Shown piece by piece: positions 1 through 64,000 of a DNA stretch of 64,000 bases (its first letter is position 1; every line of letters starts with the position of its first letter). The stretch lies in assembly GCA_009833045.1 (NCBI GenBank), contig WUUP01000001.1:861586-925585 (forward strand), written 5' to 3'. This stretch comes from Saprospirales bacterium GYS_P2D. Its GTDB lineage: Bacteria > Bacteroidota > Bacteroidia > Chitinophagales > Saprospiraceae. The notes beneath the pieces are model-generated. The model saw only the letters and a list, made by a program, of their open reading frames with translations. It was not told the DNA's origin and did no database searches. The position numbers were made by a program, and so were the translations under genes.

Positions 1-545
1 GTCATCACTCTCGACTGTACCGATGAGGTATGCGTACGGAGCAGTCTAGTAGTGCTATCCTGTAGATAGAAAGTATCCTGCATATCTCTCGCAGGGTGAT
101 GCTCAGGGGTGTTCATGGCAGTGAAATTGTGCCAATCATCCTCGATCTCTCTATCCTCTGCGATCGTAAATCCTAATCTCGTGAAGATCTCGATGATCCG
201 ATTGATCACCAGACTCACAGGGTGTCTCGTCCCTACTCGGAGCTCCTGCGTCGGCGCTGAGAAGTCGATACCTGCCGCCTGATTCTCACTCTGAGACTGG
301 GCTAATCCATCTTGCAGTGACTGATACTTAGCTGCTGCTTCTTGCTTGATCTTATTCAGCAGCTGACCAAATTCCTTCTTCTTTTCATTCGGCACATTGC
401 GGATCTGACCGCCCAGAGGCTTCAGGATATTCTTACTCCCCAAATACTTAATACGAAACGCTTCTAACTGATCGAGGTCCGATATCTCGGCACTTTGTAT
501 CTCCGCTAATATCGCATCTAACTCTCCAAAGATCTGCTCAGACAT
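1..545 (-). CDS. pheS: Phenylalanine--tRNA ligase alpha subunit, N-terminal part (cut by window edge)
   Basis: Catalytic alpha subunit of the cytosolic PheST enzyme, which charges tRNA-Phe. The visible 181 residues start with MSEQIFGELDAIL and carry the N-terminal coiled-coil arm (heptad-like, rich in K, E and Q, about residues 1-90), which in the family contacts tRNA. The start of the class II catalytic core follows, including DDWHNFTAMNTPEHHPARD, a hallmark of bacterial PheS motif 2. The 3' end lies beyond base 1. The start ATG (complement of 543-545) is the first in frame. It diverges from the gene at 639, so the roughly 93 bp between them must hold both promoters. Family assignment is very safe. 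Confidence 0.95.
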   Translation of the reverse strand, partial: MSEQIFGELDAILAEIQSAEISDLDQLEAFRIKYLGSKNILKPLGGQIRNVPNEKKKEFGQLLNKIKQEAAAKYQSLQDGLAQSQSENQAAGIDFSAPTQELRVGTRHPVSLVINRIIEIFTRLGFTIAEDREIEDDWHNFTAMNTPEHHPARDMQDTFYLQDSTTRLLRTHTSSVQSRVM

Positions 546-638
546 GAGATTTACTGGTTTAGATAAGCCGCAAAGGTAAATTGATTGATTCAGAATCTAC
601 AATCTTTAGCAAGATCATATCTTGTGGCAGCACTATCG

Positions 639-1838
639 ATGAACCGCTATCTGGACCATATCGCCTATTTCGCCTGTCTGCTGATGATACCAGCGGTGCT
701 ATATGCTAAGGCGCTGATCACTATCTGCTATGCCATCATCGCTCTGGTGGCTATAGCCAAAGCTGTCATCTATCGAGAGTATCCAGACTGGCGAGCTCCG
801 CAGCATTGGTTTATACTCATCTTCCTATTGCCTATTTTCTCTGATATAGGTGCAGGGCCTTTAGGATGGAGCGATCAGCTGATGCTGAAGTTGCCTTTTA
901 TTCTACTTCCTCTTTCTTATGTGGCTTTGCGCCAAATATCTCATCAGCAGCGCATCGGCTATCAGGCCTGGATCACCATCGTTTTCGGCATAGCGATCGT
1001 GACCTATGCTACCTTAGTACTGCGATATCCTGAACAGATGGATGCACTTATCGCCGTGGGCAAAGCTATCCCAACACCGACAGAGCATGTCAAGTACTCC
1101 ATGTTCAATGCATACGGAGCGATAGCTGGCATCACCCTCTTAAGATATCACAGAGGGCAATTAGCCCGAGCTATACAGTATCTGGTCGGAGTGTGCACCG
1201 TTATTTTGATCATCGGGATGCATCTTTTGGCCGTACGGACTGGTCTACTTATTTTATACAGTTCGATACTATATCTCGGAATCTACGAGATCATCCGCTA
1301 TCGTCGCTATCGCATGGGCATAGCGATACTGAGCACTCTCGTATTGGGACTATTCATCGGATACCAGAATAGCAAAACCCTCCAGACCAAGGTCGGCTAT
1401 ATGCTCCATGACTGGCAGATGTATCGTAGTGGCACTGGTCAAGCATACTCCGACTCCGAGCGTATCTACTCCCTCCAGATGGGCGTAGAGCTATGGCAAG
1501 AAGCACCTATCACTGGAGTCGGCATCGGTCAGCTCCATGAGCGGAGTCAGTCCTACTATGCTGCTCATGGCCGTGGAGACTACTACAATGTCCCACATAG
1601 TCAATGGCTATACATCCTGAGCGGTGCTGGCATCATAGGATTCATCCTTTTCTTAGCCGGCTACTTTGGCCCGTTAATCTATGGCAGGTCCGATGTATTC
1701 TTACAGCTACTATATCTCAATTTCACCCTATCCTTCTTCGTAGAGAATAGTCTGGAGCGATCGATGAGTATTGCATTCTTTTTGGTGATAGCGATGGTGG
1801 TCATGGGAGGAAGATTTAGTGACGAGCCAGCAGGATGA
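639..1838 (+). CDS. O-antigen ligase/polymerase-like integral membrane protein (Wzy_C/WaaL family)
   Basis: Polytopic inner-membrane protein of about 399 residues with some ten hydrophobic segments. After roughly two thirds there is a soluble loop (SERIYSLQMGVELW...PITGVGIGQ) and then a segment with VPHSQWLY. This is the layout of the Wzy_C superfamily, whose members join or polymerise lipid-linked glycans at the periplasmic face; the conserved His lies in the large periplasmic loop. I chose ATG at 639 (MNRYLDHIAY). A TTG at 585 would add 18 residues but leave only 39 bp to the divergent pheS start. No glycan cluster surrounds it, so the substrate (O-antigen, exopolysaccharide or protein glycan) cannot be told. 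Confidence 0.8.
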   Translation: MNRYLDHIAYFACLLMIPAVLYAKALITICYAIIALVAIAKAVIYREYPDWRAPQHWFILIFLLPIFSDIGAGPLGWSDQLMLKLPFILLPLSYVALRQISHQQRIGYQAWITIVFGIAIVTYATLVLRYPEQMDALIAVGKAIPTPTEHVKYSMFNAYGAIAGITLLRYHRGQLARAIQYLVGVCTVILIIGMHLLAVRTGLLILYSSILYLGIYEIIRYRRYRMGIAILSTLVLGLFIGYQNSKTLQTKVGYMLHDWQMYRSGTGQAYSDSERIYSLQMGVELWQEAPITGVGIGQLHERSQSYYAAHGRGDYYNVPHSQWLYILSGAGIIGFILFLAGYFGPLIYGRSDVFLQLLYLNFTLSFFVENSLERSMSIAFFLVIAMVVMGGRFSDEPAG

Positions 1839-1875
1839 AAAGGGCCATGTTTGAATTTATGCTCGCTGCTGATCA

Positions 1876-1905
1876 AATAAAAAGGCGCCACACTGCAGCG
1901 CCTCA
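1876..1905 (-). terminator. Rho-independent terminator of rpoN
   Basis: On the minus strand AGGCGC (complement of 1898-1903) pairs with GCGCCT (complement of 1883-1888) around a 9-nt loop and is followed by TTTTATTT. It lies about 50 bp beyond the rpoN stop. On the plus strand the same stem lacks a T-run, so it serves rpoN better than the 639 gene. Confidence 0.75.
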
Positions 1906-1950
1906 TAAGCTTTCAAAAAATGGTTGACAATCGTGACGTATCCGTCTCGA

Positions 1951-3456
1951 CTATAATTCTTTACGGAGTCTCGCTACAGGGATATTGAGCTGCTCTCGAT
2001 ACTTAGCTACTGTACGGCGAGCGATGTTGTATCCTTTATTTCGGAGAAGATCTTTGAGCTTCTCGTCAGAGAGGGGTTTTTTCTTATTCTCGGCACCGAT
2101 CATGTCAGTAAGTATATTTTTCACCTCGAGTGTAGACACCTCCTCTCCTGTGCTGGTCTGGATGGACTCTGAGAAGAAATCCTTCAGTCGCTTGGTACCA
2201 AACTCCGTCTGGACGAACTTACTATTCGCTACTCGTGATACAGTGGAGATATCGAGACCTGTGACCTCGGCGATATCCTTGAGGATCATCGGACGGATCG
2301 TACGCTCATCTCCTGTGCGGAAGTAATCCTCCTGATACTGCATGATGGTATACATCGTATTGTAGAGAGTCTCTTGGCGCTGCTTGATCGCATCGATAAA
2401 CCACTTCGCCGAGTCGATCTTCTGCTTGATGAACATCACCGCCTCCTTCTCTTGCTTTGTAGATCGGCGTCCTTTCGTATTGTCTTTGTAGCCCTTGAGG
2501 ATATCGACATACTGATCGCTGATCCTGAGGTCAGGAGCGTTTTTATTATTGAGCGTCAGCTCGAGATCTCCATCACGATTAGTGATGATGAAATCCGGCA
2601 CGACATATTGATTGACTCGATTTTTGCCTGATCCATTAGAGAATGCTGATGCCGGCTTAGGATTGAGCTTGATGATCTCATCGATCGCATCCTTGAGCTC
2701 GCTATCGGATAGCCCGAGTGATCGCTTGAGGCGAGTGAAGTGTTTTTTAGAAAACTCGTTGAAGTACTTGGAGAGGATCTTGTGAGCGATATGCTTTATT
2801 CGGAGTTTCTCTGGATCTGTCTCATGCTCAAATCTGCTATCGAGCTGTATGAGCAGCGACTCCTGGAGGTCTCTGGCTCCGATACCTACAGGCTCGAGCT
2901 TTTGCACTTTGGCGAGCATCTTGATGATCGTCTCTTCTTCTACCTCTACATTTTGAGTGAATAATAGATCATCTACGAGCTCCTCTGGCGCTCTTCTCAG
3001 ATAGCCATCCTCATCGATACTCCCGATGATCTGATGAGCGACTAGCTCCTCCGTCTCATCGACGAACTCCATCATGCCGAGCTGCTGAACGAGATGCTCA
3101 TGAAAACTGGTAGCCACTGCTATAGGTGCGGCCTTCTCTTCGTCGTCTACGTAGTAATCGCCTTTGAGTTTATAGAGAGTCGGATCATCCTCGATATAGT
3201 CATTGAGATAGTCATCCAGTTCAAAATTCTCTTCCTCTTTCTTTTCTTTTTCCTCTCCTTCACGGAAGTGGTCATCGTCATTGATATCAAATACCTCGTC
3301 GTATTCTTCACCTTCTTCGAGCGCCGGATTGACTTCGAGCTCTTCTTGGATACGCTGATCCAAGGTAGCCGTAGGAATCTGTAGTAGCTTCATCAGCTGG
3401 ATCTGCTGAGGAGAAAGCTTCTGGATCATCCGCTGGGATAGACTCTGTCTTAGCAT
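1951..3456 (-). CDS. rpoN: RNA polymerase sigma-54 factor
   Basis: Sigma-54 (501 aa) directs core polymerase to -24/-12 promoters and needs an AAA+ enhancer-binding protein to open them. Region I is visible at the N-terminus as a Q- and L-rich segment (LRQSLSQRMIQKLSPQQIQ). Region II follows as a strongly acidic linker (about residues 40-105, long runs of D and E). The core-binding domain and HTH come next, and the C-terminal RpoN box reads ARRTVAKYREQL (about residue 479), the signature contacting the -24 element. Length and domain order match the family. No enhancer-binding protein or clear sigma-54 promoter was seen in this window. It is a single-gene unit with its own terminator. Confidence 0.97.
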   Translation of the reverse strand: MLRQSLSQRMIQKLSPQQIQLMKLLQIPTATLDQRIQEELEVNPALEEGEEYDEVFDINDDDHFREGEEKEKKEEENFELDDYLNDYIEDDPTLYKLKGDYYVDDEEKAAPIAVATSFHEHLVQQLGMMEFVDETEELVAHQIIGSIDEDGYLRRAPEELVDDLLFTQNVEVEEETIIKMLAKVQKLEPVGIGARDLQESLLIQLDSRFEHETDPEKLRIKHIAHKILSKYFNEFSKKHFTRLKRSLGLSDSELKDAIDEIIKLNPKPASAFSNGSGKNRVNQYVVPDFIITNRDGDLELTLNNKNAPDLRISDQYVDILKGYKDNTKGRRSTKQEKEAVMFIKQKIDSAKWFIDAIKQRQETLYNTMYTIMQYQEDYFRTGDERTIRPMILKDIAEVTGLDISTVSRVANSKFVQTEFGTKRLKDFFSESIQTSTGEEVSTLEVKNILTDMIGAENKKKPLSDEKLKDLLRNKGYNIARRTVAKYREQLNIPVARLRKEL

Positions 3457-3631
3457 AGGTATTTTCGTTGTGTATGGATTTTTATTCCCTTACAGATTAT
3501 TAAAACAATACTTCAATTTAATCAGTTCTCCTCTTGGTGCGATTTTTGCTATCAAAAGAAGTCGAAACAAACATATTACAATTTTTTGTAATATACTATA
3601 TCTTGACCAATAACAATTTACATGCCAATCC

Positions 3632-5401
3632 ATGAATAATCCTCTCCACCTAATACGCAGTCAGATGACCAATGACAGGATCGATGCAGTGATCATCACT
3701 GATAGCGATCCTCATATGAGCGAGTATATCGCCACATACTGGCAGCTCCGACAGTGGTTGAGCGGATTCACTGGATCAGCGGGTACGCTGGTGATCACAC
3801 AGGATCATGCAGGTCTCTGGACAGACTCTCGCTACTTTATACAAGCAGAGGAGGAATTGAAAAATTCAGGATTTACCCTGCACCGATATCTCAAGCCAGA
3901 GGATTCGTATATCAATTGGATCTATGACAATGTCAAAGACCGATCATCTGTAGGTGTAGATGGCCGACTCTGCTCTACATCTCTTATCCAGCAGATGAAG
4001 AAAAAGTGGAAAAAGAAAAAGTACAGTATCAATACAGCCTACGACGCAGCAGATCGACTGTGGACTGAGGATCGGGCAGCTCTGCCATTAGATCGAGTAT
4101 TTGCTTTTGACATCAGGTATGCTGGACAGCCTGTCAAAGAAAAGCTCAAACAAGTCCGTCGTAAGATGGCAGACGCTGGCGTAGACTGGTACCTGGCTAC
4201 AGCACTGGATGAAGTGGCATGGCTGTACAATCTCCGAGGTCGAGATGTCAGCTACAATCCTGTTTTCTATGCCTTTGCGCTGATCGGAGCGACAGATAGC
4301 TATATATTCATCGTTGAGCAAAAGCTACCTCTCGCAGTACGCCAAGATCTGGAGCGTGACGAAGTATACATTGAGCCCTACCAGCGAGCATATGCCCTAT
4401 CAGACATCTGTCATGGGACTGTAGGCTATGACGAAAAACAATGCAACTATACCCTCTACGAAAGCCTCAACAAGCTAAATCGCATTCATATCAAGAGCCC
4501 TATTCAAACTCTGAAAGCAATCAAAAACCAAATCCAGATCCAGCATATCGAGAGTGCTATGATCAAAGATGGTATCGCCTTAGTGAAATCTTTTTATTGG
4601 CTGGAGCAGCAGGTAGCGGCTGGAGATATGGTAAGCGAATATGACTTTGCTGAAGCCATCGCTCAGCATCGCAGTCAGCAACCCGGTTATTTTGGCGAGA
4701 GCTTTCCGGCGATCGTAGGCTATCAGGCTAATGGCGCCATCGTGCACTATCGACCTAAAGAAAATGAATCTGCCGAGATCAAGTCTTCTGGCATCTTACT
4801 TTGTGATTCGGGAGCCCAGTTTCTCGACGGTACGACGGATATCACGAGGACAATATCCCTCGAAGCTGCTATAGGTCCTGAAGTACAGAAAGCCTACACT
4901 TTAGTACTGAAAGGGCATATTCAGTTAGCAATGGCGGAGTTTCCATGGGGCACATCAGGCGGTCAGCTGGATATCCTAGCTCGGCAGCCACTTTGGTCAG
5001 CAGGTCTCAATTTTGGGCATGGTACTGGTCATGGAGTAGGCTACTTCCTCAATGTCCACGAAGGCCCGATGTCGATCAGTCCTGGCAAGCATGATAGCAC
5101 CAAGGTCACACTCCAACCAGGCATGCTCATCTCTAATGAGCCAGGTTACTACGAAGCTGGCGAATATGGTATCCGCATAGAAAATCTCATACTGGTCAAA
5201 GAATCGGAACAATCAGGATTTTTACGCTTTGACACGATGAGTCTTTGTCCTATAGATCTGCGATTAGTCGATAGAGCTCTCATGAGTACTGAGGAGATCG
5301 ACTGGCTCAATAGCTACCACGAGAGGGTCTATAGCGAGCTATCTCCACTACTCGACGGCGAGCATCAGGCTTGGCTAAAAGAAAAGTGTCGTACCCTCTG
5401 A
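3632..5401 (+). CDS. Cytosolic Xaa-Pro aminopeptidase (M24B, aminopeptidase P, long form)
   Basis: Removes N-terminal residues preceding proline. At 589 aa this is the long, eukaryote-like form: two creatinase-type N-terminal domains (about 1-155 and 160-310), the pita-bread catalytic domain, and a C-terminal extension after residue 530. The dinuclear metal ligands are visible in order: D in LLCDSGAQ, D in GTTDITRT, H in GHGTGHGVG, E in SNEPGYY and E in IRIENLI. No signal peptide, so cytoplasmic. It is monocistronic. A second, secreted M24 enzyme is encoded at 8325, suggesting separate cytosolic and exported proline-peptide turnover. Confidence 0.93.
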   Translation: MNNPLHLIRSQMTNDRIDAVIITDSDPHMSEYIATYWQLRQWLSGFTGSAGTLVITQDHAGLWTDSRYFIQAEEELKNSGFTLHRYLKPEDSYINWIYDNVKDRSSVGVDGRLCSTSLIQQMKKKWKKKKYSINTAYDAADRLWTEDRAALPLDRVFAFDIRYAGQPVKEKLKQVRRKMADAGVDWYLATALDEVAWLYNLRGRDVSYNPVFYAFALIGATDSYIFIVEQKLPLAVRQDLERDEVYIEPYQRAYALSDICHGTVGYDEKQCNYTLYESLNKLNRIHIKSPIQTLKAIKNQIQIQHIESAMIKDGIALVKSFYWLEQQVAAGDMVSEYDFAEAIAQHRSQQPGYFGESFPAIVGYQANGAIVHYRPKENESAEIKSSGILLCDSGAQFLDGTTDITRTISLEAAIGPEVQKAYTLVLKGHIQLAMAEFPWGTSGGQLDILARQPLWSAGLNFGHGTGHGVGYFLNVHEGPMSISPGKHDSTKVTLQPGMLISNEPGYYEAGEYGIRIENLILVKESEQSGFLRFDTMSLCPIDLRLVDRALMSTEEIDWLNSYHERVYSELSPLLDGEHQAWLKEKCRTL

Positions 5402-5497
5402 TTATTTTTATTGATTCAATTTTATTGACATTCCAATCCTATTATTGAGAATATGCTTTTCTTTGCAATGTAATATTCAAAATAAACTGAACAGATC

Positions 5498-5632
5498 ATG
5501 TCTCACGGACCAGAAGAAATAAACTACGACAAGAAAGGAAACAAGATGATTTGGTTCTTCGTGTATTTTACACTCTTCATCATCATGCTTATCTGGATAT
5601 ACAATAAGAACTTCCAGTATCTACCTAACTAA
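5498..5632 (+). CDS. Small single-span membrane protein, 44 aa, function unknown
   Basis: ATG at 5498 opens 44 codons. The protein has a short polar N-terminus (MSHGPEEINYDKKGNK), one hydrophobic helix (about residues 17-35, rich in F, I and W), and a polar tail YNKNFQYLPN. The charge pattern (K residues before the helix) suggests N-in. I do not recognise the family. Some single-span subunits or assembly factors of respiratory complexes look like this, but no such neighbours are present. It lies 96 bp downstream of the M24 gene in an otherwise AT-rich gap. Its clean gene-like structure argues for a real gene; no independent evidence of expression. Confidence 0.6.
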   Translation: MSHGPEEINYDKKGNKMIWFFVYFTLFIIMLIWIYNKNFQYLPN

Positions 5633-5724
5633 TAGGTACATCTCATATTTCAAGGTTTTATACAGTTCACTTAGCACCTCTGCCATTCTGAGAGGATGAC
5701 ATTTCAGTTCCTATAATATAGTGA

Positions 5725-5757
5725 AATAAAAAAGCCCCTGTCTTTTGACAGAGGCCT
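5725..5757 (-). terminator. Terminator of the mscS gene
   Basis: Minus-strand hairpin: GCCTCTGTC and GACAGGGGC (one mismatch) around AAAA, followed by a run of six T and then ATTTC. It lies about 25 bp beyond the stop of the mechanosensitive channel gene. Confidence 0.75.
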
Positions 5758-5780
5758 GTGATATTTATGTTTTGCTATGA

Positions 5781-6599
5781 TTAGTTGTCACTGATCATAT
5801 GTACATCCATCTGCGGATATGGTATTCCGATACCTGCTTTGTCAAGTGCTTTCTTGACGTTCTCCTGCATGTAGAAGTATACATCCCAGTAGTGCTCACT
5901 TTGGCAGAATGGTCTTGTAGCGAGATTCACTGAGCTATCTGCGAGCTCCGCTACTACTACACCCTGAGCTGGGTCATTGAGGATATGAGGACATGACTTA
6001 CCTACCTCGAGGATGATCTTGCGAGCTTCGTCGATGCTATCATTGTATCCTATGCCAAATGTAAGCTCCACACCTACCGTGCCCTGTCCAGAGATGTTAG
6101 TGATGGTATTTCCTGTCACATTGCTATTCGCTATGATGATACGCTTATTGTCGAGCGTAGCGAGAGTCGTGTTGAATGCGTTGATACCCTCGACGGCACC
6201 CAGATGTCCTCCACCGATCTCGACCAGGTCACCTACTTTGAATGGTTTGAAGAGCATGATCATCACACCACTGGCGAGGTGTCCGATACTACCATTGAGT
6301 GCCATACCGATACCGACCATGAGAGCACCGAGGATAGCTACAAATGAAGTGGTATTAACACCAAACATACCTGCTACAGAAAGCAAAAGCATGACCTTCA
6401 TGGCCACGCTGGCGATAGAGCAGAGAAACTTATTCAGCGATACGTCCATACCAGATCTCTCCAATCCTCTTGACAATACTTTTACTATTTTGCCAATGAT
6501 CCAAAATCCGATAAGGAGCGTTAAAATGGCTAATAAAACCTTAGGAGCATACTCCACTGCCATTTCAGTGATTTTTGCGACGATGTTATTTACATCCAT
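5781..6599 (-). CDS. Small-conductance mechanosensitive channel, MscS family
   Basis: Homo-heptameric inner-membrane channel that opens under membrane tension and releases solutes on osmotic downshock. The 272-aa length is close to E. coli MscS (286). Three hydrophobic helices are visible (about 18-40, 60-80 and 86-115). The pore helix TM3 is G/A-rich (ILGALMVGIGMALNGSIGHLASG) and runs into FKPFKVGD, the start of the beta domain, a standard MscS signature. The C-terminal alpha/beta vestibule follows (IGIPYPQMDVH). It is divergent from xdhC. A second, more distant MscS relative sits at 16472. Confidence 0.93.
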   Translation of the reverse strand: MDVNNIVAKITEMAVEYAPKVLLAILTLLIGFWIIGKIVKVLSRGLERSGMDVSLNKFLCSIASVAMKVMLLLSVAGMFGVNTTSFVAILGALMVGIGMALNGSIGHLASGVMIMLFKPFKVGDLVEIGGGHLGAVEGINAFNTTLATLDNKRIIIANSNVTGNTITNISGQGTVGVELTFGIGYNDSIDEARKIILEVGKSCPHILNDPAQGVVVAELADSSVNLATRPFCQSEHYWDVYFYMQENVKKALDKAGIGIPYPQMDVHMISDN

Positions 6600-6751
6600 A
6601 ATTTTTGAGTGTTGTTGAGTTGAAAAATTGATTAAAGAATATCGAATACAAAAGTTGTGACGAACTTACTATCGAAAAAGTCTCGTTTAAAAAAAGGAAT
6701 GTAATCTTTACAATAAGTTCATACGCCACAGCAGAAAATCTTCAATAATAG

Positions 6752-7822
6752 ATGAAGGAAATAAGAAAAATTATAGCCGCCTATGACGACCTCGACCATA
6801 AAAATATACAGTGTGCTATAGCGTCTGTGGTCAATGTCGAACACAGCTCCTATCGTCGTATCGGTGCTCGCATGCTCGTGCGTAGCGATGGTATCTGGGT
6901 GGGAGGCATCAGTGGAGGCTGTCTGGAGGGAGATGCCTTGAGGAGATCTCAGCAGGCGATATTTCATAGCTCTCCATCACGAGTGACCTATGACACCATG
7001 GATGACGATGAGCATCAGATCGGTATCGGCCTCGGCTGCAATGGGCGTATCGAAGTCTTATTTTCCCCTATCGATCCAGAGGATGAGCAAAATCCTATAG
7101 AGCTACTCCGAGATATCATACAGATAGAGACCCCGACTGTACTGCTCAAAACTATCGATGGGTCTCCGGCACTCATCGATCAGCGTATACCTTATCAAGG
7201 GGATCTGATCTCAGAGCCTATCGCCGATATACCTGCAGAGCTACTAAATAGTCTCGTCCAAGAGAGTCTCGCTAAATCTAAATCAATCATACACCAGTCC
7301 GCCCAGGTAAAGCTATTAGTGGAGCACTTCAGGCCAGAGCAGCGACTTATCATCGTCGGGGACAATTATGATGTGAATGCATTCACCAGTATCGCAGAGG
7401 TGCTGGGCTGGGAGATATTCATCGTCGGCACTCCTAAGAAACTATCAAAAGAAGCCTATCAGAAAGCCGCAAAAGTATGTCACTATACTGAAGTGGATCA
7501 GCTCCCCATACATCAACATACAGCGGTAGTCCTAATGACACATGATTATAATTGGGATAAAAAAATGCTGCCAATTTTTATAAGTAGACCTGTTAGCTAC
7601 ATCGGGATGCTCGGTCCTAAAAAGCGTATGGAAAAGATGCAAGCTGATCTACCAGATATTGACCTATCTAAGGTCCAACATTTTCACTCTCCTGTAGGTC
7701 TGGACATCGGTGCTGAGACTCCTGAAGAAATAGCATTGGCTATAGCCGCAGAAATCATCGCTATCAATAGAGCTCGCAGTGGCGCTCCTCTGAAGTATCG
7801 ATCTACTCCTATACATAGCTGA
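6752..7822 (+). CDS. XdhC/CoxI family protein
   Basis: XdhC-type proteins bind molybdenum cofactor and insert the sulfurated form into xanthine dehydrogenase-like enzymes. The 356-aa protein has the N-terminal XdhC_CoxI domain (SSYRRIGARMLV, then GGISGGCLEGD, with the conserved Cys) and a C-terminal Rossmann-like XdhC_C domain (LIIVGDNYDVNAF, later VVLMTHDYNWD and YIGMLGPKKR). No molybdenum hydroxylase subunits are visible within 64 kb, so the client enzyme must be elsewhere. The stop is 2 bp before recX, suggesting co-transcription. Confidence 0.88.
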   Translation: MKEIRKIIAAYDDLDHKNIQCAIASVVNVEHSSYRRIGARMLVRSDGIWVGGISGGCLEGDALRRSQQAIFHSSPSRVTYDTMDDDEHQIGIGLGCNGRIEVLFSPIDPEDEQNPIELLRDIIQIETPTVLLKTIDGSPALIDQRIPYQGDLISEPIADIPAELLNSLVQESLAKSKSIIHQSAQVKLLVEHFRPEQRLIIVGDNYDVNAFTSIAEVLGWEIFIVGTPKKLSKEAYQKAAKVCHYTEVDQLPIHQHTAVVLMTHDYNWDKKMLPIFISRPVSYIGMLGPKKRMEKMQADLPDIDLSKVQHFHSPVGLDIGAETPEEIALAIAAEIIAINRARSGAPLKYRSTPIHS

Positions 7823-7824
7823 GG

Positions 7825-8286
7825 ATGACTCAAGAAGAAGCTCTCGCTAAACTACAGCGATACTGCGCCTACCAAGATCGCTGCCATCAGGAGGTACGCA
7901 CCAAGCTACTATCGCTCAAAATCTATGGTGACTGGCTTGAGGAGATCATAGCCCGTCTCATCGAGGACGACTTCCTCAATGAAGAACGCTATGCTCGCTC
8001 GTACGTCCGAGGAAAATACCGAATAAAAAAATGGGGAAAACGAAAAATCCTGAATGAACTAAAGCTACGACGGATCTCCCCCTACTGTATCAAAAAAGGC
8101 ATGACTGAGATAGACCCCTTAGAATATCGGGACAATCTCTACTCACTCATGGAAAAATATGTGCGAGAGCGTCAAGGAAAATATCCCAAACCTCAGCTAA
8201 CAAAAAAAGTCATACAACACGCCATGACTAAAGGCTATGACTATGCCGAGATCAACGATCAATTGAAGTCCATCAATTTTGACTGA
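7825..8286 (+). CDS. recX: Regulatory protein RecX
   Basis: RecX caps and destabilises RecA filaments. The 153-aa protein is made of tandem three-helix RecX repeats. Visible signatures include LAKLQRYCAYQDRCHQEV at the start, LIEDDFLNEERYARSYVRGKYR in repeat 2 (the most conserved part of the family) and WGKRKILNELKLRRIS. It starts 2 bp after the xdhC stop, an unusual partner; recA is not in the window. The extended RecX C-terminal repeat (TKKVIQHAMTKGYDY) is complete. Confidence 0.9.
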   Translation: MTQEEALAKLQRYCAYQDRCHQEVRTKLLSLKIYGDWLEEIIARLIEDDFLNEERYARSYVRGKYRIKKWGKRKILNELKLRRISPYCIKKGMTEIDPLEYRDNLYSLMEKYVRERQGKYPKPQLTKKVIQHAMTKGYDYAEINDQLKSINFD

Positions 8287-8324
8287 ATAATGAAGTGATT
8301 TTACTAATTTGACTGATTCAAAAT

Positions 8325-9695
8325 ATGAATCAAATCACATTTATGAAGTTACTGTACACTACACTCTTAGCACTCTGCTGCTATACACTCAACTATGCAC
8401 AGGATCGTATACCTGGTATACTATCAGTCCAAGAACAATCTCGAGTCATCGATGAGATCCTCGAGGATCGTCTGGACAATCTACTCCCAAAACTCATGCG
8501 CCGCTCCGGCATCGATATGTGGATCGTTATCTCTCGAGAGTACAATGAAGATCCTGTGATGAAGACTATGCTCCCCAGCACTTGGCTGGCAGCCAGACGT
8601 CGGACGATCATGGTATTTCACCATGATGGGGAGAGCATAGACAAAATCGCCATCGCCAGATACAGCGTCGGTAGACTCCTTCAGGGCGAATGGAATGTCG
8701 ACGTGTATCCTGATCAATGGGAAGCCCTCATGAATGTCATCAAAGAGAAAAATCCACAAAAAATCGGCCTCAACTACTCTGAAAACTACGGCCTCGCTGA
8801 TGGACTCGTGAAGAGCGAGTACGAATCATTCATGTCATATCTCCCTCAGGAGTATCATGACCGAGTGACCTCTGCAGAGGATCTCGCCGTAGCATGGCTC
8901 GAGACTCGTACAGAGCGTGAGCTACAGCTCTACCCTATGTTCTGCAGACTTGGGCATACCATACTACGTGAGGGACTATCTGAACAGGTGATCCATCCTG
9001 GCATCACGACCACTGATGATGTCGTATGGGCGCTCCGTCAGAAGGTCAAAGACTATGGCCTCGACACATGGTTTCACCCATCGGTATCAGTCCAGCGAGC
9101 AGATATGGGCAATAATGAATTTCTTCGCTCATTTGCTAATAGGCCAGAACAAGACGTGATACAACATGGGGACTTGGTACATGTGGACTTTGGCATCACC
9201 TATCTACGACTCAATACGGATCAGCAGCAACACTTCTACATACTCCGCCCAGGAGAGACTGATGCTCCTGCAGGTCTTAAGGCAGCTTTCGCCAATGGTA
9301 ATCGAGTACAGGATATCCTTACGGAAAATTTTGAGATCGGACGTACAGGCAATGAGATCTTAAAAAAATCACTTGACAAAGCCAAAGCGGAAGGACTAAC
9401 GGCATCGATATATACGCACCCGATAGGATTTCACGGTCATGCTGCAGGGCCTACGATCGGCATGTGGGATAAGCAAGAAGGCGTCAAAGGTCCCGGTGAC
9501 TACCCTCTCTACGAAAACACTGCTTACTCGATAGAGCTATTCGCAGCGACAGAGGTCCCGGAGTGGAATGGCAAGATCGTCCGTATCATGCTCGAAGAGG
9601 ATGGTGTATACACAGATGGACAGTTTCACTTCCTCGATGGGAGGCAGACAGAGCTCTTTGTGATACCCCAGCCAAGAGAAAACATGGGGAACTAA
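8325..9695 (+). CDS. Secreted M24 family Xaa-Pro peptidase
   Basis: A 456-aa M24 metallopeptidase with a cleavable signal peptide (hydrophobic LLYTTLLALCCYTL, likely cut after YAQ), so periplasmic or exported. A second ATG at 8343 gives a shorter and perhaps better signal peptide. The catalytic domain shows D ligands in VHVDFGITYL, an H-containing HPIGFHGHAAGPTIG segment, and E ligands in YSIELFAATEV and MLEEDGVY. The DFGITYLRLNTD region departs from the canonical DxGxxxxGxxxD spacing; related Bacteroidota exported enzymes look alike, but catalytic competence should not be assumed. It has its own promoter space downstream of recX. Confidence 0.85.
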   Translation: MNQITFMKLLYTTLLALCCYTLNYAQDRIPGILSVQEQSRVIDEILEDRLDNLLPKLMRRSGIDMWIVISREYNEDPVMKTMLPSTWLAARRRTIMVFHHDGESIDKIAIARYSVGRLLQGEWNVDVYPDQWEALMNVIKEKNPQKIGLNYSENYGLADGLVKSEYESFMSYLPQEYHDRVTSAEDLAVAWLETRTERELQLYPMFCRLGHTILREGLSEQVIHPGITTTDDVVWALRQKVKDYGLDTWFHPSVSVQRADMGNNEFLRSFANRPEQDVIQHGDLVHVDFGITYLRLNTDQQQHFYILRPGETDAPAGLKAAFANGNRVQDILTENFEIGRTGNEILKKSLDKAKAEGLTASIYTHPIGFHGHAAGPTIGMWDKQEGVKGPGDYPLYENTAYSIELFAATEVPEWNGKIVRIMLEEDGVYTDGQFHFLDGRQTELFVIPQPRENMGN

Positions 9696-9722
9696 TCTTT
9701 TTCATCCCTCCTAGAGAAAATA

Positions 9723-9760
9723 AAAGCGGCCCTCACAATCAGTATCGTGAGGGCCGCTTT
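9723..9760. terminator. Strong bidirectional terminator between convergent genes
   Basis: A perfect 14-bp stem, AAAGCGGCCCTCAC with GTGAGGGCCGCTTT, and a 10-nt loop. A-rich and T-rich flanks on both sides allow use by the M24 gene (plus) and the MFS gene (minus). Confidence 0.88.
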
Positions 9761-9781
9761 CCATTTATATCTTTTATATTC

Positions 9782-11008
9782 TTAGTGTGCCGCTGCACCT
9801 GTAGGTGCTGGCTGTTTCTTCTGCCAGAAGTAGAGGAACACGAAAGCTAATATCAGCAGGGTTGGTATCAGCGCAATATTCTGCAAAGTCGCCTGGCCCG
9901 CTGCGAGCTCCAGTTCATCTCCTGTGAGGCCTTCTGCCGCTTTTGCAGCTCGATTAGTATCGATCCATCTACCGATGATCGGCTGAAAGATAGATAGACC
10001 TAACATACCTACCCCTCCGATCACTGACATACCCAGTGCACCTGTCTCTGGTAGATAGACTGCGACGAAAGCAATCATATTTGGCCAGAAGTAACACACT
10101 CCGATAGCAAATAAAATCGCTGCCACATATACCATCGGTCCTGTAGCCATACTCATCAAAAATATCCCAACCGCCGAGATCACAGCAGAGGCTAAAAGGA
10201 CGCCGGTGATATTCAGCTTATGAATGATAGGCCCGGCAAAATATCGGCCAACAGCCATCAATCCTGTCACCAGTGCTAAGATCAATAATGGCTGTGCTCC
10301 TGCCTTAGCTAAGATCCGCTCTACCCATGACTGAGTCCCCAGCTCGGTAGTCGCTGTCAGCGCCATGATCAACAGCATCAACCAAAATACTGGCGTGCTA
10401 AATATTGCTTTGAGATTTTCACTTGTAGACTGGCCCATGACCTTTGGTATCTCAGGGAACTTCTGCCCCCAGAATAATCCGAAATAAATGAACGCTGGTA
10501 CATACATGATCGCCAGCTTCATCTGCCAGCCCAGTCCGAGATTAGTAAAGATCAAGGCTAAGATGGATCCAATAGCGATACCTCCTGGAAACCATACATG
10601 AAACTTATTGAGCATGGCCGCCTTATTTTCGTCATACATGGATGAGATCATAGGATTGTACGCTGCCTCGACGATACCATTACCAAAACTGATAAAGAAA
10701 GTACTCCAAAATAACGGCATATAGCTCTTGGACATGATAGATAAAGTGATACCCAGTATATGAGAGGCAAATGCTATGTATCCCAACTTCTTAGGACCCA
10801 TAGAATTGTACAGAGGACCTCCGACCAAGGTCGCTATCGGAAATCCAAATATCCCCATGAACTGTATCCATCCGAGCTGACTATCGGTCATACTCATATC
10901 ATTAGCCAGGTCATTCATGATACCTGCTCTAAGGCCAAAGGCAAAAGCTGTAGTCAATAGCGCAAAACAACTGGCTACAAATAATCTCGACTTATTAATT
11001 CCTTCCAT
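9782..11008 (-). CDS. MFS transporter, probably for a sugar
   Basis: A 408-aa, 12-helix major facilitator. The first cytoplasmic loop has GPLYNSMGPKKLG, the expected motif A position (G-x-L-x(3)-G-x-K/R). N- and C-terminal halves of six helices flank a central loop (about residues 190-205). It lies directly downstream of a DUF1080 lipoprotein gene, 59 bp apart on the same strand. DUF1080 proteins are now described as 3-keto-disaccharide hydrolases and often accompany sugar MFS carriers and dehydrogenases in Bacteroidota, so a carbohydrate substrate is a reasonable inference. Confidence 0.8.
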   Translation of the reverse strand: MEGINKSRLFVASCFALLTTAFAFGLRAGIMNDLANDMSMTDSQLGWIQFMGIFGFPIATLVGGPLYNSMGPKKLGYIAFASHILGITLSIMSKSYMPLFWSTFFISFGNGIVEAAYNPMISSMYDENKAAMLNKFHVWFPGGIAIGSILALIFTNLGLGWQMKLAIMYVPAFIYFGLFWGQKFPEIPKVMGQSTSENLKAIFSTPVFWLMLLIMALTATTELGTQSWVERILAKAGAQPLLILALVTGLMAVGRYFAGPIIHKLNITGVLLASAVISAVGIFLMSMATGPMVYVAAILFAIGVCYFWPNMIAFVAVYLPETGALGMSVIGGVGMLGLSIFQPIIGRWIDTNRAAKAAEGLTGDELELAAGQATLQNIALIPTLLILAFVFLYFWQKKQPAPTGAAAH

Positions 11009-11067
11009 TTTATTCGTTTCTTACACGATTGCTCGTGCTTCATTTAGTTAGTAATTGTGTTCCTTTT

Positions 11068-11742
11068 TTATAATTCTTTGATCTTGATATTTCTAAACCA
11101 CACCTTGTCTCCATGATCTTGTAGAGCGATTTTTCCAGATTTATATTTACCAAATGCCTCCCACTCTTTGAATTTACTACCAGCTACCAGGGCATCCCAC
11201 TCTGGCGTATGCATCTCAAAGTTGACGACATTGACTCCATTTTGATAAAATGAGTATTTAGCATCCTTAGATACGATGCGGATCATATTCCATTCTCCGG
11301 CAGGCTTGACAGTCATCTCACTGGTCTCTATCATATCATACAGATCCCCGGCTCGATGCTTTATGATCTTAGCATCTGCATGACAGGTATTGTCAAGTAT
11401 CTGCATCTCAGGTCCCGTGAGATAGGGAGCAAAGTATTGCTCACCCTCCTGTACATTGTACATGATGCCACTATTACCACATTTCTGGATTTTCCACTCC
11501 AGTGTGAGCTCAAAATCTTCATAGCTCTCATTAGTCACGATATCACCTCCCTCTCCCTTCTCAGGATCAAAAGATAAGATGCCATCACTCACAGACCAAG
11601 CTGAGCCCGGGGCATCACCATTATACTTATGCCAGTGAGAGAGCTCCGATCCGTCTGATAGAGATGTCCAGCTGCGATGAGAGCTACACGCATATAGTAG
11701 ACTGAGTATGAGCAGTGTCAGTAAGACCTTATTCATTTGCAT
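11068..11742 (-). CDS. DUF1080 lipoprotein (3-keto-disaccharide hydrolase domain)
   Basis: A 224-aa lipoprotein: hydrophobic signal ending in LLYAC with the lipidated Cys at about residue 19. The mature part is one jelly-roll, concanavalin/laminin G-like DUF1080 domain (PF06439). Typical strands are visible: WSLSDGxL-like (AWSVSDGILSFD), DFELTLEWKI, GNSGIMYNV, EMQILDN, GEWNMIRIV and GKIALQDHGDKVWFRNIKI. The last is the family's most recognisable block. Family members cleave 3-keto-glycosides, or bind glycans. It is first in a two-gene unit with the MFS carrier. Confidence 0.9.
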   Translation of the reverse strand: MQMNKVLLTLLILSLLYACSSHRSWTSLSDGSELSHWHKYNGDAPGSAWSVSDGILSFDPEKGEGGDIVTNESYEDFELTLEWKIQKCGNSGIMYNVQEGEQYFAPYLTGPEMQILDNTCHADAKIIKHRAGDLYDMIETSEMTVKPAGEWNMIRIVSKDAKYSFYQNGVNVVNFEMHTPEWDALVAGSKFKEWEAFGKYKSGKIALQDHGDKVWFRNIKIKEL

Positions 11743-11930
11743 TAGATAGTTTTTTGATAGTAAAAAGCAGTTGAATATAGCAATAAATGTAGAGTGCCAA
11801 GCCTATGATTCATTCTTCTTTACTTCTTCATGTATATCTTGGCAGGACGGTCCATTTAGTTCTTCTTCCCAGAGTTTTCCCGATTCGTGTATTATCCATA
11901 TGACACTGAAATGAAAGCAGTAATTTTGTC

Positions 11931-11951
11931 CATAGATATAAATATCAGACT
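11931..11951 (+). promoter_or_regulatory. Candidate -7 element upstream of hemJ
   Basis: TAATTTTG at 11931-11938 fits the Bacteroidota -7 consensus TAnnTTTG. A TTTG -33 box at 19-21 bp spacing is not evident. Transcription from here would give a leader of only about 7 nt before the ATG at 11952. Confidence 0.3.
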
Positions 11952-12494
11952 ATGCAGGAACTTCTTTTTTTCAAAGCATTACACGTATTCGGTTTCGTTG
12001 CATGGTTTGGTGGATTATTCTATTTAGTGAGGATATTCGTCTATCATCGTGAGGCTTTTGACAGGTCTGATGACGAGCAGCGGATATTACTACCCCAATA
12101 TCAAATCATGGAGACGAGAGCCTATCGCATTATCTGCAATCCTGCTATGATGATCACTTGGTTTTGCGGACTGATGATGCTTTATTACCATGGGTTGGAC
12201 TGGCTCAAGGCCAATTATTGGATGCATGCCAAGTTAGTGCTTTTAGTGCTTTTGACAGCTTATCACCTGTCTTGCAAGGGACTCATCAAGAGACTGGCGG
12301 AGCGTACTGATAGGATGACTCCATTTCAGTATCGACTATACAATGAAGTGCCGACTCTCTTCTTGCTGTCCATAGCCCTACTGGCAGTATTCAGAAATCT
12401 ATTGGATTTTGGACTTGCTTTTGGAGGAGTACTTATTTTTGGACTACTTTTATACGTCTTCGCTAAGCTCTACCAAAAGCAGCGAAACGCCTAA
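11952..12494 (+). CDS. hemJ: Protoporphyrinogen IX oxidase HemJ
   Basis: Inner-membrane haem enzyme that oxidises protoporphyrinogen IX to protoporphyrin IX in haem synthesis. The 180-aa protein has four to five helices. The conserved His and Arg/Trp residues of the UPF0093 family are visible: FFKALHVFGFVAWFGGLFYLVRIFVYH, then an ME-TRAYRI stretch, a NPAMMITW helix, an MHAKLVLLVLL helix with the conserved HxK, and YRLYNEVPTLFLL. It is probably co-transcribed with the following gene (31-bp gap), though no functional link is obvious. Confidence 0.92.
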   Translation: MQELLFFKALHVFGFVAWFGGLFYLVRIFVYHREAFDRSDDEQRILLPQYQIMETRAYRIICNPAMMITWFCGLMMLYYHGLDWLKANYWMHAKLVLLVLLTAYHLSCKGLIKRLAERTDRMTPFQYRLYNEVPTLFLLSIALLAVFRNLLDFGLAFGGVLIFGLLLYVFAKLYQKQRNA

Positions 12495-12525
12495 ACAAAT
12501 ACAATAACGAAAAACTAATACCGCT

Positions 12526-13539
12526 ATGAAAATAGTAAAATACGTCCTACTACCTATCATGGTAGTCATCGGCATCTACGCACTACTTTGCGTGATAGGG
12601 CCAAAGGATTTTGACACATCCGAGAGTATCGACATCAAGGCTCCACCAAGTGTGGTGTACAATCTCGTCAACAGCCTGCAAAAATCAGCCGAATGGAATG
12701 AATGGACACTCAATGATACTGCTATGGTCACTACCTACAATGATATACCACGTGGCGTCGGAGCTGAGAGCTCATGGACCAGCGAAAGCTCAGGCAATGG
12801 CACACAAAAAATCATAGAGGTACAAAAGGATAGATATGTTAAATCTGCCATGGAATTTGAAGATTGGGAGGGCATCAATCACGCAGAGTTTATCATCGCC
12901 CCTGATGGCAAAAACTCAGATGTCACTTGGACTTTCAAAGGAGGTTCTCCCGTGCCATTCCTCTTCAGAGGCATCATGTTGGTCACTGGAGCAAAAGGAG
13001 AAATGGAAGAAAACTATGAAAATGGTCTCAAAAACATCAAGCGAATAGCAGAGGAGCGTGCCCAAAAGAATCTCTACAATGGCTACACTATCACAGAGCA
13101 AGGCATGGAAGAAAAGAACTTTGTGATGACCCGACAGGTAGTGAAAATGGCGAATGCTCAGCAGTTTTACTCGACCAGTTTAGGGGCTCTTTTCAACAAA
13201 GTCCAAGAGGCTGGTATAGAGATGGATGGAGTACCCTGTGGATTGTACTTTAAGTGGGACGAGGGAGCCAGTGAAACTGATATGGCGGCCGCTATCCCTG
13301 TAGACTCTCCTATAGCTATCGAGGGAGCATCAGCCTATCAGATCCGAGAGCGCAACGCTATCGTGGTAGATCACTATGGTTCGCAGGAGGAGAGTATCAC
13401 TGCTCATTTTGCGATAGATGAGTATATGCTCGACAAAGGCTACTTATTTGATCCACCTGTGGTCGAAGAATATGTACAAAGTGAAGACGGTGATCCAGCC
13501 AAATCATTGACGAAGATCATCTATTACTACTCAGAATAG
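12526..13539 (+). CDS. Membrane-anchored SRPBCC domain fused to a GyrI-like effector-binding domain
   Basis: A 337-aa fusion: one N-terminal hydrophobic helix (about residues 4-24), then a START/SRPBCC domain (FDTSESIDIKAPPSVVYNLV, later WNEWTLND, about 30-170), then an AraC-effector/GyrI-like domain (about 190-335). The latter has FYSTSLGALFNKVQEAG, GLYFKWDEG and a terminal DPAKSLTKIIYYY. Both halves are small-molecule binding folds. Similar proteins are common in Bacteroidota and often annotated as transcription activators, but there is no DNA-binding domain here and the helix suggests membrane tethering. Ligand unknown. Confidence 0.75.
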   Translation: MKIVKYVLLPIMVVIGIYALLCVIGPKDFDTSESIDIKAPPSVVYNLVNSLQKSAEWNEWTLNDTAMVTTYNDIPRGVGAESSWTSESSGNGTQKIIEVQKDRYVKSAMEFEDWEGINHAEFIIAPDGKNSDVTWTFKGGSPVPFLFRGIMLVTGAKGEMEENYENGLKNIKRIAEERAQKNLYNGYTITEQGMEEKNFVMTRQVVKMANAQQFYSTSLGALFNKVQEAGIEMDGVPCGLYFKWDEGASETDMAAAIPVDSPIAIEGASAYQIRERNAIVVDHYGSQEESITAHFAIDEYMLDKGYLFDPPVVEEYVQSEDGDPAKSLTKIIYYYSE

Positions 13540-13563
13540 ATCAAAAAATAAAAGGAGTTTGGC

Positions 13564-14103
13564 TTATGCCTTCAGTTTATAGATAGCGGGCAGATCCCGG
13601 CCCAACTCATCATAATCTAATCCGTACCCAACGACGAAATCGTTGGGTATTTCTTTGCCTACATAATCGATCGGGATCTCATGCTGGAGTGCATCTGGCT
13701 TGAGGAGTAGGCTGACTACTTTGACAGAGGCAGGACCATGAGACTTTAGCTCAGCTAATGCCTTTGATAGGGTAAATCCCGTATCTACTATATCCTCGAC
13801 GATGAGGAGATCTCGCCCTTCTATATTGGACTTCAGTCCCAATATTTGCTTTATACGGCCAGTAGACTCCGTACCCTCGTATGATGAGTACCGGACAAAC
13901 TCAATCTTCATCGGAAAATCGAAATAACGCACCAAATCCGCCGCAAAAATGAACGACCCATTAAGAATACTCAGTACGATAGGATACTTACCTTTATAAT
14001 CCTTATTGATGGTATCTGCCAGCTCTTTATTGATACTTTCGATTTCCTCCTTGGCTATGAATACCTCAAATTCTTTATCGTGGAGCTTTACTGTTTCGTT
14101 CAT
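13564..14103 (-). CDS. hpt: Hypoxanthine phosphoribosyltransferase
   Basis: Purine salvage enzyme making IMP or GMP from hypoxanthine or guanine plus PRPP. The PRPP-binding signature is at about residues 99-112 (LLIVEDIVDTGFTL). The catalytic-loop neighbourhood is RYSSYEG (about 71-77), and the C-terminal base-binding part has DFVVGYGLDYDELGRDLP. At 179 aa it is full length for bacterial HPRT. It is convergent with the SRPBCC gene (24-bp gap), and its 3' coding end contains a hairpin likely used as that gene's terminator. Confidence 0.95.
   Translation of the reverse strand: MNETVKLHDKEFEVFIAKEEIESINKELADTINKDYKGKYPIVLSILNGSFIFAADLVRYFDFPMKIEFVRYSSYEGTESTGRIKQILGLKSNIEGRDLLIVEDIVDTGFTLSKALAELKSHGPASVKVVSLLLKPDALQHEIPIDYVGKEIPNDFVVGYGLDYDELGRDLPAIYKLKA
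13626..13657 (+). terminator. Candidate plus-strand terminator inside the hpt coding sequence
   Basis: ACCCAACGA (13626-13634) pairs perfectly with TCGTTGGGT (13640-13648) around CGAAA, followed by ATTTCTTT on the plus strand. It lies 87 bp past the SRPBCC stop, where no other terminator is visible, but it is antisense to the hpt 3' coding end. Confidence 0.5.
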
Positions 14104-14125
14104 CTGATCTGTCTATGTTGCAAAA

Positions 14126-15529
14126 TTACTCAGAATCTCTCTGTAATCCATATTGATCGAGTAAGTAGACCAAACTCGACATTGCTGCAGCACCCAATTT
14201 TAGCTCTCTTTCATTGACAGCCTCGATGTTATCATTCTTAGTATGGTGAAAATCGAAATAGCGCTGAGAGTCAGGACGTAGTCCTGCTAAGAGTCCATTT
14301 TGAGATTTCAATGGATTGATATCTGCTCCAGATCCTCCTTTATTGAGCTGTATACCATAAGGCGCTAATAGTGGCTCCCACTCGGTCACCTGACGGAATA
14401 ATCCAGCAAATACTTCGTCAGTAGCATCAAAGCTGAATGCACGAGGCGAAAATCCGCCTGCATCAGATTCGATCGCTGCGAGGTGAAATTCGTCATTCTC
14501 ATTAGAGGCTGCGGCATAGGCGAGACCCCCACCGAGTCCATTTTCTTCATTCATGAAGAGCACACATCGGATAGTCCTTTTGGGCTGATAGCCCAGTGCC
14601 TGCATCGTCTGTAACACCTGCATAGCATGTACACATCCAGCACCGTCATCATGAGCGCCACCAGCTACATCCCAAGAGTCCATATGACCTCCGACTAAGA
14701 TGATCTCATCAGGATATTCTGATCCTTTGATTTCTGCCACTACATTGTGCGAGAGCTTCTCGTGGGCGACCATCTTACAGTGGGTCTCTATATATACTGA
14801 CACCTTATCTTTTTTGATGAAGTAGCTCAGCTTATCCGCATCCTCTGTGCTGATAGCTACAGCTGGTATCTGCGGGACACCATCCTTGTATCGAGTCACA
14901 CCGGTATGAGGGACATTGTCAGTCAGGGTGGTGAGAGAGCGGACTACAGCTCCTACTGCACCGTACTCAGCAGCTACTGCTGGCCCATTGACCCGCTGAT
15001 CTCCAGCACGACCATAGGCCTGAAAAGTATTGATCAAGGTAGGATCCATAGGTCGATTGTAGAATACTATTTTACCAGCCACTCCTGCACGTCCGAGTTC
15101 TCGGACTTCATCAAGTGACTTTACTTCTATTACTTCAGCTTCTACTCCTATATCTCCAGTCCCGACAGAGTTGCCCAGAGCAAGTGCATTCATATTCATC
15201 TGAGCACCCCCTGGCATATTAGTCACTTTGACTACCTCTCGGCGCCCTCTCACCCAGTAAGGGACTATGCACTCCTGGAGATATACTGTATCAGCTAAAG
15301 AATTCAGCTGCTCCGCTGTATACTTGATAGCTTCTTCTGACTCTGGAGATCCTGCGAGACGCCCTCCGATTTTATTAGATAGATGCGAGAGCCACTGATA
15401 GCAGACTCCCCGCTGTAGGGTGTGATCATGTATCCGCTTAATAAATAAAGCGTCCTCGTCTTGCTGAGCTGACAGATCTACTGACACAAACAAGAGAAGA
15501 AGTAAGGTAGCTAACATTCCTTTTTGCAT
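14126..15529 (-). CDS. Secreted M28 family metallopeptidase (carboxypeptidase Q-like)
   Basis: Zinc exopeptidase of the M28B/plasma glutamate carboxypeptidase type, 467 aa from the chosen start. That start (MQKGMLATLLLLLF, ATG at 15529) gives a clean signal peptide cut near LSAQ. The longer reading frame back to 15616 would overlap the divergent sigma factor gene and is unlikely. Zinc ligands are visible: GGHMDSWD (H, first D nearby), GGAHDDGAG (bridging D), FMNEENG (catalytic E and ligand E), ESDAGG (D) and FDFHHTKND (H). An inserted PA-like domain lies at about residues 100-240. Role: probably degradation of exported peptides. Confidence 0.9.
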   Translation of the reverse strand: MQKGMLATLLLLLFVSVDLSAQQDEDALFIKRIHDHTLQRGVCYQWLSHLSNKIGGRLAGSPESEEAIKYTAEQLNSLADTVYLQECIVPYWVRGRREVVKVTNMPGGAQMNMNALALGNSVGTGDIGVEAEVIEVKSLDEVRELGRAGVAGKIVFYNRPMDPTLINTFQAYGRAGDQRVNGPAVAAEYGAVGAVVRSLTTLTDNVPHTGVTRYKDGVPQIPAVAISTEDADKLSYFIKKDKVSVYIETHCKMVAHEKLSHNVVAEIKGSEYPDEIILVGGHMDSWDVAGGAHDDGAGCVHAMQVLQTMQALGYQPKRTIRCVLFMNEENGLGGGLAYAAASNENDEFHLAAIESDAGGFSPRAFSFDATDEVFAGLFRQVTEWEPLLAPYGIQLNKGGSGADINPLKSQNGLLAGLRPDSQRYFDFHHTKNDNIEAVNERELKLGAAAMSSLVYLLDQYGLQRDSE

Positions 15530-15594
15530 GTATGGAGTTTTATTTATGCGATTGCCACGTAACTTTCTCATCTTTGTGCGTCTAAGAAAGTGAC

Positions 15595-16194
15595 ATGTTA
15601 AAGTTTCTCTTTGCACTCTTGTCCAAAAGTAAGACTAAAACACTGTCCGATGAAGAGATCATAGCCGAATATATACGCACTCAAAACAATTACTACTTTG
15701 AGATACTATATAATCGCTACTCCTCTAAAATCTTCGGAAAGTGTCTCACCTTACTCAAGGATGAATATAAGGCTCAAGATGCTACTCAAGACATCATGAT
15801 GAAAATCCTATTGAACTTGTCCAAGTTCAGTGGGAAATCTAAATTTTCGACTTGGGTGTATTCGATTACTTATAACTTCTGTATTGACGCTATCAGAAAA
15901 CGTAAAAAAGACAAAAGTGTCTTAGTAGACGATATCTCGATAGTGGCCGATGTAGAAGATGAGATAAGCGACAAGTTCATACTCGAGGTAAAGCTCGATC
16001 AACTCAAGGTAATACTTGACGAGATACCGATGGCTGATAAGACTGTGCTTCTCATGAAGTATATGGACGGTATGTCTATCAGAGACATCTCAGAGGTAGT
16101 CGGAAAATCTGAAAGTGCTATCAAAATGAAGATCAAAAGAGCGAAAGAGAAATTTGTAAAAACTCATGACAATCACTTTAAAAATGCGGTCTAA
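15595..16194 (+). CDS. ECF-type (group IV) RNA polymerase sigma factor
   Basis: A 199-aa sigma-70 family protein with only regions 2 and 4. Region 2 (about 22-100) has EILYNRYSSKIFGKC and AQDATQDIMMKI, then FSTWVYSITYNFCIDAIRK, the -10 recognition helix. Region 4 (about 140-190) has the HTH MSIRDISEVVGKSESAIKMKIKRAK. Its stop codon overlaps the start of the next gene (TAATG), suggesting translational coupling. No classical membrane anti-sigma is next to it; the coupled 75-aa protein takes that place. The downstream MscS-like and DUF3078 genes could be its regulon (inference). Confidence 0.92.
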   Translation: MLKFLFALLSKSKTKTLSDEEIIAEYIRTQNNYYFEILYNRYSSKIFGKCLTLLKDEYKAQDATQDIMMKILLNLSKFSGKSKFSTWVYSITYNFCIDAIRKRKKDKSVLVDDISIVADVEDEISDKFILEVKLDQLKVILDEIPMADKTVLLMKYMDGMSIRDISEVVGKSESAIKMKIKRAKEKFVKTHDNHFKNAV

Positions 16195-16421
16195 TGGCTG
16201 AAAACACTAAAAATTCATTTGAACTCCTAAAGGAAGAAAATGAAAATAAATTTGATAATCATAAGAAAAAGATAAAGGAGAATATCGACGGTCGTCGTGA
16301 CATATGGTCTTTCTTTGGCGAGATCATAGAGCTCTATATCCCTAAGATTTTTGGAGCGCTACTCGGAGGAGCTATGACAGGATCGAGTTCAGACAATAAG
16401 ATATTGGACGACGATAAGTAA
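16194..16421 (+). CDS. Small protein coupled to the ECF sigma factor, 75 aa, unknown
   Basis: I do not recognise a family. The ATG uses the last A of the sigma factor stop (TAATG), so translation is coupled. The N-terminal half is highly charged (runs of E, K and N; KEENENKFDNHKKKIKENIDGRRD). The C-terminal half has a weakly hydrophobic, Gly-rich segment (IIELYIPKIFGALLGGAMTG) and an acidic tail. A single amphipathic or membrane-touching helix would suit a small anti-sigma or membrane sensor, but this is inference from position only. There is no zinc-finger motif and no standard anti-sigma domain. Confidence 0.7.
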   Translation: MAENTKNSFELLKEENENKFDNHKKKIKENIDGRRDIWSFFGEIIELYIPKIFGALLGGAMTGSSSDNKILDDDK

Positions 16422-16471
16422 ACCCCTTTATTAAAATTCTATAAAAGCGTTAACTGAAAAAAATCACATAC

Positions 16472-17293
16472 ATGTTATTTATAGATCTCAGCAGCATGAC
16501 GGGTACGCTTACCCAATTAATCTCTCAGGTAGTCTCCACTGTGCCTAAAATCGCAGGAGCTATTATCATTCTATTAGTCGGAATGCTCATCAGCAAAATG
16601 GTGAGTAAGGCCGTAATCAAGCTCCTCGAAAAAATAAACATCGATAAAATCGGCGAAAAGCTGAATGAGATCGATATCGTCGAAAAATCAAATATCAAAG
16701 TCAAACTCAGCACGATATTTGGCAAGATCATTTACTATTTCTTGTTGGTCATATTTATGGCAGCGGCTGCAGATGTACTACAGATGCCAGCCATCTCTAA
16801 TCTGATAGCAGATTTATTTAACTTGATTCCAAAATTAGTAGTAGGCTTTATCATTCTGATTTTTGGTATCATCTTATCGGATGGCATCAAGAATCTCGTA
16901 TCGACTACCCTCACCTCTCTGGGCATTTCTTCTGCCAAGATGATTGCTAATTTTTTGTTCTATTTCCTTTTTATCAATGTCGTCATAGTGGCTATCGCTC
17001 AGGCCGATATCAATACTGACTTTCTCGAGCAAAATATATCTATTATCATAGCTGGAGCTGTATTGGCATTTTCAATAGGATATGGACTGGCATCGAAGGA
17101 TAGTGTCGGTAATTTCTTAGCATCATTTTACACTAAGAACAAAATAGAAATCGGTGACGTCATCTCTATCGACGAGCACAAAGGCGAAATCATAAATATC
17201 GATAATAATTCAGTTACTATTGAGACGGATGACCGTCAGATAGTATATCCCTTGAATCATTTTATGAAAGAAAAATTTTCAATTCATAAATAA
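16472..17293 (+). CDS. CmpX-like mechanosensitive channel relative (conserved TM helix family)
   Basis: A 273-aa membrane protein with paired Gly- and Ile-rich helices of the conserved TM helix type (PF05552-like): AGAIIILLVGMLISKMVSKAV (about 28-48) and its echo VVGFIILIFGIILSDGIKNLV (about 120-140). Further helices follow, then an MscS-type pore helix (IIIAGAVLAFSIGYGLASKDSVGNFLASF, about 185-213) and a short beta domain (IEIGDVISIDEHKGEI). It lacks the MscS C-terminal cage. Pseudomonas CmpX is a relative linked to envelope stress and the SigX ECF factor, which fits the sigma gene upstream (established link there, inferred here). Confidence 0.85.
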   Translation: MLFIDLSSMTGTLTQLISQVVSTVPKIAGAIIILLVGMLISKMVSKAVIKLLEKINIDKIGEKLNEIDIVEKSNIKVKLSTIFGKIIYYFLLVIFMAAAADVLQMPAISNLIADLFNLIPKLVVGFIILIFGIILSDGIKNLVSTTLTSLGISSAKMIANFLFYFLFINVVIVAIAQADINTDFLEQNISIIIAGAVLAFSIGYGLASKDSVGNFLASFYTKNKIEIGDVISIDEHKGEIINIDNNSVTIETDDRQIVYPLNHFMKEKFSIHK

Positions 17294-17328
17294 TCAAATC
17301 TTAAAATTTAGATAATTAAACATTTATT

Positions 17329-18237
17329 ATGAAACAGATTTTTACAATTTGTATGCTATTCGTATGCGCATTCGCATCAGCTCAGTCTATGGCAGAACTC
17401 AAAGAAATGAAAGCCGAAAAAGAAGCGATGCTCGCAGAAAAGCAGGCTGAAGTAGATGCTATTGCTGGTGAGGTAGCAGCATTGAGCAGCGACATCGAGA
17501 AAATGTCTGGCTGGATCAAAGGTTACAATGGTCTTGTAGGTTTTGACTTCAATAAGAGTAACAACTGGGTAAGCAATCCAAATCCAGATGCATCGTCTTC
17601 TTCACTTAACATCACATTAAACGGATTCGCTAATAAAATCACAGATGACTACTTCTGGAGAAACAAAGGTGTACTCTCTAAAGCATGGACAGACATCGAC
17701 CTTAGCGATGCTGACAACACTACAGAAGATGATGGTCTTTTTGACAATGGTACGGTAGACATCCTCAACCTTAGCTCACTATATGGTCGCTCTATTAGTG
17801 ATCAGTTTGCGCTTTCTGGTCTTGGAGAATTAAACTCTTCATTAGGAAATTTCCTAAACCCTGGGACTCTTGATCTCGGTGTTGGTGTGACGTGGACTCC
17901 ACCTGTCAATGACTTAGTAGTAGTGATTCACCCATTAAACTACCACTTCGCATTTTCTGGCATCGATGGTTTAGAATCTACAGGAGCACTTGGCGCTAAG
18001 CTTAGAGCTGACTTCAATCGTACATTTGGTAAAGTAGGATATACTTCTACTTTGACGTCTTTCATCCCTTACCAAGAGAAAGATCCTACATTATTCGAGT
18101 ATACTTGGATTAACTCTTTAGCATTCAATGTATGGAATGGTATCGGTGTAGGTGTTTCTTTCGGACTTAGAAATGCAGAATTCGAGTTTGCTGATACTCA
18201 GAGTTTCTACTCTGTAGGATTGTCATACTCACTCTAA
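17329..18237 (+). CDS. DUF3078-like outer-membrane beta-barrel protein
   Basis: A 302-aa exported protein: signal peptide cut after ASAQ (about residue 19), then a coiled-coil segment (AELKEMKAEKEAMLAEKQAEVDAI in outline, about 20-60), then a barrel-like part with alternating aromatic strands ending in SVGLSYSL, a C-terminal aromatic/Leu motif. The GFDFNKSNNWVSN region matches the DUF3078 pattern. Codons are dominated by GGT, GCT, TCT and AAC unlike neighbours, suggesting strong expression. The N-terminal coiled coil is an unusual addition and could span the periplasm. Last gene of the sigma factor unit. Confidence 0.75.
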   Translation: MKQIFTICMLFVCAFASAQSMAELKEMKAEKEAMLAEKQAEVDAIAGEVAALSSDIEKMSGWIKGYNGLVGFDFNKSNNWVSNPNPDASSSSLNITLNGFANKITDDYFWRNKGVLSKAWTDIDLSDADNTTEDDGLFDNGTVDILNLSSLYGRSISDQFALSGLGELNSSLGNFLNPGTLDLGVGVTWTPPVNDLVVVIHPLNYHFAFSGIDGLESTGALGAKLRADFNRTFGKVGYTSTLTSFIPYQEKDPTLFEYTWINSLAFNVWNGIGVGVSFGLRNAEFEFADTQSFYSVGLSYSL

Positions 18238-18314
18238 ATAATATAGAATAATTTGTCTATGAATATCGGAGGGTGTACCTTCGTATGACCCGATTTTATT
18301 CTAGTTGATATCAG

Positions 18315-18352
18315 AGCTCATCCCGAGTAATTGGGATGGGCTTTCTTTTTTA
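18315..18352 (+). terminator. Terminator after the sigma/channel/barrel unit
   Basis: AGCTCATCCC and GGGATGGGCT form a 10-bp stem (one G-T pair) with an 8-nt loop, followed by TTCTTTTTT. It closes the four-gene unit before polA. Confidence 0.85.
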
Positions 18353-18377
18353 ATAGACCTTACTAATCCTACCCACC

Positions 18378-21143
18378 ATGTCAGAAAAGAAACTGTTTCT
18401 CATTGATGGTCATGCCCTGACGTATCGATCTCACTACGCATTTATAAATCGTCCACTGATCAACTCTAAGGGTATCAATACTTCGGCGATAACGGGATTC
18501 GTCCGGACGATGTGGGACATGATACGTAATCAAAAGCCATCACATCTCGCAGTAGCTTTTGATCCCTCAGGACCCACATTCAGACATGAGTGGTATGAGC
18601 CTTACAAGGCTAATCGTGATGCTCAGCCAGAGGACATAGGCATTGCTCTACCATATATCAAGGATATTATTGAGGCTTTCAACATACCGATGATCTGTGT
18701 GGATAATTATGAGGCTGATGATGTCATAGGCACCCTGGCTAAGCAAGCAGAGAAGGAGGGTTTTGACGTCTATATGGTCACTCCTGATAAGGACTATGCT
18801 CAGCTCGTATCTGAGCACATCTATATGTACAAGCCATCTCGTATGGGCAATGGAATCGATATACTCGGCGTACCAGAGGTATTAGCTAAGTGGGATATCG
18901 ATCATCCTGAGCAAGTCATCGATATACTCGGAATGCAGGGAGATAGCGTCGATAATATCCCAGGCATACCAGGTGTCGGGGCGAAGACTGCAGTTAAGCT
19001 TCTCAAACAATTTGGCACATTAGAAAATCTACTCGAAAACACCGATCAACTAAAGGGGAAACAGAAAGAAAAAGTAGAGCAATTCGCTGAGCAGGGGCGA
19101 CTCTCAAAAAGACTCGCTACCATCAAGCTGGATGTACCTATCCAGTTTGATGCAAAGAAATATGAAGTCGAGGGATTTGACAGGGACAAGCTCAAAGAGC
19201 TATTTCAAGAGTTAGAATTTAGATCTCTGGCACAAAGTATCCTGGGTGAGGGCTCCAAAGGTGAGCAGGCCAGCCTCTTCTCATCTAATACCCTGGTAGA
19301 AAAACCCAAAGAAGATCTCAATATCGGCAAGAACACCCTCGAGACGACCCAGCACAACTATATACTCGTAGATACTGAGCAAAAAATTCAGGATCTCGTT
19401 AAGAAACTGAATGAGCAAGAGGCATACTGTTTTGATACAGAGACAACAGGGCTGGATGCTCACAATGTCGAGATCGTAGGTATCGCTTTCTCATGGAAAA
19501 AAGGTGAAGGCTACTACGTGCCGATCGATGAAGATCAAGAAAAAGCAAAATTACAACTCAGTCACTTCAAGCAAGTACTCGAATCTGACAAGCTAAAAAT
19601 CGGGCAAAACCTGAAGTATGATATCAATGTACTCAAGTGGTACGACATACAGGTAGCGCAACCCTATTTTGATACGATGATCGCTCACTATCTACTTGAG
19701 CCTGACCTGAGACATAAGCTCGACTATCTCTCTGAGAGCTATCTGTCCTACAAGATGGTCCCTATCGAAAAACTCATCGGTAAAAAAGGGCCTAAACAAA
19801 AATCAATGCGGACTGTAGAGATAGAAGAGCTCTGCGACTATGCTGTAGAAGATGCCGACATCACCCTACAGCTCAGAGACGAGCTGAGTCCAAAACTCGA
19901 AGAAGAAAAGCTAACAGAGCTATTCAATACTATAGAAATGCCGCTCGTAGAAGTACTCAGCAATATCGAGTATGAAGGAGTAAGGATAGACAAGGGATTC
20001 TTAGAAAATTACTCTAATGATTTGCAAGGACTCATCCTCAATAAGCGGGATGATATCTATGAAAAGGCTGGTATGGAGTTTAATATAGCCAGTCCAAAGC
20101 AAGTCGGAGAGGTGCTCTTTGACCATATGAAAATCCCATATAGATGGAGAAAAACTAAGACTGGCCAATACTCGACAGATGTCGCTAAACTGGATGAACT
20201 ATCCGTAGATAATGAAATCATCAGAGACATACTCGAGTACCGTATGTATACTAAGCTCAAGTCTACCTACGTCGATGCCCTGCCGCAGCTGATCAATCCT
20301 AAAACAAATCGCATCCATAGCTCATTTAACCAAGCTCGTGCTGCGACAGGACGACTGAGCTCCGAGAGCCCTAACCTCCAGAACATTCCGATCAAAAACG
20401 AAGCTGGCCGAGAAATCAGAAAGGCATTCATCCCTCGAGATGAAGACCATATCCTGATGGCTGCCGACTACTCTCAGATAGAGTTACGCCTGATCGCAGA
20501 GATCAGTGGTGAGGAGAATATGCTATCAGCCTTTGCTAAAGGCCAAGATATTCATGCTGCTACCGCCGCTGGCGTATATGGTGTAGATATCAATGAAGTA
20601 ACTTCTGACCAGCGTAGAAATGCAAAAACTGTCAACTTCAGTATCATATACGGTGCTGGATCGACTAATCTCTCCCAACAACTCGGTATCAAAAGAGCTG
20701 AAGCGAAGGAGCTCATCGATAGCTACTTCCAGCAATACCAAGGTCTTAAGAAATATATGGACGATACAGTGGCTTTCGCCAGAAAAAAAGGCTATGTGAT
20801 GACTCTCGCTGGTCGCAAAAGGCATCTGCGTGATATCAACTCTCGCAACTCGCTAGCACGGAGTAATGCAGAGCGCATGGCGATCAATACTCCTATACAA
20901 GGTACAGCAGCAGATCTCATCAAAATCGCCATGATCAATATCGATCGGGAGATGAAGGCTAAAAACTATAGATCAAAAATGATCATGCAGGTACATGACG
21001 AATTAGTGTTTGATGTATATCGACCAGAACTGGAAGAAATGAAGACCATGGTAGAAGAGCTCATGAAAACCGCCATGCCATCACTGAAAGTGCCTATAAA
21101 AGTAGAAGCGGGAGTAGGAAAAAATTGGCTCGAAGCCCATTAA
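18378..21143 (+). CDS. polA: DNA polymerase I
   Basis: Repair and Okazaki-fragment maturation polymerase, 921 aa. Three domains are present. The 5' nuclease (about 1-290) has the DGHALTYRSHYAF start and acidic clusters such as NYEADDVIGT and TPDKDYAQLV. The 3'-5' exonuclease (about 325-500) has an intact DTETTG and YAVEDADITL, so proofreading is probably active, unlike many Gram-positive Pol I. The polymerase domain has motif A DYSQIELR (about 696), motif B RRNAKTVNFSIIYG (about 744) and motif C VHDELVF (about 871). Start ATG follows the preceding terminator by 25 bp. Complete and ordinary. Confidence 0.97.
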   Translation: MSEKKLFLIDGHALTYRSHYAFINRPLINSKGINTSAITGFVRTMWDMIRNQKPSHLAVAFDPSGPTFRHEWYEPYKANRDAQPEDIGIALPYIKDIIEAFNIPMICVDNYEADDVIGTLAKQAEKEGFDVYMVTPDKDYAQLVSEHIYMYKPSRMGNGIDILGVPEVLAKWDIDHPEQVIDILGMQGDSVDNIPGIPGVGAKTAVKLLKQFGTLENLLENTDQLKGKQKEKVEQFAEQGRLSKRLATIKLDVPIQFDAKKYEVEGFDRDKLKELFQELEFRSLAQSILGEGSKGEQASLFSSNTLVEKPKEDLNIGKNTLETTQHNYILVDTEQKIQDLVKKLNEQEAYCFDTETTGLDAHNVEIVGIAFSWKKGEGYYVPIDEDQEKAKLQLSHFKQVLESDKLKIGQNLKYDINVLKWYDIQVAQPYFDTMIAHYLLEPDLRHKLDYLSESYLSYKMVPIEKLIGKKGPKQKSMRTVEIEELCDYAVEDADITLQLRDELSPKLEEEKLTELFNTIEMPLVEVLSNIEYEGVRIDKGFLENYSNDLQGLILNKRDDIYEKAGMEFNIASPKQVGEVLFDHMKIPYRWRKTKTGQYSTDVAKLDELSVDNEIIRDILEYRMYTKLKSTYVDALPQLINPKTNRIHSSFNQARAATGRLSSESPNLQNIPIKNEAGREIRKAFIPRDEDHILMAADYSQIELRLIAEISGEENMLSAFAKGQDIHAATAAGVYGVDINEVTSDQRRNAKTVNFSIIYGAGSTNLSQQLGIKRAEAKELIDSYFQQYQGLKKYMDDTVAFARKKGYVMTLAGRKRHLRDINSRNSLARSNAERMAINTPIQGTAADLIKIAMINIDREMKAKNYRSKMIMQVHDELVFDVYRPELEEMKTMVEELMKTAMPSLKVPIKVEAGVGKNWLEAH

Positions 21144-21150
21144 AAAAGAG

Positions 21151-21178
21151 ATAGGTAACCAACTTATTGGTTACCTAT
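21151..21178 (+). terminator. Hairpin terminator after polA
   Basis: ATAGGTAACCAA and TTGGTTACCTAT form a perfect 12-bp stem with a CTTA loop 8 bp past the polA stop. The T-run is poor (TCATTCTC), so efficiency is uncertain. Confidence 0.65.
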
Positions 21179-21302
21179 TCATTCTCGACAATTTAAGGGT
21201 ATTAAAGCTGAAATGTAAGGTTTTATCCAAACAGCAGCTAATATAAAGCATTTAGTGGTTAAACTACAAATTTTAAAGTAGACTTTTTGTAGTGTAATAT
21301 GT

Positions 21303-21323
21303 AGAGCATCTGTAGGGTGCTCT
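21303..21323 (-). terminator. Weak hairpin after nadB
   Basis: AGAGCATC and GGTGCTCT can form an 8-bp stem (one T-G pair) with a 5-nt loop, 9 bp beyond the nadB stop on the minus strand. No U-tract follows on that strand, so this is a tentative terminator. Confidence 0.3.
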
Positions 21324-21331
21324 CAATCATT

Positions 21332-22948
21332 CTACATATACGTCGTCTCTTGATATTCAAATTGGTAAGGATAATCAGTATTGTAATGTAGACCTCTGCT
21401 CTCACGTCTCATCTCGGCCCCTTTAGTCACGAGGTAGGCGATCGTGATGAGATTTCGTAGTTCACACAGCTGCGGAGATATCTTCGTCTTACCGTATAGA
21501 CGCTCCGTCTCATCATAGAGTAAGAAAAGTCTATTAGCCGCTCGATTGAGACGGACATTAGTACGTACGATACCGACATAGTAGCTCATGAGATCCTTGA
21601 GTTCTTTCCAGCTCTGCGTGATGAGGACCATTTCTTTCGGCTCTGTAGTGCCCTCAGCATCCCAGTCGGGTATGCTCCCCTGTAGAGTGATCGAGTCTAT
21701 CGTCTGATCTATATCCTGAGCGACTCGATCTCCATAGACGAGCCCTTCGAGTAGTGAGTTAGATGCCAGTCGGTTAGCTCCGTGTAGTCCACTACAGGTA
21801 CACTCTCCTGCAGCATATAGGTGTCCGATAGAGCTACGTCCCCAGACATCTACATATATCCCTCCACACACATAGTGACATGCTGGCACTACGGGTATAA
21901 GATCAGTGAATGGATCGATACCAACACTCTTGCACTTCTTGTAGATATTTGGGAAATGCTCCAGAAAGCCTTCATGGTCGAGATGTCTACAGTCTAAACT
22001 CATATGGTCAGATCCTGAGATTTTCATTTCATTATCTATCGCTCTGGCCACGATATCTCTTGGCGCCAATGAAAGCCGTTCATCATATTTTTGCATGAAT
22101 TCTTCGCCCTCTGGCGTCTTTAGCACAGCACCAAATCCTCTGACAGCCTCAGATATCAAAAAGTCTGGATTTTCCCCAGTGGTCTGGTATAGAGCTGTCG
22201 GGTGAAACTGTACGAACTCCATATTCGCTACTCGCCCTTTGGCCCGATAGACCATAGCTATCCCATCGCCAGTAGCGATGACAGGGTTAGTAGTGTTCTT
22301 GTAAATCTGACCTGATCCCCCAGTACACATGACGGTCGCTCTTGCCGTCACTGTGTCTATGTCTTGTGTCTCCTTATTAAATACATAGGCTCCGTAGCAC
22401 TCGATGCCTGGAGTAAGTCTCGTGATATTGCGCCCCAGATGATGCTGCGTGATGATATCCAGTGCAAAGTAATGCTCATAGATAGTCACATTCTTATACT
22501 CTTTGACCTTCTCATTGAGCGTACGCTGGATCTCCCAGCCTGTGATATCCTTATAGTGGAGAATACGATTTTCTGAGTGTCCCCCTTCTTTACCCAGATT
22601 GTAGTCGCCATCATCCTCCTTATCAAATCTCGCTCCCCAGCTGATGAGTTCTTTCACTCGATCATGGCCTTCTTTGACCACGATCTCTACTACCTCAGGA
22701 TCACATATACCATCTCCAGCGATAAGTGTGTCTTCTATATGCTTCTCATAGCCGTCGGTGCTGAAGTCCCATACTGATGCGATACCGCCCTGTGCCCAGC
22801 TAGTATTACTTTCTTTTGTGTGGGTCTTAGTGATGACGGTGATGCTGAGTTCAGGTCGTTTCTGTGCTAACTTGATGGCTGTGGTCAGTCCGGCGACACC
22901 TGCACCTATGATGAGTACATCGGTTTCTATATTTTTACTGTTCTGCAT
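21332..22948 (-). CDS. nadB: L-aspartate oxidase
   Basis: FAD enzyme making iminoaspartate, the first step of de novo NAD synthesis (with NadA). In the 538-aa protein the Rossmann FAD motif VLIIGAGVAGLTTAIKLA is at about residues 11-28. SNTSWAQGGIASV matches the conserved flavin-contact region. Substrate residues appear in VQFHPTALY and RGFGAVL, and the C-terminal FAD clamp is AAGECTCSGLHGANRLASNSLLEG-like (H and R of HGANRLASN distinguish the succinate dehydrogenase superfamily). The helical cap follows. nadA and nadC are not adjacent. Confidence 0.95.
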   Translation of the reverse strand: MQNSKNIETDVLIIGAGVAGLTTAIKLAQKRPELSITVITKTHTKESNTSWAQGGIASVWDFSTDGYEKHIEDTLIAGDGICDPEVVEIVVKEGHDRVKELISWGARFDKEDDGDYNLGKEGGHSENRILHYKDITGWEIQRTLNEKVKEYKNVTIYEHYFALDIITQHHLGRNITRLTPGIECYGAYVFNKETQDIDTVTARATVMCTGGSGQIYKNTTNPVIATGDGIAMVYRAKGRVANMEFVQFHPTALYQTTGENPDFLISEAVRGFGAVLKTPEGEEFMQKYDERLSLAPRDIVARAIDNEMKISGSDHMSLDCRHLDHEGFLEHFPNIYKKCKSVGIDPFTDLIPVVPACHYVCGGIYVDVWGRSSIGHLYAAGECTCSGLHGANRLASNSLLEGLVYGDRVAQDIDQTIDSITLQGSIPDWDAEGTTEPKEMVLITQSWKELKDLMSYYVGIVRTNVRLNRAANRLFLLYDETERLYGKTKISPQLCELRNLITIAYLVTKGAEMRRESRGLHYNTDYPYQFEYQETTYM

Positions 22949-22975
22949 AAGGCCAAATTACTAACTTTTAACACT

Positions 22976-24079
22976 ATGAGGGTTGCTTTGATAGATCCAT
23001 TTTTTGACGTGAGCCATCGCTATTGGGCACACTTTGTTAGAGATTATTCTCAGCACGAGATCAAAATATTCTCACAATCAGCGCATCACTGGAAATGGAA
23101 AATGGTGGCAAGTGGCATAGATATGGCTCATACTATCAATCAAGAAAAGCAGTCATTTGATCTATTTCTCACTACAGACTTTCTCCATCTATCCCTTTTC
23201 AAGTCTCTGCTGTCTCCTGAGCACCAGCATACTCCTATCTGTCATTATTTTCACGAAAATCAGATCACATATCCATGGTCTCCCGATGATGTGGATCCTC
23301 AGTTACAGCGAGATCATCACTATGGATTCATCAATTATACCAGTGCACTGGTAGCAGATCAGATAGCATTCAATTCGAGATATCATCGAGATAGCTTTAT
23401 AGATAGTCTACCATCATTTTTATCAAAATTTCCCAAAAGCGCTCATGATCATTCTGAAAAGCTCAGGGCGAAAAGTAGTGTGCTATCAATAGGTATCAAT
23501 AGCTCTACTTACCAAAGACCTAAAGAAACTAACAAAAACAACATACCCACCATTCTCTGGAATCATCGCTGGGAGGCAGATAAAAATCCTGATGATTTTG
23601 CTGAGGCCTTGGATTACTTAGCCAGTCAAAATCATGATTTCCGATTAATCCTGTGCGGCAAGCAATACAAAAAAATGCCTGCCGTCTATGATCGTATCAT
23701 CGATACTCATCATGAGCGTATCACCCATCTGGGCTATGCAGCCAGTCGAGCTGAATATATCAAGCTCCTACATCAGAGTAATATTCTCTTAGTCACGAGC
23801 CGGCAGGATTTTTTCGGCATCAGCATCGTGGAAGCTATAGCTGCTGGAGTATATCCGATCTTGCCTCATCGATTAGCCTATCCCGAACACATCCCGCTGG
23901 AGCACAGGCAGAAGCATCTATACACTACGGAGGCTGAGATGTATCAACTATTAATAAAATCAATCCAAACACATCCTAATCTACCTGACTGCTCGAGATA
24001 CGTCGACCAGTATGAGAGCCAGAAGATCATAGGTGAGTATGATGCTCTCATGGAGAATATGGCTAATATTGACCTATGA
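22976..24079 (+). CDS. DUF3524 glycosyltransferase, bacterial relative of tRNA-queuosine alpha-mannosyltransferase
   Basis: A 367-aa GT-B protein. The N-terminal domain carries the DUF3524 hallmarks shared with vertebrate GTDC1/QTMAN: start VALIDPFFDVSHRYW, the HHWKWKM segment, HYFHENQITYPW and YGFINYTSALVADQIAFNS. A GT4-type C-terminal nucleotide-sugar domain follows (ILLVTSRQDFFGISIVEAIAAG). QTMAN mannosylates queuosine at tRNA-Asp position 34, so a tRNA-modifying role is plausible but not shown for this bacterial branch. The stop overlaps the next glycosyltransferase by 4 bp (ATGA). No queuosine synthesis genes are visible here. Confidence 0.82.
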   Translation: MRVALIDPFFDVSHRYWAHFVRDYSQHEIKIFSQSAHHWKWKMVASGIDMAHTINQEKQSFDLFLTTDFLHLSLFKSLLSPEHQHTPICHYFHENQITYPWSPDDVDPQLQRDHHYGFINYTSALVADQIAFNSRYHRDSFIDSLPSFLSKFPKSAHDHSEKLRAKSSVLSIGINSSTYQRPKETNKNNIPTILWNHRWEADKNPDDFAEALDYLASQNHDFRLILCGKQYKKMPAVYDRIIDTHHERITHLGYAASRAEYIKLLHQSNILLVTSRQDFFGISIVEAIAAGVYPILPHRLAYPEHIPLEHRQKHLYTTEAEMYQLLIKSIQTHPNLPDCSRYVDQYESQKIIGEYDALMENMANIDL

Positions 24080-25233
24080 AAGTCGCTGTAAATGCTCGCT
24101 TATTGGGATCGCCATACATGGAGGGTATCGGGCGATATCTCGTCGAGCATATCAGCAGGATGGCCATAGCGCATCCAGAAGACGAATATGTCCTACTATG
24201 TGATAAAGCCATATCACATCCCATCCTCGACCTACCTAATGTATCAACCCTAAAAATCGGACTACCGGCTCGCACTCCGCTTCTCTGGCGACTGTGGTTT
24301 GACTGGAGTGTACCGAGGGCCATAGATCGAGTCAAAGCGGATATCTTTTTCTCCCCAGAGAGCTATAATAGTACTCGTCTTAAAATACCCTCAGTGATCA
24401 CGACGCATGATCTGGCCTATGAGCATGATGAGCACTACAACAAAAGATCCCACATCAAATGGCTCAAAAAATGGATGCCTCGCTATCATCAGGTAGCAGA
24501 TGCTGTCGTCTGTGTATCTCAATATACTCAGCAAGATGTGATCAATCGCTATCAAATAGATCAATCAAAAACACAGGTCATCTACAATGGAATAAATGAG
24601 GAATATCGTCCGTGGCCGAAAGAAGAAATAGAAAACTATAGAAAAGAAAATAATCTTGATAAACCTTATTTCCTCTACATAGGCGCCATACATCCGAGGA
24701 AAAACATCGCTCGACTCATCCGAGCCTACGAGCTGCTGCAGGATCAATCTCCTACTGATCACGAGCTCATACTGATAGGCCGTCAAGCATGGCGATATGA
24801 CGACGTCATCAACACCATGAAATCCTCTAAGTATCAGGATCGCATCAGACACTTGGGCTACTGGCCGGGGGACATCAGTGGAGTGATCGCTGGAGCAGAA
24901 GCATTAGTATATCCATCTATGTTTGAGGGATTCGGACTGCCAATACTCGAAGGAATGAACATGAGGACACCTGTGATCTGCAGTGATCGCAGCGCCATGC
25001 CAGAGATAGCAGGAGATGCAGCGATACTTATATCACCAGATGACACTCAGGACATAGCTGATGCTATGCAAAGGGTGATTAGTATGCCGGCCACAGATAG
25101 ATCAGTGATGATCGCCGCAGGCATCAAGAATGCCCAGAGATTCTCCTGGGATGCTGCATCTCGACAGCTATATGATATACTGCAGAAAGTCTTAAAAGAG
25201 CCTACCAGCCCTCTCGCTCAATCAGCGACGTGA
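24076..25233 (+). CDS. GT4 family glycosyltransferase
   Basis: A 385-aa GT-B enzyme. The acceptor domain begins MKVAVNARLLGSPYMEGIGRY (Gly-rich loop). The donor domain has YIGAIHPRKNIARLI (about 206-220), then the GT4 signature PSMFEGFGLPILEGM with the EX7E pair, and TPVICSDRSAMPEIAGDAA. It is close to the alpha-mannosyl- and galactosyltransferases used in cell-surface glycans. It is translationally coupled to the QTMAN-like gene, so the two may act together. The 3' end overlaps the convergent yfiT gene by 32 bp. Acceptor and sugar cannot be read from sequence. Confidence 0.88.
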   Translation: MKVAVNARLLGSPYMEGIGRYLVEHISRMAIAHPEDEYVLLCDKAISHPILDLPNVSTLKIGLPARTPLLWRLWFDWSVPRAIDRVKADIFFSPESYNSTRLKIPSVITTHDLAYEHDEHYNKRSHIKWLKKWMPRYHQVADAVVCVSQYTQQDVINRYQIDQSKTQVIYNGINEEYRPWPKEEIENYRKENNLDKPYFLYIGAIHPRKNIARLIRAYELLQDQSPTDHELILIGRQAWRYDDVINTMKSSKYQDRIRHLGYWPGDISGVIAGAEALVYPSMFEGFGLPILEGMNMRTPVICSDRSAMPEIAGDAAILISPDDTQDIADAMQRVISMPATDRSVMIAAGIKNAQRFSWDAASRQLYDILQKVLKEPTSPLAQSAT

Positions 25234-25735
25234 TATGAGCCAGATGATGCTCACAATGCCAGACATAGAGAGCCAGCATAGTATTGAGAGATAAATTTTC
25301 TTTCCACTCTGGATGTCCGAGCTCACGCTGGTAGTCTAAGTCACTCATCTCTTTCAGGAGTGTAGTCCATCGAGCATGTACTCCTTTGAGTATTGAGAGA
25401 GAGTCTTCGATATTCCCATATTTTGCATCTGGTAGCTCTGCCCATGATTTTTCGTCATAGGCCTTGATCATCGGAGCATCCTCTGTCATAGTCCATCTGA
25501 ATCGGATATAGCTATTGATATGACTATCTGCTACGTGATTGACTACTTGGCGGACTGTCCAGCCCTCCGGGCGATAGGGCGTATTGAGCTGGTCTTCGCT
25601 GAGGTTTTTTACGGCCTTTTTCAGACGCTTTGGATATTTAGAGATTACCTTGATATACTCCTTTCGTTTTTTGGGAGTCATTTTTTTGGGCGCTGAAAAT
25701 CGACCTATCGGATATCTAAGCTTTTCGAGTTCCAT
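25202..25735 (-). CDS. DinB-fold thiol transferase/metal-dependent hydrolase, YfiT-like
   Basis: A 177-aa four-helix-bundle protein of the DinB/YfiT superfamily. Metal-binding histidines are visible in VVNHVADSHIN and, near the C-terminus, WHCEHHLAHI, the HxxxH arrangement of YfiT. The N-terminus LEKLRYPIGRF is characteristic of that branch. B. subtilis relatives are bacillithiol S-transferases, and Bacteroidota may use bacillithiol, so detoxification is a reasonable guess. It is last in the dnaB-rluB-yfiT operon, overlapping rluB by 20 bp, and overlaps the opposing glycosyltransferase gene by 32 bp. Confidence 0.85.
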   Translation of the reverse strand: MELEKLRYPIGRFSAPKKMTPKKRKEYIKVISKYPKRLKKAVKNLSEDQLNTPYRPEGWTVRQVVNHVADSHINSYIRFRWTMTEDAPMIKAYDEKSWAELPDAKYGNIEDSLSILKGVHARWTTLLKEMSDLDYQRELGHPEWKENLSLNTMLALYVWHCEHHLAHITSLIEREGW

Positions 25736-26465
25736 TTTTAGTATTGGTGAAATGTTTGAGCATGATAATTTCCTTTTCAGTCAATGGTCTAAACCAGCCT
25801 CGAGGAAGATCCTTCTTAGTTAATCCACCGTAATATACTCTATCGAGCTTCAAGACTTCATATCCCAGGGACTCAAATATTCGTCTGACGATGCGGTTTT
25901 TGCCCATATGGATTTCTATACCCACTTCAGAATGGTCAGATCCTATGATCCAGTCTACATCATCGACTACAGCCACACCATCCTCCAGCTTGAGTCCTTT
26001 CTTGATACGCTCCAGATGCTCCTCTGAGACTACTTGATCCAAGACTACATGATATCTTTTTTTCACCCCATGACTCGGATGTGAGAGCTTCTTAGCGAGG
26101 TCTCCGTCATTAGTCATGAGCAGCAGGCCAGTAGTATTGCGATCGAGTCGACCTACAGGATAGATTCTTTCACTGACTTTATTTTCGAGGATATCCATCA
26201 CGGTCTTACGTGCTTTTTCATCCGAGGTCGTAGTCAGCACATTTTTAGGCTTATTCATGAGGATATAAACCTTCTTCTTCTCGACCTTAAGTTTGCGCCC
26301 CTTATATACTATAGTATCAGTATCTGCCACCTCGTATGCAGGATTCTTTTCGATCTGGCCATTGACTTTGATCTGGCCCGACTTAACCAGCTCAGCCGCC
26401 TTTCGGCGAGAACATATACCGCTATGAGCGATATATTTGTTGAGACGCATAGGACTGTCGCTCAT
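25716..26465 (-). CDS. rluB: rRNA pseudouridine synthase, RsuA/RluB family
   Basis: A 249-aa enzyme. An N-terminal S4 RNA-binding domain (MRLNKYIAHSGICSRRKAAELVKSG, about 6-65) is joined to a pseudouridine synthase domain with catalytic Asp in GRLDRNTTGLLLMTNDG (about 100-116), the RsuA/RluB/E/F motif. KNRIVRRIFESLGYEV later is typical of RluB, which modifies position 2605 of 23S rRNA in E. coli. Assignment to RluB rather than RluF or RsuA is the most likely but not certain. It sits 25 bp after dnaB in one operon. Confidence 0.88.
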   Translation of the reverse strand: MSDSPMRLNKYIAHSGICSRRKAAELVKSGQIKVNGQIEKNPAYEVADTDTIVYKGRKLKVEKKKVYILMNKPKNVLTTTSDEKARKTVMDILENKVSERIYPVGRLDRNTTGLLLMTNDGDLAKKLSHPSHGVKKRYHVVLDQVVSEEHLERIKKGLKLEDGVAVVDDVDWIIGSDHSEVGIEIHMGKNRIVRRIFESLGYEVLKLDRVYYGGLTKKDLPRGWFRPLTEKEIIMLKHFTNTKNGTRKA

Positions 26466-26489
26466 ATGATCATGTACTTTATTAGTTTG

Positions 26490-28034
26490 TTAGAATGGTA
26501 TATCCTCCTCATCGGTATTGATACGAGAAGATTTAGTGACAAAATTAGCACCTCCAGCGCCACCCATACCCATAGGATCACGGAAGTCTCCACCTCCACC
26601 CATCATTGGCTCATTAAATTGGGTGAAATTACCGTTTTCGAATCGCACGAACTGCGGCACGAATCGGAGATTGACCGTATCGAGTCCACCATTACGATGC
26701 TTAGCGATGATGATCTCTGCCAGATCCTGAGGTACATCTACATCGTCCTCCATCTCGTAGTATCCAGGACGATAGATGAATGTCACGATATCTGCATCCT
26801 GCTCGATCGCTCCTGATTCCCTTAGATCCGATAGCACCGGACGCTTAGATCCTCCTCTGGTCTCTACCGATCGAGATAGCTGAGATAGTGCGAGTACGGG
26901 GACATTGAGCTCTTTTGCGAGACCCTTGAGTGCTCTCGAGATACTACTGATCTCTTGCTCTCGATTACCCTTTTTAGCATTAGGCGCACCCGTCATGAGC
27001 TGTAGATAATCGATGACGATCATCTGGATATCATGATTTTGCTTGAGTCGTCGACACTTAGCTCGGAGCTCAAATACATTGATACCTGGGGTATCATCGA
27101 TGAATATTGGTATGTCAGCCATCTTATCTATGGCGGCATTGAGTCTTAGCCATTCGTCCTGTGATAGCTGACCATTCCGAAGGGTTCTACTGTTGATATT
27201 AGCCTCCATCGAGATGAGACGCTGGACGAGCTGTAGATTAGCCATCTCCAATGAGAATATGGCTACTCCCTTACCCGCCAATGCCGCATTACGAGCTAAT
27301 GACAGTGTAAAGGCCGTCTTACCCATACCCGGACGAGCAGCAATAATGACTAAATCCGATGACTGCCAGCCCGATGTGAGCTTATCCAGATCATCAAATC
27401 CTGTCGGTACACCCGTGATAGCTTCCTCTTTCTGACTGATCTCTTCTATCTCACGACGAGCCTTGATTGCCAAGGCACTTAGTTTTTCGTATCCCGTATT
27501 GAGGTTGGTATCTGTGATCTCATAGAGATTTTGCTCTGCCTCATCGAGAAGCTCAAAGACATCTTTTTCATCTTCATAGCTATCCTTGATAGTAGAAGTA
27601 GATACTCTGATGAGCTCTCGCTGAATGAATTTCTGAGCGATGATACGAGCATGATACTCGATATTCGCTGCAGAGGCTACCTTGTTAGTAAGGTCGAGGA
27701 GATAGTTGACACCTCCTACCATCTCGAGCTTCTTAGCCTTTTTGAGCGCCTCATGGACAGTGAGCAGATCGATCGGCTGAGACTTCTCAAAAAGATCGAG
27801 CATTATCGAATAGATCTCACTATGCGCATCTTTATAAAAACTCTGAGGCTTGAGGATCTCTATGACAGATGGTAAGCCATCTTTGTCCACTAACATCGCA
27901 CCGAGTACCGCCTCCTCGAGATCTGTCGACTGAGGCATCACTCTCCCATATAGTAATGCATTAGCGTCGGCACTGGCCTTCACTGAGCGCATTCTTCCTC
28001 CTTCCACTGATTTTAATGGATTCTTATCTGCCAT
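26490..28034 (-). CDS. dnaB: Replicative DNA helicase DnaB with an SSB-like C-terminal tail
   Basis: Hexameric fork helicase, 514 aa. The N-terminal helical domain (about 30-130) begins with PQSTDLEEAVLGAMLVD. The RecA-like domain (about 190-460) has Walker A ARPGMGKTAF, Walker B IQMIVIDYLQLM, SQLSRSVETR and LRESGAIEQDAD. After the core there is a Gly/Met-rich linker (GGGGDFRDPMGMGGAGG, about 480-497) and the protein ends DEEDIPF. This closely resembles the DDDIPF tip of bacterial SSB, which docks partner proteins, and is not a feature of E. coli DnaB. No intein. First gene of a dnaB-rluB-yfiT operon. Confidence 0.97.
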   Translation of the reverse strand: MADKNPLKSVEGGRMRSVKASADANALLYGRVMPQSTDLEEAVLGAMLVDKDGLPSVIEILKPQSFYKDAHSEIYSIMLDLFEKSQPIDLLTVHEALKKAKKLEMVGGVNYLLDLTNKVASAANIEYHARIIAQKFIQRELIRVSTSTIKDSYEDEKDVFELLDEAEQNLYEITDTNLNTGYEKLSALAIKARREIEEISQKEEAITGVPTGFDDLDKLTSGWQSSDLVIIAARPGMGKTAFTLSLARNAALAGKGVAIFSLEMANLQLVQRLISMEANINSRTLRNGQLSQDEWLRLNAAIDKMADIPIFIDDTPGINVFELRAKCRRLKQNHDIQMIVIDYLQLMTGAPNAKKGNREQEISSISRALKGLAKELNVPVLALSQLSRSVETRGGSKRPVLSDLRESGAIEQDADIVTFIYRPGYYEMEDDVDVPQDLAEIIIAKHRNGGLDTVNLRFVPQFVRFENGNFTQFNEPMMGGGGDFRDPMGMGGAGGANFVTKSSRINTDEEDIPF

Positions 28035-28081
28035 TGAGTATTCTCTACTAAAGTATCATCTAATCTATCACCAACCTATAA

Positions 28082-28096
28082 GACGCAAGGTGCGTC
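28082..28096. other. Short hairpin in the dnaB upstream region
   Basis: GACGCA and TGCGTC form a 6-bp stem with a 3-nt loop, 47 bp upstream of the dnaB start, next to a stretch rich in A and T (28110-28140). It would lie in the 5' untranslated region if transcription starts among the DnaA-like boxes. Role unknown. Confidence 0.35.
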
Positions 28097-28169
28097 CAAA
28101 AGGGGCGCTAAACTATTGATTTAATATTAAAATAAACGAAATGTATCTCTGATGCAATTCTTAGCGATC

Positions 28170-28220
28170 TGTGCATAAGCCACAATCGCATGTGCAAAAC
28201 TCATACAGCTCTGTGGATAA
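28170..28220 (-). promoter_or_regulatory. Three DnaA-box-like sites phased at 21 bp
   Basis: On the minus strand TTATCCACA (28212-28220, the exact consensus), TTTTGCACA (28191-28199) and TTATGCACA (28170-28178) lie in one orientation with start-to-start distances of 21 and 21 bp. Downstream toward dnaB is an AT-rich tract (28110-28140). The 297-bp gap holds no gene. The sites could be a DnaA-controlled dnaB promoter or part of an origin. The exact 9-mer also occurs by chance inside polA and carB, so the case rests on the phased cluster. Confidence 0.55.
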
Positions 28221-28263
28221 CGCATTTTATCACCATAAAGCTCCTGAAAATCAAGACTAAACT

Positions 28264-28302
28264 AAACAGGTCTACTCGACACAAAATCAAGCAGACCTGT
28301 TT
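28264..28302 (-). terminator. Terminator of the coiled-coil exported protein gene
   Basis: AAACAGGTCT and AGACCTGTTT form a perfect 10-bp stem with a 19-nt loop, followed on the minus strand by AGTTTAG. It lies about 30 bp past the stop of the gene at 28332. The loop is long. Confidence 0.6.
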
Positions 28303-28331
28303 ATAACTTATATTAGAAAAAAATAATTTGT

Positions 28332-29003
28332 TTATCTCGTCTTTCCGACTTTATTCATCTTATCAGATACCGATTTAACGATCTCTTTTTGAGCGTTTAT
28401 TTCGTCTTTTTTATCCTCCTGCTCACGCTCATTTTTTTCTATAGCCTCTTCAGCCTTACGGATGGTTTCTCGAGCTTTTTCGATATCCTTATGCAGGTTT
28501 TTATTTTGCTTTTCGAGCTTACTGAGATCTTTTTCAAGATCCTTTAGTTCGTCTTCTTCATCCTTTAACTCATCGAGGATGACTTCCTTCTCTACTTCGA
28601 TAGCATAGTCCGTCAAAAAAACCTCAGCTCCTTCTACCTCCTTAGCATCATCTTCAGAATTCAGAAAATGCTCATCCATCTTAAACCAAAAGTAAGCTCT
28701 CGTAGTGTTGTCATATTCATCAAACTTTGTGTAGATGTTGACCGCATACTCTGGATCTATGGACGGGACGATAGCATCGAGGATGAAGTACTCATCATTC
28801 TTCTTATCCCTCTCGAGCTTACCGAGTTTTTTAGAGAAGTCTTTCCACTCTTTTTCTGCCAGCTTTTTATTAGCCCCAGTGAGCTCCACTGTCATAGCAT
28901 TATTTATGCCTTCGCTCATACGGATTTCTTTTTCGCCTATCTGTGCCATCAGTGTGAGCGTCATGGTCAACAATAGGCTAAGTGTAAGTATGGTATTTTT
29001 CAT
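28332..29003 (-). CDS. Exported protein with C-terminal coiled coil, function unknown
   Basis: A 223-aa protein with a signal peptide (hydrophobic ILTLSLLLTMTLTLMAQ, cut near residue 21). The middle part (about 30-135) is a compact domain with IRMSEGINNAMTVEL and AYFWFKMDEHFLN. The C-terminal third (about 140-215) is a strongly charged coiled coil (repeated DELKDEEDELKDLEKDL-like heptads, KAEEAIEKNERE). I do not recognise the family by name; similar periplasmic proteins occur in Bacteroidota. It is monocistronic with its own terminator and no telling neighbour. Confidence 0.75.
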   Translation of the reverse strand: MKNTILTLSLLLTMTLTLMAQIGEKEIRMSEGINNAMTVELTGANKKLAEKEWKDFSKKLGKLERDKKNDEYFILDAIVPSIDPEYAVNIYTKFDEYDNTTRAYFWFKMDEHFLNSEDDAKEVEGAEVFLTDYAIEVEKEVILDELKDEEDELKDLEKDLSKLEKQNKNLHKDIEKARETIRKAEEAIEKNEREQEDKKDEINAQKEIVKSVSDKMNKVGKTR

Positions 29004-29216
29004 TGGTGTTGATTTTATTCTATATTATCAAAAACTAATAGCTGAGTCAATAGCACTCTTATGTCATAAAGATGCCAAATTGAGGAAAATATTCTTAAGG
29101 CTAAGTTAAAGTTGTCACAAATACAATAAATCTATCAGAGTGTAGGATTCGTCTATATTGTCATGCCACTCTTTGATATTTTTCACATCTTAGTGATAAC
29201 AATCAATTACTATACT

Positions 29217-30122
29217 ATGAATATACTGTCTCTGCGCAATGTGGTAAAGCGCTACTCTAACCACACCGCAGTCAACGACGTATCATTTGATGTGCCAAAG
29301 GGGAAAATCTTTGGTATGCTCGGCCCCAACGGTGCCGGCAAAACCTCACTGATACGTATGATAACATCCATCACTAAAGCTGACCAAGGTCAAATCCTCA
29401 TTGATGGAGAACCACTCAGTGACTACCACCCTACTCAGATCGGATACTTACCAGAAGAGCGAGGTCTCTATAAGAAAATGAAAGTCGGCGAGCAGCTCCT
29501 ATATCTCGCTCGACTCAAAAATCTGAGTGCTCGGGAGGCAAAAGATAAGCTCGACGCATGGCTCACAAAATTTGAAATCACAGATTGGTGGGAAAAGAAA
29601 GTCGGCGAACTCTCAAAGGGTATGCAGCAGAAAGTACAGTTCATCGCTACGGTAGTGCACGATCCTAAGCTGATCATACTCGATGAGCCATTTTCAGGAC
29701 TCGACCCGATCAATACAAATCTCATCAAGGATGAAATCTATGAGATGAATCGTAAAGGGACCAGTGTGATATTCTCTACACATCGTATGGAGCAGGTCGA
29801 GCAGATCTGTGAGGAGATAGCCCTGATCAATAGAGGTAAAATGATCCTTAAGGGCAATGTCGCCGAGATCAAAGACTCATTCAAAGAAAATAAGTTTGAG
29901 ATTACTTTCGACGGATCTTTCCCGTCAGATCTATCTTCAGACAGCTATGATGTGATCCATGATGACGCTCACTCCGTGATCATACAGATCAAGGACGGTC
30001 ATGACTCTAATGAACTATTGAGAGGACTGATCGATCGCAATATCCACATTCGATCATACAATGAGATACTGCCAACATTGAATGAAATATTCATCAAAAA
30101 AGTAGGAGAAAGCCATGAATAG
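29217..30122 (+). CDS. ABC transporter ATP-binding protein (NatA-like)
   Basis: A 301-aa ATPase from the chosen start MNILSLRNVV (ATG 29217; the upstream ATG at 29163 would add an unrelated-looking 18 residues). Walker A GPNGAGKTS is at about residue 37, the signature LSKGMQQK at about 138, Walker B LIILDEP at about 158, and the H-loop FSTHRMEQ at about 193. A C-terminal regulatory extension (about 220-301) is typical of the drug/sodium exporter subfamily with NatA and CcmA-like proteins. It pairs with the permease gene overlapping its end by 8 bp. Substrate not inferable. Confidence 0.92.
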   Translation: MNILSLRNVVKRYSNHTAVNDVSFDVPKGKIFGMLGPNGAGKTSLIRMITSITKADQGQILIDGEPLSDYHPTQIGYLPEERGLYKKMKVGEQLLYLARLKNLSAREAKDKLDAWLTKFEITDWWEKKVGELSKGMQQKVQFIATVVHDPKLIILDEPFSGLDPINTNLIKDEIYEMNRKGTSVIFSTHRMEQVEQICEEIALINRGKMILKGNVAEIKDSFKENKFEITFDGSFPSDLSSDSYDVIHDDAHSVIIQIKDGHDSNELLRGLIDRNIHIRSYNEILPTLNEIFIKKVGESHE

Positions 30123-31443
30123 TAATAGAATCAACTTAATAATAGGGAGAGAGTATTGGACGAGAGTGAAGAGTAAGACCTTTCTACTCACTACTTTTTT
30201 GGCGCCGATAGGTATCATTTTGATCTATGCATTCTTGGGCTTTTTGATGACAAGAGGCTCAGATAACGAGAAAAAAATAGCCATCATAGATAATGCGGGC
30301 ATCGCTCAGGATATCAATCTACAGAGAAAGAATCTTACATTCGAAATCAAAAACGAATCCTTACAAAGCCTCATTGGTGCCTATGAGAAAGGCGAATATG
30401 ATGGCATCATAGAACTACCTCCTCTGGATAGTACTCAGCAAAAATATGAGATCATCTATCACTCCGATAAGACATTGGCATTGGATGAATCCTCATCTAT
30501 AGAGTCGATGTTCAGACGAGAGATTAGAGATTTCAAGATACAGGCATTTGGTATCGATCAGGCACAGCTGGATCTCATCGACACCTCAGTAGACATCTCC
30601 CCTAAGACGATCAAAGACAAAGAGAAAGAGATCTCATCTATCACTACCACGGTAAGCTCTATCCTCGGTGGTGTGGTCGGGATGCTACTTTTCATGGTGA
30701 TCTTAATCTTTGGTAGTCAAGTGATGCGAGGAGTCAATGAGGAGAAGATCAATCGTATCGTAGAGGTACTAATCTCCTCTGTGAAGCCGATAGAGCTGAT
30801 GATCGGCAAGGTGCTGGGCATCGGATTAGTCGGATTGACACAGTTTGCCATATGGGGCATTCTGATCGGGGTACTTTCCTTCATAGCGAGTGCGGTATTT
30901 GGTCTGGAGACTTCTGCTATGTCCGAGATGGCTAATAATGAAATGGCTCAAGAAGTAATGGCCAATGAAGGAGTCAAAACTAAAGTACTACAAGTGATGA
31001 AAGAACTGATGGGGATGAATTGGGCGATGATGATCCCCATGTATATCTTCTACTTCTTCATCGGATACTTATTGTATGCATCATTATTTGCTGCTGTGGG
31101 TGCAGCTGCTGGTGATGATATCAATGAGGCACAGTCACTTACGACTATCGTGATGCTCCCATTGATAGCAGGATTTTATATCGCTATGTCGGCAGTGCAG
31201 GCTCCTGATAGTACTGCTGCCGTCTGGGGATCGATATTCCCACTCACAGGGCCAGTGGTCATGCCGACACGACTCCCGTCTGATCCGCCAATGTGGCAGA
31301 TAGGGCTCTCTATGCTCCTCTCACTTCTGACCGTCATCGCACTGATCTGGATAGCTGCCAGGATCTATAGAGTGGGTATACTCATGTATGGTAAAAAAGC
31401 CAGCTTCAAAGAGCTCGGCAAATGGATATTTTATAAAGGATAG
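30115..31443 (+). CDS. ABC-2 type permease (NatB-like)
   Basis: A 442-aa inner-membrane protein: N-terminal helix (LLTTFLAPIGIILIYAFLGFL, about 24-44), a large extracytoplasmic domain (about 50-170), then five or six helices. The conserved stretch VNEEKINRIVEVLISSVKPIELMIGK (read in two parts, VNEEKINRIVE and LISSVKPIELMIGK) is the coupling segment found in NatB/YhaP-type exporters. The start overlaps the ATPase gene by 8 bp. NatAB exports Na+ in Bacillus; Bacteroidota homologues are uncharacterised, so the cargo remains open. Confidence 0.9.
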   Translation: MNSNRINLIIGREYWTRVKSKTFLLTTFLAPIGIILIYAFLGFLMTRGSDNEKKIAIIDNAGIAQDINLQRKNLTFEIKNESLQSLIGAYEKGEYDGIIELPPLDSTQQKYEIIYHSDKTLALDESSSIESMFRREIRDFKIQAFGIDQAQLDLIDTSVDISPKTIKDKEKEISSITTTVSSILGGVVGMLLFMVILIFGSQVMRGVNEEKINRIVEVLISSVKPIELMIGKVLGIGLVGLTQFAIWGILIGVLSFIASAVFGLETSAMSEMANNEMAQEVMANEGVKTKVLQVMKELMGMNWAMMIPMYIFYFFIGYLLYASLFAAVGAAAGDDINEAQSLTTIVMLPLIAGFYIAMSAVQAPDSTAAVWGSIFPLTGPVVMPTRLPSDPPMWQIGLSMLLSLLTVIALIWIAARIYRVGILMYGKKASFKELGKWIFYKG

Positions 31444-31458
31444 ACAAATCAATATCGT

Positions 31459-31596
31459 ATGGAAATCATAGCAATATTCGCCATCGTAGAACTCATCATA
31501 CTGGGTATCTATAGCTACAAAAAGAAAAGAGGAGGCCTCAGTGGCCTCCTCTCAAATATGTCTTCTACAGAGGGATCAGACGGTATAGCTACATAG
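31459..31596 (+). CDS. Possible small membrane protein, 45 aa
   Basis: ATG at 31459 begins MEIIAIFAIVELIILGIYSYKKKRG, a convincing single hydrophobic helix followed by a basic patch. The remaining 20 codons are Gly/Ser-rich. It lies 15 bp downstream of the ABC permease. However, the middle of the frame is a perfect 10-bp hairpin (31528-31552) that serves as terminator for the opposing gene. Either a short gene has absorbed a terminator or the frame is fortuitous. No family recognised. Confidence 0.35.
   Translation: MEIIAIFAIVELIILGIYSYKKKRGGLSGLLSNMSSTEGSDGIAT
31521..31552 (-). terminator. Terminator of the PaaE-like reductase gene
   Basis: AGAGGAGGCC and GGCCTCCTCT pair perfectly over 10 bp with a 5-nt loop; on the minus strand TTTCTTTTTG follows. 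It lies about 75 bp beyond the reductase stop and may also stop plus-strand transcripts from the ABC genes. Confidence 0.75.
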
Positions 31597-31627
31597 CAAT
31601 CCTCTCATACTGAGTGATAATAATATC

Positions 31628-32725
31628 TTATGACTCAAAGGATATCTCTACCTCAGGACTCTGTGCTCGTGCCTGACAGGTGAGGACGTATCCTGCTTTG
31701 ACTTCGCTATCATCGAGAGCGTAGCAGACATCCATCGTGACATCACCTTTGATCACTTTAGCCACACAAGTAGAACAGGCTCCACTCGTACATGAGTAGG
31801 GAGCATCATGATTTTCATCTAATAGTGTATCAAGTATAGTCTTACGAGGAGGTACCTGTACGGTGACTGTCTTGCCACCAAAATGTGCTGTGACAGTACT
31901 TTCTACTCCTACTCCCGCCATACTCACTCCTCCAGATGCGATGACAAAACGCTCTGTATGGAGAAAATCACTCTGAATGCCTTTTAGCTCCAGATGATTG
32001 ATGATCGTATCTATCATAGCACCTGGACCACATACAAAGTAGTGTGACTCAACAGACTTAGCAGGGTTATCTTCTAAGAATTGATCGACCCGCTTACCAT
32101 CGATACGACCAGTAGCTCCCGTCCAACTCATTTTTCCTTTAGAGAATAATCCTTTTAGCCCACCTGCTTTCTCTCGCTTTGGCTTACTGAGCGTGTGCTT
32201 GAGGACAAACTGTCCAGCATACTTCCGTGCCAGTTCATCCAGCTCCGCTTTGAATATGATGTGATCTTCATTCGTATTGCCATAAAGCAGGTAGCAGATG
32301 CTTTTTGGCTCCTGCTCTACTATAGTCTTGATCATGGATATGATAGGGGTGATCCCACTCCCAGATGCGAAGAAGTAAAAGTCTCGCTGCTTATGCTCGG
32401 CGATGTCTATGACAAAATTGCCATCAGGCTGCATTACAGCAAGTACATCGCCTCTTTTGATATTGTCATTGATATGATTAGAGATGAGACCTTTATCTAC
32501 TCTCTTGACATTGACTCCGAGCTCTCCCTCGAGAGGACTCGTACAGATCGAGTAGGCTCTACGCTCCTCAGCTCCGTTTATATCAAATTTCAAAGTCAGA
32601 TACTGACCTGCTTGGTAATTGTATTTTTCCTTAAGTTCTGTCGGAATCTCAAAATAAACTGAGCTGGACTTAGGTGTCTCCTGTACTACTTTACTCACTT
32701 TGAGATCATGAAACTCGTGACTCAT
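31628..32725 (-). CDS. Ferredoxin reductase-type oxidoreductase with C-terminal 2Fe-2S domain (PaaE/HCR-like)
   Basis: A 365-aa electron-transfer protein. The FAD-binding barrel (about 1-105) has RAYSICTSP (RxYS flavin motif). The NAD(P) domain (about 110-235) has FFASGSGITPIISMIK and YFVCGPGAM. The plant-type 2Fe-2S domain at the C-terminus (about 270-365) has CTSGACSTCVAK (three clustered Cys) and a fourth Cys in VLTCQA. This is the domain order of PaaE, the reductase of phenylacetyl-CoA epoxidase, but no paaABC genes are present. In many Bacteroidota this stand-alone reductase has an unidentified oxygenase or desaturase partner. Confidence 0.9.
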   Translation of the reverse strand: MSHEFHDLKVSKVVQETPKSSSVYFEIPTELKEKYNYQAGQYLTLKFDINGAEERRAYSICTSPLEGELGVNVKRVDKGLISNHINDNIKRGDVLAVMQPDGNFVIDIAEHKQRDFYFFASGSGITPIISMIKTIVEQEPKSICYLLYGNTNEDHIIFKAELDELARKYAGQFVLKHTLSKPKREKAGGLKGLFSKGKMSWTGATGRIDGKRVDQFLEDNPAKSVESHYFVCGPGAMIDTIINHLELKGIQSDFLHTERFVIASGGVSMAGVGVESTVTAHFGGKTVTVQVPPRKTILDTLLDENHDAPYSCTSGACSTCVAKVIKGDVTMDVCYALDDSEVKAGYVLTCQARAQSPEVEISFES

Positions 32726-32815
32726 CTACTATATGTTTTTAGAATACTTGTATCCTGTAATAATCAATAAAAGAGCGGCAAAAATAACCGTTCGCCGAGA
32801 ATATATCAGCAGCTA

Positions 32816-33442
32816 TCACCACACACTGCGCAATAGCAGCACAAAACCGAATATAACAAGGGCTGCACCTGCTATTTTGTTTATCAGATTCAGTGTCTTC
32901 GTATTGATTCTTTTGCGGATCATCTTAGCCAGGAGAACCTTGAGCGTATCGGTCGCCATGATCGTGAATATGATAGCCGTGACGAATATTCTACTCTCAG
33001 CAGGGTCTATGCCTTTAGTGGCAACATACGATGTGATAGTAGTGAGCCAGAATATGAAGGTGAATGGATTCACTGTGTTAACTAAAAATCCTTTGGAAAA
33101 AAAGCCAAACCATGTACTACCTAAATCCTGCTTGGCATTTAGATCCAGCGTAGATTCCTTCATAGCAGATGCCACGCCTACTGCGATGAGTACGATACCT
33201 CCGACCAGTCCCATCCAAAATATAAAAGAAGGATGCTGTACCCATGTATCTATCCGCCTAATGAATAATAAGGTCAATGAAACGATGATCACGTCGCTCA
33301 CCCAGATCCCTGAGCCTGCAATTAATCCTGCTCGAGTGCCATGCTCCAGCGAAGACTGCATGAGTAGGATGAATATCGGTCCTAAAAGAATCGCTAATGC
33401 TAATCCCAAATAAATCCCGTCTATGATCAGCTGTAACATCAA
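32816..33442 (-). CDS. LysE/RhtB family exporter
   Basis: A 208-aa inner-membrane protein with six hydrophobic segments. The LysE/RhtB signature is in the first helix and loop: LGLALAILLGPIFILLMQSSLEHGTRAGLIAGSG (about 10-43, with the conserved G-P and the GxxxG region). The middle has GFLVNTVNPFTFIFWL, the conserved NP motif of the family. Members export amino acids or related metabolites. The start overlaps the end of the YjbQ gene by 4 bp. Confidence 0.88.
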   Translation of the reverse strand: MMLQLIIDGIYLGLALAILLGPIFILLMQSSLEHGTRAGLIAGSGIWVSDVIIVSLTLLFIRRIDTWVQHPSFIFWMGLVGGIVLIAVGVASAMKESTLDLNAKQDLGSTWFGFFSKGFLVNTVNPFTFIFWLTTITSYVATKGIDPAESRIFVTAIIFTIMATDTLKVLLAKMIRKRINTKTLNLINKIAGAALVIFGFVLLLRSVW

Positions 33443-33849
33443 GAATAAATAGTAGCGATGAGTGATCGACGATGTGGCCTATCTCTAAACTCGCATAAGT
33501 AAATCCCCTGCCATGTACCCAATGCTAACTTCCCTCTACGGATCGGTATACTCACAGACGATCCTACCAGTGAGCTTTTGATATGAGCAGGCATGTCATC
33601 GGGTCCCTCTATGTCATGCTTGACAAAGGTCATGTTTTCTGGTACGATATGATTGAAGAAGCTCTCATAGTCCTGAAGGACTGTAGGATCGGCATTCTCA
33701 TTGATCGTCAGCCCTGCAGATGTATGCTGTATGAATAGGTGAAAAATACCTCTATCAGGCAACTCTGAGATATGTGACATCACCTCATGTGTGATGATAT
33801 GATATCCTCTACTGTAGGCTCTTAGTGTGAAGTCGTACTGCTGTATCAT
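33439..33849 (-). CDS. yjbQ: YjbQ/UPF0047 family protein
   Basis: A 136-aa protein from the chosen ATG at 33849 (MIQQYDFTLRAYSRG), which makes a 4-bp overlap with the upstream gene. A longer start would overlap it by 28 bp. Family hallmarks: LFIQHTSAGLTINENADP, then DDMPAHIKSSLVGSSVSIPI and GKLALGTWQGIYLCEFRD. Some members complement thiamine-phosphate synthase mutants weakly, but the true function is not settled. Part of a dense operon with DUF6089 and LysE. Confidence 0.9.
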   Translation of the reverse strand: MIQQYDFTLRAYSRGYHIITHEVMSHISELPDRGIFHLFIQHTSAGLTINENADPTVLQDYESFFNHIVPENMTFVKHDIEGPDDMPAHIKSSLVGSSVSIPIRRGKLALGTWQGIYLCEFRDRPHRRSLIATIYS

Positions 33850-34652
33850 CGTGACTGCGATATTTTTGGACAAGGTAGTCGCCCAAAATAACGCAAGATG
33901 CTGAACCCGAACAAGACATAACTGTCATTGTTTTTATTATTTCCACGCTGACGAAAGGCCGTCGCCGTAGTAGATGGATCAGAAAGTCGCACCGCAGACT
34001 CTCCTCTCACCCTCCTGAGCTCATCAAAATCCGGATATACTCCACTGACATCATCGAGATAGTCACTGCGAGCGACTCGCATCCCTATCTCTGCATTGAT
34101 GCTCCAGTCATAGTTGATATCCCACTTAATCCCCATGCCAAAGGCTGATGCCATCGTAAACCTGCCATACTCCTCGCCCAGTGGCTGCCCCTCTGTGCCA
34201 AATAGTCTGAGAGTGGCACTACTGCCATCCTCGAGATTTCGTTTAGGATTGTAGCTGAGTGCGCTGAACCCTACATATAGATAAGGTGTCCAGTTCTCTT
34301 CTTCACTTCCGTGGAAATAGGGAAAGAAATTAAACTCTAACTGATTAGTCCAGTCAAAGATGTCTGAGTAAAAGCTGAGCTGTCGATTAAACTCGTAAGA
34401 ATTGTCAGAGCGAGCATCATCCCCATGGATCCGGGTATAGTTGACCGATGACTTGAGACTGATGCGCTCGTCAAAATTATATCTGAAAATCAAACCACCA
34501 GCCGGTCGAGGCTCATCAAATGAGAAGCTCGTATGTAAATCACCAAAATAGTGACCCGTTCCGAGCCAACCACCGAGTTCGATTCCTTTTTGCGCATAGG
34601 ATAGATGCGCTATCAGACCTAATATGATAAGTATTGAGACCTTCTTGTTCAT
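33846..34652 (-). CDS. DUF6089 outer-membrane beta-barrel protein
   Basis: A 268-aa exported protein from MNKKVSILIILG (ATG 34652; the longer frame to 34712 only adds residues before the signal peptide). Cleavage is likely after LSYAQ. The mature start KGIELGGWLGTGHYFGDLH and the later RPAGGLIFRYNFDERISLKSSVNY are the DUF6089 pattern: an 8-strand, OmpA-like barrel common in Bacteroidota next to PorG-type and BamA-type genes. Aromatic-ended beta strands continue to YVLFGFSILRYFG. Function unknown; a type IX secretion link has been suggested for a relative, but no such genes are here. Confidence 0.85.
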   Translation of the reverse strand: MNKKVSILIILGLIAHLSYAQKGIELGGWLGTGHYFGDLHTSFSFDEPRPAGGLIFRYNFDERISLKSSVNYTRIHGDDARSDNSYEFNRQLSFYSDIFDWTNQLEFNFFPYFHGSEEENWTPYLYVGFSALSYNPKRNLEDGSSATLRLFGTEGQPLGEEYGRFTMASAFGMGIKWDINYDWSINAEIGMRVARSDYLDDVSGVYPDFDELRRVRGESAVRLSDPSTTATAFRQRGNNKNNDSYVLFGFSILRYFGRLPCPKISQSR

Positions 34653-34723
34653 AAGACGCTCTACTAACGAGCGACTATTGCTCTTAATTGCGGTCATCAG
34701 ATGATCTATCACTATCGGTCGTA

Positions 34724-35866
34724 TTATGATTTGGATAGCTCTTGATTTTTTTCCAGCTCATTTTTGAGTTGGATCACATTAGCATACATGGCTAATGCAA
34801 AGGATCTATGCTCCTCTGGCATGTCGAGTATACGCTGACCGACGGGTGTATCTGCAGACATTGCTGCTCCTTGATACATCATGTCGTAGGCATCCTGATT
34901 AGACTGATAGCTTTTATAGTTAGATATGATCTGTCGATCTATCTCCTGAGCCACTTCTGTCGGGTTGCTGTAGCTACCTGCTATTACTTCCCCAAAATGG
35001 AGGTGAATTTTCCCTTTATACCCGGTGATACCTTTTGTGATACTCTGAAAGTCCTCTTGCGGTCCTTTTTTATAGCTGCCATCTCTTTCTCTCAGATAGA
35101 GCTCTCGAGCCTTGGCCCCATCACAGGGATCATACTCATAGGAGATGCTCACAGGGACGATATGGAGCCCATTGATGAATTCTTCAAAACTCTCCTGCCT
35201 ACCCTTGCTCATAGTGATCATCTTGATGATAGCGGGCTGAGTGATGTCCTTCCCGTCCTTAGCTCTACCTTCGCCCTGAGCGATCCATACAGATTCTTGA
35301 TCCTCATTGAGCGACTTGCTGATATATGCCGATAGCGTCTTGAAGTTAGCCAGCATCTCTCGTGGCCCTTTGACGGATCGCTTGACGATGAAGCTCTTAT
35401 TCAGCTTCATGAGATCGGTGATGAAGTCCTTAGACTGGAGATTATCTCCGATGGCTATACGTACTGTCTTGTAGCCATTATTGTAGAGAGAGTAGCTCAC
35501 CATCGCAGGGTCGAGTACGATATCTCGATGATTGGAGATGAATAGATAGGTCTTCTCCCTATCCAGTCCATCCAAACCACTCACCGTGAATCCTGCCGTA
35601 GAACGAGCAATCATCCTCCGCATAAAATCTCTGACCAAGGTCTGCACGCCATAGACATCATGGATACCTCGCAAGATCCTCCTCATGCGCTGTCGTACAA
35701 ATGGATATGCCAGTGCTTTCATGAGTTTCGATCGCTTCTTGATCCTCAGGTCTATGATCGCACTTATGAACTCGTCATCTTCGATCAATCTATCAAGTGC
35801 AGGTCGCACCTCCTCATCGTGATAAGCCCGTATGTCTTCAAATGCTGATGTATCGTAGTCTCCCAA
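34724..35866 (-). CDS. PlsC-type acyltransferase
   Basis: A 380-aa phospholipid/glycerol acyltransferase domain protein with no transmembrane signal. The catalytic block is FISNHRDIVLDPAM (about residue 130). The general family motif is HX4D, but here the spacing is H-RDIVL-D, one residue longer, with an alternative D two residues after the His. The second block is IAQGEGRAKDG (about 205), near the usual EGTRS motif, and block IV has VPVSISYEYDPC. A helical N-terminal extension of about 100 residues precedes the domain. Likely lipid acylation. First gene of the operon through lysE. Confidence 0.85.
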   Translation of the reverse strand: MGDYDTSAFEDIRAYHDEEVRPALDRLIEDDEFISAIIDLRIKKRSKLMKALAYPFVRQRMRRILRGIHDVYGVQTLVRDFMRRMIARSTAGFTVSGLDGLDREKTYLFISNHRDIVLDPAMVSYSLYNNGYKTVRIAIGDNLQSKDFITDLMKLNKSFIVKRSVKGPREMLANFKTLSAYISKSLNEDQESVWIAQGEGRAKDGKDITQPAIIKMITMSKGRQESFEEFINGLHIVPVSISYEYDPCDGAKARELYLRERDGSYKKGPQEDFQSITKGITGYKGKIHLHFGEVIAGSYSNPTEVAQEIDRQIISNYKSYQSNQDAYDMMYQGAAMSADTPVGQRILDMPEEHRSFALAMYANVIQLKNELEKNQELSKS

Positions 35867-36013
35867 ATGTTAGCGTTTTGGACAGGGATGCAAAAGTAGC
35901 TATTCTTTCGCTTCTCTGATTTTATTATTGACTCGAGGCCAAGGATCAATAGGTCTCTCTCTACCCCCTTTGATCTGTGTACATCAGAAGAGTCCCAAAT
36001 GACGGGACCTGAT

Positions 36014-36029
36014 TGTGACATGTATCACC
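36014..36029. promoter_or_regulatory. Candidate CRP/FNR-type operator upstream of the efflux operon
   Basis: TGTGA-CATGTA-TCACC is close to the CRP consensus TGTGA-N6-TCACA (one mismatch in the half-sites). It lies 82-97 bp before the tolC-like ATG and about 45 bp ahead of a candidate -7 element. A regulator is not visible in the window. Confidence 0.4.
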
Positions 36030-36073
36030 CGATCCCTGTGATGACATTCACCGAGTGCCACTATACATGCCAA

Positions 36074-36081
36074 TACCTTTG
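36074..36081 (+). promoter_or_regulatory. Candidate -7 element of the TolC-HlyD-RND operon
   Basis: TACCTTTG matches the Bacteroidota -7 consensus TAnnTTTG exactly and lies 30 bp before the ATG at 36111. No clear TTTG -33 box at the expected distance. Confidence 0.4.
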
Positions 36082-36110
36082 ACCTCATCAAAAATCTCAA
36101 TGCAAAACGT

Positions 36111-37445
36111 ATGTCGAAGACATCCTTTTATATTTTAAAAATCATGCTGATGGCTACCCTGCTATCTATCAGCAATACACTAGCAGCGCAGACCAAAGAG
36201 CTATCATTAGCAGAGGCCATAACTACGGCTAAGACCAATAACATGGATCTTAAGCTCAGCCAGCTACAGCAACAATATACACAGGCTGATGCTGAAAAGA
36301 TGCAGAACATTTATCAACCACAAGTGGCACTATCTGCTACAGGTATGATGACTAATGTACCACTGAATGCTTTTGGCAGTAGACTGCAGCAGGGATCATT
36401 AGTACAGGAGGATTTCATCCCTGCATCACTGAATAATCCGACCTCTCTCACTAATCTCAATGCTCAGCTCAGCATACAGCAACCGATCTACAACAAGGAT
36501 GCTGTGGTCTACCGAGATATCATGCAGGATATGGCGAAAGCTGCTGAGTACCAATCCATACGTGTAGAATATGTCATCAACCATAATATCGAACTGCTCT
36601 ATCGCCAACTACAGCTGACTACAGAGGCCATGACAGTATTGGCGAAAGCCAAAACAACGGCTGAAGCGAATCTAAAACTGGTAAATGATAACTACGAAGT
36701 AGGCTATGCTCCCTATGCTGATGTCCTCGCAGTAGAGCTCAGGATCTCTGAGATCGAGACGGATATCTCTCAACAAGAAAAAAACATAAACGCCATATCC
36801 AATCAACTCAACTATATCATGGGTACCGAAAACGGTATCATCTATACACCATCTGATGCTCTACATGAAGACATATCTATAGAAAGTATTACTGATATCC
36901 CAACTGATCGCTCCGACTATCTGGCATGGGAAGAACAGCTCAAAGCCAGTGAGAAAAATATAAAAGCCAAAGAATATGCCATCGCTCCGAGAGTCAATGC
37001 ATTCGCAAGCTATGAGCTCAATGAAAGAATGGATTTCTCTCATGGTCAGCATGGCTACCTACTGGGTGTACAGGCTAGCTGGACCATCTATGATGGCAAG
37101 AAAACAGAGTACGAAACGCAAAAAGCTCGCATCCAACTCGAGCAAGCACAGACTGCATATAGCAAAACAAGATCTCATGATGAGATGCAGCTATCTGCTG
37201 CTAAGGACAGATACAGCCAAGCAAAAACACTTCTGCTCTCTGCCGAAAAATCGATCAAAAGTGCTCAAGAAGTACTCCGCATCCGCCAAGATCGAGTCGC
37301 CGAAGGACTCGAAAAAGTAACTGATCTACTCACGGCTGAGACGCAACTCTCTGCCGCCCAAATGAAAAAAATAACAGCTCTATACCAACAGCACATAGCT
37401 CTATCAGAAATCAATATGCTCACAGAATCTAATCTCTCAGAATAA
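36111..37445 (+). CDS. TolC-family outer-membrane efflux protein
   Basis: A 444-aa outer-membrane channel of tripartite efflux. The signal peptide (ILKIMLMATLLSISNTLAAQ, cut near residue 27) is followed by LSLAEAITTAKTNNMDLKLSQLQ, the usual start of the OEP domain. Long Gln/Ala-rich helical repeats follow, and strand regions such as TSLTNLNAQLSIQQPIYNKD and YLLGVQASWTIYDGKK mark the two halves of the duplicated TolC fold. First gene of an operon with adaptor (7-bp gap) and RND pump. Confidence 0.93.
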   Translation: MSKTSFYILKIMLMATLLSISNTLAAQTKELSLAEAITTAKTNNMDLKLSQLQQQYTQADAEKMQNIYQPQVALSATGMMTNVPLNAFGSRLQQGSLVQEDFIPASLNNPTSLTNLNAQLSIQQPIYNKDAVVYRDIMQDMAKAAEYQSIRVEYVINHNIELLYRQLQLTTEAMTVLAKAKTTAEANLKLVNDNYEVGYAPYADVLAVELRISEIETDISQQEKNINAISNQLNYIMGTENGIIYTPSDALHEDISIESITDIPTDRSDYLAWEEQLKASEKNIKAKEYAIAPRVNAFASYELNERMDFSHGQHGYLLGVQASWTIYDGKKTEYETQKARIQLEQAQTAYSKTRSHDEMQLSAAKDRYSQAKTLLLSAEKSIKSAQEVLRIRQDRVAEGLEKVTDLLTAETQLSAAQMKKITALYQQHIALSEINMLTESNLSE

Positions 37446-37452
37446 AAACAAT

Positions 37453-38565
37453 ATGAAGTACCATACTACAATCAAAAGCATAGCTACCGCTCTCATCACC
37501 GTCGTGATAATAATGTCATCCTGTCACCAAGAAGAAGTACAGGTCGCCGCAGATGATACTACTGTCATCAATGTAAAAGTCAATAAGGTCGGCAGTGATA
37601 ATATGCCTACAGCCATCTCAGCTACAGGAAAAATACAATCCTCAGCCCGAGTGAATGTCGCTGCTCGCATGATGGGATATGCCCAGACGATCACAGTGGA
37701 TCTCGGAGACAGAGTACGACAGGGCCAGCGCCTCGCTCAACTGAGCGTAGAAGAGCTCAATAATCAAAAATCACAGATCAATGCCAGCATAGCTGAGCTC
37801 AATGCGATGATCTCTAATGTGGATAAGAACTATAATAGAATGAAAGCACTCTATGATAAAAAGAGCGCTACTCAAAAAGAACTCGATGATATCAGCACTC
37901 AAAAAGACGCTATGGCAGCTAAGCTCAGTCAGGCGAAAGAAAAACTAAACGAGCTCAATACGATGATGTCCTATGCTACGATCTCCAGCCCTATCAATGG
38001 AGTCATAGTGGAGAAAATGATCGAGCAAGGAGAATTAGTAAATCCTGGCAGACCGATGTTTGCCATAGAGGGAGTGGGGCGCTATGAGGCATCAGTGATG
38101 ATCCCAGAGAGCGCTATCAGCCAAATCCAGAAAGGGGAAAAAGTCAAGCTAACCCTCAAGTCAACTGGAGAAATACTGGAAGGGAAAATAGCCAAAATAA
38201 ATACCTCTGCACTACGCACCGGCGGACAATATGAAGTGATCATCGATCTCAGTCAAGAGGCGCAAAAGAAAGAGCTATTCTCAGGGATGTATGTCTCTGC
38301 TGAGATAGCCATACCAGTAACCTCTCAAGATCAATCAGCATCGACCTCCACCATCACCGTCGATCAATCAGCCATCGTCCATAAAGGGCAGCTCGTAGGC
38401 ATCTACACCATCACTGATGATCAGAAAGCTATGCTCCGCTTTATCAGAACTGGCAAAACAATAGGAGATCAAGTAGAGGTACTCTCTGGTCTGAGCAGTG
38501 GAGAATCCTACATCCTCACTGCCGACGGTCGCCTATACAATGGGGTAAAAGTCAATATCCAATAG
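37453..38565 (+). CDS. RND efflux periplasmic adaptor (HlyD/AcrA family), lipoprotein
   Basis: A 370-aa adaptor with a lipoprotein signal ending VIIMSSC (Cys about 24). Order of domains: first barrel-sandwich half (SARVNVAARMMGYAQTITVDLGDRVRQGQ, given as SARVNVAARMMGY and LGDRVRQGQRLAQLS, about 70-105), coiled-coil hairpin (about 105-170, IAELNAMISNVDKNYNR), second half (YATISSPINGVIVEKMIEQGE), then beta-barrel and membrane-proximal domain (VYIPESAISQIQKGEKV-like). It links the RND pump to the TolC-like channel. The N-terminal lipid replaces a membrane helix. Confidence 0.93.
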   Translation: MKYHTTIKSIATALITVVIIMSSCHQEEVQVAADDTTVINVKVNKVGSDNMPTAISATGKIQSSARVNVAARMMGYAQTITVDLGDRVRQGQRLAQLSVEELNNQKSQINASIAELNAMISNVDKNYNRMKALYDKKSATQKELDDISTQKDAMAAKLSQAKEKLNELNTMMSYATISSPINGVIVEKMIEQGELVNPGRPMFAIEGVGRYEASVMIPESAISQIQKGEKVKLTLKSTGEILEGKIAKINTSALRTGGQYEVIIDLSQEAQKKELFSGMYVSAEIAIPVTSQDQSASTSTITVDQSAIVHKGQLVGIYTITDDQKAMLRFIRTGKTIGDQVEVLSGLSSGESYILTADGRLYNGVKVNIQ

Positions 38566-38596
38566 CCCCTCTCTATCAATTCAAAAAGCGAAAAAC

Positions 38597-41500
38597 ATGC
38601 AAAACGGATTAGCAGGAAAAATAGCCAGCCTCTTTCTCGATAGTAAGCTTACGATACTATTGATGGGAGCATTTTTGATCATCGGGATATACAGCACATC
38701 ACTCATCCCTCGAGAAGAGGAGCCTCAGATCGATGTCCCGATCGCTGACATATTCGTCGGATATCCGGGAGCCAGTCCTGAGGAAGTCGAGACTCGTATC
38801 GCTAAGCCTCTTGAAAAGCTCATCACTAACATCACAGGTGTAGAATATGTCTACACCACCTCGATGAATGAACAGGCGATGATCATCGTACAGTTTTACG
38901 TAGGAGAGGATATCGAGAGATCCCTCGTCAAGCTCTATAATGAGATCATGAAGCATATGGATGAGATGCCGCCAGGTGTCACTATGCCGTTAGTAAAGTC
39001 CAGAGCTATCGACGATGTACCGATTTTTGGCCTGACACTATGGAGTGATCAGTATGGAGGCTATGAGCTCAAGCGAGTAGCACAAGAGCTGTCTGAAGAA
39101 ATAGAAAAAATAAAAGACGTCTCCGTCACTAAAGTCATCGGAGGTCAGTCTCGACAGATGAAAGTGATCATAGACAGCGAAAAAATGGCAGAGAGTGGGC
39201 TCGATCTACTCAGTATCTCACAGTTCATCTCAGCGAATAATCAAGAATATAGCTCCGGCACCCTGGATAAAAATGACGTCGAATATGCTGTCAAAGCTGG
39301 GACTTTCTTGACCAGCCAAGAAGATCTGGAAAACCTAATCGTCGGTACCTACAAAAACAACCCTATATACCTACGACAGATCGCCACTGTAGTAGATGGA
39401 CCAGAAGATCCTAAAGAGTATGTCTCTTTTGGATATGGTAAGTATGCTGGAGAGCCAAAGGAAAACTATGCTGGCGACTATCCTGCAGTGACTATATCTG
39501 TTGCTAAGCGAAAAGGCGCTGATGCTATGATGCTCGCCGACCAAATGCAGACACGAGTCGACCGACTCCAGAAGACCATCCTCCCCGATGGTATCCATGT
39601 CGATGTCACGAGAAACTATGGCGCTACCGCATCACACAAGGTGTCAGAACTACTGATGCACTTAGTCGGTGCTATAGTGGCGGTGACTCTCGTCGTCATG
39701 CTCTCTATGGGATGGAGAGGTGGCCTGGTCGTATTCCTATCCGTACCGGTGACATTTGCGATGACCTTGTTCGCCTATTACTTTCTTGATTATACGCTCA
39801 ATCGGATTACGCTTTTCGCCTTAGTATTCGTGACGGGTATCGTGGTGGATGACTCGATCATCATCGCTGAGAATATGCATCGGCATTTCAAGATGAAACG
39901 GCTCCCCTTTAAGCAAGCAGCCCTGTATGCCATCAATGAAGTAGGAAATCCTACCATTTTAGCCACCTTCACGGTCGTCGCCGCCGTATTGCCTATGGCG
40001 TTCGTCTCTGGACTCATGGGGCCCTATATGAGTCCGATGCCTATAGGTGCGACTATAGCCATGTTACTATCGCTTTTCGTCGCATTGACGATCACTCCTT
40101 ATTTAGGCTTTAAGCTCTTACGAGAAAAAGACCATTCCGATAAGGAAGAAAAAGAATACCAGCTCGAAGAAACATGGATATACAAGCTCTACTATCGGAT
40201 GGTCAATCCGCTGCTCGAGTCCCAGTGGAAACGCATCTTATTCCTCGGTATCAATAGCCTCATACTGATCGGTGTGCTCTTCATGTTTGTCAATAAGTCA
40301 GTGGCGGTCAAAATGCTACCGTTTGACAATAAAAATGAATTTCAAGTAGTGGTAGATATGCCCGAAGGCAGCACACTCGAACGGACGAATAATGTCACAA
40401 AAGAGATCGCCCTATATCTATCAGAGCAAGATGAAGTACTCAACTATCAGACCTATGTAGGCACATCAGCGCCTATTACATTTAATGGATTAGTACGTCA
40501 CTATGACCTGCGATCTGGCTCCAATGTCGCAGATATTCAGGTCAATCTCACCGATAAGACCACACGATCTGCTCAGAGTCACGACATCTCTAAGCGGCAT
40601 CGTGCCGCCATACAGGAGATCGCCAAAAAATACGATGCCAATGTGAAAATCGTAGAGGTACCACCAGGACCTCCAGTACTCTCTACACTCGTAGCGGAGG
40701 TCTATGGACCTGACTATGAGGGACAGCAGGCGATCGCAGATAGTGTACGTCATATCCTTTCTACGACACCCGATGTAGTCGATGTGGACTGGATGGTAGA
40801 GGATGATCAGACCGAGTATCACTTCGTCATAGACAAGGAAAAAGCCATGCTCAATGGTGTCATGCCACAGCAGATAGTGGCCAGTCTCAATATTGCCATG
40901 TCAGATCGCCCTATATCTTATATCAATGCAGAGCATGATCAAGAATCTGTTGGTATCAATATGCAGCTATCAGAAGTAGATCGATCAGATATCAACTATC
41001 TCAAGCAGCTCAAAGTCCTGAATAGTCAAGGATCACCCTATCCGATCACTGATCTCGTGAAGGTGCATGTACGAGTAAAAGACAAAAGCATCTATCGCAA
41101 GAATCAACGTCGAGTAGTCTATGTCATGGCAGAGATGGCAGGTCAGCTCGAGAGTCCAGTCTATGCTATCATGGATATGGGAGAGCGTGTCCGCAATATT
41201 CAGCTACCTGATGGCTACTCTATAGAAGAAGCATATGCGGCGGCACCGGACTCCGAGGAGGACTTCACGGTCAAGTGGGATGGAGAGTGGCAGATCACAC
41301 TCGAGGTATTCAGAGATCTCGGGACGGCCTTCGCAGTCGTACTCGTTTTCATATACATACTGATAGTAGGTTGGTTTCAGAATTTTAAAGCGCCACTGGT
41401 CATGATGGTCGCTATACCGCTCTCTATGATCGGTATCGTCTTAGGTCACTGGATCATGGGAGCTTTTTTCACAGCTACCTCTATGATCGGGATGATAGCA

Positions 41501-41791
41501 CTGGCAGGTATTATGGTACGAAACTCTGTGCTGCTCATAGACTTCATCAATCTACGACTGGACGAAGGTATCCCATTCAAACAAGCAGTGATAGAGGCAG
41601 GTGCGGTACGTACTACGCCGATCCTGCTCACAGCAGGTACTGTGGTCATCGGTGCTTTCGTAATACTTTTTGATCCAATCTTTCAGGGTTTAGCCATATC
41701 ACTGATGGGCGGCACTATCGCATCTACGATATTGACGCTCCTCGTAGTGCCATTAGTCTATTATCTGACAGAAAGAAAAAATCACCAATAG
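38597..41791 (+). CDS. RND family efflux permease
   Basis: A 1064-aa proton-driven pump with 12 helices and two large periplasmic loops. The N-terminus has SLIPREEEPQIDVPIADIFV and GASPEEVETRIAKPLEKLI. Proton-relay acidic residues lie in the TM4 region VTGIVVDDSIIIAEN (DD pair, about 416-430). The repeat half is visible as GIMVRNSVLLIDFINLRLDEG. The PREEEPQ branch is common in Bacteroidota and gamma-proteobacteria and is typed as HAE-like. Metal-pump methionine/charged signatures of CusA are not obvious, so drugs, lipids or other hydrophobic compounds are more likely. Substrate undetermined. Confidence 0.93.
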   Translation: MQNGLAGKIASLFLDSKLTILLMGAFLIIGIYSTSLIPREEEPQIDVPIADIFVGYPGASPEEVETRIAKPLEKLITNITGVEYVYTTSMNEQAMIIVQFYVGEDIERSLVKLYNEIMKHMDEMPPGVTMPLVKSRAIDDVPIFGLTLWSDQYGGYELKRVAQELSEEIEKIKDVSVTKVIGGQSRQMKVIIDSEKMAESGLDLLSISQFISANNQEYSSGTLDKNDVEYAVKAGTFLTSQEDLENLIVGTYKNNPIYLRQIATVVDGPEDPKEYVSFGYGKYAGEPKENYAGDYPAVTISVAKRKGADAMMLADQMQTRVDRLQKTILPDGIHVDVTRNYGATASHKVSELLMHLVGAIVAVTLVVMLSMGWRGGLVVFLSVPVTFAMTLFAYYFLDYTLNRITLFALVFVTGIVVDDSIIIAENMHRHFKMKRLPFKQAALYAINEVGNPTILATFTVVAAVLPMAFVSGLMGPYMSPMPIGATIAMLLSLFVALTITPYLGFKLLREKDHSDKEEKEYQLEETWIYKLYYRMVNPLLESQWKRILFLGINSLILIGVLFMFVNKSVAVKMLPFDNKNEFQVVVDMPEGSTLERTNNVTKEIALYLSEQDEVLNYQTYVGTSAPITFNGLVRHYDLRSGSNVADIQVNLTDKTTRSAQSHDISKRHRAAIQEIAKKYDANVKIVEVPPGPPVLSTLVAEVYGPDYEGQQAIADSVRHILSTTPDVVDVDWMVEDDQTEYHFVIDKEKAMLNGVMPQQIVASLNIAMSDRPISYINAEHDQESVGINMQLSEVDRSDINYLKQLKVLNSQGSPYPITDLVKVHVRVKDKSIYRKNQRRVVYVMAEMAGQLESPVYAIMDMGERVRNIQLPDGYSIEEAYAAAPDSEEDFTVKWDGEWQITLEVFRDLGTAFAVVLVFIYILIVGWFQNFKAPLVMMVAIPLSMIGIVLGHWIMGAFFTATSMIGMIALAGIMVRNSVLLIDFINLRLDEGIPFKQAVIEAGAVRTTPILLTAGTVVIGAFVILFDPIFQGLAISLMGGTIASTILTLLVVPLVYYLTERKNHQ

Positions 41792-41813
41792 TCAAATCAT
41801 AATCTTCTATATC

Positions 41814-42137
41814 ATGAAACTCGTAGTACTCACAGGGACTCAATATTTTGACAAAGACATCGCCAAGCTCCTGAAAGAAGCAGGCGTCGTAGCTTACAGC
41901 AGATCTGATATTTCAGGCTACAAAGAAGTAGATACTTCTCAATCTATCTCTAACTGGTTTGCATCGTCACGAGATTATGTGGAGTCAGTGATGTTTTTCG
42001 CCTTTACTCCTGAGGAGCAGGCACGACAGGTCATGACTATGGTCAATGCCTTCAACAAAAAAATAGAAAATGACAGTCCTGTCAGAGCTTTTCTGCTCTG
42101 TGTCGATAGTCATAATCTCAATGATCAAATCCAATAA
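41814..42137 (+). CDS. P-II-like small protein in the RND operon
   Basis: A 107-aa soluble protein, 22 bp downstream of the RND gene. The beginning MKLVVLTGTQYFDKDIAKLLKEAG, the middle SDISGYKE, then SVMFFAFTPEEQARQVMTMVNAFNK, suggest the beta-alpha-beta repeats of a P-II-like fold (T-loop-like SRSDISGYKEVDTSQSIS). Small P-II-like DUF3240 proteins accompany heavy-metal RND pumps in Proteobacteria, so a pump-regulating or sensing role is an inference. No classical P-II uridylylation tyrosine motif can be claimed. Confidence 0.6.
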   Translation: MKLVVLTGTQYFDKDIAKLLKEAGVVAYSRSDISGYKEVDTSQSISNWFASSRDYVESVMFFAFTPEEQARQVMTMVNAFNKKIENDSPVRAFLLCVDSHNLNDQIQ

Positions 42138-42149
42138 AACAGTATCAAC

Positions 42150-42335
42150 ATGTTAGAAAGAGTCATCCGAGCTATAGCAGGCACATTCATCTTGATCAGT
42201 ATACTACTGAGCATCTATGTACATCCTAATTGGCTATGGTTTACCGCATTCGTAGGAGCTAATCTCCTGCAGTCATCTATTACGAAGTGGTGTCTCATGG
42301 AGACAATACTCAAGAAAGTCTTTAAGCTACAGTAA
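42150..42335 (+). CDS. DUF2892 small inner-membrane protein
   Basis: A 61-aa protein with two hydrophobic helices (about 5-23 and 27-45) and the family's start NVxR-IRxIAG-like pattern, here ERVIRAIAGTFILISILLS, and a terminal KWCLMETILKKVFKL with the conserved Cys. It is similar to the membrane part of YgaP rhodanese fusions. It sits 12 bp after the P-II-like gene, closing the efflux operon. The 3' end overlaps the convergent gene at 42322 by 14 bp. Confidence 0.75.
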   Translation: MLERVIRAIAGTFILISILLSIYVHPNWLWFTAFVGANLLQSSITKWCLMETILKKVFKLQ

Positions 42336-43050
42336 TCTTACGATCTGATAGGTCCATATGCCCATAGCGCTGTCTGATGTCCGCCTCCAGCATGGGAGGA
42401 AAATCGTAAATCATACAGTAAGTCAGTATCGTGAGCAGACTGAAAATTATGGGTAATATGATATTAATAATCAAGGTACTATCACTGGTAAAACTGACAA
42501 CATTCAGAAGACTGGCACCAATGGGTAAAGTCATAGTAGTGGCAGCTACGAATGCATCTACACTGAGTAGTCTTTGACCATTGGAATGTAGCTTTTGTGT
42601 TTTTGATTTGATCTTCCGCACTGTGAAAATGATCCAAATGATATAAGCCAAGGCCGCACCCAAGACTGCATAAGATAAGTCCCAATGCAACGCATGAATA
42701 AATCTCGTAACTAAAGAAAATCCAATAGTCAATCCTATACTCATCAACAGTTTTGGCAGTGTCAAATAGCTGAGTAGATGTCGACCTATTCTTTTCCCCC
42801 AGTATTGCTCTATTTGTTTTACCTTTTCCTCTTGCACTTTACTGAATCCGAAGATCCCAAAACTCTTATATACCTGATACATAGCATCATCAAAAGATAA
42901 GCTGGGATCCTGTGCTCTGCGAGCCTGGATCTCCTCAGCGATATGATCTACCAGCTCTATCTGGACATCGTAGTACTTGACATACTTCTGTCGAGTGAAG
43001 TCAAAAATTTTCTGTATTTGCTCTTTACTCAGTGATTCTTGATGCTTCAT
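42322..43050 (-). CDS. Membrane protein with N-terminal HAAS-like domain (PadR-associated)
   Basis: A 242-aa protein: soluble helical N-terminus (about 1-85, EIVDHIAEEIQARRAQ-like, here ELVDHIAEEIQAR, and SFDDAMYQVYKSFG), then four hydrophobic segments (about 105-125, 130-150, 175-195 and 205-225). The N-terminal pattern resembles HAAS/DUF1700 signalling-associated domains, which typically follow PadR regulators. It is the last of three genes starting with padR, and probably a sensor or effector whose expression PadR controls. Function unknown. Confidence 0.7.
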   Translation of the reverse strand: MKHQESLSKEQIQKIFDFTRQKYVKYYDVQIELVDHIAEEIQARRAQDPSLSFDDAMYQVYKSFGIFGFSKVQEEKVKQIEQYWGKRIGRHLLSYLTLPKLLMSIGLTIGFSLVTRFIHALHWDLSYAVLGAALAYIIWIIFTVRKIKSKTQKLHSNGQRLLSVDAFVAATTMTLPIGASLLNVVSFTSDSTLIINIILPIIFSLLTILTYCMIYDFPPMLEADIRQRYGHMDLSDRKITVA

Positions 43051-43087
43051 AGACTTAGATTTTGAGATGTAAGAAAATGGGATCGGC

Positions 43088-43852
43088 TCATATCAGCTCG
43101 GTTTTGTATCGCTCCAGTATGGGAGCTATCAGCTGACTACAGGCCGTATGGTGATAGTAGAATATCCAGAGATAGACATAGGGGAGACACAATAATATTG
43201 CTCTTGTCATCAAAGCATAGCCTGTGCTATCCTCTTCTAAATTAAAAAAGTAAACAGGGAATAAAACCAATGATATAAGGGACAACTTATAATTAAAGTA
43301 TTGGGCAACGGACGAGTCAAGACCTTTGGTTGATTCGTAAATATTTCGCTGTTTTAGGAATGAGAATGTACTTCCTAAAGCAATACTTACGACTATAAAA
43401 CTTCCAATCAGATAGCAAGTCCATGTTGTAAGTTGGCTTAAAGTATAGATTATTAAAATCAACATCACCACATGGATCATCCAGTACCTCGAAAACCACC
43501 TGAAAAATGTACGCTGGACAATAGATCTCCGCTCTTTTTCAAATGCCTTGGCGATCTCCACTACTCTACTCGCTCCACCAAACTGCTCGTGGATCACAGC
43601 TATAGCTCGTCGAAAAGACGCTCCGCTAAGCTCTGATAGCTGATGCTCTCCGAGCGAATTGATATAGTGATCAGCGATCTCTGCCCGTAGGTCGATATAG
43701 TTTCCTTGGCTATTAGATCTTGTCAGGATCGTATTGAGCAGATTATCTACATACTGTACTTTTTGCCGCTCTGTCGCATCCTGAGGTAGCTGATCATAGC
43801 TGTAGTGCAGCGTATTATCATTGGCTTTCCATTTCCCCTTGACGTTCCACAT
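43088..43852 (-). CDS. Second HAAS-like membrane protein of the PadR operon
   Basis: A 254-aa protein from MWNVKGKWKAND (ATG 43852, just past the padR stop; an upstream ATG at 43903 would run into padR). A helical N-terminal region (about 20-95: VQYVDNLLNTILTRSNSQGN, DLRAEIADHYINSL, FRRAIAVIHEQFGG) resembles that of the gene at 42322, then four hydrophobic segments (about 118-225). The two proteins may be distant paralogues arising by duplication. Their soluble halves face the cytoplasm by charge. No enzyme motif seen. Confidence 0.7.
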   Translation of the reverse strand: MWNVKGKWKANDNTLHYSYDQLPQDATERQKVQYVDNLLNTILTRSNSQGNYIDLRAEIADHYINSLGEHQLSELSGASFRRAIAVIHEQFGGASRVVEIAKAFEKERRSIVQRTFFRWFSRYWMIHVVMLILIIYTLSQLTTWTCYLIGSFIVVSIALGSTFSFLKQRNIYESTKGLDSSVAQYFNYKLSLISLVLFPVYFFNLEEDSTGYALMTRAILLCLPYVYLWIFYYHHTACSQLIAPILERYKTELI

Positions 43853-43853
43853 G

Positions 43854-44186
43854 TTAGGCGATTTTAGGATTGAGGATGAGCTGTATACTCTTGATGAATT
43901 CATCCATGGCAGAGAGCTTTTGCACGACTTCTTCTTGACCTGACTCAGTGAGGCGATAGTACTTTCGCATACGATTGCCGATACTTCGCATTTCTGTCGT
44001 CAGGATTCCTTTGCCCTCGAGGCGATGGAGAGCAGGATAGAGAGCCCCTTCTGTGAGCTTGATCTCACCTGCGGTGATCTCCTTGACTTTCTGTGTGATC
44101 TCATAGCCATACATCTCTCCGTGCTCATCGAGCAACTTGAGGATGATGGTATCGAGACTCCCTCTGAGTAGCTTTGGATCTATCAT
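43854..44186 (-). CDS. PadR family transcriptional regulator
   Basis: A 110-aa winged-helix repressor. I chose MIDPKLLRGSLDTIILKLL (ATG 44186), the usual PadR start; an ATG at 44216 would add 10 residues. The winged helix has YGYEITQKVKEIT and LTEGALYPALHRLEGKGILTTE, the PadR signature, then RKYYRLTESGQEEV. The short C-terminal helix gives dimerisation. First gene of an operon with two HAAS-like membrane proteins, the arrangement in which PadR usually represses its own operon. Confidence 0.93.
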   Translation of the reverse strand: MIDPKLLRGSLDTIILKLLDEHGEMYGYEITQKVKEITAGEIKLTEGALYPALHRLEGKGILTTEMRSIGNRMRKYYRLTESGQEEVVQKLSAMDEFIKSIQLILNPKIA

Positions 44187-44195
44187 GATTCTAAA

Positions 44196-44231
44196 ATACC
44201 TATTATTCTTAGGCATAGCAACCTTAGGTAT
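44196..44231. promoter_or_regulatory. Candidate PadR autoregulatory operator
   Basis: Inverted arms ATACCTA (44196-44202) and TAGGTAT (44225-44231) flank a 22-bp spacer that contains a further CTTAGG. It lies directly upstream of the chosen padR start. The spacing is longer than in classic PadR sites. Confidence 0.35.
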
Positions 44232-44437
44232 CTATTTTTCAGCTTATTTTGACAAAATTTCTCACTTTTTATCGTTTTGGTAGATCCATTCCGCACTTTC
44301 CACCCGTATATTTCACACATCAATACATTATTCTTGTTGAGCCATTTAGTATTCTGTGATACTTTGGTCAATAAGAAAATCGAATACGGATCTCGAGAAA
44401 TCGTATCTGAATACATGAAATCAAACGAAATCACCAA

Positions 44438-45448
44438 ATGAAAATTCGTACTACCGCATTATTGCTATTAGGCTTCATTTTGTTCTGCAGCCACGACATG
44501 TATCTCAAGCTGGATACCTACTTCCTACAGCCTCATCAGGCATCGACGATCGATCTCTACAACGGCACCTTTGAAAAAAGTGACAATGTCATCGACCGAG
44601 ATCGTATGATCGACGCCAGCATCGTCGGCAATGGCAAGAGGACTCGCATGACTGATGATCAATGGACAGAAAAAGATAGCAGCATCACGATTCTTCACTT
44701 TACCACAGGAGACCCAGGCACATGGGTAGCAGGTCTATCGACACGATCTCGAGATTTTGAGATGTCTGCCGAAGATTTTAATAGCTATCTCGAGCATGAT
44801 GGTGTACTCGACATGCTACAGTACAGAAAAGACAACAACACCATAAATGATCCCGCTAACGAAAGATACTCTAAGCACGTCAAAGCCATCTATCAAGTAG
44901 GTGATCAGACCTCTGATGATTGGGCCACTGAGCTGGGCTACCCTATCGAGTTCGTCCCACTGAGCAATCCCTATGAAAAGCATACGGGCGATCAGCTACA
45001 GGTCAAACTCCTCTTTGGCGGGCAGCCGCTGACTAATCAGCTCGTATATGCAGACTATCGGCCTACTGCTCACGGTCATAGCCATGGAGATGAGGAGCAC
45101 TCTCACAGCCATGATCACGATGATGCGCACAGTCATGACGAAGACGAGCCGCATACTCACACCTCTGGCCAGCAGCTGCGCACAGATGACCGTGGTGTTG
45201 TCAGCGTAGATCTATCGGCAGATGGGATCTGGTATCTCCGCACGATACACCTGGTGCACAATACCGATGAAGGCCTGACCCATGAGAGTAATTGGGCTAC
45301 ACTGACATTCGAAGTGACGCATGACCACAGTGATGATCACGCACATCATGATCATAGTGAGGGAGGTATTCCGTCTTACGTTTATTGGATAGGCAGCCTT
45401 TTGCTCGTAGGTGCTTTGTTCTTTTACTTTAGCAAGAATCAGGGATAA
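44438..45448 (+). CDS. His-rich DUF4198-like periplasmic protein with C-terminal anchor
   Basis: A 336-aa protein: N-terminal signal/anchor (about 4-17), then a DUF4198-like region beginning HDMYLKLDTYFLQPHQ, the family's HD-x-WL start. A histidine cluster follows at about 212-241 (GHSHGDEEHSHSHDHDDAHSHD region), and a second one at about 295-307, just before a C-terminal helix (312-331). DUF4198 domains accompany nickel/cobalt transporters. Poly-His stretches bind Ni, Co or Zn. It lies 1 bp before a HupE/UreJ-like permease, so a metal-capturing partner is a good inference. Confidence 0.75.
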   Translation: MKIRTTALLLLGFILFCSHDMYLKLDTYFLQPHQASTIDLYNGTFEKSDNVIDRDRMIDASIVGNGKRTRMTDDQWTEKDSSITILHFTTGDPGTWVAGLSTRSRDFEMSAEDFNSYLEHDGVLDMLQYRKDNNTINDPANERYSKHVKAIYQVGDQTSDDWATELGYPIEFVPLSNPYEKHTGDQLQVKLLFGGQPLTNQLVYADYRPTAHGHSHGDEEHSHSHDHDDAHSHDEDEPHTHTSGQQLRTDDRGVVSVDLSADGIWYLRTIHLVHNTDEGLTHESNWATLTFEVTHDHSDDHAHHDHSEGGIPSYVYWIGSLLLVGALFFYFSKNQG

Positions 45449-45449
45449 T

Positions 45450-46127
45450 ATGAATCGCAGATCACTGCTCATCGCTACGAGTCTGACTCTCCTACTACCC
45501 ATGACGCTCATGGCTCATGGAGTCAGCGCCTCAGATCAAGCCACGCTCGACAATGGAGGACTCCTATCCTACATCTATGTCGGAGCTAAGCATATGCTTA
45601 CAGGATATGACCACCTCCTATTTTTAGCAGGTGTCATATTTTATCTAAAAGGGTTCAGGGATATCGTTCGATTTATCACGGTATTCACCCTCGGTCATTG
45701 CATCACTCTGATCGGAGCAACCTATCTGGGCATCAAAGCGGATGAACATCTCATCGACGCTGTGATCGCTCTCAGTGTACTTTACAAGGGCTTTGAGAAT
45801 CTGGGTGGCTTTGAGAATCTGGGTATCAAATCTCCCAATCTACTCTATATGGTCTTCATATTTGGGCTGATTCATGGGTTTGGACTGTCAACTCGTCTTC
45901 AGTCTTTTGACATGGGCATGGATCAGTTCTTAGCTAAGATTCTATGTTTTAATATCGGTGTTGAGCTTGGTCAGATATTAGCATTGATACCGATCGTATT
46001 CCTTATCACGCAGTGGCAGAGCAAGAAAAGCTATCAGGCATTCTACAAGGCAGCTAATACCTATCTCATCATCGCTGGTGTCGCACTATTTATCTATCAG
46101 ATGTATGGCTACTTTAGCATTCACTAA
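45450..46127 (+). CDS. HupE/UreJ_2 family membrane protein (probable metal permease)
   Basis: A 225-aa protein from MNRRSLLIATS (ATG one base after the previous stop). A signal-like helix precedes HGVSASDQ. The core has GAKHMLTGYDHLLFLAGVIFY (the signature GxxHxxxGxDHLLF), then FTLGHCITLIGA, GLIHGFGLS and NIGVELGQI, the conserved HupE/UreJ histidine- and acid-bearing helices. HupE relatives import nickel. With the His-rich upstream protein, import of Ni, Co or Zn is likely, though the ion is not known and no urease or hydrogenase gene is nearby. Confidence 0.88.
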   Translation: MNRRSLLIATSLTLLLPMTLMAHGVSASDQATLDNGGLLSYIYVGAKHMLTGYDHLLFLAGVIFYLKGFRDIVRFITVFTLGHCITLIGATYLGIKADEHLIDAVIALSVLYKGFENLGGFENLGIKSPNLLYMVFIFGLIHGFGLSTRLQSFDMGMDQFLAKILCFNIGVELGQILALIPIVFLITQWQSKKSYQAFYKAANTYLIIAGVALFIYQMYGYFSIH

Positions 46128-46140
46128 TTTTTATTGAGTT

Positions 46141-46590
46141 TTGATACGAGCATTAGAAACTGCCGATATACCGGCGCTATACGAGATGATGCAGGAGTTC
46201 GCCATTTTTGACGGAGATGCATTTGAGGCAGATTTAGGAGACTTTCGTCAATTTTTTCATCCAGATCAGCAGCATATTTACACTTTAGTAGCGGTAGCAG
46301 AAAATGGCGCTTTAGTTGGCTTTCTCAACTATTACTTCACCGTTTCCTCATTCGAGTTGGCTCGTACTATATGGGTCGAGGACGCCTTTGTCAGAGAGGA
46401 GTATCGAGGATCGGGATATGGCTATGCCCTCTTTCAGGCAGTGTCGGACATCGCTACAAATGAATCCGCCGATCGGATAGAGTGGCTCGTCAGGCGAGAA
46501 AATTTATCAGGACAAGCATTTTACGAAAGGATAGGTGCAGAAGTAAAAAAGGACACCATCTATGTCAAATGGAAATTGACAAATATTTGA
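46141..46590 (+). CDS. GNAT family N-acetyltransferase
   Basis: A 149-aa acetyltransferase. The start codon is TTG at 46141 (MIRALETADIPALYEMM), 13 bp after the HupE stop. The acetyl-CoA loop V-x-x-x-R-G-x-G-x-(A/G) reads REEYRGSGYGYALFQ (about 87-101), and the C-terminal strand is FYERIGAEVKKDTIYVKW. It resembles diamine/spermidine acetyltransferase-like GNATs. The last codons belong to a 27-bp segment repeated in the terminator next to carB; in an ancestral arrangement the protein may have ended WCPSSSS instead of WKLTNI. Substrate unknown. Confidence 0.85.
   Translation: MIRALETADIPALYEMMQEFAIFDGDAFEADLGDFRQFFHPDQQHIYTLVAVAENGALVGFLNYYFTVSSFELARTIWVEDAFVREEYRGSGYGYALFQAVSDIATNESADRIEWLVRRENLSGQAFYERIGAEVKKDTIYVKWKLTNI
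46546..46572 (+). repeat. 27-bp direct repeat, copy 1 (in GNAT 3' coding end)
   Basis: Identical to 48913-48939 over 27 bp (starts AAAAAGGACACCATC, ends AAATGG). It encodes KKDTIYVKW in the acetyltransferase frame. The copies are 2367 bp apart and flank the histidine kinase gene. Confidence 0.9.
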
Positions 46591-46673
46591 CATCTCAATT
46601 GATCTGATCTATTCTGTTCATATAATAGTGATTATATTATAGTCTCATTTGCTATCTAAAACACGCTTTTTCT

Positions 46674-48914
46674 TTGAAGAATTGGTCATCATCACTCTTT
46701 ATAATATTAGTAATCATAGGATTGAGTATGGATTCATCTCTTGCTCAGACTCATGACATGATCTCACAGATCAAGAAGCAAAATCAAATCATAGACAGTA
46801 TCTTATGGCTGGGTGATGCCGCAAATAAAGATCCAGGCCCACTGATCAACGATGTCATAGATAGATGCGAAAACAAAGACTGTGGTGAAGAACTAATACG
46901 TGCTCAGCTATATAAGACAGTAGTAAACGTCAATAGCGGCGAATCCGAAAGTATCTATAGCTTTGCCATACCAACCTTATCCAGTCATACCTTTGAGGAT
47001 GCGACTCTCGAGGCCTATTTTCATGAGATCATCGGCTTACACTACTTTTTTCAGGGAGACTTGGACTCAGTGCGCTATTACTTTAGTATATCTAAAGACC
47101 TCCTCGAAGATAAAGCCGCTAAGGACAAGCGGCTGAGAGCCACGTATGAATACTTAGGCTTTTATCATAGCTATAGCTCACAGCATGATAGCTCCCTGTA
47201 CTATATGGGTCTCGCTGCAGATCAGCATATTGCGGCAAAAGACACTTTATCTTATATCAAAACCACTAAATATCTGAGCACTTTTTATGGTGTCATGGGA
47301 GAGTCACAGCGATCACTGGATCACTTAGTCACAGCTAAGAGGTATGCCGAAAAATTTCCATTAGCTGAATATTTATTGTTTAGTATTAACTCGGGTATTG
47401 GCAATTCCTATCTATCATTTGGACAGTACGACAAAGCCATAGAAATCTATCAAGCAAGCTTAGAAAAGCTGAGAAGTCAATCAGATTTTGACGAAGGAAA
47501 AAGTGCCATCACTGTGTGGGATCTTATGACAGGGATAGCTACAGCGCATCTCAAGGCTCAGCGCTACGCTGAAGGTCTGGAGGTAATCTATCAAGCAAAA
47601 GAACTTTGCGAAAAGCATAAGCTCTCCAACCTCGAATATGTAAGTACCTACTTATTAGAAAGTGAAGGTCAAATAGGCATGGGCAACTATGAGCAAGCAC
47701 TCACTGCACTCAATCGGGTATTCTCCTCTGCAGAAAATAGTGGCACCATAGATGCCTATAATATCAAAGCCGGACGACTCCTATCCGATGTCTTATTGCA
47801 ATCAAAAATAAAACTCAGTCCTGACGACCCAATCCTACGAAGAGCAAATACCGCCATGCAAAGAATAATCACCTCTAATGAAGGCGAGTATAACAAAGAA
47901 TATGCTGAGGCTGTCAAGCTCAAACTCATCCTTAACATGTCGGTGCAGGACCAAAATCAAGAAAAAGAACTATTCAGAAAATATGTGGAGCTATCAGATA
48001 CACTCCATCATCAAGAACGCATTAATGCCACCAGTGAAGCTTTAGTAAAATTAGAAACAGAGGCTAAGGAGCAAAAGATAAAACTTCAAGAGCTCCAGCT
48101 CGAAAAATCATCTAATCAGAAGAAGATATTAGGGCTCATAGGAACTCTACTTTTACTGTTGACGGGTTTTGTGAGTTGGTTATTTTATGATCGTCACAGG
48201 CAGGCGCAGAAATTGGACAAAGAAGTAAAAAAACGCACTGCAGAGCTATCTCAAGCCAAAAAAGAACTGGAGCAGCTCACCTATGTCGCTTTTCATGACC
48301 TGAAAGAACCCTTACGTAGCATTAGTAGTTTTGCGAGTCTCAGTAGGACGACTACTGATGAGCAGAAAGCTGATGAGTATATGAATCTGATATCTCAAAG
48401 CGCTAAGCAGATGAATAAACTCATCAATAGTATCCAAGCCTTTTCATCGCTCAATAACATCCCAAGGTCTAGTGATCCTATCAATCTAAATCATCTCATA
48501 GAGGAGGTGAAACATGATATGAAGGACTATATCCAATCACATAATGCTATAGTGAATGCTCATGATCTACCGACTATTAGCTCGGATATTAAAAGGCTAA
48601 AGCTACTATTCGAATCATTGATCCAAAACGCTATCTACTTCAACAAGAGTGATGTCCCAACTGTGGATATCACGAGTACTATGCAGTCTGGTAGATGCAT
48701 CATCATCGTGTCGGACAATGGTATCGGCATAGATCCCGCCTTTAGAGAGCAGGTTTTTGAGATGTTCAGCAGGCTACACCCTCGACAAGAATTTGAAGGA
48801 GCAGGAATAGGGCTAAGTATCTGCAAAAAAATAGTCGAAGATCTCGACGGACATATCTCCATAGAAATAAATAAAGACCAAGGAAGTAGTTTCAAAATAG
48901 AAATACCACAATAA
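46674..48914 (+). CDS. TPR-sensor histidine kinase (orphan)
   Basis: A 746-aa protein. TTG start at 46674 (MKNWSSS, with signal peptide LFIILVIIGLSMDSSLAQ). The periplasmic part (about 30-420) is helical with TPR-like repeats (GNSYLSFGQYDKAIEIYQASLEK is typical). A coiled coil leads to a single TM helix at about 480-500 (LIGTLLLLLTGFVSWLFY). The HisKA domain has FHDLKEPLRSI (phospho-His about 540). The ATPase domain has N-box IQNAIYFNK, G1 DNGIGID and G2 GAGIGLSICKK. No response regulator is adjacent. It is bracketed by a 27-bp direct repeat and looks like an inserted gene. Confidence 0.9.
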   Translation: MKNWSSSLFIILVIIGLSMDSSLAQTHDMISQIKKQNQIIDSILWLGDAANKDPGPLINDVIDRCENKDCGEELIRAQLYKTVVNVNSGESESIYSFAIPTLSSHTFEDATLEAYFHEIIGLHYFFQGDLDSVRYYFSISKDLLEDKAAKDKRLRATYEYLGFYHSYSSQHDSSLYYMGLAADQHIAAKDTLSYIKTTKYLSTFYGVMGESQRSLDHLVTAKRYAEKFPLAEYLLFSINSGIGNSYLSFGQYDKAIEIYQASLEKLRSQSDFDEGKSAITVWDLMTGIATAHLKAQRYAEGLEVIYQAKELCEKHKLSNLEYVSTYLLESEGQIGMGNYEQALTALNRVFSSAENSGTIDAYNIKAGRLLSDVLLQSKIKLSPDDPILRRANTAMQRIITSNEGEYNKEYAEAVKLKLILNMSVQDQNQEKELFRKYVELSDTLHHQERINATSEALVKLETEAKEQKIKLQELQLEKSSNQKKILGLIGTLLLLLTGFVSWLFYDRHRQAQKLDKEVKKRTAELSQAKKELEQLTYVAFHDLKEPLRSISSFASLSRTTTDEQKADEYMNLISQSAKQMNKLINSIQAFSSLNNIPRSSDPINLNHLIEEVKHDMKDYIQSHNAIVNAHDLPTISSDIKRLKLLFESLIQNAIYFNKSDVPTVDITSTMQSGRCIIIVSDNGIGIDPAFREQVFEMFSRLHPRQEFEGAGIGLSICKKIVEDLDGHISIEINKDQGSSFKIEIPQ

Positions 48915-48939
48915 AAAGGACACCATCTATGTCAAATGG
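48913..48939 (+). repeat. 27-bp direct repeat, copy 2 (forms left arm and loop of the carB terminator)
   Basis: Identical to 46546-46572. Here it supplies GGACACCAT, the loop, and the start of ATGGTGTCC in the terminator hairpin. Confidence 0.9.
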
Positions 48940-48950
48940 TGTCCTTCTTC
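48913..48950. terminator. Bidirectional terminator between histidine kinase and carB
   Basis: GGACACCAT (48918-48926) and ATGGTGTCC (48936-48944) form a perfect 9-bp stem with a 9-nt loop. On the minus strand TTTTTATTG follows, ideal for carB; on the plus strand TTCTTC follows. Confidence 0.85.
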
Positions 48951-48975
48951 GTCTTCATGATATTATTTCTACGAC

Positions 48976-51831
48976 TTAGTTGTAGAGGTATCTGCTTCTG
49001 TTATTGTCCATTTCTCTGAAGAACGGGTCGGAGAGATCTTTGATAAATCTGATCGCCTCTCCAGTAGACTTCATCTCTGGCCCGAGTCGCTTATCCACAT
49101 TCGGGAATTTATTGAATGAGAATACCGGCACTTTGATCGCATAGCCATCCATATCATTGATCATCTCAAAGTCTGTCAGCTTGTGTGTACCGAGCATCAC
49201 TTTAGTAGCTATGTTGAGGTATGGCACTTTATACGCTTTAGCGATGAATGGAGTAGTCCTCGATGCACGAGGATTAGCCTCGATGACATAGACTCGCTCC
49301 TCCTGACCTTTGTAGGTCGATGATATAGCAAACTGGATATTGATCAAGCCCTTAATATTCAGAGCGAGGGCTATCTTCTTAGTATAGTCCATCATCGTCT
49401 GGATGACCTCATCACTGAGACTATATGGAGGTAGTACTGCAGAGCTATCACCAGAGTGGATACCCGCTGGCTCGATATGCTCCATGACACCCATGATGTG
49501 CACATTCTCCCCATCACAGATCGCATCGATCTCCGCCTCACGAGCTCTCTCGAGGAACTGGTCAATCAATACCTTATTATCAGGCATATGCTTAAAGATA
49601 CTGAGCACCTGACGCTCAAGCTCTTGATCATTGATGACGATCTTCATACGCTGACCACCGAGCACATAGGATGGTCTCACCAGTACTGGATAGCTCACAC
49701 GATTAGCGATTTCGATAGCATCATCAGCGGTCTCTGCTACGCCATATTTAGGATATGGGATGCCGAGCTCTTTCAGTAGATCTGAGAATGATCCTCTATC
49801 CTCCGCTAAGTCCATATCCTCAAACTGCGTACCGATGATCTTGATACCCTTCTCGTGGAATTTTTCTGCGAGCTTCAGAGCCGTCTGTCCTCCGAGCTGT
49901 ACGATGATACCTTCTGGCTGCTCATGATCGATGATCTCCTTGATATGCTCCCAGTATACTGGCTCGAAGTATAGTTTGTCCGCTACGTCAAAGTCAGTCG
50001 ATACCGTCTCTGGATTACAGTTGACCATTATAGATTCATAGCCGAGCTCCTTTAGCGCTAAGAGACCATGCACACAGCAATAGTCAAACTCGATACCCTG
50101 ACCGATCCTATTTGGCCCTGAGCCGAGTACGATTACTTTCTTAGGATTGTCAGAGACTACGCTTTCATTCTCTTGATCAAAAGTCGAATAATAGTACGGT
50201 GTCTGTGCTTCAAACTCTGCTGCACAGGTGTCCACCATTTTGTACACTCTCTTGATGCCGAGCTTTTTGCGCTGAGCTGTCACCTTGTCCAGCTCTACTC
50301 TCATGATCCATGCGATCTGCTGATCTGAGTAGCCCGCTGATTTTAGTTTGCGAAAGAATGTCTCAGGAATATCCTCAGGGACGTTGTATTTATTTAGCTC
50401 GTCTTCGAGTTTGACGAGTCCTTTTATTTGCTTGATATACCAAGGGTCAATCTTAGTCAGTTTCTGGATCGTCTTGCTCGGCACACCGAGTCTGAGCGCA
50501 TCCTTCAGTCTGAAGATACGGTCATCACTAGCCTTCTCCAGCCGCTCGAGTATATCATCGGTCTTGATCCACTCCTTTTTATCAGAGCCGAGACCATGAC
50601 GATCATTTTCGAGAGACTGACAGGCTTTCTGGAGTGCTTCTTGAAAGCTTCGACCGATCGCCATCACCTCCCCGACTGACTTCATCTGAAGACCGAGTGT
50701 AGGATCTGCCCCTTTAAATTTATTAAAGTTCCATCGTGGCATCTTGAGGATCACATAGTCGAGTGTCGGCTCAAAGTATGCTGATGTGGTCTTAGTTATC
50801 TGATTTTTGAGTTCGTCGAGAGTATAGCCGATAGCGAGCTTAGCGGCGATCTTTGCGATCGGATAGCCTGTCGCTTTACTGGCGAGTGCCGATGATCTCG
50901 ATACACGAGGATTGATCTCGATACAGATGAGCTCCTCAGTCTCAGGATTTTGAGAAAACTGGATATTGCATCCTCCGGCAAAGTTGCCCATTGAGCGCAT
51001 CAGCTGGATAGCATCATTGCGCATCTTCTGGTAGGCGGTATCAGAGAGCGTCATCGCTGGAGCCACCGTGATACTGTCCCCTGTATGGATACCCATAGGA
51101 TCGAGGTTTTCGACCGTACAGATGATGACGACATTATCATTAGCATCTCGGAGCAGCTCGAGCTCATATTCTTTCCAGCCGAGTACAGCTTTCTCTACGA
51201 GTACCTCGTGAGTGGGAGATGCATTGAGGCCTCTGCGGAGAGCTTCATCAAATTCTTCTTCTTTCATCACGAACCCTCCACCGTATCCACCGAGGGTATA
51301 GGATGGACGGATCACTAATGGAAATCCGATATCCTGAGCTGCTTCTTTCCCCTCGAGGTAGCTATTAGCGATGTGAGAAGGAGCCACTGATTGTCCGAGC
51401 TTGACCACATGCTCTCTGAAGGCTTCTCTATTCTCTGCCAACTCTATCGCCTCGAGATCCACACCTATCAGTCTGACATTGTACTTTTCCCAGAGACCCT
51501 GTTTGCCAGCATCGATAGCCAGATTGAGCGCTGTCTGACCACCCATGGTAGCCAATACTGCATCGATCTGCCGCTCCTGCAGGATCTGCTCCAGACTCTC
51601 GACTGTCAGTGGAAGTAAGTAAATGTGATCCGCAGTCACGGGATCTGTCATGATAGTGGCGGGATTAGAGTTGATGAGACTGACCTCGATGCCTTCTTCT
51701 CTCAGAGATCGAGAGGCTTGAGAACCAGAATAATCAAATTCGCACGCTTGACCTATGATGATAGGGCCGCTACCTATTATTAGGACGGACTTTATAGATG
51801 TATCTTTCGGCATTTTTTTAAAATTGCGCAA
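48976..51831 (-). CDS. carB: Carbamoyl-phosphate synthase large subunit, without MGS domain
   Basis: Makes carbamoyl phosphate for arginine and pyrimidines, using ammonia from the CarA subunit. At 951 aa it has both synthetase halves: first ATP-grasp with SVLIIGSGPIIIGQACEFDYSG, GGQTALNLA and RPSYTLGGYGGGF; second with KVIVLGSGPNRIGQGIEFDYCCVH, GGQTALKLA and RPSYVLGGQRM. It ends soon after FNKFPNVDKRLGPEMKSTGEA, so the C-terminal allosteric MGS-like domain of E. coli CarB (about 1073 aa) is absent. Short CarB proteins of this length are usual in Bacteroidota. carA is not in the window. Confidence 0.95.
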   Translation of the reverse strand: MRNFKKMPKDTSIKSVLIIGSGPIIIGQACEFDYSGSQASRSLREEGIEVSLINSNPATIMTDPVTADHIYLLPLTVESLEQILQERQIDAVLATMGGQTALNLAIDAGKQGLWEKYNVRLIGVDLEAIELAENREAFREHVVKLGQSVAPSHIANSYLEGKEAAQDIGFPLVIRPSYTLGGYGGGFVMKEEEFDEALRRGLNASPTHEVLVEKAVLGWKEYELELLRDANDNVVIICTVENLDPMGIHTGDSITVAPAMTLSDTAYQKMRNDAIQLMRSMGNFAGGCNIQFSQNPETEELICIEINPRVSRSSALASKATGYPIAKIAAKLAIGYTLDELKNQITKTTSAYFEPTLDYVILKMPRWNFNKFKGADPTLGLQMKSVGEVMAIGRSFQEALQKACQSLENDRHGLGSDKKEWIKTDDILERLEKASDDRIFRLKDALRLGVPSKTIQKLTKIDPWYIKQIKGLVKLEDELNKYNVPEDIPETFFRKLKSAGYSDQQIAWIMRVELDKVTAQRKKLGIKRVYKMVDTCAAEFEAQTPYYYSTFDQENESVVSDNPKKVIVLGSGPNRIGQGIEFDYCCVHGLLALKELGYESIMVNCNPETVSTDFDVADKLYFEPVYWEHIKEIIDHEQPEGIIVQLGGQTALKLAEKFHEKGIKIIGTQFEDMDLAEDRGSFSDLLKELGIPYPKYGVAETADDAIEIANRVSYPVLVRPSYVLGGQRMKIVINDQELERQVLSIFKHMPDNKVLIDQFLERAREAEIDAICDGENVHIMGVMEHIEPAGIHSGDSSAVLPPYSLSDEVIQTMMDYTKKIALALNIKGLINIQFAISSTYKGQEERVYVIEANPRASRTTPFIAKAYKVPYLNIATKVMLGTHKLTDFEMINDMDGYAIKVPVFSFNKFPNVDKRLGPEMKSTGEAIRFIKDLSDPFFREMDNNRSRYLYN

Positions 51832-51883
51832 ATATATGTAGAGATTGGCGAACCTTAAATTCGTACGCCCTTAAACTCAAGAA

Positions 51884-52834
51884 ATGGCTCAAAAGAAGAT
51901 CCTCGTCACGGACAAAGTGCACCCTTTACTTTTAAATGGACTTGAAAAAATGGACTTTCAAGTTAATTATCATCCCAAAATGCCCTATGCGGAGGTAAAA
52001 TCAATAGCGGGCGACTATCATGGAATTATTATAAATAGCAAAGTCATCTGCGATAATGCCTTCCTCACTCAGCACCGACATTTGGAATTCATCGGTCGTC
52101 TCGGTTCCGGTTTGGACATCATAGATCTACCCAGAGCGGCAGCGCTGGGTATCAGAGTGATTAATTCGCCTGAGGGCAATGCTAATGCAGTCGCAGAGCA
52201 TACGATAGGTATGCTACTCAGCACCATCAATAATCTACAGCGAGCGAATACGCAAGTAAAAAACTGGAAATGGAACCGAGAACCAAATAGAGGTATAGAG
52301 CTCGAAAAAAGAACCATCGGCATCCTCGGCTGTGGTCATACCGGTGGCAAGGTCGCTACTAAGCTGCAGACTTGGGATATGAATATCATCGCCTATGATA
52401 AGTATCGAGAGGATATGGATACGGCATTCCCCTGGGTGAGATCTGTAGACCTGGAGACGCTGCTCGGTGAGTCCGATATCCTGACAGTACATCTACCGCT
52501 GACTGCAGAGACTCGGATGTGGCTCAGTACGGATTTTTTTAGCAAGTGTAAAGATGGGCTAATATTCATCAATACCTCGAGAGGACCTATCGTCGATACC
52601 GCTGCGCTCGTACGAGCGCTACAGTCAGAGAAGATCAGTGCGGCCTGTCTCGATGTATTAGAAAATGAAAAACTGGATGAACTGACGGATGTACGGCAAG
52701 CTACCTATGATCAGCTATTCGCTATGCCCAATGTCATGCTAACACCACATGTCGCTGGCTGGACACAAGAGTCGTTGGTTAAGATCGCTCAATATCTACT
52801 GGACAAAATTGGACGCTTTTATGAGAATCAATAA
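51884..52834 (+). CDS. D-2-hydroxyacid dehydrogenase family protein
   Basis: A 316-aa NAD-dependent dehydrogenase resembling phosphoglycerate dehydrogenase. The catalytic-domain start has KILVTDKVHPLLLNGLEK. The nucleotide-binding domain has IGILGCGHTGGKVATKLQTWDM (GxGxxG variant GCGHTGG, about 146-167). Active-site Arg lies in INTSRGPIVDTAALV, Glu in the DVLENEKLD region and His in LTPHVAGWT. Specific activity (serine pathway or other) is not certain without serC/serB next to it. It diverges from carB by 52 bp. Confidence 0.88.
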   Translation: MAQKKILVTDKVHPLLLNGLEKMDFQVNYHPKMPYAEVKSIAGDYHGIIINSKVICDNAFLTQHRHLEFIGRLGSGLDIIDLPRAAALGIRVINSPEGNANAVAEHTIGMLLSTINNLQRANTQVKNWKWNREPNRGIELEKRTIGILGCGHTGGKVATKLQTWDMNIIAYDKYREDMDTAFPWVRSVDLETLLGESDILTVHLPLTAETRMWLSTDFFSKCKDGLIFINTSRGPIVDTAALVRALQSEKISAACLDVLENEKLDELTDVRQATYDQLFAMPNVMLTPHVAGWTQESLVKIAQYLLDKIGRFYENQ

Positions 52835-52910
52835 ACGGAGATCCTAAAAAAATAGAAGGTATAGAAACTTTGTACCTTTTAATATACTTTTGTCTTAAGA
52901 TGATATACTG

Positions 52911-52945
52911 GACGTTCTCGAGATGATCGGGAACGTCTTTTATTT
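52911..52945 (+). terminator. Terminator of the hydroxyacid dehydrogenase gene
   Basis: GACGTTCTC and GGGAACGTC form a 9-bp stem (one T-G pair) with a 9-nt loop followed by TTTTATTTTC, 77 bp past the stop. Confidence 0.8.
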
Positions 52946-52954
52946 TCAAATCAA

Positions 52955-53022
52955 CCAAGTACGATGCTACAATAAAGGATCAATAAGATCAAGATCCTGA
53001 TCTGTTACTTGGACGATTTTTT
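52955..53022 (+). promoter_or_regulatory. Structured leader or second terminator before greA
   Basis: CCAAGTA (52955-52961) pairs with TACTTGG (53006-53012) around an inner GGATC/GATCC stem; a run of six T follows at 53017-53022. It sits between the preceding terminator and greA, 50 bp before the ATG. It may be a small RNA end or an attenuator; weak evidence. Confidence 0.4.
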
Positions 53023-53071
53023 CACATTACACTTTTAACATTAATACACAGAACACTCAAATATTCATACC

Positions 53072-53545
53072 ATGAGTAGAATATCATATTTAACGCAAGA
53101 AGGATACGACAAGATCCGAGCAGAGCTCGATGACCTCAAGACAAGAGGCAGACAAGAAGCGGCTGCTGCCATAGCCGAAGCGAGAGAAAAAGGAGATCTC
53201 TCAGAGAATGCTGAGTATGACGCAGCTAAAGATGCTCAAGGAATGCTGGAAATGAAAATTCATGAGCTCGAATCATCATTAGCTAATGCACAGATACTCG
53301 ACAGCAGTAAGGTCGATACATCTCAGGTATCCATATTGACGAAAGTCAAAATCAAAAACCTCAAGATGAATAAGGAGCTGCAGTATATGATCGTATCAGA
53401 GTCAGAGGCGAATCTGAAAGAGAAAAAACTCTCTGTAGACTCACCGATCGGCAAAGGCCTCGTAGGGAAAAAAGTCGGTGAGATCGCTGAGATACAGACT
53501 CCTGCGGGCTTGATGAAGTTTGAGATAATGGACATCAGCATCTAA
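53072..53545 (+). CDS. greA: Transcription elongation factor GreA
   Basis: Rescues backtracked RNA polymerase by stimulating transcript cleavage. The 157-aa protein has the N-terminal coiled coil (about 1-75) with AIAEAREKGDLSENAEYDAAKDAQG split around the tip acidic residues D and E that reach the active site (GDLSENAEY). The C-terminal FKBP-like globular domain (about 80-157) has SPIGKGLVGKKVGEI. Length and order are typical. It is followed by a HIT protein gene 13 bp downstream, likely co-transcribed. Confidence 0.96.
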   Translation: MSRISYLTQEGYDKIRAELDDLKTRGRQEAAAAIAEAREKGDLSENAEYDAAKDAQGMLEMKIHELESSLANAQILDSSKVDTSQVSILTKVKIKNLKMNKELQYMIVSESEANLKEKKLSVDSPIGKGLVGKKVGEIAEIQTPAGLMKFEIMDISI

Positions 53546-53558
53546 AAAACTCAAGATC

Positions 53559-53951
53559 ATGGCGAGTATATTTTCGAGAATAGTAGCTGGAGAGATCCCA
53601 TCGTACAAAATCGCAGAGAATGAGCATTGCTACGCATTCCTGGATATCAATCCGCTCAAGAAAGGACATACCCTCGTCATCCCTAAAAAAGAAGTAGATA
53701 AGCTATTTGACTTGGACGATGAGCTTTACACCGAGCTATTCGCATTCGCCAAGTCAATAGCTGCTGCCATCAAACAAGCATACCCCTGTGATCGTGTCGG
53801 TATGGCAGTCATCGGTCTTGAGGTGCCACATGCGCACATCCATCTGGTGCCGATCAACTATATGAGTGACATCGACTTCACTCGACCTAAGCTACAGCTC
53901 TCCCCTGAGGAGATGCAAGAGGTCGCATCCGCCATCCAAGCCCAACTATAA
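53559..53951 (+). CDS. HIT family protein (HINT-like nucleotide hydrolase)
   Basis: A 130-aa histidine-triad protein. The triad HAHIHLVPI is at about residues 91-99. The N-terminal half has SIFSRIVAGEIPSYKIAENEHCYAFLDINPLKKGHTLVIPK, a typical HIT opening (IFxKIxxGEIP and HTLVIPK). Members hydrolyse purine phosphoramidates or AMP-X compounds. It is co-directional with greA. The 3' end is only 2 bp from the convergent ruvC stop. Confidence 0.92.
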   Translation: MASIFSRIVAGEIPSYKIAENEHCYAFLDINPLKKGHTLVIPKKEVDKLFDLDDELYTELFAFAKSIAAAIKQAYPCDRVGMAVIGLEVPHAHIHLVPINYMSDIDFTRPKLQLSPEEMQEVASAIQAQL

Positions 53952-53953
53952 GA

Positions 53954-54514
53954 TTAACCTACTCGATTAGGATTATTATTGATGAAGCTCTTCCAGTCAT
54001 TGTAGCGCTTTTGGCCAGCGCCACGTATGATGGAACTCATCTGCTGCATGTGACATACAGCCACTCCGAGAGCATCGGTGGCGTCCAGATACTTGGACTC
54101 TATCTTGATATTCATCCGACTCTGTAGCATGGAGGCGACTTGCTCTTTGGAGGCATTTCCACTACCTGTGATGGCGAGCTTGATCTTCTTAGGGGAGTAC
54201 TCGTAGATCTCGAGGCCCATAGTCATAGCTGCCGCCATGGATACGCCTTGGGCTCGACCGAGCTTGAGCATAGACTGGACATTCTTACCATAAAACGGAG
54301 CCTCAATAGCCAGATGAGTCGGCAGATAGGTCTCGATCACCTCCTGTAGCTGGAGGAAGATCTCCTTGAGCTTAGTCTGGTGCGTGTCATGTGATCTCAG
54401 ATCAAAGATCCCATGACAGATCATTTTGCACTTGCTACCTTCTGTCTCGATGATGGCATAGCCAGTGATATTGGTCCCTGGATCGACGCCGAGTATTTTA
54501 GTCCCTGTCTTCAC
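53954..54514 (-). CDS. ruvC: Holliday junction resolvase RuvC
   Basis: Endonuclease of the RuvABC resolvasome, 186 aa from a GTG start at 54514 (VKTGTKILGVDPGTNITGYAI); a TTG at 54523 would add three residues. A longer reading frame back to 54661 would overlap the divergent gene and is unlikely. Catalytic acidic residues: D in GVDPGTN, E in LAIEAPFYGKN, and the D pair in DATDALGVAVCH, the standard D-E-D-D set. ruvA and ruvB are not near. Confidence 0.92.
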   Translation of the reverse strand: MKTGTKILGVDPGTNITGYAIIETEGSKCKMICHGIFDLRSHDTHQTKLKEIFLQLQEVIETYLPTHLAIEAPFYGKNVQSMLKLGRAQGVSMAAAMTMGLEIYEYSPKKIKLAITGSGNASKEQVASMLQSRMNIKIESKYLDATDALGVAVCHMQQMSSIIRGAGQKRYNDWKSFINNNPNRVG

Positions 54515-54623
54515 TATGGACAAAGGTACGGGAAGGAGGGGAACATATCTTGAAAACTTGTGATATGTTATTAATACCGGACCATCAGAACTAAATCGAA
54601 CTCTCAGTTCGTTCTTCTGATAC

Positions 54624-55217
54624 ATGAAACTGCTCAAAAACATACTGCTTGTCCTTCTCACTGCATTAGCCTGCTACGGGATATTCTCCATGTATCAGTT
54701 GTGGGAGAAGCGCCGCAGTGTGGACATCGTATCCTCCGATGTGATTCTCCAGCGAGCCGAGAAAGTATTTCAACTCGTCACCGTCGAAGGTAACTTTGCA
54801 GAAATCTACAACTACGAAAATCATGTCTTTGCCGATCTATGGCCCTTTCGAAAGAAGGCCTTAGTACAGGTCAATGCTCAAGTACTGGTAGGATATGATT
54901 TTGAGAGTGTAACCTTTGATATCGACGAAGACAATAAGGTCATCACTCTACAGGGCGATCTCAGCCCAGAGATCCTCAGCATCGAGCACGACGTCAAAAG
55001 CTACGACTTTGAGAATGGCTTATTCAACATGATCACAGATCGAGACATCACCCAGATGGGCTTTGAGGCTAAAGACTTCATCCGAGAAAAAGCGGAAAAT
55101 AGCGACCTCTATGACAAAGCAGAAGAGCAAAAAACCGAACTCCTTGATATGCTCACATGGATGCTGAAGGCATCTGGATGGGAGCTGAGGATGGGGAGCT
55201 CCCCTCTTTTAGATTAA
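54624..55217 (+). CDS. DUF4230 domain protein with N-terminal anchor
   Basis: A 197-aa protein: N-terminal hydrophobic helix (LLKNILLVLLTALACYGIFSMYQ, about 3-25), then a DUF4230 domain (RAEKVFQLVTVEGNFAEIYNYENH to VQVNAQVLVGYDFESVTFDI, given in pieces: LVTVEGNFAEIYNYE and VNAQVLVGYDFE). Many Gram-positives and Bacteroidota have this periplasmic or surface domain with unknown function. It diverges from ruvC with about 110 bp between starts. The 3' coding end contains a hairpin that likely ends transcription. Confidence 0.8.
   Translation: MKLLKNILLVLLTALACYGIFSMYQLWEKRRSVDIVSSDVILQRAEKVFQLVTVEGNFAEIYNYENHVFADLWPFRKKALVQVNAQVLVGYDFESVTFDIDEDNKVITLQGDLSPEILSIEHDVKSYDFENGLFNMITDRDITQMGFEAKDFIREKAENSDLYDKAEEQKTELLDMLTWMLKASGWELRMGSSPLLD
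55180..55210 (+). terminator. Hairpin inside the DUF4230 3' coding end
   Basis: GGGAGCT (55180-55186) pairs with AGCTCCC (55197-55203) around a 10-nt loop, followed by CCTCTTTTAG. It overlaps the last codons before the stop at 55215-55217. Confidence 0.4.
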
Positions 55218-55331
55218 TCCACACAATATTCGCCCCGAGAAGTCAAAATCCACATAATCTCGGCCTATCTATCCAATATTAAATTGAATCGTCTATTTTT
55301 AGGCCCAATCATCTTAAAAAGTTGGATACAT

Positions 55332-56813
55332 ATGAGTAAAACATTTTTTGGTCATCCTATAGGTCTCTCCACATTATTCTTCACTGAGATGTGGGAGCGA
55401 TTTTCTTATTATGGTATGCGAGCCTTGCTTGTTCTATTTATGACCACTCCATTAGCAGAAGGAGGTTTAGCATTTTCAGAGGAGACGACAGGAGCTATTT
55501 ATGGATTGTATACTTGCTTTGTTTACTTATTAGCTTTGCCAGGTGGATGGATTGCAGATAGACTCATTGGGACTCGGAAGGCCATCTGGTATGGTGGCAT
55601 CATTATCATGATCGGACACTTCATACTTGCCATTCCAAATCATTTGAGCTTCTTTTTAGGGCTGATTTTCATTGTAGTAGGTACGGGACTACTCAAACCA
55701 AATGTGAGCTCGATAGTAGGTGATTTATATTCAAATGATGCAGCCGCCAAGCGTGATGCTGGGTTTTATATTTTTTATATGGGCATCAATATCGGTGCTG
55801 TTTTAGGCCCGCTCATATGTGGATACTTTGCAGAGAACATCAATTGGCACCTTGGATTTGCAATAGCGGGTATAGGCATGGCTTTTGGACTCGCCCAATA
55901 TCGTATGATGCAACATCACTTAGGAGATATTGGCCTCGAGCCAAATATCAATCAAGATACCTCAAGCTATGAATCTACAGGCAATAGTAAATTGGGATGG
56001 GGCATTGCTATTGGCACCATTGCACTATTGGCATTACTACAATTTACTGGAGCTATCGATATTTTGACAGCCACTGGATTAGCTGAGGCCACTATCATTT
56101 TGATTTGTTTGATTGCTTTGGCCTATTTTGGATATGTTTTTTTAGCAGGTGGTTTGACTACTGTCGAAAAAAAGAAAGTTGCAGTAATTTTTCTTTTAAT
56201 CATTTGTGCTGCTGTCTTCTGGTCAGGATTTGAGCAGCACGGTTCATCATTTAATTTATTTGCTCGTGACTTCACAGATAGAAACATTTTAGGTTGGGAG
56301 ATGCCGGCGAGCTGGTTTCAATCGATCAATCCGTTTTTTCTTATCACATTAGCTCCCGTATTCGGAGCTTTGTGGGTAAGCCTCGCAGCAAAGAATCTTA
56401 ATCCACGAACCCCCATTAAGTTTGCTATCGCATTGATACTCGTAGGAATAGGCTTCTATCTCATGGTTGTTGCGGCTGGTATAGCTGCTCAAGGTCTTAA
56501 AGCTGGAGCATTCTTTTTAATAGCAGCTTACTTCCTTCATACTTGTGGAGAGCTTTGCCTGAGTCCAGTAGGTCTTAGCACTATGACTAAGTTGGCTCCC
56601 AAGCGATATCTTAGTCAGATGATGGGTATGTGGTTTGTTGGTACTGCTGCTGGAAACTTAGTAGCAGGACTAGTGGCTGGACGATTTGACCCTGAAGACT
56701 TAGATCAGATGCCAAATCTCTTTATGAATTTTGTTTATTCTGGAATTGGAGTTGGAATATTGCTTCTACTTCTATCTCCACTATTGAAAAAATGGATGGG
56801 AGAAGTAAAATAA
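55332..56813 (+). CDS. POT/PTR family proton-dependent peptide transporter
   Basis: A 493-aa, 12- to 14-helix MFS carrier of di/tripeptides, from MSKTFFGHPIGLSTLFFTEMWERFSYYGMRALL (ATG 55332; an ATT-region start at 55284 is less likely). The ExxERFxYYG motif is present (EMWERFSYYG, about 18-27), and the second PTR signature is visible as NIGAVLGPLICGYF and FGLGLLK-like GTGLLKPNVSS. The gene is AT-richer than neighbours (18 GC of 60 in the line 56701-56760). It precedes a second peptide transporter by 6 bp, so both may form a peptide-uptake operon. Confidence 0.92.
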   Translation: MSKTFFGHPIGLSTLFFTEMWERFSYYGMRALLVLFMTTPLAEGGLAFSEETTGAIYGLYTCFVYLLALPGGWIADRLIGTRKAIWYGGIIIMIGHFILAIPNHLSFFLGLIFIVVGTGLLKPNVSSIVGDLYSNDAAAKRDAGFYIFYMGINIGAVLGPLICGYFAENINWHLGFAIAGIGMAFGLAQYRMMQHHLGDIGLEPNINQDTSSYESTGNSKLGWGIAIGTIALLALLQFTGAIDILTATGLAEATIILICLIALAYFGYVFLAGGLTTVEKKKVAVIFLLIICAAVFWSGFEQHGSSFNLFARDFTDRNILGWEMPASWFQSINPFFLITLAPVFGALWVSLAAKNLNPRTPIKFAIALILVGIGFYLMVVAAGIAAQGLKAGAFFLIAAYFLHTCGELCLSPVGLSTMTKLAPKRYLSQMMGMWFVGTAAGNLVAGLVAGRFDPEDLDQMPNLFMNFVYSGIGVGILLLLLSPLLKKWMGEVK

Positions 56814-56819
56814 AATAAG

Positions 56820-58778
56820 ATGTCAGAACATAAGCCCTATATCGGTCACGAGGTCAAGCTACCTGAGACTACTGTCAAAGCATTCATACTGGGTGCGCTC
56901 CTGTCTATGATCCTCTCTGCTGCCAATGCCTATCTCGGCCTATTCGCCGGGATGACCGTGTCGGCATCTATTCCTGCGGCGGTATTATCGATGGCGATAT
57001 TGCGACTATTCAAAAATCACAATATCCTCGAAAACAACATCGTACAAACTGCAGCCTCAGCTGGAGAATCAGTAGCGGCGGGTGTAATCTTTACGATCCC
57101 AGCCTTAGTGTTGATGGGCTATTGGACTGAGTTCAATTATTGGGAGACCGTTTTAATAGCGCTTTCTGGAGGTATATTGGGTGTACTCTTCACTGTGCCA
57201 CTACGATCGGCATTGATAGTGGAGCAGAAGCTACAGTTTCCTGAAGGGGTAGCCACATCAGAAGTACTCAAGACTGGCGAGAAAGGCGGTAAAGCAGTAA
57301 AATATTTACTCATCGGCTCTGTCATAGGAGCGTTGGTCAAGCTCAGTGAGTCTGGCCTGAAGCTCTGGGCTGGCGTCAGCGAGGGGGCAACCATGATTGG
57401 CAATAAGTTTTATGGATATATGGGACTCAATCTCTCCCCGGCACTGATCGGTGTAGGGTATATCGTAGGATTGAGAATATCTTTTTTAGTGTTCGCAGGG
57501 GGAGTCATTAGCTGGTGGATCGCTATCCCATGGCATATCATCGCAAATGATATGACCGCAGCCAGTGGCCAAGAAGCTATCGATATGGGCTGGAATATCT
57601 GGACCTCCCAGATACGCTATCTCGGAGTGGGCGCTATGGTGGTCGGTGGACTCTGGGCATTAATCAAGCTGCGTAGCTCCATAGGATTTGCAGCAAAATC
57701 AGGCATGAAAGCTCTCCGTACCAAAGTAGACCTCAGCCAAGTAAAAAGAACAGAGCGAGATACTCCTATGTCATGGGTCATGATAGCGATAGTCGTGATG
57801 ATCGTACCGGTATTCATCATCTACCTCCGAGAGATCCACGATGTAGCGATCTCAGGATTGATGGCTGTATTTATGGTGATAGCCGGATTTTTATTTTCTG
57901 CAGTAGCAGGCTATATGGCTGGCTTAGTCGGCAGCTCCAATAATCCGATCTCAGGTGTGACTATTGCGACAATATTATTCGTCTCATTAATATTACTTCT
58001 ATTATTAGGAGAAAATAGTGAAAAAGGTCCAGCAGCTGCCATTTTAATAGGCGCAGTAGTATGTTGTGCTGCGGCAATTGCAGGAGATAACATGCAAGAT
58101 TTAAAAGCAGGGCACATCCTTGGAGCCACACCTCAAAAGCAACAGATCATGCAAATGGTTGGAGTGGTAAGTGCCGCTTTAATTTTGCCTCTTGTTTTGC
58201 AATTGCTATACACAGCAAATGGCTTTGGTCCAGCGACCGAAGCTAATCCAGACTCTTTTGCTGCTCCTCAGGCCACGCTAATGCAAAGTGTTGCAGAAGG
58301 TGTATTTAATGGTAATCTACCTTGGCCTATGATCTATGCTGGCATGGGTATAGGCGTAGCCATCATATTACTCGATATATATCAGGAAAAAAGGGGTTCT
58401 GACTTTAGAGTACCCGTTTTGGCAGTAGCCGTCGGTATCTACTTACCCTTTGAATTAGATAGTGCTATCATGTTAGGGGGACTCATTGCTTGGGCAGTCA
58501 GCAATTATCAGAAAAAGAACAAATCAAAAGTAATTGATGTAGAGGCAAGTACTCAAAATAGTGAGGGCACTGGAATGCTGTTTGCTTCTGGACTGATCAC
58601 TGGAGAAGCTCTCTTAGGAATATTTATTGCGATTCCAGTTGCTATTTATCAGGATACAAATGTCCTCTCGATAGTAAATGAGGGTTGGGATAAGAGCTAT
58701 CCAGGACTAATTGTGATTGCTGTGGTGTGTTATCTATTATACCGATATGCGAGCAAATCATTTGATCAAGTAGAGTAG
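56820..58778 (+). CDS. OPT family oligopeptide transporter
   Basis: A 652-aa inner-membrane protein with about 14-16 helices. The family start is GHEVKLPETTVKAFILGALLSMILSAANAYLGLFAGMTVSASIPAAVLSM (in pieces: ETTVKAFILGALLS, NAYLGLFAGMTVSASIPAAV). Later SNNPISGVTIATI and GDNMQDLKAGHILGATPQKQQ are OPT hallmarks. Substrates are oligopeptides or metal-peptide complexes. Composition changes inside the gene: 37 GC of 60 at 57601-57660 but 17 of 60 at 58501-58560. It is convergent with cutC with a 1-bp gap. Confidence 0.92.
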   Translation: MSEHKPYIGHEVKLPETTVKAFILGALLSMILSAANAYLGLFAGMTVSASIPAAVLSMAILRLFKNHNILENNIVQTAASAGESVAAGVIFTIPALVLMGYWTEFNYWETVLIALSGGILGVLFTVPLRSALIVEQKLQFPEGVATSEVLKTGEKGGKAVKYLLIGSVIGALVKLSESGLKLWAGVSEGATMIGNKFYGYMGLNLSPALIGVGYIVGLRISFLVFAGGVISWWIAIPWHIIANDMTAASGQEAIDMGWNIWTSQIRYLGVGAMVVGGLWALIKLRSSIGFAAKSGMKALRTKVDLSQVKRTERDTPMSWVMIAIVVMIVPVFIIYLREIHDVAISGLMAVFMVIAGFLFSAVAGYMAGLVGSSNNPISGVTIATILFVSLILLLLLGENSEKGPAAAILIGAVVCCAAAIAGDNMQDLKAGHILGATPQKQQIMQMVGVVSAALILPLVLQLLYTANGFGPATEANPDSFAAPQATLMQSVAEGVFNGNLPWPMIYAGMGIGVAIILLDIYQEKRGSDFRVPVLAVAVGIYLPFELDSAIMLGGLIAWAVSNYQKKNKSKVIDVEASTQNSEGTGMLFASGLITGEALLGIFIAIPVAIYQDTNVLSIVNEGWDKSYPGLIVIAVVCYLLYRYASKSFDQVE

Positions 58779-58779
58779 A

Positions 58780-59601
58780 TTATTTACGTTTTCTGGCTAT
58801 GATTTCGTCAGCGATCTCATCGATTGTTTTCGGCACAGATGTATCAATCTGTGCTTGTCGCAATCTTTTTGAAAGAAACGAGATGAGCTGATCATCCTGT
58901 TGTCGTGCTGCATTCTCAGATTGACAAATAGTTGACAATGCCTGCACCTTCTTCCGTGCCCCATACTCCATGCCCTTGACATTGAGGCTGGCATGTAGCT
59001 CATGGACTCCAGTCTGGAGTATTAACTCAGCATTCTCTGGCATTACACCGCCTCCCGCCATGATTAGTATACGACCAGCTGCATGATTTGTAATAGCCTT
59101 GATCGTATCCAAATGATCTATCGCTCTGCCAGGCCTTCCACTGGTAAGTACTCGATCGACACCTGCATCGATTAGCTGATCGATCGCTACGATAGGATCC
59201 ATCACATAGTCAAATGCCCGATGAAAGGTCAATTCGAACCCCTCAGTGGCGTGTCGAATTTTTTGGAGGGCTGCGATGTCTATTTCGCCCTGAACGGTCA
59301 ATCCTCCAAATACAAATCCCGTAATAGGTAGCGATCTAAAAGCAGCTATAGTCTCTACCATCTCCTCGATCTCCGAATCCGCATATACGAAGTCTCCTGA
59401 CCTCGACCTGATCATGACCATCACATCTATCTGCGTCTGCTCGCAGATCTGATTACCCGTCTCCAGATCTGGGGTGAGCCCATCGAGATCGAGTCTCGAG
59501 CAGATCTCGACTCGATCCGCACCACCCTCATGGGCGACGAGTGCTTGATCCAGCGTCTCGATACAGATCTCAAGATCTATTGCTTTATACTCTGCTTCCA
59601 C
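58780..59601 (-). CDS. cutC: CutC family protein
   Basis: A 273-aa TIM-barrel protein. The family blocks are visible: LEICIETLDQALVAHEGGADRVEICSRLDLDGLTP (in pieces: ALVAHEGGADRVEIC and LDLDGLTPD), VMVMIRSRSGDF, and ELTFHRAFDY. GVDRVLTSGRP and IMAGGGVMPEN follow. CutC was named for copper homeostasis in E. coli, yet Bacteroidota cutC genes often lie beside glycan-degrading genes; here it overlaps a GlcNAc-asparaginase gene by 17 bp. The tail after about residue 215 is longer than in E. coli (248 aa). True role unsettled. Confidence 0.9.
   Translation of the reverse strand: MEAEYKAIDLEICIETLDQALVAHEGGADRVEICSRLDLDGLTPDLETGNQICEQTQIDVMVMIRSRSGDFVYADSEIEEMVETIAAFRSLPITGFVFGGLTVQGEIDIAALQKIRHATEGFELTFHRAFDYVMDPIVAIDQLIDAGVDRVLTSGRPGRAIDHLDTIKAITNHAAGRILIMAGGGVMPENAELILQTGVHELHASLNVKGMEYGARKKVQALSTICQSENAARQQDDQLISFLSKRLRQAQIDTSVPKTIDEIADEIIARKRK
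58833..58868 (+). terminator. Candidate terminator of the OPT gene inside cutC
   Basis: GCACAGAT (58833-58840) and ATCTGTGC (58847-58854) form a perfect 8-bp stem with a 6-nt loop; CTTTTTG lies about 10 nt downstream. It is 54 bp past the OPT stop and antisense to the cutC 3' coding end. Confidence 0.4.
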
Positions 59602-60553
59602 TTTTAATAAGTTGGTTTTCTATATCTGGGCGATAGACTGCATAGTCAAATCCCGGCTGTATACAGTAGCCGCCATACTCACCATTTTTGCCCAGAGCGA
59701 TGAATCCTACCTGTATATCTCGCCAGTCAGGATTCTTGCTGATCACTCTTTCTACAGTGAGCTCGCAGGCCCGCTGAGGGGTATTGCCTTGTCTCATGAG
59801 CTCCACGACTAAGAAGCATCCTACAGCCCTCATCACCGCCTCGCCCCATCCTGTGGCTGTGGCGGCACCAACCTCATTGTCCACATAGAGACCTGCTCCT
59901 ATGATGGGTGAGTCACCGACTCGTCCTGGGAGCTTCCATGCTGCACCGCTGGTCGTACAGGCTCCAGAGAGATCACCGTGACTATCCAGAGCAACTAATC
60001 CGATGGTATCATGATTTTCGACATTGATCTTGGGTAGTACTTTTCGCTCCGACTTCATCCATGCCTCCCAGTCTGCTTTCGACTTTTCTGTGAGGAGATT
60101 AATCTCAGGATGACCTTTCTCGAGAGCGAACTGCAAAGCTCCATCACCTACCAGCATGACGTGTGGAGTCTCCTCCATCACTTGGCGAGCTACGGTGATC
60201 GGATGCTCTATATTCTGTAGATAGGCGACTGATCCGCAATCTCCTTTTTCATTCATGATGCAAGCATCAAGGGTGACATTGCCATTCATATCGGGTCGAC
60301 CGCCTACTCCTACACTCTGTCCAGTAGGATCAGACTCAGTGACTCTTACACCAGCTTCTACGGCATCAATTGCCTTACCCCCACTTTTGAGGATTTCCCA
60401 GGCAGCAGCATTGGCAGGGATACCGTGATTCCATGTGGAGATGACGGCAGGCCTGATGATAGCAGTCGGTGACTGAGCTTCTGATCGACATGCAGCGTGT
60501 AGTGCAGCTGCACCCACTACGGATGATTGGAGAAATTTTCGGCGATTTGTCAT
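59585..60553 (-). CDS. N4-(beta-N-acetylglucosaminyl)-L-asparaginase (Ntn hydrolase)
   Basis: Cleaves the GlcNAc-asparagine bond of N-glycopeptides; a 322-aa protein from MTNRRKFLQSSVVGAAALHAAC (ATG 60553), which opens with a Tat-type twin-arginine signal (NRRKFLQ). The precursor is cut before Thr at about residue 183, in ENHDTIGLVALD, making the catalytic nucleophile; the typical HDT(I/V)G sequence is intact. TTSGAAWKLPGRVGDSP and GAGLYVDNEVGAATATG further confirm the family. Export suggests action on peptides taken up in the periplasm. It overlaps cutC by 17 bp, so they are likely one unit. Confidence 0.9.
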   Translation of the reverse strand: MTNRRKFLQSSVVGAAALHAACRSEAQSPTAIIRPAVISTWNHGIPANAAAWEILKSGGKAIDAVEAGVRVTESDPTGQSVGVGGRPDMNGNVTLDACIMNEKGDCGSVAYLQNIEHPITVARQVMEETPHVMLVGDGALQFALEKGHPEINLLTEKSKADWEAWMKSERKVLPKINVENHDTIGLVALDSHGDLSGACTTSGAAWKLPGRVGDSPIIGAGLYVDNEVGAATATGWGEAVMRAVGCFLVVELMRQGNTPQRACELTVERVISKNPDWRDIQVGFIALGKNGEYGGYCIQPGFDYAVYRPDIENQLIKSGSRV

Positions 60554-60702
60554 ATAGGCAAATTGATGTGAGTCAGAAAAATACGGATTTATAGCTTGCA
60601 TTTGCTTAGTGCCTAAAGAAGTATTCACTTCATATCACCATCTATAGGGAGTCAAATGGAACAATAGTAGGAAACCTCTACTTTGGGATCATTCGACATC
60701 AC

Positions 60703-61905
60703 TTACCGCTTATACTTTACCTCAGCATAATCCATAGCAGATAACAAGATATCACAAGCAGTCTCGAGCTGCTCCATGGTGATGATCAGTGGTGGAGCGA
60801 GACGGAAGCTTCGATTATTGAATATGAACCAGTCTACGAGCGCTCCGAGCTCATGTGCTTTAGCCACGATATGCTTTAGATATTTGAGCTTAGTGATCTC
60901 GACGGCCATCATGAGGCCTGAGCTCCGCACCTCTTTGATGATAGGATGCTGTAGACGCTCACGGATATAGGCTTCTTTAGCCAGCGCCTCTTCATATAGT
61001 CGAGTATCTACGAGGGTCTTGAGAGTAGCATGTGCGGCGGCACAGCTGATAGGATGCCCTCCGAAGGTGGTGATATGTCCCAGCATAGGATTTTTCACGA
61101 GACATCGCATTAGTTCTCGACTACTCACTACGCCTGCGATAGGCATACCTCCTCCCATCGCTTTACCGATGAGTAGGATGTCCGGCAGCACACCATACTT
61201 CTGATGAGCAAAAAGATGACCCGTCCTACCAAATCCCGACTGTATCTCATCGATGACCATCAATGCTCCTACCTCTTCACATCGCTCACGTACAGCCTGT
61301 AAATATCCCTCAGCAGGAAGGATCACACCTGCCTCGCCCTGCACTGCCTCTATGATCACTCCAGCTGTCCGCTCTGTGATCTGCTGTAGATCCTCAAAAT
61401 TATTGAAGTCAATATGATGGATACCTGGCAGCAGGGGAAGGAAAGGCGCCTTATAGTCTTCGTCACTACGTAGACTCTCAGCCCCCTGAGTAGATCCATG
61501 ATAGGCATTTCGGGCAGCTACGATCTCATAGCGCCCCGTTTGGCGCTTGAGCATTTTCATAGCGAGCTCTGTCGCCTCCGTACCAGACATCAGATAGTAG
61601 ACCGACTCGTATCTATCGTCCAGCTGAGATATTAATAATTCGGCGAAAGCCACCTGGGGAGTCTGGATATGCTCCCCATAGACCATCGTATGCATGTAGC
61701 GCTGTGCCTGCTCCGTGATCGCATCCACGACGGCTGGGTGACAATGACCGAGAGAGCTGACTGCGATCCCAGAGTTAAGATCATGATATCGCTTACCCTC
61801 CTGATCATAGATATAGATACCGGAGGCATGAGATATCTCCAGACTGAGAGGTATATCACTGGTCTGCGCTACATTATCGAGAAAAAGCTGTCGTTTGCTA
61901 AGCAT
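60703..61905 (-). CDS. Class III aminotransferase (aspartate aminotransferase family)
   Basis: A 400-aa PLP enzyme. The fold-type I features are seen: SGTEATELAMKM (about 107-118), AYHGSTQGAESL, VIDEIQSGFGRTG (about 217-229), and PLP Lys in ILLIGKAMGGGMPI (Lys about 248). TTFGGHPISCAAA follows. It is close to acetylornithine/ornithine aminotransferases, but no argBCD or proline genes adjoin, so the exact amine substrate is open. Its start is 182 bp from the thioredoxin gene, divergently. Confidence 0.9.
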   Translation of the reverse strand: MLSKRQLFLDNVAQTSDIPLSLEISHASGIYIYDQEGKRYHDLNSGIAVSSLGHCHPAVVDAITEQAQRYMHTMVYGEHIQTPQVAFAELLISQLDDRYESVYYLMSGTEATELAMKMLKRQTGRYEIVAARNAYHGSTQGAESLRSDEDYKAPFLPLLPGIHHIDFNNFEDLQQITERTAGVIIEAVQGEAGVILPAEGYLQAVRERCEEVGALMVIDEIQSGFGRTGHLFAHQKYGVLPDILLIGKAMGGGMPIAGVVSSRELMRCLVKNPMLGHITTFGGHPISCAAAHATLKTLVDTRLYEEALAKEAYIRERLQHPIIKEVRSSGLMMAVEITKLKYLKHIVAKAHELGALVDWFIFNNRSFRLAPPLIITMEQLETACDILLSAMDYAEVKYKR

Positions 61906-61923
61906 TTATTAACTTTTAGTCTA

Positions 61924-61954
61924 TTTACGGCGATAAAAGTATTTTATACTTTTG
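61924..61954 (+). promoter_or_regulatory. Candidate Bacteroidota-type promoter ahead of the thioredoxin-domain pair
   Basis: TTTA at 61924-61927 (TTTG in the consensus), 19 bp, then TACTTTTG at 61947-61954 (TAnnTTTG). The resulting leader to the ATG at 62088 would be about 125 nt with no gene in it. Confidence 0.45.
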
Positions 61955-62087
61955 AATAATATACTGATGGACTTCAGCCGTTATCTTTAAAGGTCAGAAA
62001 AATAAGAGATCTCGATCAAATCTGCCCGCCTGATGGATAGCTGTCTGACTCAGCAAAATCGCAATATCACAACGAATAATCATCACG

Positions 62088-63251
62088 ATGAAATCAATTT
62101 TACTTTACGCTTTATTGATCCTATCTACGGCGGCATCCGCTCAGGGCATTGACTTTTTTCACGGCTCATGGGAGGATGCTAAAGAACTCGCCAGTAAAGA
62201 GCAAAAACTCATATTCGTAGATGCCTATGCTAAGTGGTGTGGGCCGTGTAAGCGTATGGCCAGTCAAGTATTCACTAATCCATCTGTCGGCGAATACTAC
62301 AATGACAACTTCATCAATCTCAAGATCGACATGGAAGAAGGCATGGGATTGACATTTCGCAGAGAGTATCCGGTATCGGCGTTCCCGACACTGTTTTACA
62401 TCGATGAGAGTGGCGAGATCGTCAAAAAAGTCGTCGGAGGAAAATCAGCCAAGGATTTCATCGATTTAGGAAAATCTATCGTGGCCTCCTTTGACAGAAG
62501 TGGAGACTATGCTGAGAAATATGATAAAGGAGATCGCAGCTATGATCTCGTGCTCAACTATGTCAAGGCACTCAATCAAGCTAATAAGTCATCTCTCAAA
62601 ATCGCTAATGACTACCTCCGATCTAATCCAGATATGAGCAGCGAGCAGCGAGCTACCTTCCTATACGAATCATTGACGGCAGTCGACTCTCGTATATTCC
62701 GAGTATATATAGATGAGCTCAGCAGCATCGAGCAGACACTCGGAAAAGTGGCTGCATATGACAAAATAGAAGCAGCAGCGTGGAATACTGTCTACAGTGC
62801 CATAGGATTTGAGGTGGAGGATCTACTCAAAGAGGCGCAGCAAAAAGTCGCTAAGTATATCCCTAATAAGGCAGAAGCATTCAAAATCAAATCAGACTTT
62901 GAATATGCTCAGGCCACAAATGATCTGAAAAATATGGCGTCTACCGCTATCCCTTATGCTAAGGAACTATTGAAAGATCAGCCAGAGGAGCAGTTTGCAC
63001 TGGTAGAGGAGCTGATGCTCTATCAAGATCTCTATCCGGCTATAGCCAATACTGCCGAAGAAATACTATCTGATGCTATCGATAAGAGCGACGACCCAGC
63101 TCATCGACTGCTCTATGCTAAGGTGCTCTTAGCGAATGATAAGAAAAAGAAAGCCTCAAAAGAGGCAAATAAAGCCATGAAAACAGTGACCGAAGAGGAC
63201 CAATGCTATGAGGAGCTGGAGCAATTCATACAGTCTCTGAAGGCCAAATAA
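62088..63251 (+). CDS. Secreted thioredoxin-fold protein with helical C-terminal region
   Basis: A 387-aa exported protein: signal peptide (LLYALLILSTAASAQG, cut near residue 20). An N-terminal thioredoxin-like domain (about 20-140) has KWCGPCKRMAS (active-site CGPC at 51-54), a cis-Pro region SAFPTLFYID and EIVKKVVGG. A helical TPR-like region (about 150-385) has YLRSNPDMSS and ALVEELMLYQDLYPAIANTAEEI in part. Predicted role: periplasmic disulphide reduction or a thioredoxin-guided chaperone. A paralogue follows 16 bp later. Confidence 0.88.
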   Translation: MKSILLYALLILSTAASAQGIDFFHGSWEDAKELASKEQKLIFVDAYAKWCGPCKRMASQVFTNPSVGEYYNDNFINLKIDMEEGMGLTFRREYPVSAFPTLFYIDESGEIVKKVVGGKSAKDFIDLGKSIVASFDRSGDYAEKYDKGDRSYDLVLNYVKALNQANKSSLKIANDYLRSNPDMSSEQRATFLYESLTAVDSRIFRVYIDELSSIEQTLGKVAAYDKIEAAAWNTVYSAIGFEVEDLLKEAQQKVAKYIPNKAEAFKIKSDFEYAQATNDLKNMASTAIPYAKELLKDQPEEQFALVEELMLYQDLYPAIANTAEEILSDAIDKSDDPAHRLLYAKVLLANDKKKKASKEANKAMKTVTEEDQCYEELEQFIQSLKAK

Positions 63252-63267
63252 GCCCCCAAAAAACCCA

Positions 63268-64000
63268 ATGATCAACATCCTATTACTTCACATATTACTA
63301 TCAATGAGCTGGGCGACGAGCCCAGCAACGACGACTGCCACGGCAGAGGAATTTATTAGTTTTTATCGAGTAGACCTGGCCGAAGCTAAGCGCATAGCAC
63401 AGCGCCAGGACAAGCTGATTTTCATCGACACCTATGCCGTATGGTGCAAGCCCTGCAAGGAACTCGACAAAACCTTTAATGATCGAGAAGTAGCGAATTA
63501 TTTTAATACACATTTCGTCAATGTCAAAGTGGATATGGATGGAGCTATCGGTAAAAAGCTAGCTAAACAATATGATGTAGTATGGCTGCCTACGCTCCTG
63601 ATACTCGATCAAGATGGTAATGTAAGAAACAAGATAGACCGCCTCGTCGGCAAGTCCGAACTCCTGCAGATAGCTCGAGAAGCTATCAATACAGGTGCGG
63701 TATATACTGGTGAGCAGTTGAATAGTACTCCTTTTGGGTATAACGGTTCGGGGACCAAAGAAGTCAAAAAAGAAGCCAAGCTCATCACCGAGGACAATGC
63801 ACCTGTCATCTATGTACATGATGAGCGAGCCTCATCGGGTCGCCCCCACATCATGTATCACGAGGCCTATCTCCATATGCAGCTCATGGACGGTAAGCAG
63901 TATGACGTCGCTCGGAAGTATCTCTCTACACAGACCGACTGGGGGACCGAGAAAAACATCAAGTTCATATTTGACTTCATGCGTCAGGCCAACTCTAAGG
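63268..64000 (+). CDS. Second secreted thioredoxin-fold protein, N-terminal part (cut by window edge)
   Basis: The visible 244 codons open MINILLLHILLSMSWATSPA (signal peptide), then a thioredoxin-like domain with AVWCKPCKELDKTF (active-site CKPC at 60-63), VNVKVDMDGAIGKKLAKQYDVVWLPTLLILD and RLVGKSELL, strongly echoing the previous gene. Further C-terminal sequence is helical (YHEAYLHMQLMDGKQYDVA) and continues beyond base 64000. Same strand, 16-bp gap: a tandem duplication is likely. Confidence 0.85.
   Translation, partial: MINILLLHILLSMSWATSPATTTATAEEFISFYRVDLAEAKRIAQRQDKLIFIDTYAVWCKPCKELDKTFNDREVANYFNTHFVNVKVDMDGAIGKKLAKQYDVVWLPTLLILDQDGNVRNKIDRLVGKSELLQIAREAINTGAVYTGEQLNSTPFGYNGSGTKEVKKEAKLITEDNAPVIYVHDERASSGRPHIMYHEAYLHMQLMDGKQYDVARKYLSTQTDWGTEKNIKFIFDFMRQANSK

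Follow-up and report, generated by a model that had tools for sequence, protein, structure and literature searches.

Organization of the locus

The window, a 64,000-nucleotide stretch of DNA from Saprospirales bacterium GYS_P2D, encloses a cassette of four genes with a candidate promoter and a terminator-like hairpin at its ends. Its features are the following:

15559-15584 (genome C11:877144), + strand: candidate ECF-type promoter preceding the sigma gene, GTAACTTT-N12-CGTCTA
15595-16194, + strand: SigX-like ECF sigma factor gene (199 residues; Sigma70_r2/r4_2)
16194-16421, + strand: small protein gene (75 residues; without Pfam or NCBIfam match)
16472-17293, + strand: gene for a CmpX-like small MscS-type channel (273 residues; PF05552 and PF00924, profile matches in the PDB)
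17329-18237, + strand: gene for a DUF3078-type outer-membrane protein, probably a barrel (302 residues; PF11276)
18313-18344, + strand: terminator-like hairpin with a T run (hairpin scan)

The ORF listing confirms the positions and strand of the four genes described in an earlier note on this DNA, and the TAATG overlap between the sigma stop codon and the start of the small gene is present at positions 16192-16196. A terminator had also been proposed to close the unit, and the hairpin at 18313-18344 is the sole terminator-like one between positions 14000 and 20000; since shuffled sequences average 3.6 in that interval, the scan by itself does not prove a terminator. The cassette is flanked on one side by a divergent gene for an M28 peptidase (14126-15616, - strand), the true start of which is probably further in, because the listed GTG start (15616) overlaps the start of the sigma gene. 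On the other side lies a gene identified by eye as that of DNA polymerase I (polA; 18378-21143, + strand), which is also found downstream of the cassette in three other loci (L100, L131 and L138).

Linkage and distribution in Bacteroidota

Using a profile built from 19 sigma factors, we searched species genomes and kept the 80 best-scoring named loci, with the sigma factor as the sole criterion of selection. A small ORF occupies the slot after the sigma gene in all 80 and is found nowhere else in their DNA; in 59 of these 80 Saprospiraceae loci it starts at most 30 nt from the end of the sigma gene or overlaps it. CmpX follows the small gene in 79/79 loci in which the contig continues (in L070 the contig ends first). 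A DUF3078 outer-membrane gene comes after cmpX in 68 of 75 loci, with seven true absences, a count that leaves out L113, L116, L118 and L123, whose contigs end before the gene could be judged. The gene order is kept in relatives within Saprospiraceae, with no case of a missing or unlinked small gene among these 80 loci, and the earlier view of the four genes as one co-inherited unit agrees with these proportions. A chance neighbourhood was rejected in view of the linkage of the small ORF in 80/80 loci. We also rejected the outer-membrane gene as a core member, given its 68/75 occurrence in the family and the lack of a DUF3078-type gene in most of the loci examined outside it.

The converse search, with the 75-residue protein alone as query, gave matches in 17 of 60 related genomes, and in all 17 loci thus fetched the small gene is preceded by a sigma gene and followed by CmpX, including one (L013) whose contig holds only the end of the sigma gene. 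Within the family, a profile of the small protein (A1) matches 105 of 150 genomes; in the phylum at large it matches 6 of 296, one of them weakly. The CmpX profile matches 31 of 296 phylum genomes. CmpX scores at least 200 bits in 17 places, and the sigma gene, small ORF and CmpX occur in order in the 16 that were examined (one, G030:C8, yielded no locus). Outside the family, all ten loci with CmpX at or above 200 bits keep the sigma gene, an ORF of 59-78 residues and CmpX, two of them coming from another class (L144 and L147). Another 16 places gave lower CmpX scores, of 125-143 bits; 15 of them were examined (G063 yielded no locus), and none of the 15 has either a sigma gene or a small ORF.

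Absence is shared as well. We searched 20 of the 45 family genomes without A1 match, and in 16 of them CmpX (1e-40) is absent too. The other four have five CmpX loci, all of which keep the trio, with small ORFs that are found by a wider profile. In one locus (L173:764-1391), two small-family ORFs of 85 and 103 residues stand in tandem between the sigma gene and CmpX. Second, diverged sigma-small-CmpX cassettes were identified beside the usual one in two genomes (L053 in G008 and L177 in G362).

These computations show that, across Bacteroidota, the genes for an ECF sigma factor, a small family-specific protein and a CmpX/MscS-like channel are passed on together as a unit. One might regard the cassette as an ancient housekeeping operon whose independent members stay together by neutral inheritance, and the neighbouring polA gene, which is kept downstream in a few loci, indicates that some of the synteny is indeed plain inheritance. 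The trio itself, however, has been retained in two classes although its surroundings differ, recurs as second copies within single genomes (L053 and L177) and is lost jointly in 16/20 genomes, which makes this explanation very improbable.

The sigma factor and its candidate promoter

The best NCBIfam model for the sigma factor is that of Pseudomonas SigX (NF007222, ECF102), although its score of about 104 bits is under the curated cut-off of 194 bits. It ranks first among the 27 matches to this model in its own genome, with 103.5 bits versus 72.8 for the next one, and its nearest named match is 84% identical, which makes a Saprospiraceae bacterium the most probable host. We built a maximum-likelihood tree with the window sigma, 20 of the 80 family sigmas (every fourth one), 13 others, and 19 other ECFs of the window's own genome as outgroup. 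The 34 cassette sigmas form one clade (100/98 branch support), with those of the second copies L053 and L177 branching near its base; because the outgroup consists of long branches from a single genome and the sequences entered the set through their similarity, the tree indicates a coherent group rather than its place among all ECF groups.

The sequence GTAACTTT-N12-CGTCTA upstream of the sigma gene has the typical form of an ECF promoter; in Flavobacterium psychrophilum, too, a CGT box has been interpreted as an ECF -10 element (PMC9723704). The strict motif is present in 20 of 80 upstream regions of sigma genes, whereas 50 shuffle sets contained no instance of it. CGTC alone is present in 76 of the 80 regions, compared with 24.8 on average after shuffling. 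With the looser pattern GTDWCTT-N10-15-CGTC, searched up to 200 nt upstream, matches were obtained ahead of 41/80 sigma genes, 0/80 small genes, 2/79 cmpX genes and 1/68 outer-membrane protein genes. In the two loci from another class (L144 and L147), the motif ahead of the sigma gene takes the form GTGACTTTT...CGTC; it was not found ahead of the sigma gene in the cassettes L143, L146 and L148-L151 from outside the family. As the motif precedes the sigma gene and only rarely the other three, the sigma factor likely autoregulates its own operon.

A scan of the window's own genome with the strict motif gave four matches, as many as the reversed control pattern, and the idea of a large regulon under this promoter led nowhere. 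Three of the four lie within ORFs, that at 15559-15584 being the sole one outside, and no wider regulon is therefore seen. The earlier note, which did not itself report the promoter, suggested a search for a shared motif ahead of 15595 and of other regulon genes; this conserved ECF-type element came to light ahead of the sigma gene, and the strict motif revealed no wider set of target genes in this genome. The sole other genome match to the looser motif, GTGTCTTT-N13-CGTCTA (L172, C21:569180-569206, outside the window), is located approximately 60 nt upstream of another ECF sigma gene (C21:568600-569121). Its location suggests that the two sigma factors may regulate each other or recognize the same type of promoter.

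The small protein

The 75-residue protein has no match in Pfam or NCBIfam, and nine small proteins from other families gave no Pfam family at E < 0.1. It harbours a conserved N..F near its start and a conserved E-L-Y-x-P-K in its second half. The small ORFs from outside the family are divergent, with the motifs N-P-F-K and P-x-x-L-K, and a single one (L144) reaches E < 0.001 with the family profile. Nevertheless, a comparison of the family and outside-family profiles with hhalign gave a probability of 82 and an E value of 1e-5 over 52 columns, versus a probability of 1 for the control pairing of small and channel profiles; judged by these profiles, the small proteins of Saprospiraceae and of other families are homologous. 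An alignment (A5) comprises 9 of the 10 small proteins from other families and 62 of the family's 80; 67 of the latter scored above 40 bits, and L072, L102, L103, L107 and L116 were excluded for odd starts or as near-copies.

AlphaFold2 predicts a single helix for the protein alone (residues 8-61, mean pLDDT 74). The second half forms an amphipathic stretch that stays mostly under the threshold for a transmembrane segment, with a median KD19 of 1.33 across 72 members, 10 of which exceed 1.6. Neither a recognizable anti-sigma domain nor a clear transmembrane segment was found in Pfam, NCBIfam or hydropathy analyses, and a PDB search with the small-protein profile returned no match. A query with an approximate sequence of Pseudomonas CfrX gave no match in viral contigs and plasmids.

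Classical membrane-bound anti-sigma factors are exemplified by the FecI/FecR-type systems. The small gene resembles them in being the second gene of the operon, in the anti-sigma place, but its product differs in its length of 75 residues, its single predicted helix, its lack of a clear transmembrane segment by hydropathy and its lack of a Pfam domain. The anti-sigma position assigned to it earlier is borne out by its slot after the sigma gene in 80/80 loci. Structure prediction gave no docking signal with the sigma factor: the single-chain read-through of the L059 sigma and small proteins was modelled with a mean pLDDT of 83 and a pTM of 0.43 (19 paired and 41 unpaired rows), and its small part is no better defined than alone. 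The result leans negative and lends no support to a stable complex of the two proteins, although a single-chain surrogate with 19 paired rows is a weak test in either direction. We consider the small protein, by analogy, as a candidate sigma regulator in the role of CfrX.

Alternatively, it might assist CmpX, as an accessory subunit or a partner in gating, and make no contact with the sigma factor, the latter being subject to transcriptional autoregulation and other inputs, with the operon as an output. The amphipathic, hydrophobic second half with its conserved E-L-Y-x-P-K, the absence of docking onto the sigma in the AlphaFold2 read-through and the constant location of the small gene before cmpX are consistent with such a role, and ECF sigma factors devoid of anti-sigma factors are known (PMC8999054). 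Conversely, the small gene lies within 30 nt of the sigma gene or overlaps it in 59/80 Saprospiraceae loci, in the position of an anti-sigma gene, and CfrX is named as a candidate regulator in Pseudomonas (PMC7641640). We thus deem the accessory-subunit role rather unlikely.

The channel, the outer-membrane protein and other partners

The CmpX-like protein resembles the MscS family in having transmembrane helices and a beta domain. It contains MS_channel_1st_1 (PF05552) in two stretches and the MS_channel_2nd beta domain (PF00924, 29.2 bits for a cut-off of 20.2), and all matches of the CmpX profile in the PDB are MscS-family channels. Unlike full MscS, it ends after the beta domain, with no match to the C-terminal MS_channel_3rd domain (PF21082).

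The outer-membrane protein matches DUF3078 (PF11276) with 27.4 bits for a gathering cut-off of 25, while the DUF3078 members of L142, L143 and L145 score 77-107 bits. It has a start that resembles a signal peptide and an N-terminal coiled coil, both recognized by eye. OprF of Pseudomonas is an OmpA-type protein; the protein of the cassette has no OmpA match, its sole match being DUF3078. The gene is duplicated in tandem after cmpX in two loci (L063:7692-9902 and L067:4048-6113).

Other partners appear outside the family. Genes for a DUF3078 outer-membrane protein and MscL extend the cassette in L142:167-1465 and L143:2342-3696; in L145 it is followed by a full MscS, with MS_channel_3rd, and DUF3078, and in L144 by a bactofilin and a coiled-coil protein. 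In the locus DNA of L146-L151, no DUF3078, MscL, MscS or bactofilin was found right after CmpX, and L149 has a DUF2807 protein. Altogether, profile searches of the locus DNA found no DUF3078-type gene in 7 of the 10 outside-family loci (L144 and L146-L151). On plasmids, we identified a Pseudoalteromonas CmpX relative with no adjoining sigma or small cassette gene, and a Spirosoma ECF factor without the cassette; viral contigs yielded one distant sigma factor only.

The MscL, MscS, bactofilin and DUF3078 partners are related to the envelope or to osmotic conditions, which backs the theme of tension and envelope state put forward in the earlier note rather than any mechanism. The idea that the barrel is an output of the system is consistent with its place in the operon in 68/75 loci, but it is missing from the other seven.

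The same partners fit another scenario, in which the small protein would be a soluble anti-sigma factor or co-activator with a signal of its own, and CmpX and the outer-membrane protein would be protective members of the regulon rather than sensors. Regulons are often co-transcribed with their sigma factors, and the downstream genes that replace one another, for MscL, MscS and bactofilin, look like outputs. In addition, cmpX overexpression left sigX and cfrX expression unchanged in Pseudomonas (PMC10965496). However, CmpX is kept as strictly as the small protein (79/79), whereas the outer-membrane protein, an apparent output, varies (68/75), making CmpX look like part of the core. This scenario therefore appears unlikely.

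Comparison with the Pseudomonas SigX module

Pseudomonas aeruginosa harbours a cmaX-cfrX-cmpX operon upstream of sigX, SigX drives cfrX-cmpX transcription, and CfrX (84 residues) is a candidate SigX regulator (PMC7641640). The same source reports that sigX expression is raised by valinomycin, which alters the membrane, and that SigX also responds to cold shock. SigX contributes to the transcription of both oprF and sigX (PMC3832394). A review assigns SigX to ECF102 and presents a mechanosensing complex of CfrX, OprF and CmpX as a proposal (PMC8999054), against which stands the lack of effect of cmpX overexpression on sigX and cfrX (PMC10965496).

The cassette described here shares the four roles of that module, namely an ECF sigma factor, a small protein, an MscS-like CmpX and an outer-membrane protein. 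The parallel with SigX and CmpX drawn from the window alone is sustained by the proximity of the sigma factor to the SigX model and by its linkage with an MscS-type cmpX in 79/79 loci. Differences include the gene order, which is sigma-small-cmpX-omp rather than cmaX-cfrX-cmpX upstream of sigX, and the presence of DUF3078 instead of OprF. The small protein is likened to CfrX by its role.

The earlier note knew of no description of the four-gene set, but a SigX-CfrX-CmpX-OprF complex was already proposed for P. aeruginosa (PMC8999054, PMC7641640). Among the papers listed by our literature searches, none connects Saprospir* with SigX, with CmpX or with mechanosensitive channels, and none connects DUF3078 with such a cassette; an earlier mention of either in the 2021 ECF classification is possible. 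What is new here is the Bacteroidota version, together with a promoter and a family of small proteins that has no name as yet, the model itself being nearly the published Pseudomonas proposal.

Proposed mechanism and implications

Our preferred reading, to which we give a probability of about 50%, is that the cassette is a SigX-type response unit for envelope state or membrane tension, working in the manner proposed for SigX, CfrX, CmpX and OprF of Pseudomonas. The sigma factor would transcribe its own operon from the promoter at 15559-15584, and the small protein, with its long and partly amphipathic helix, would keep the sigma factor inactive at the inner membrane face near CmpX. CmpX would sense tension or a change of membrane state and thereby free the sigma factor, leading to the production of more channel and more outer-membrane protein. 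Points against this reading are the missing docking signal, the lack of an anti-sigma domain or clear transmembrane segment in the small protein, the unaltered sigX and cfrX expression upon cmpX overexpression in Pseudomonas (PMC10965496), the absence of a wider regulon in the strict motif scan and the cassettes outside the family in which the motif was not found. The mechanism outlined in the earlier note corresponds to a proposal already known, encountered here in another phylum with a more compact operon and a different outer-membrane protein; its transfer is fair but unproved.

A bolder proposal, which we find doubtful though conceivable, is that the small protein is the first member of a family, present throughout Bacteroidota, of very short sigma regulators without a transmembrane segment, which relay membrane tension from an MscS-like channel directly to the sigma factor. 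If true, together with Pseudomonas SigX it would point to a single ancient mechanism shared by two or more phyla.

How CfrX and CmpX take part in the switching of Pseudomonas SigX is itself at the stage of a proposal (PMC7641640, PMC8999054). As the small protein always accompanies the sigma factor and the channel in the loci examined, the compact single-operon cassette may be a cleaner system in which to test the control of transcription by a mechanosensitive channel, and it singles out a candidate promoter as well as genes worth studying in many Bacteroidota genomes.
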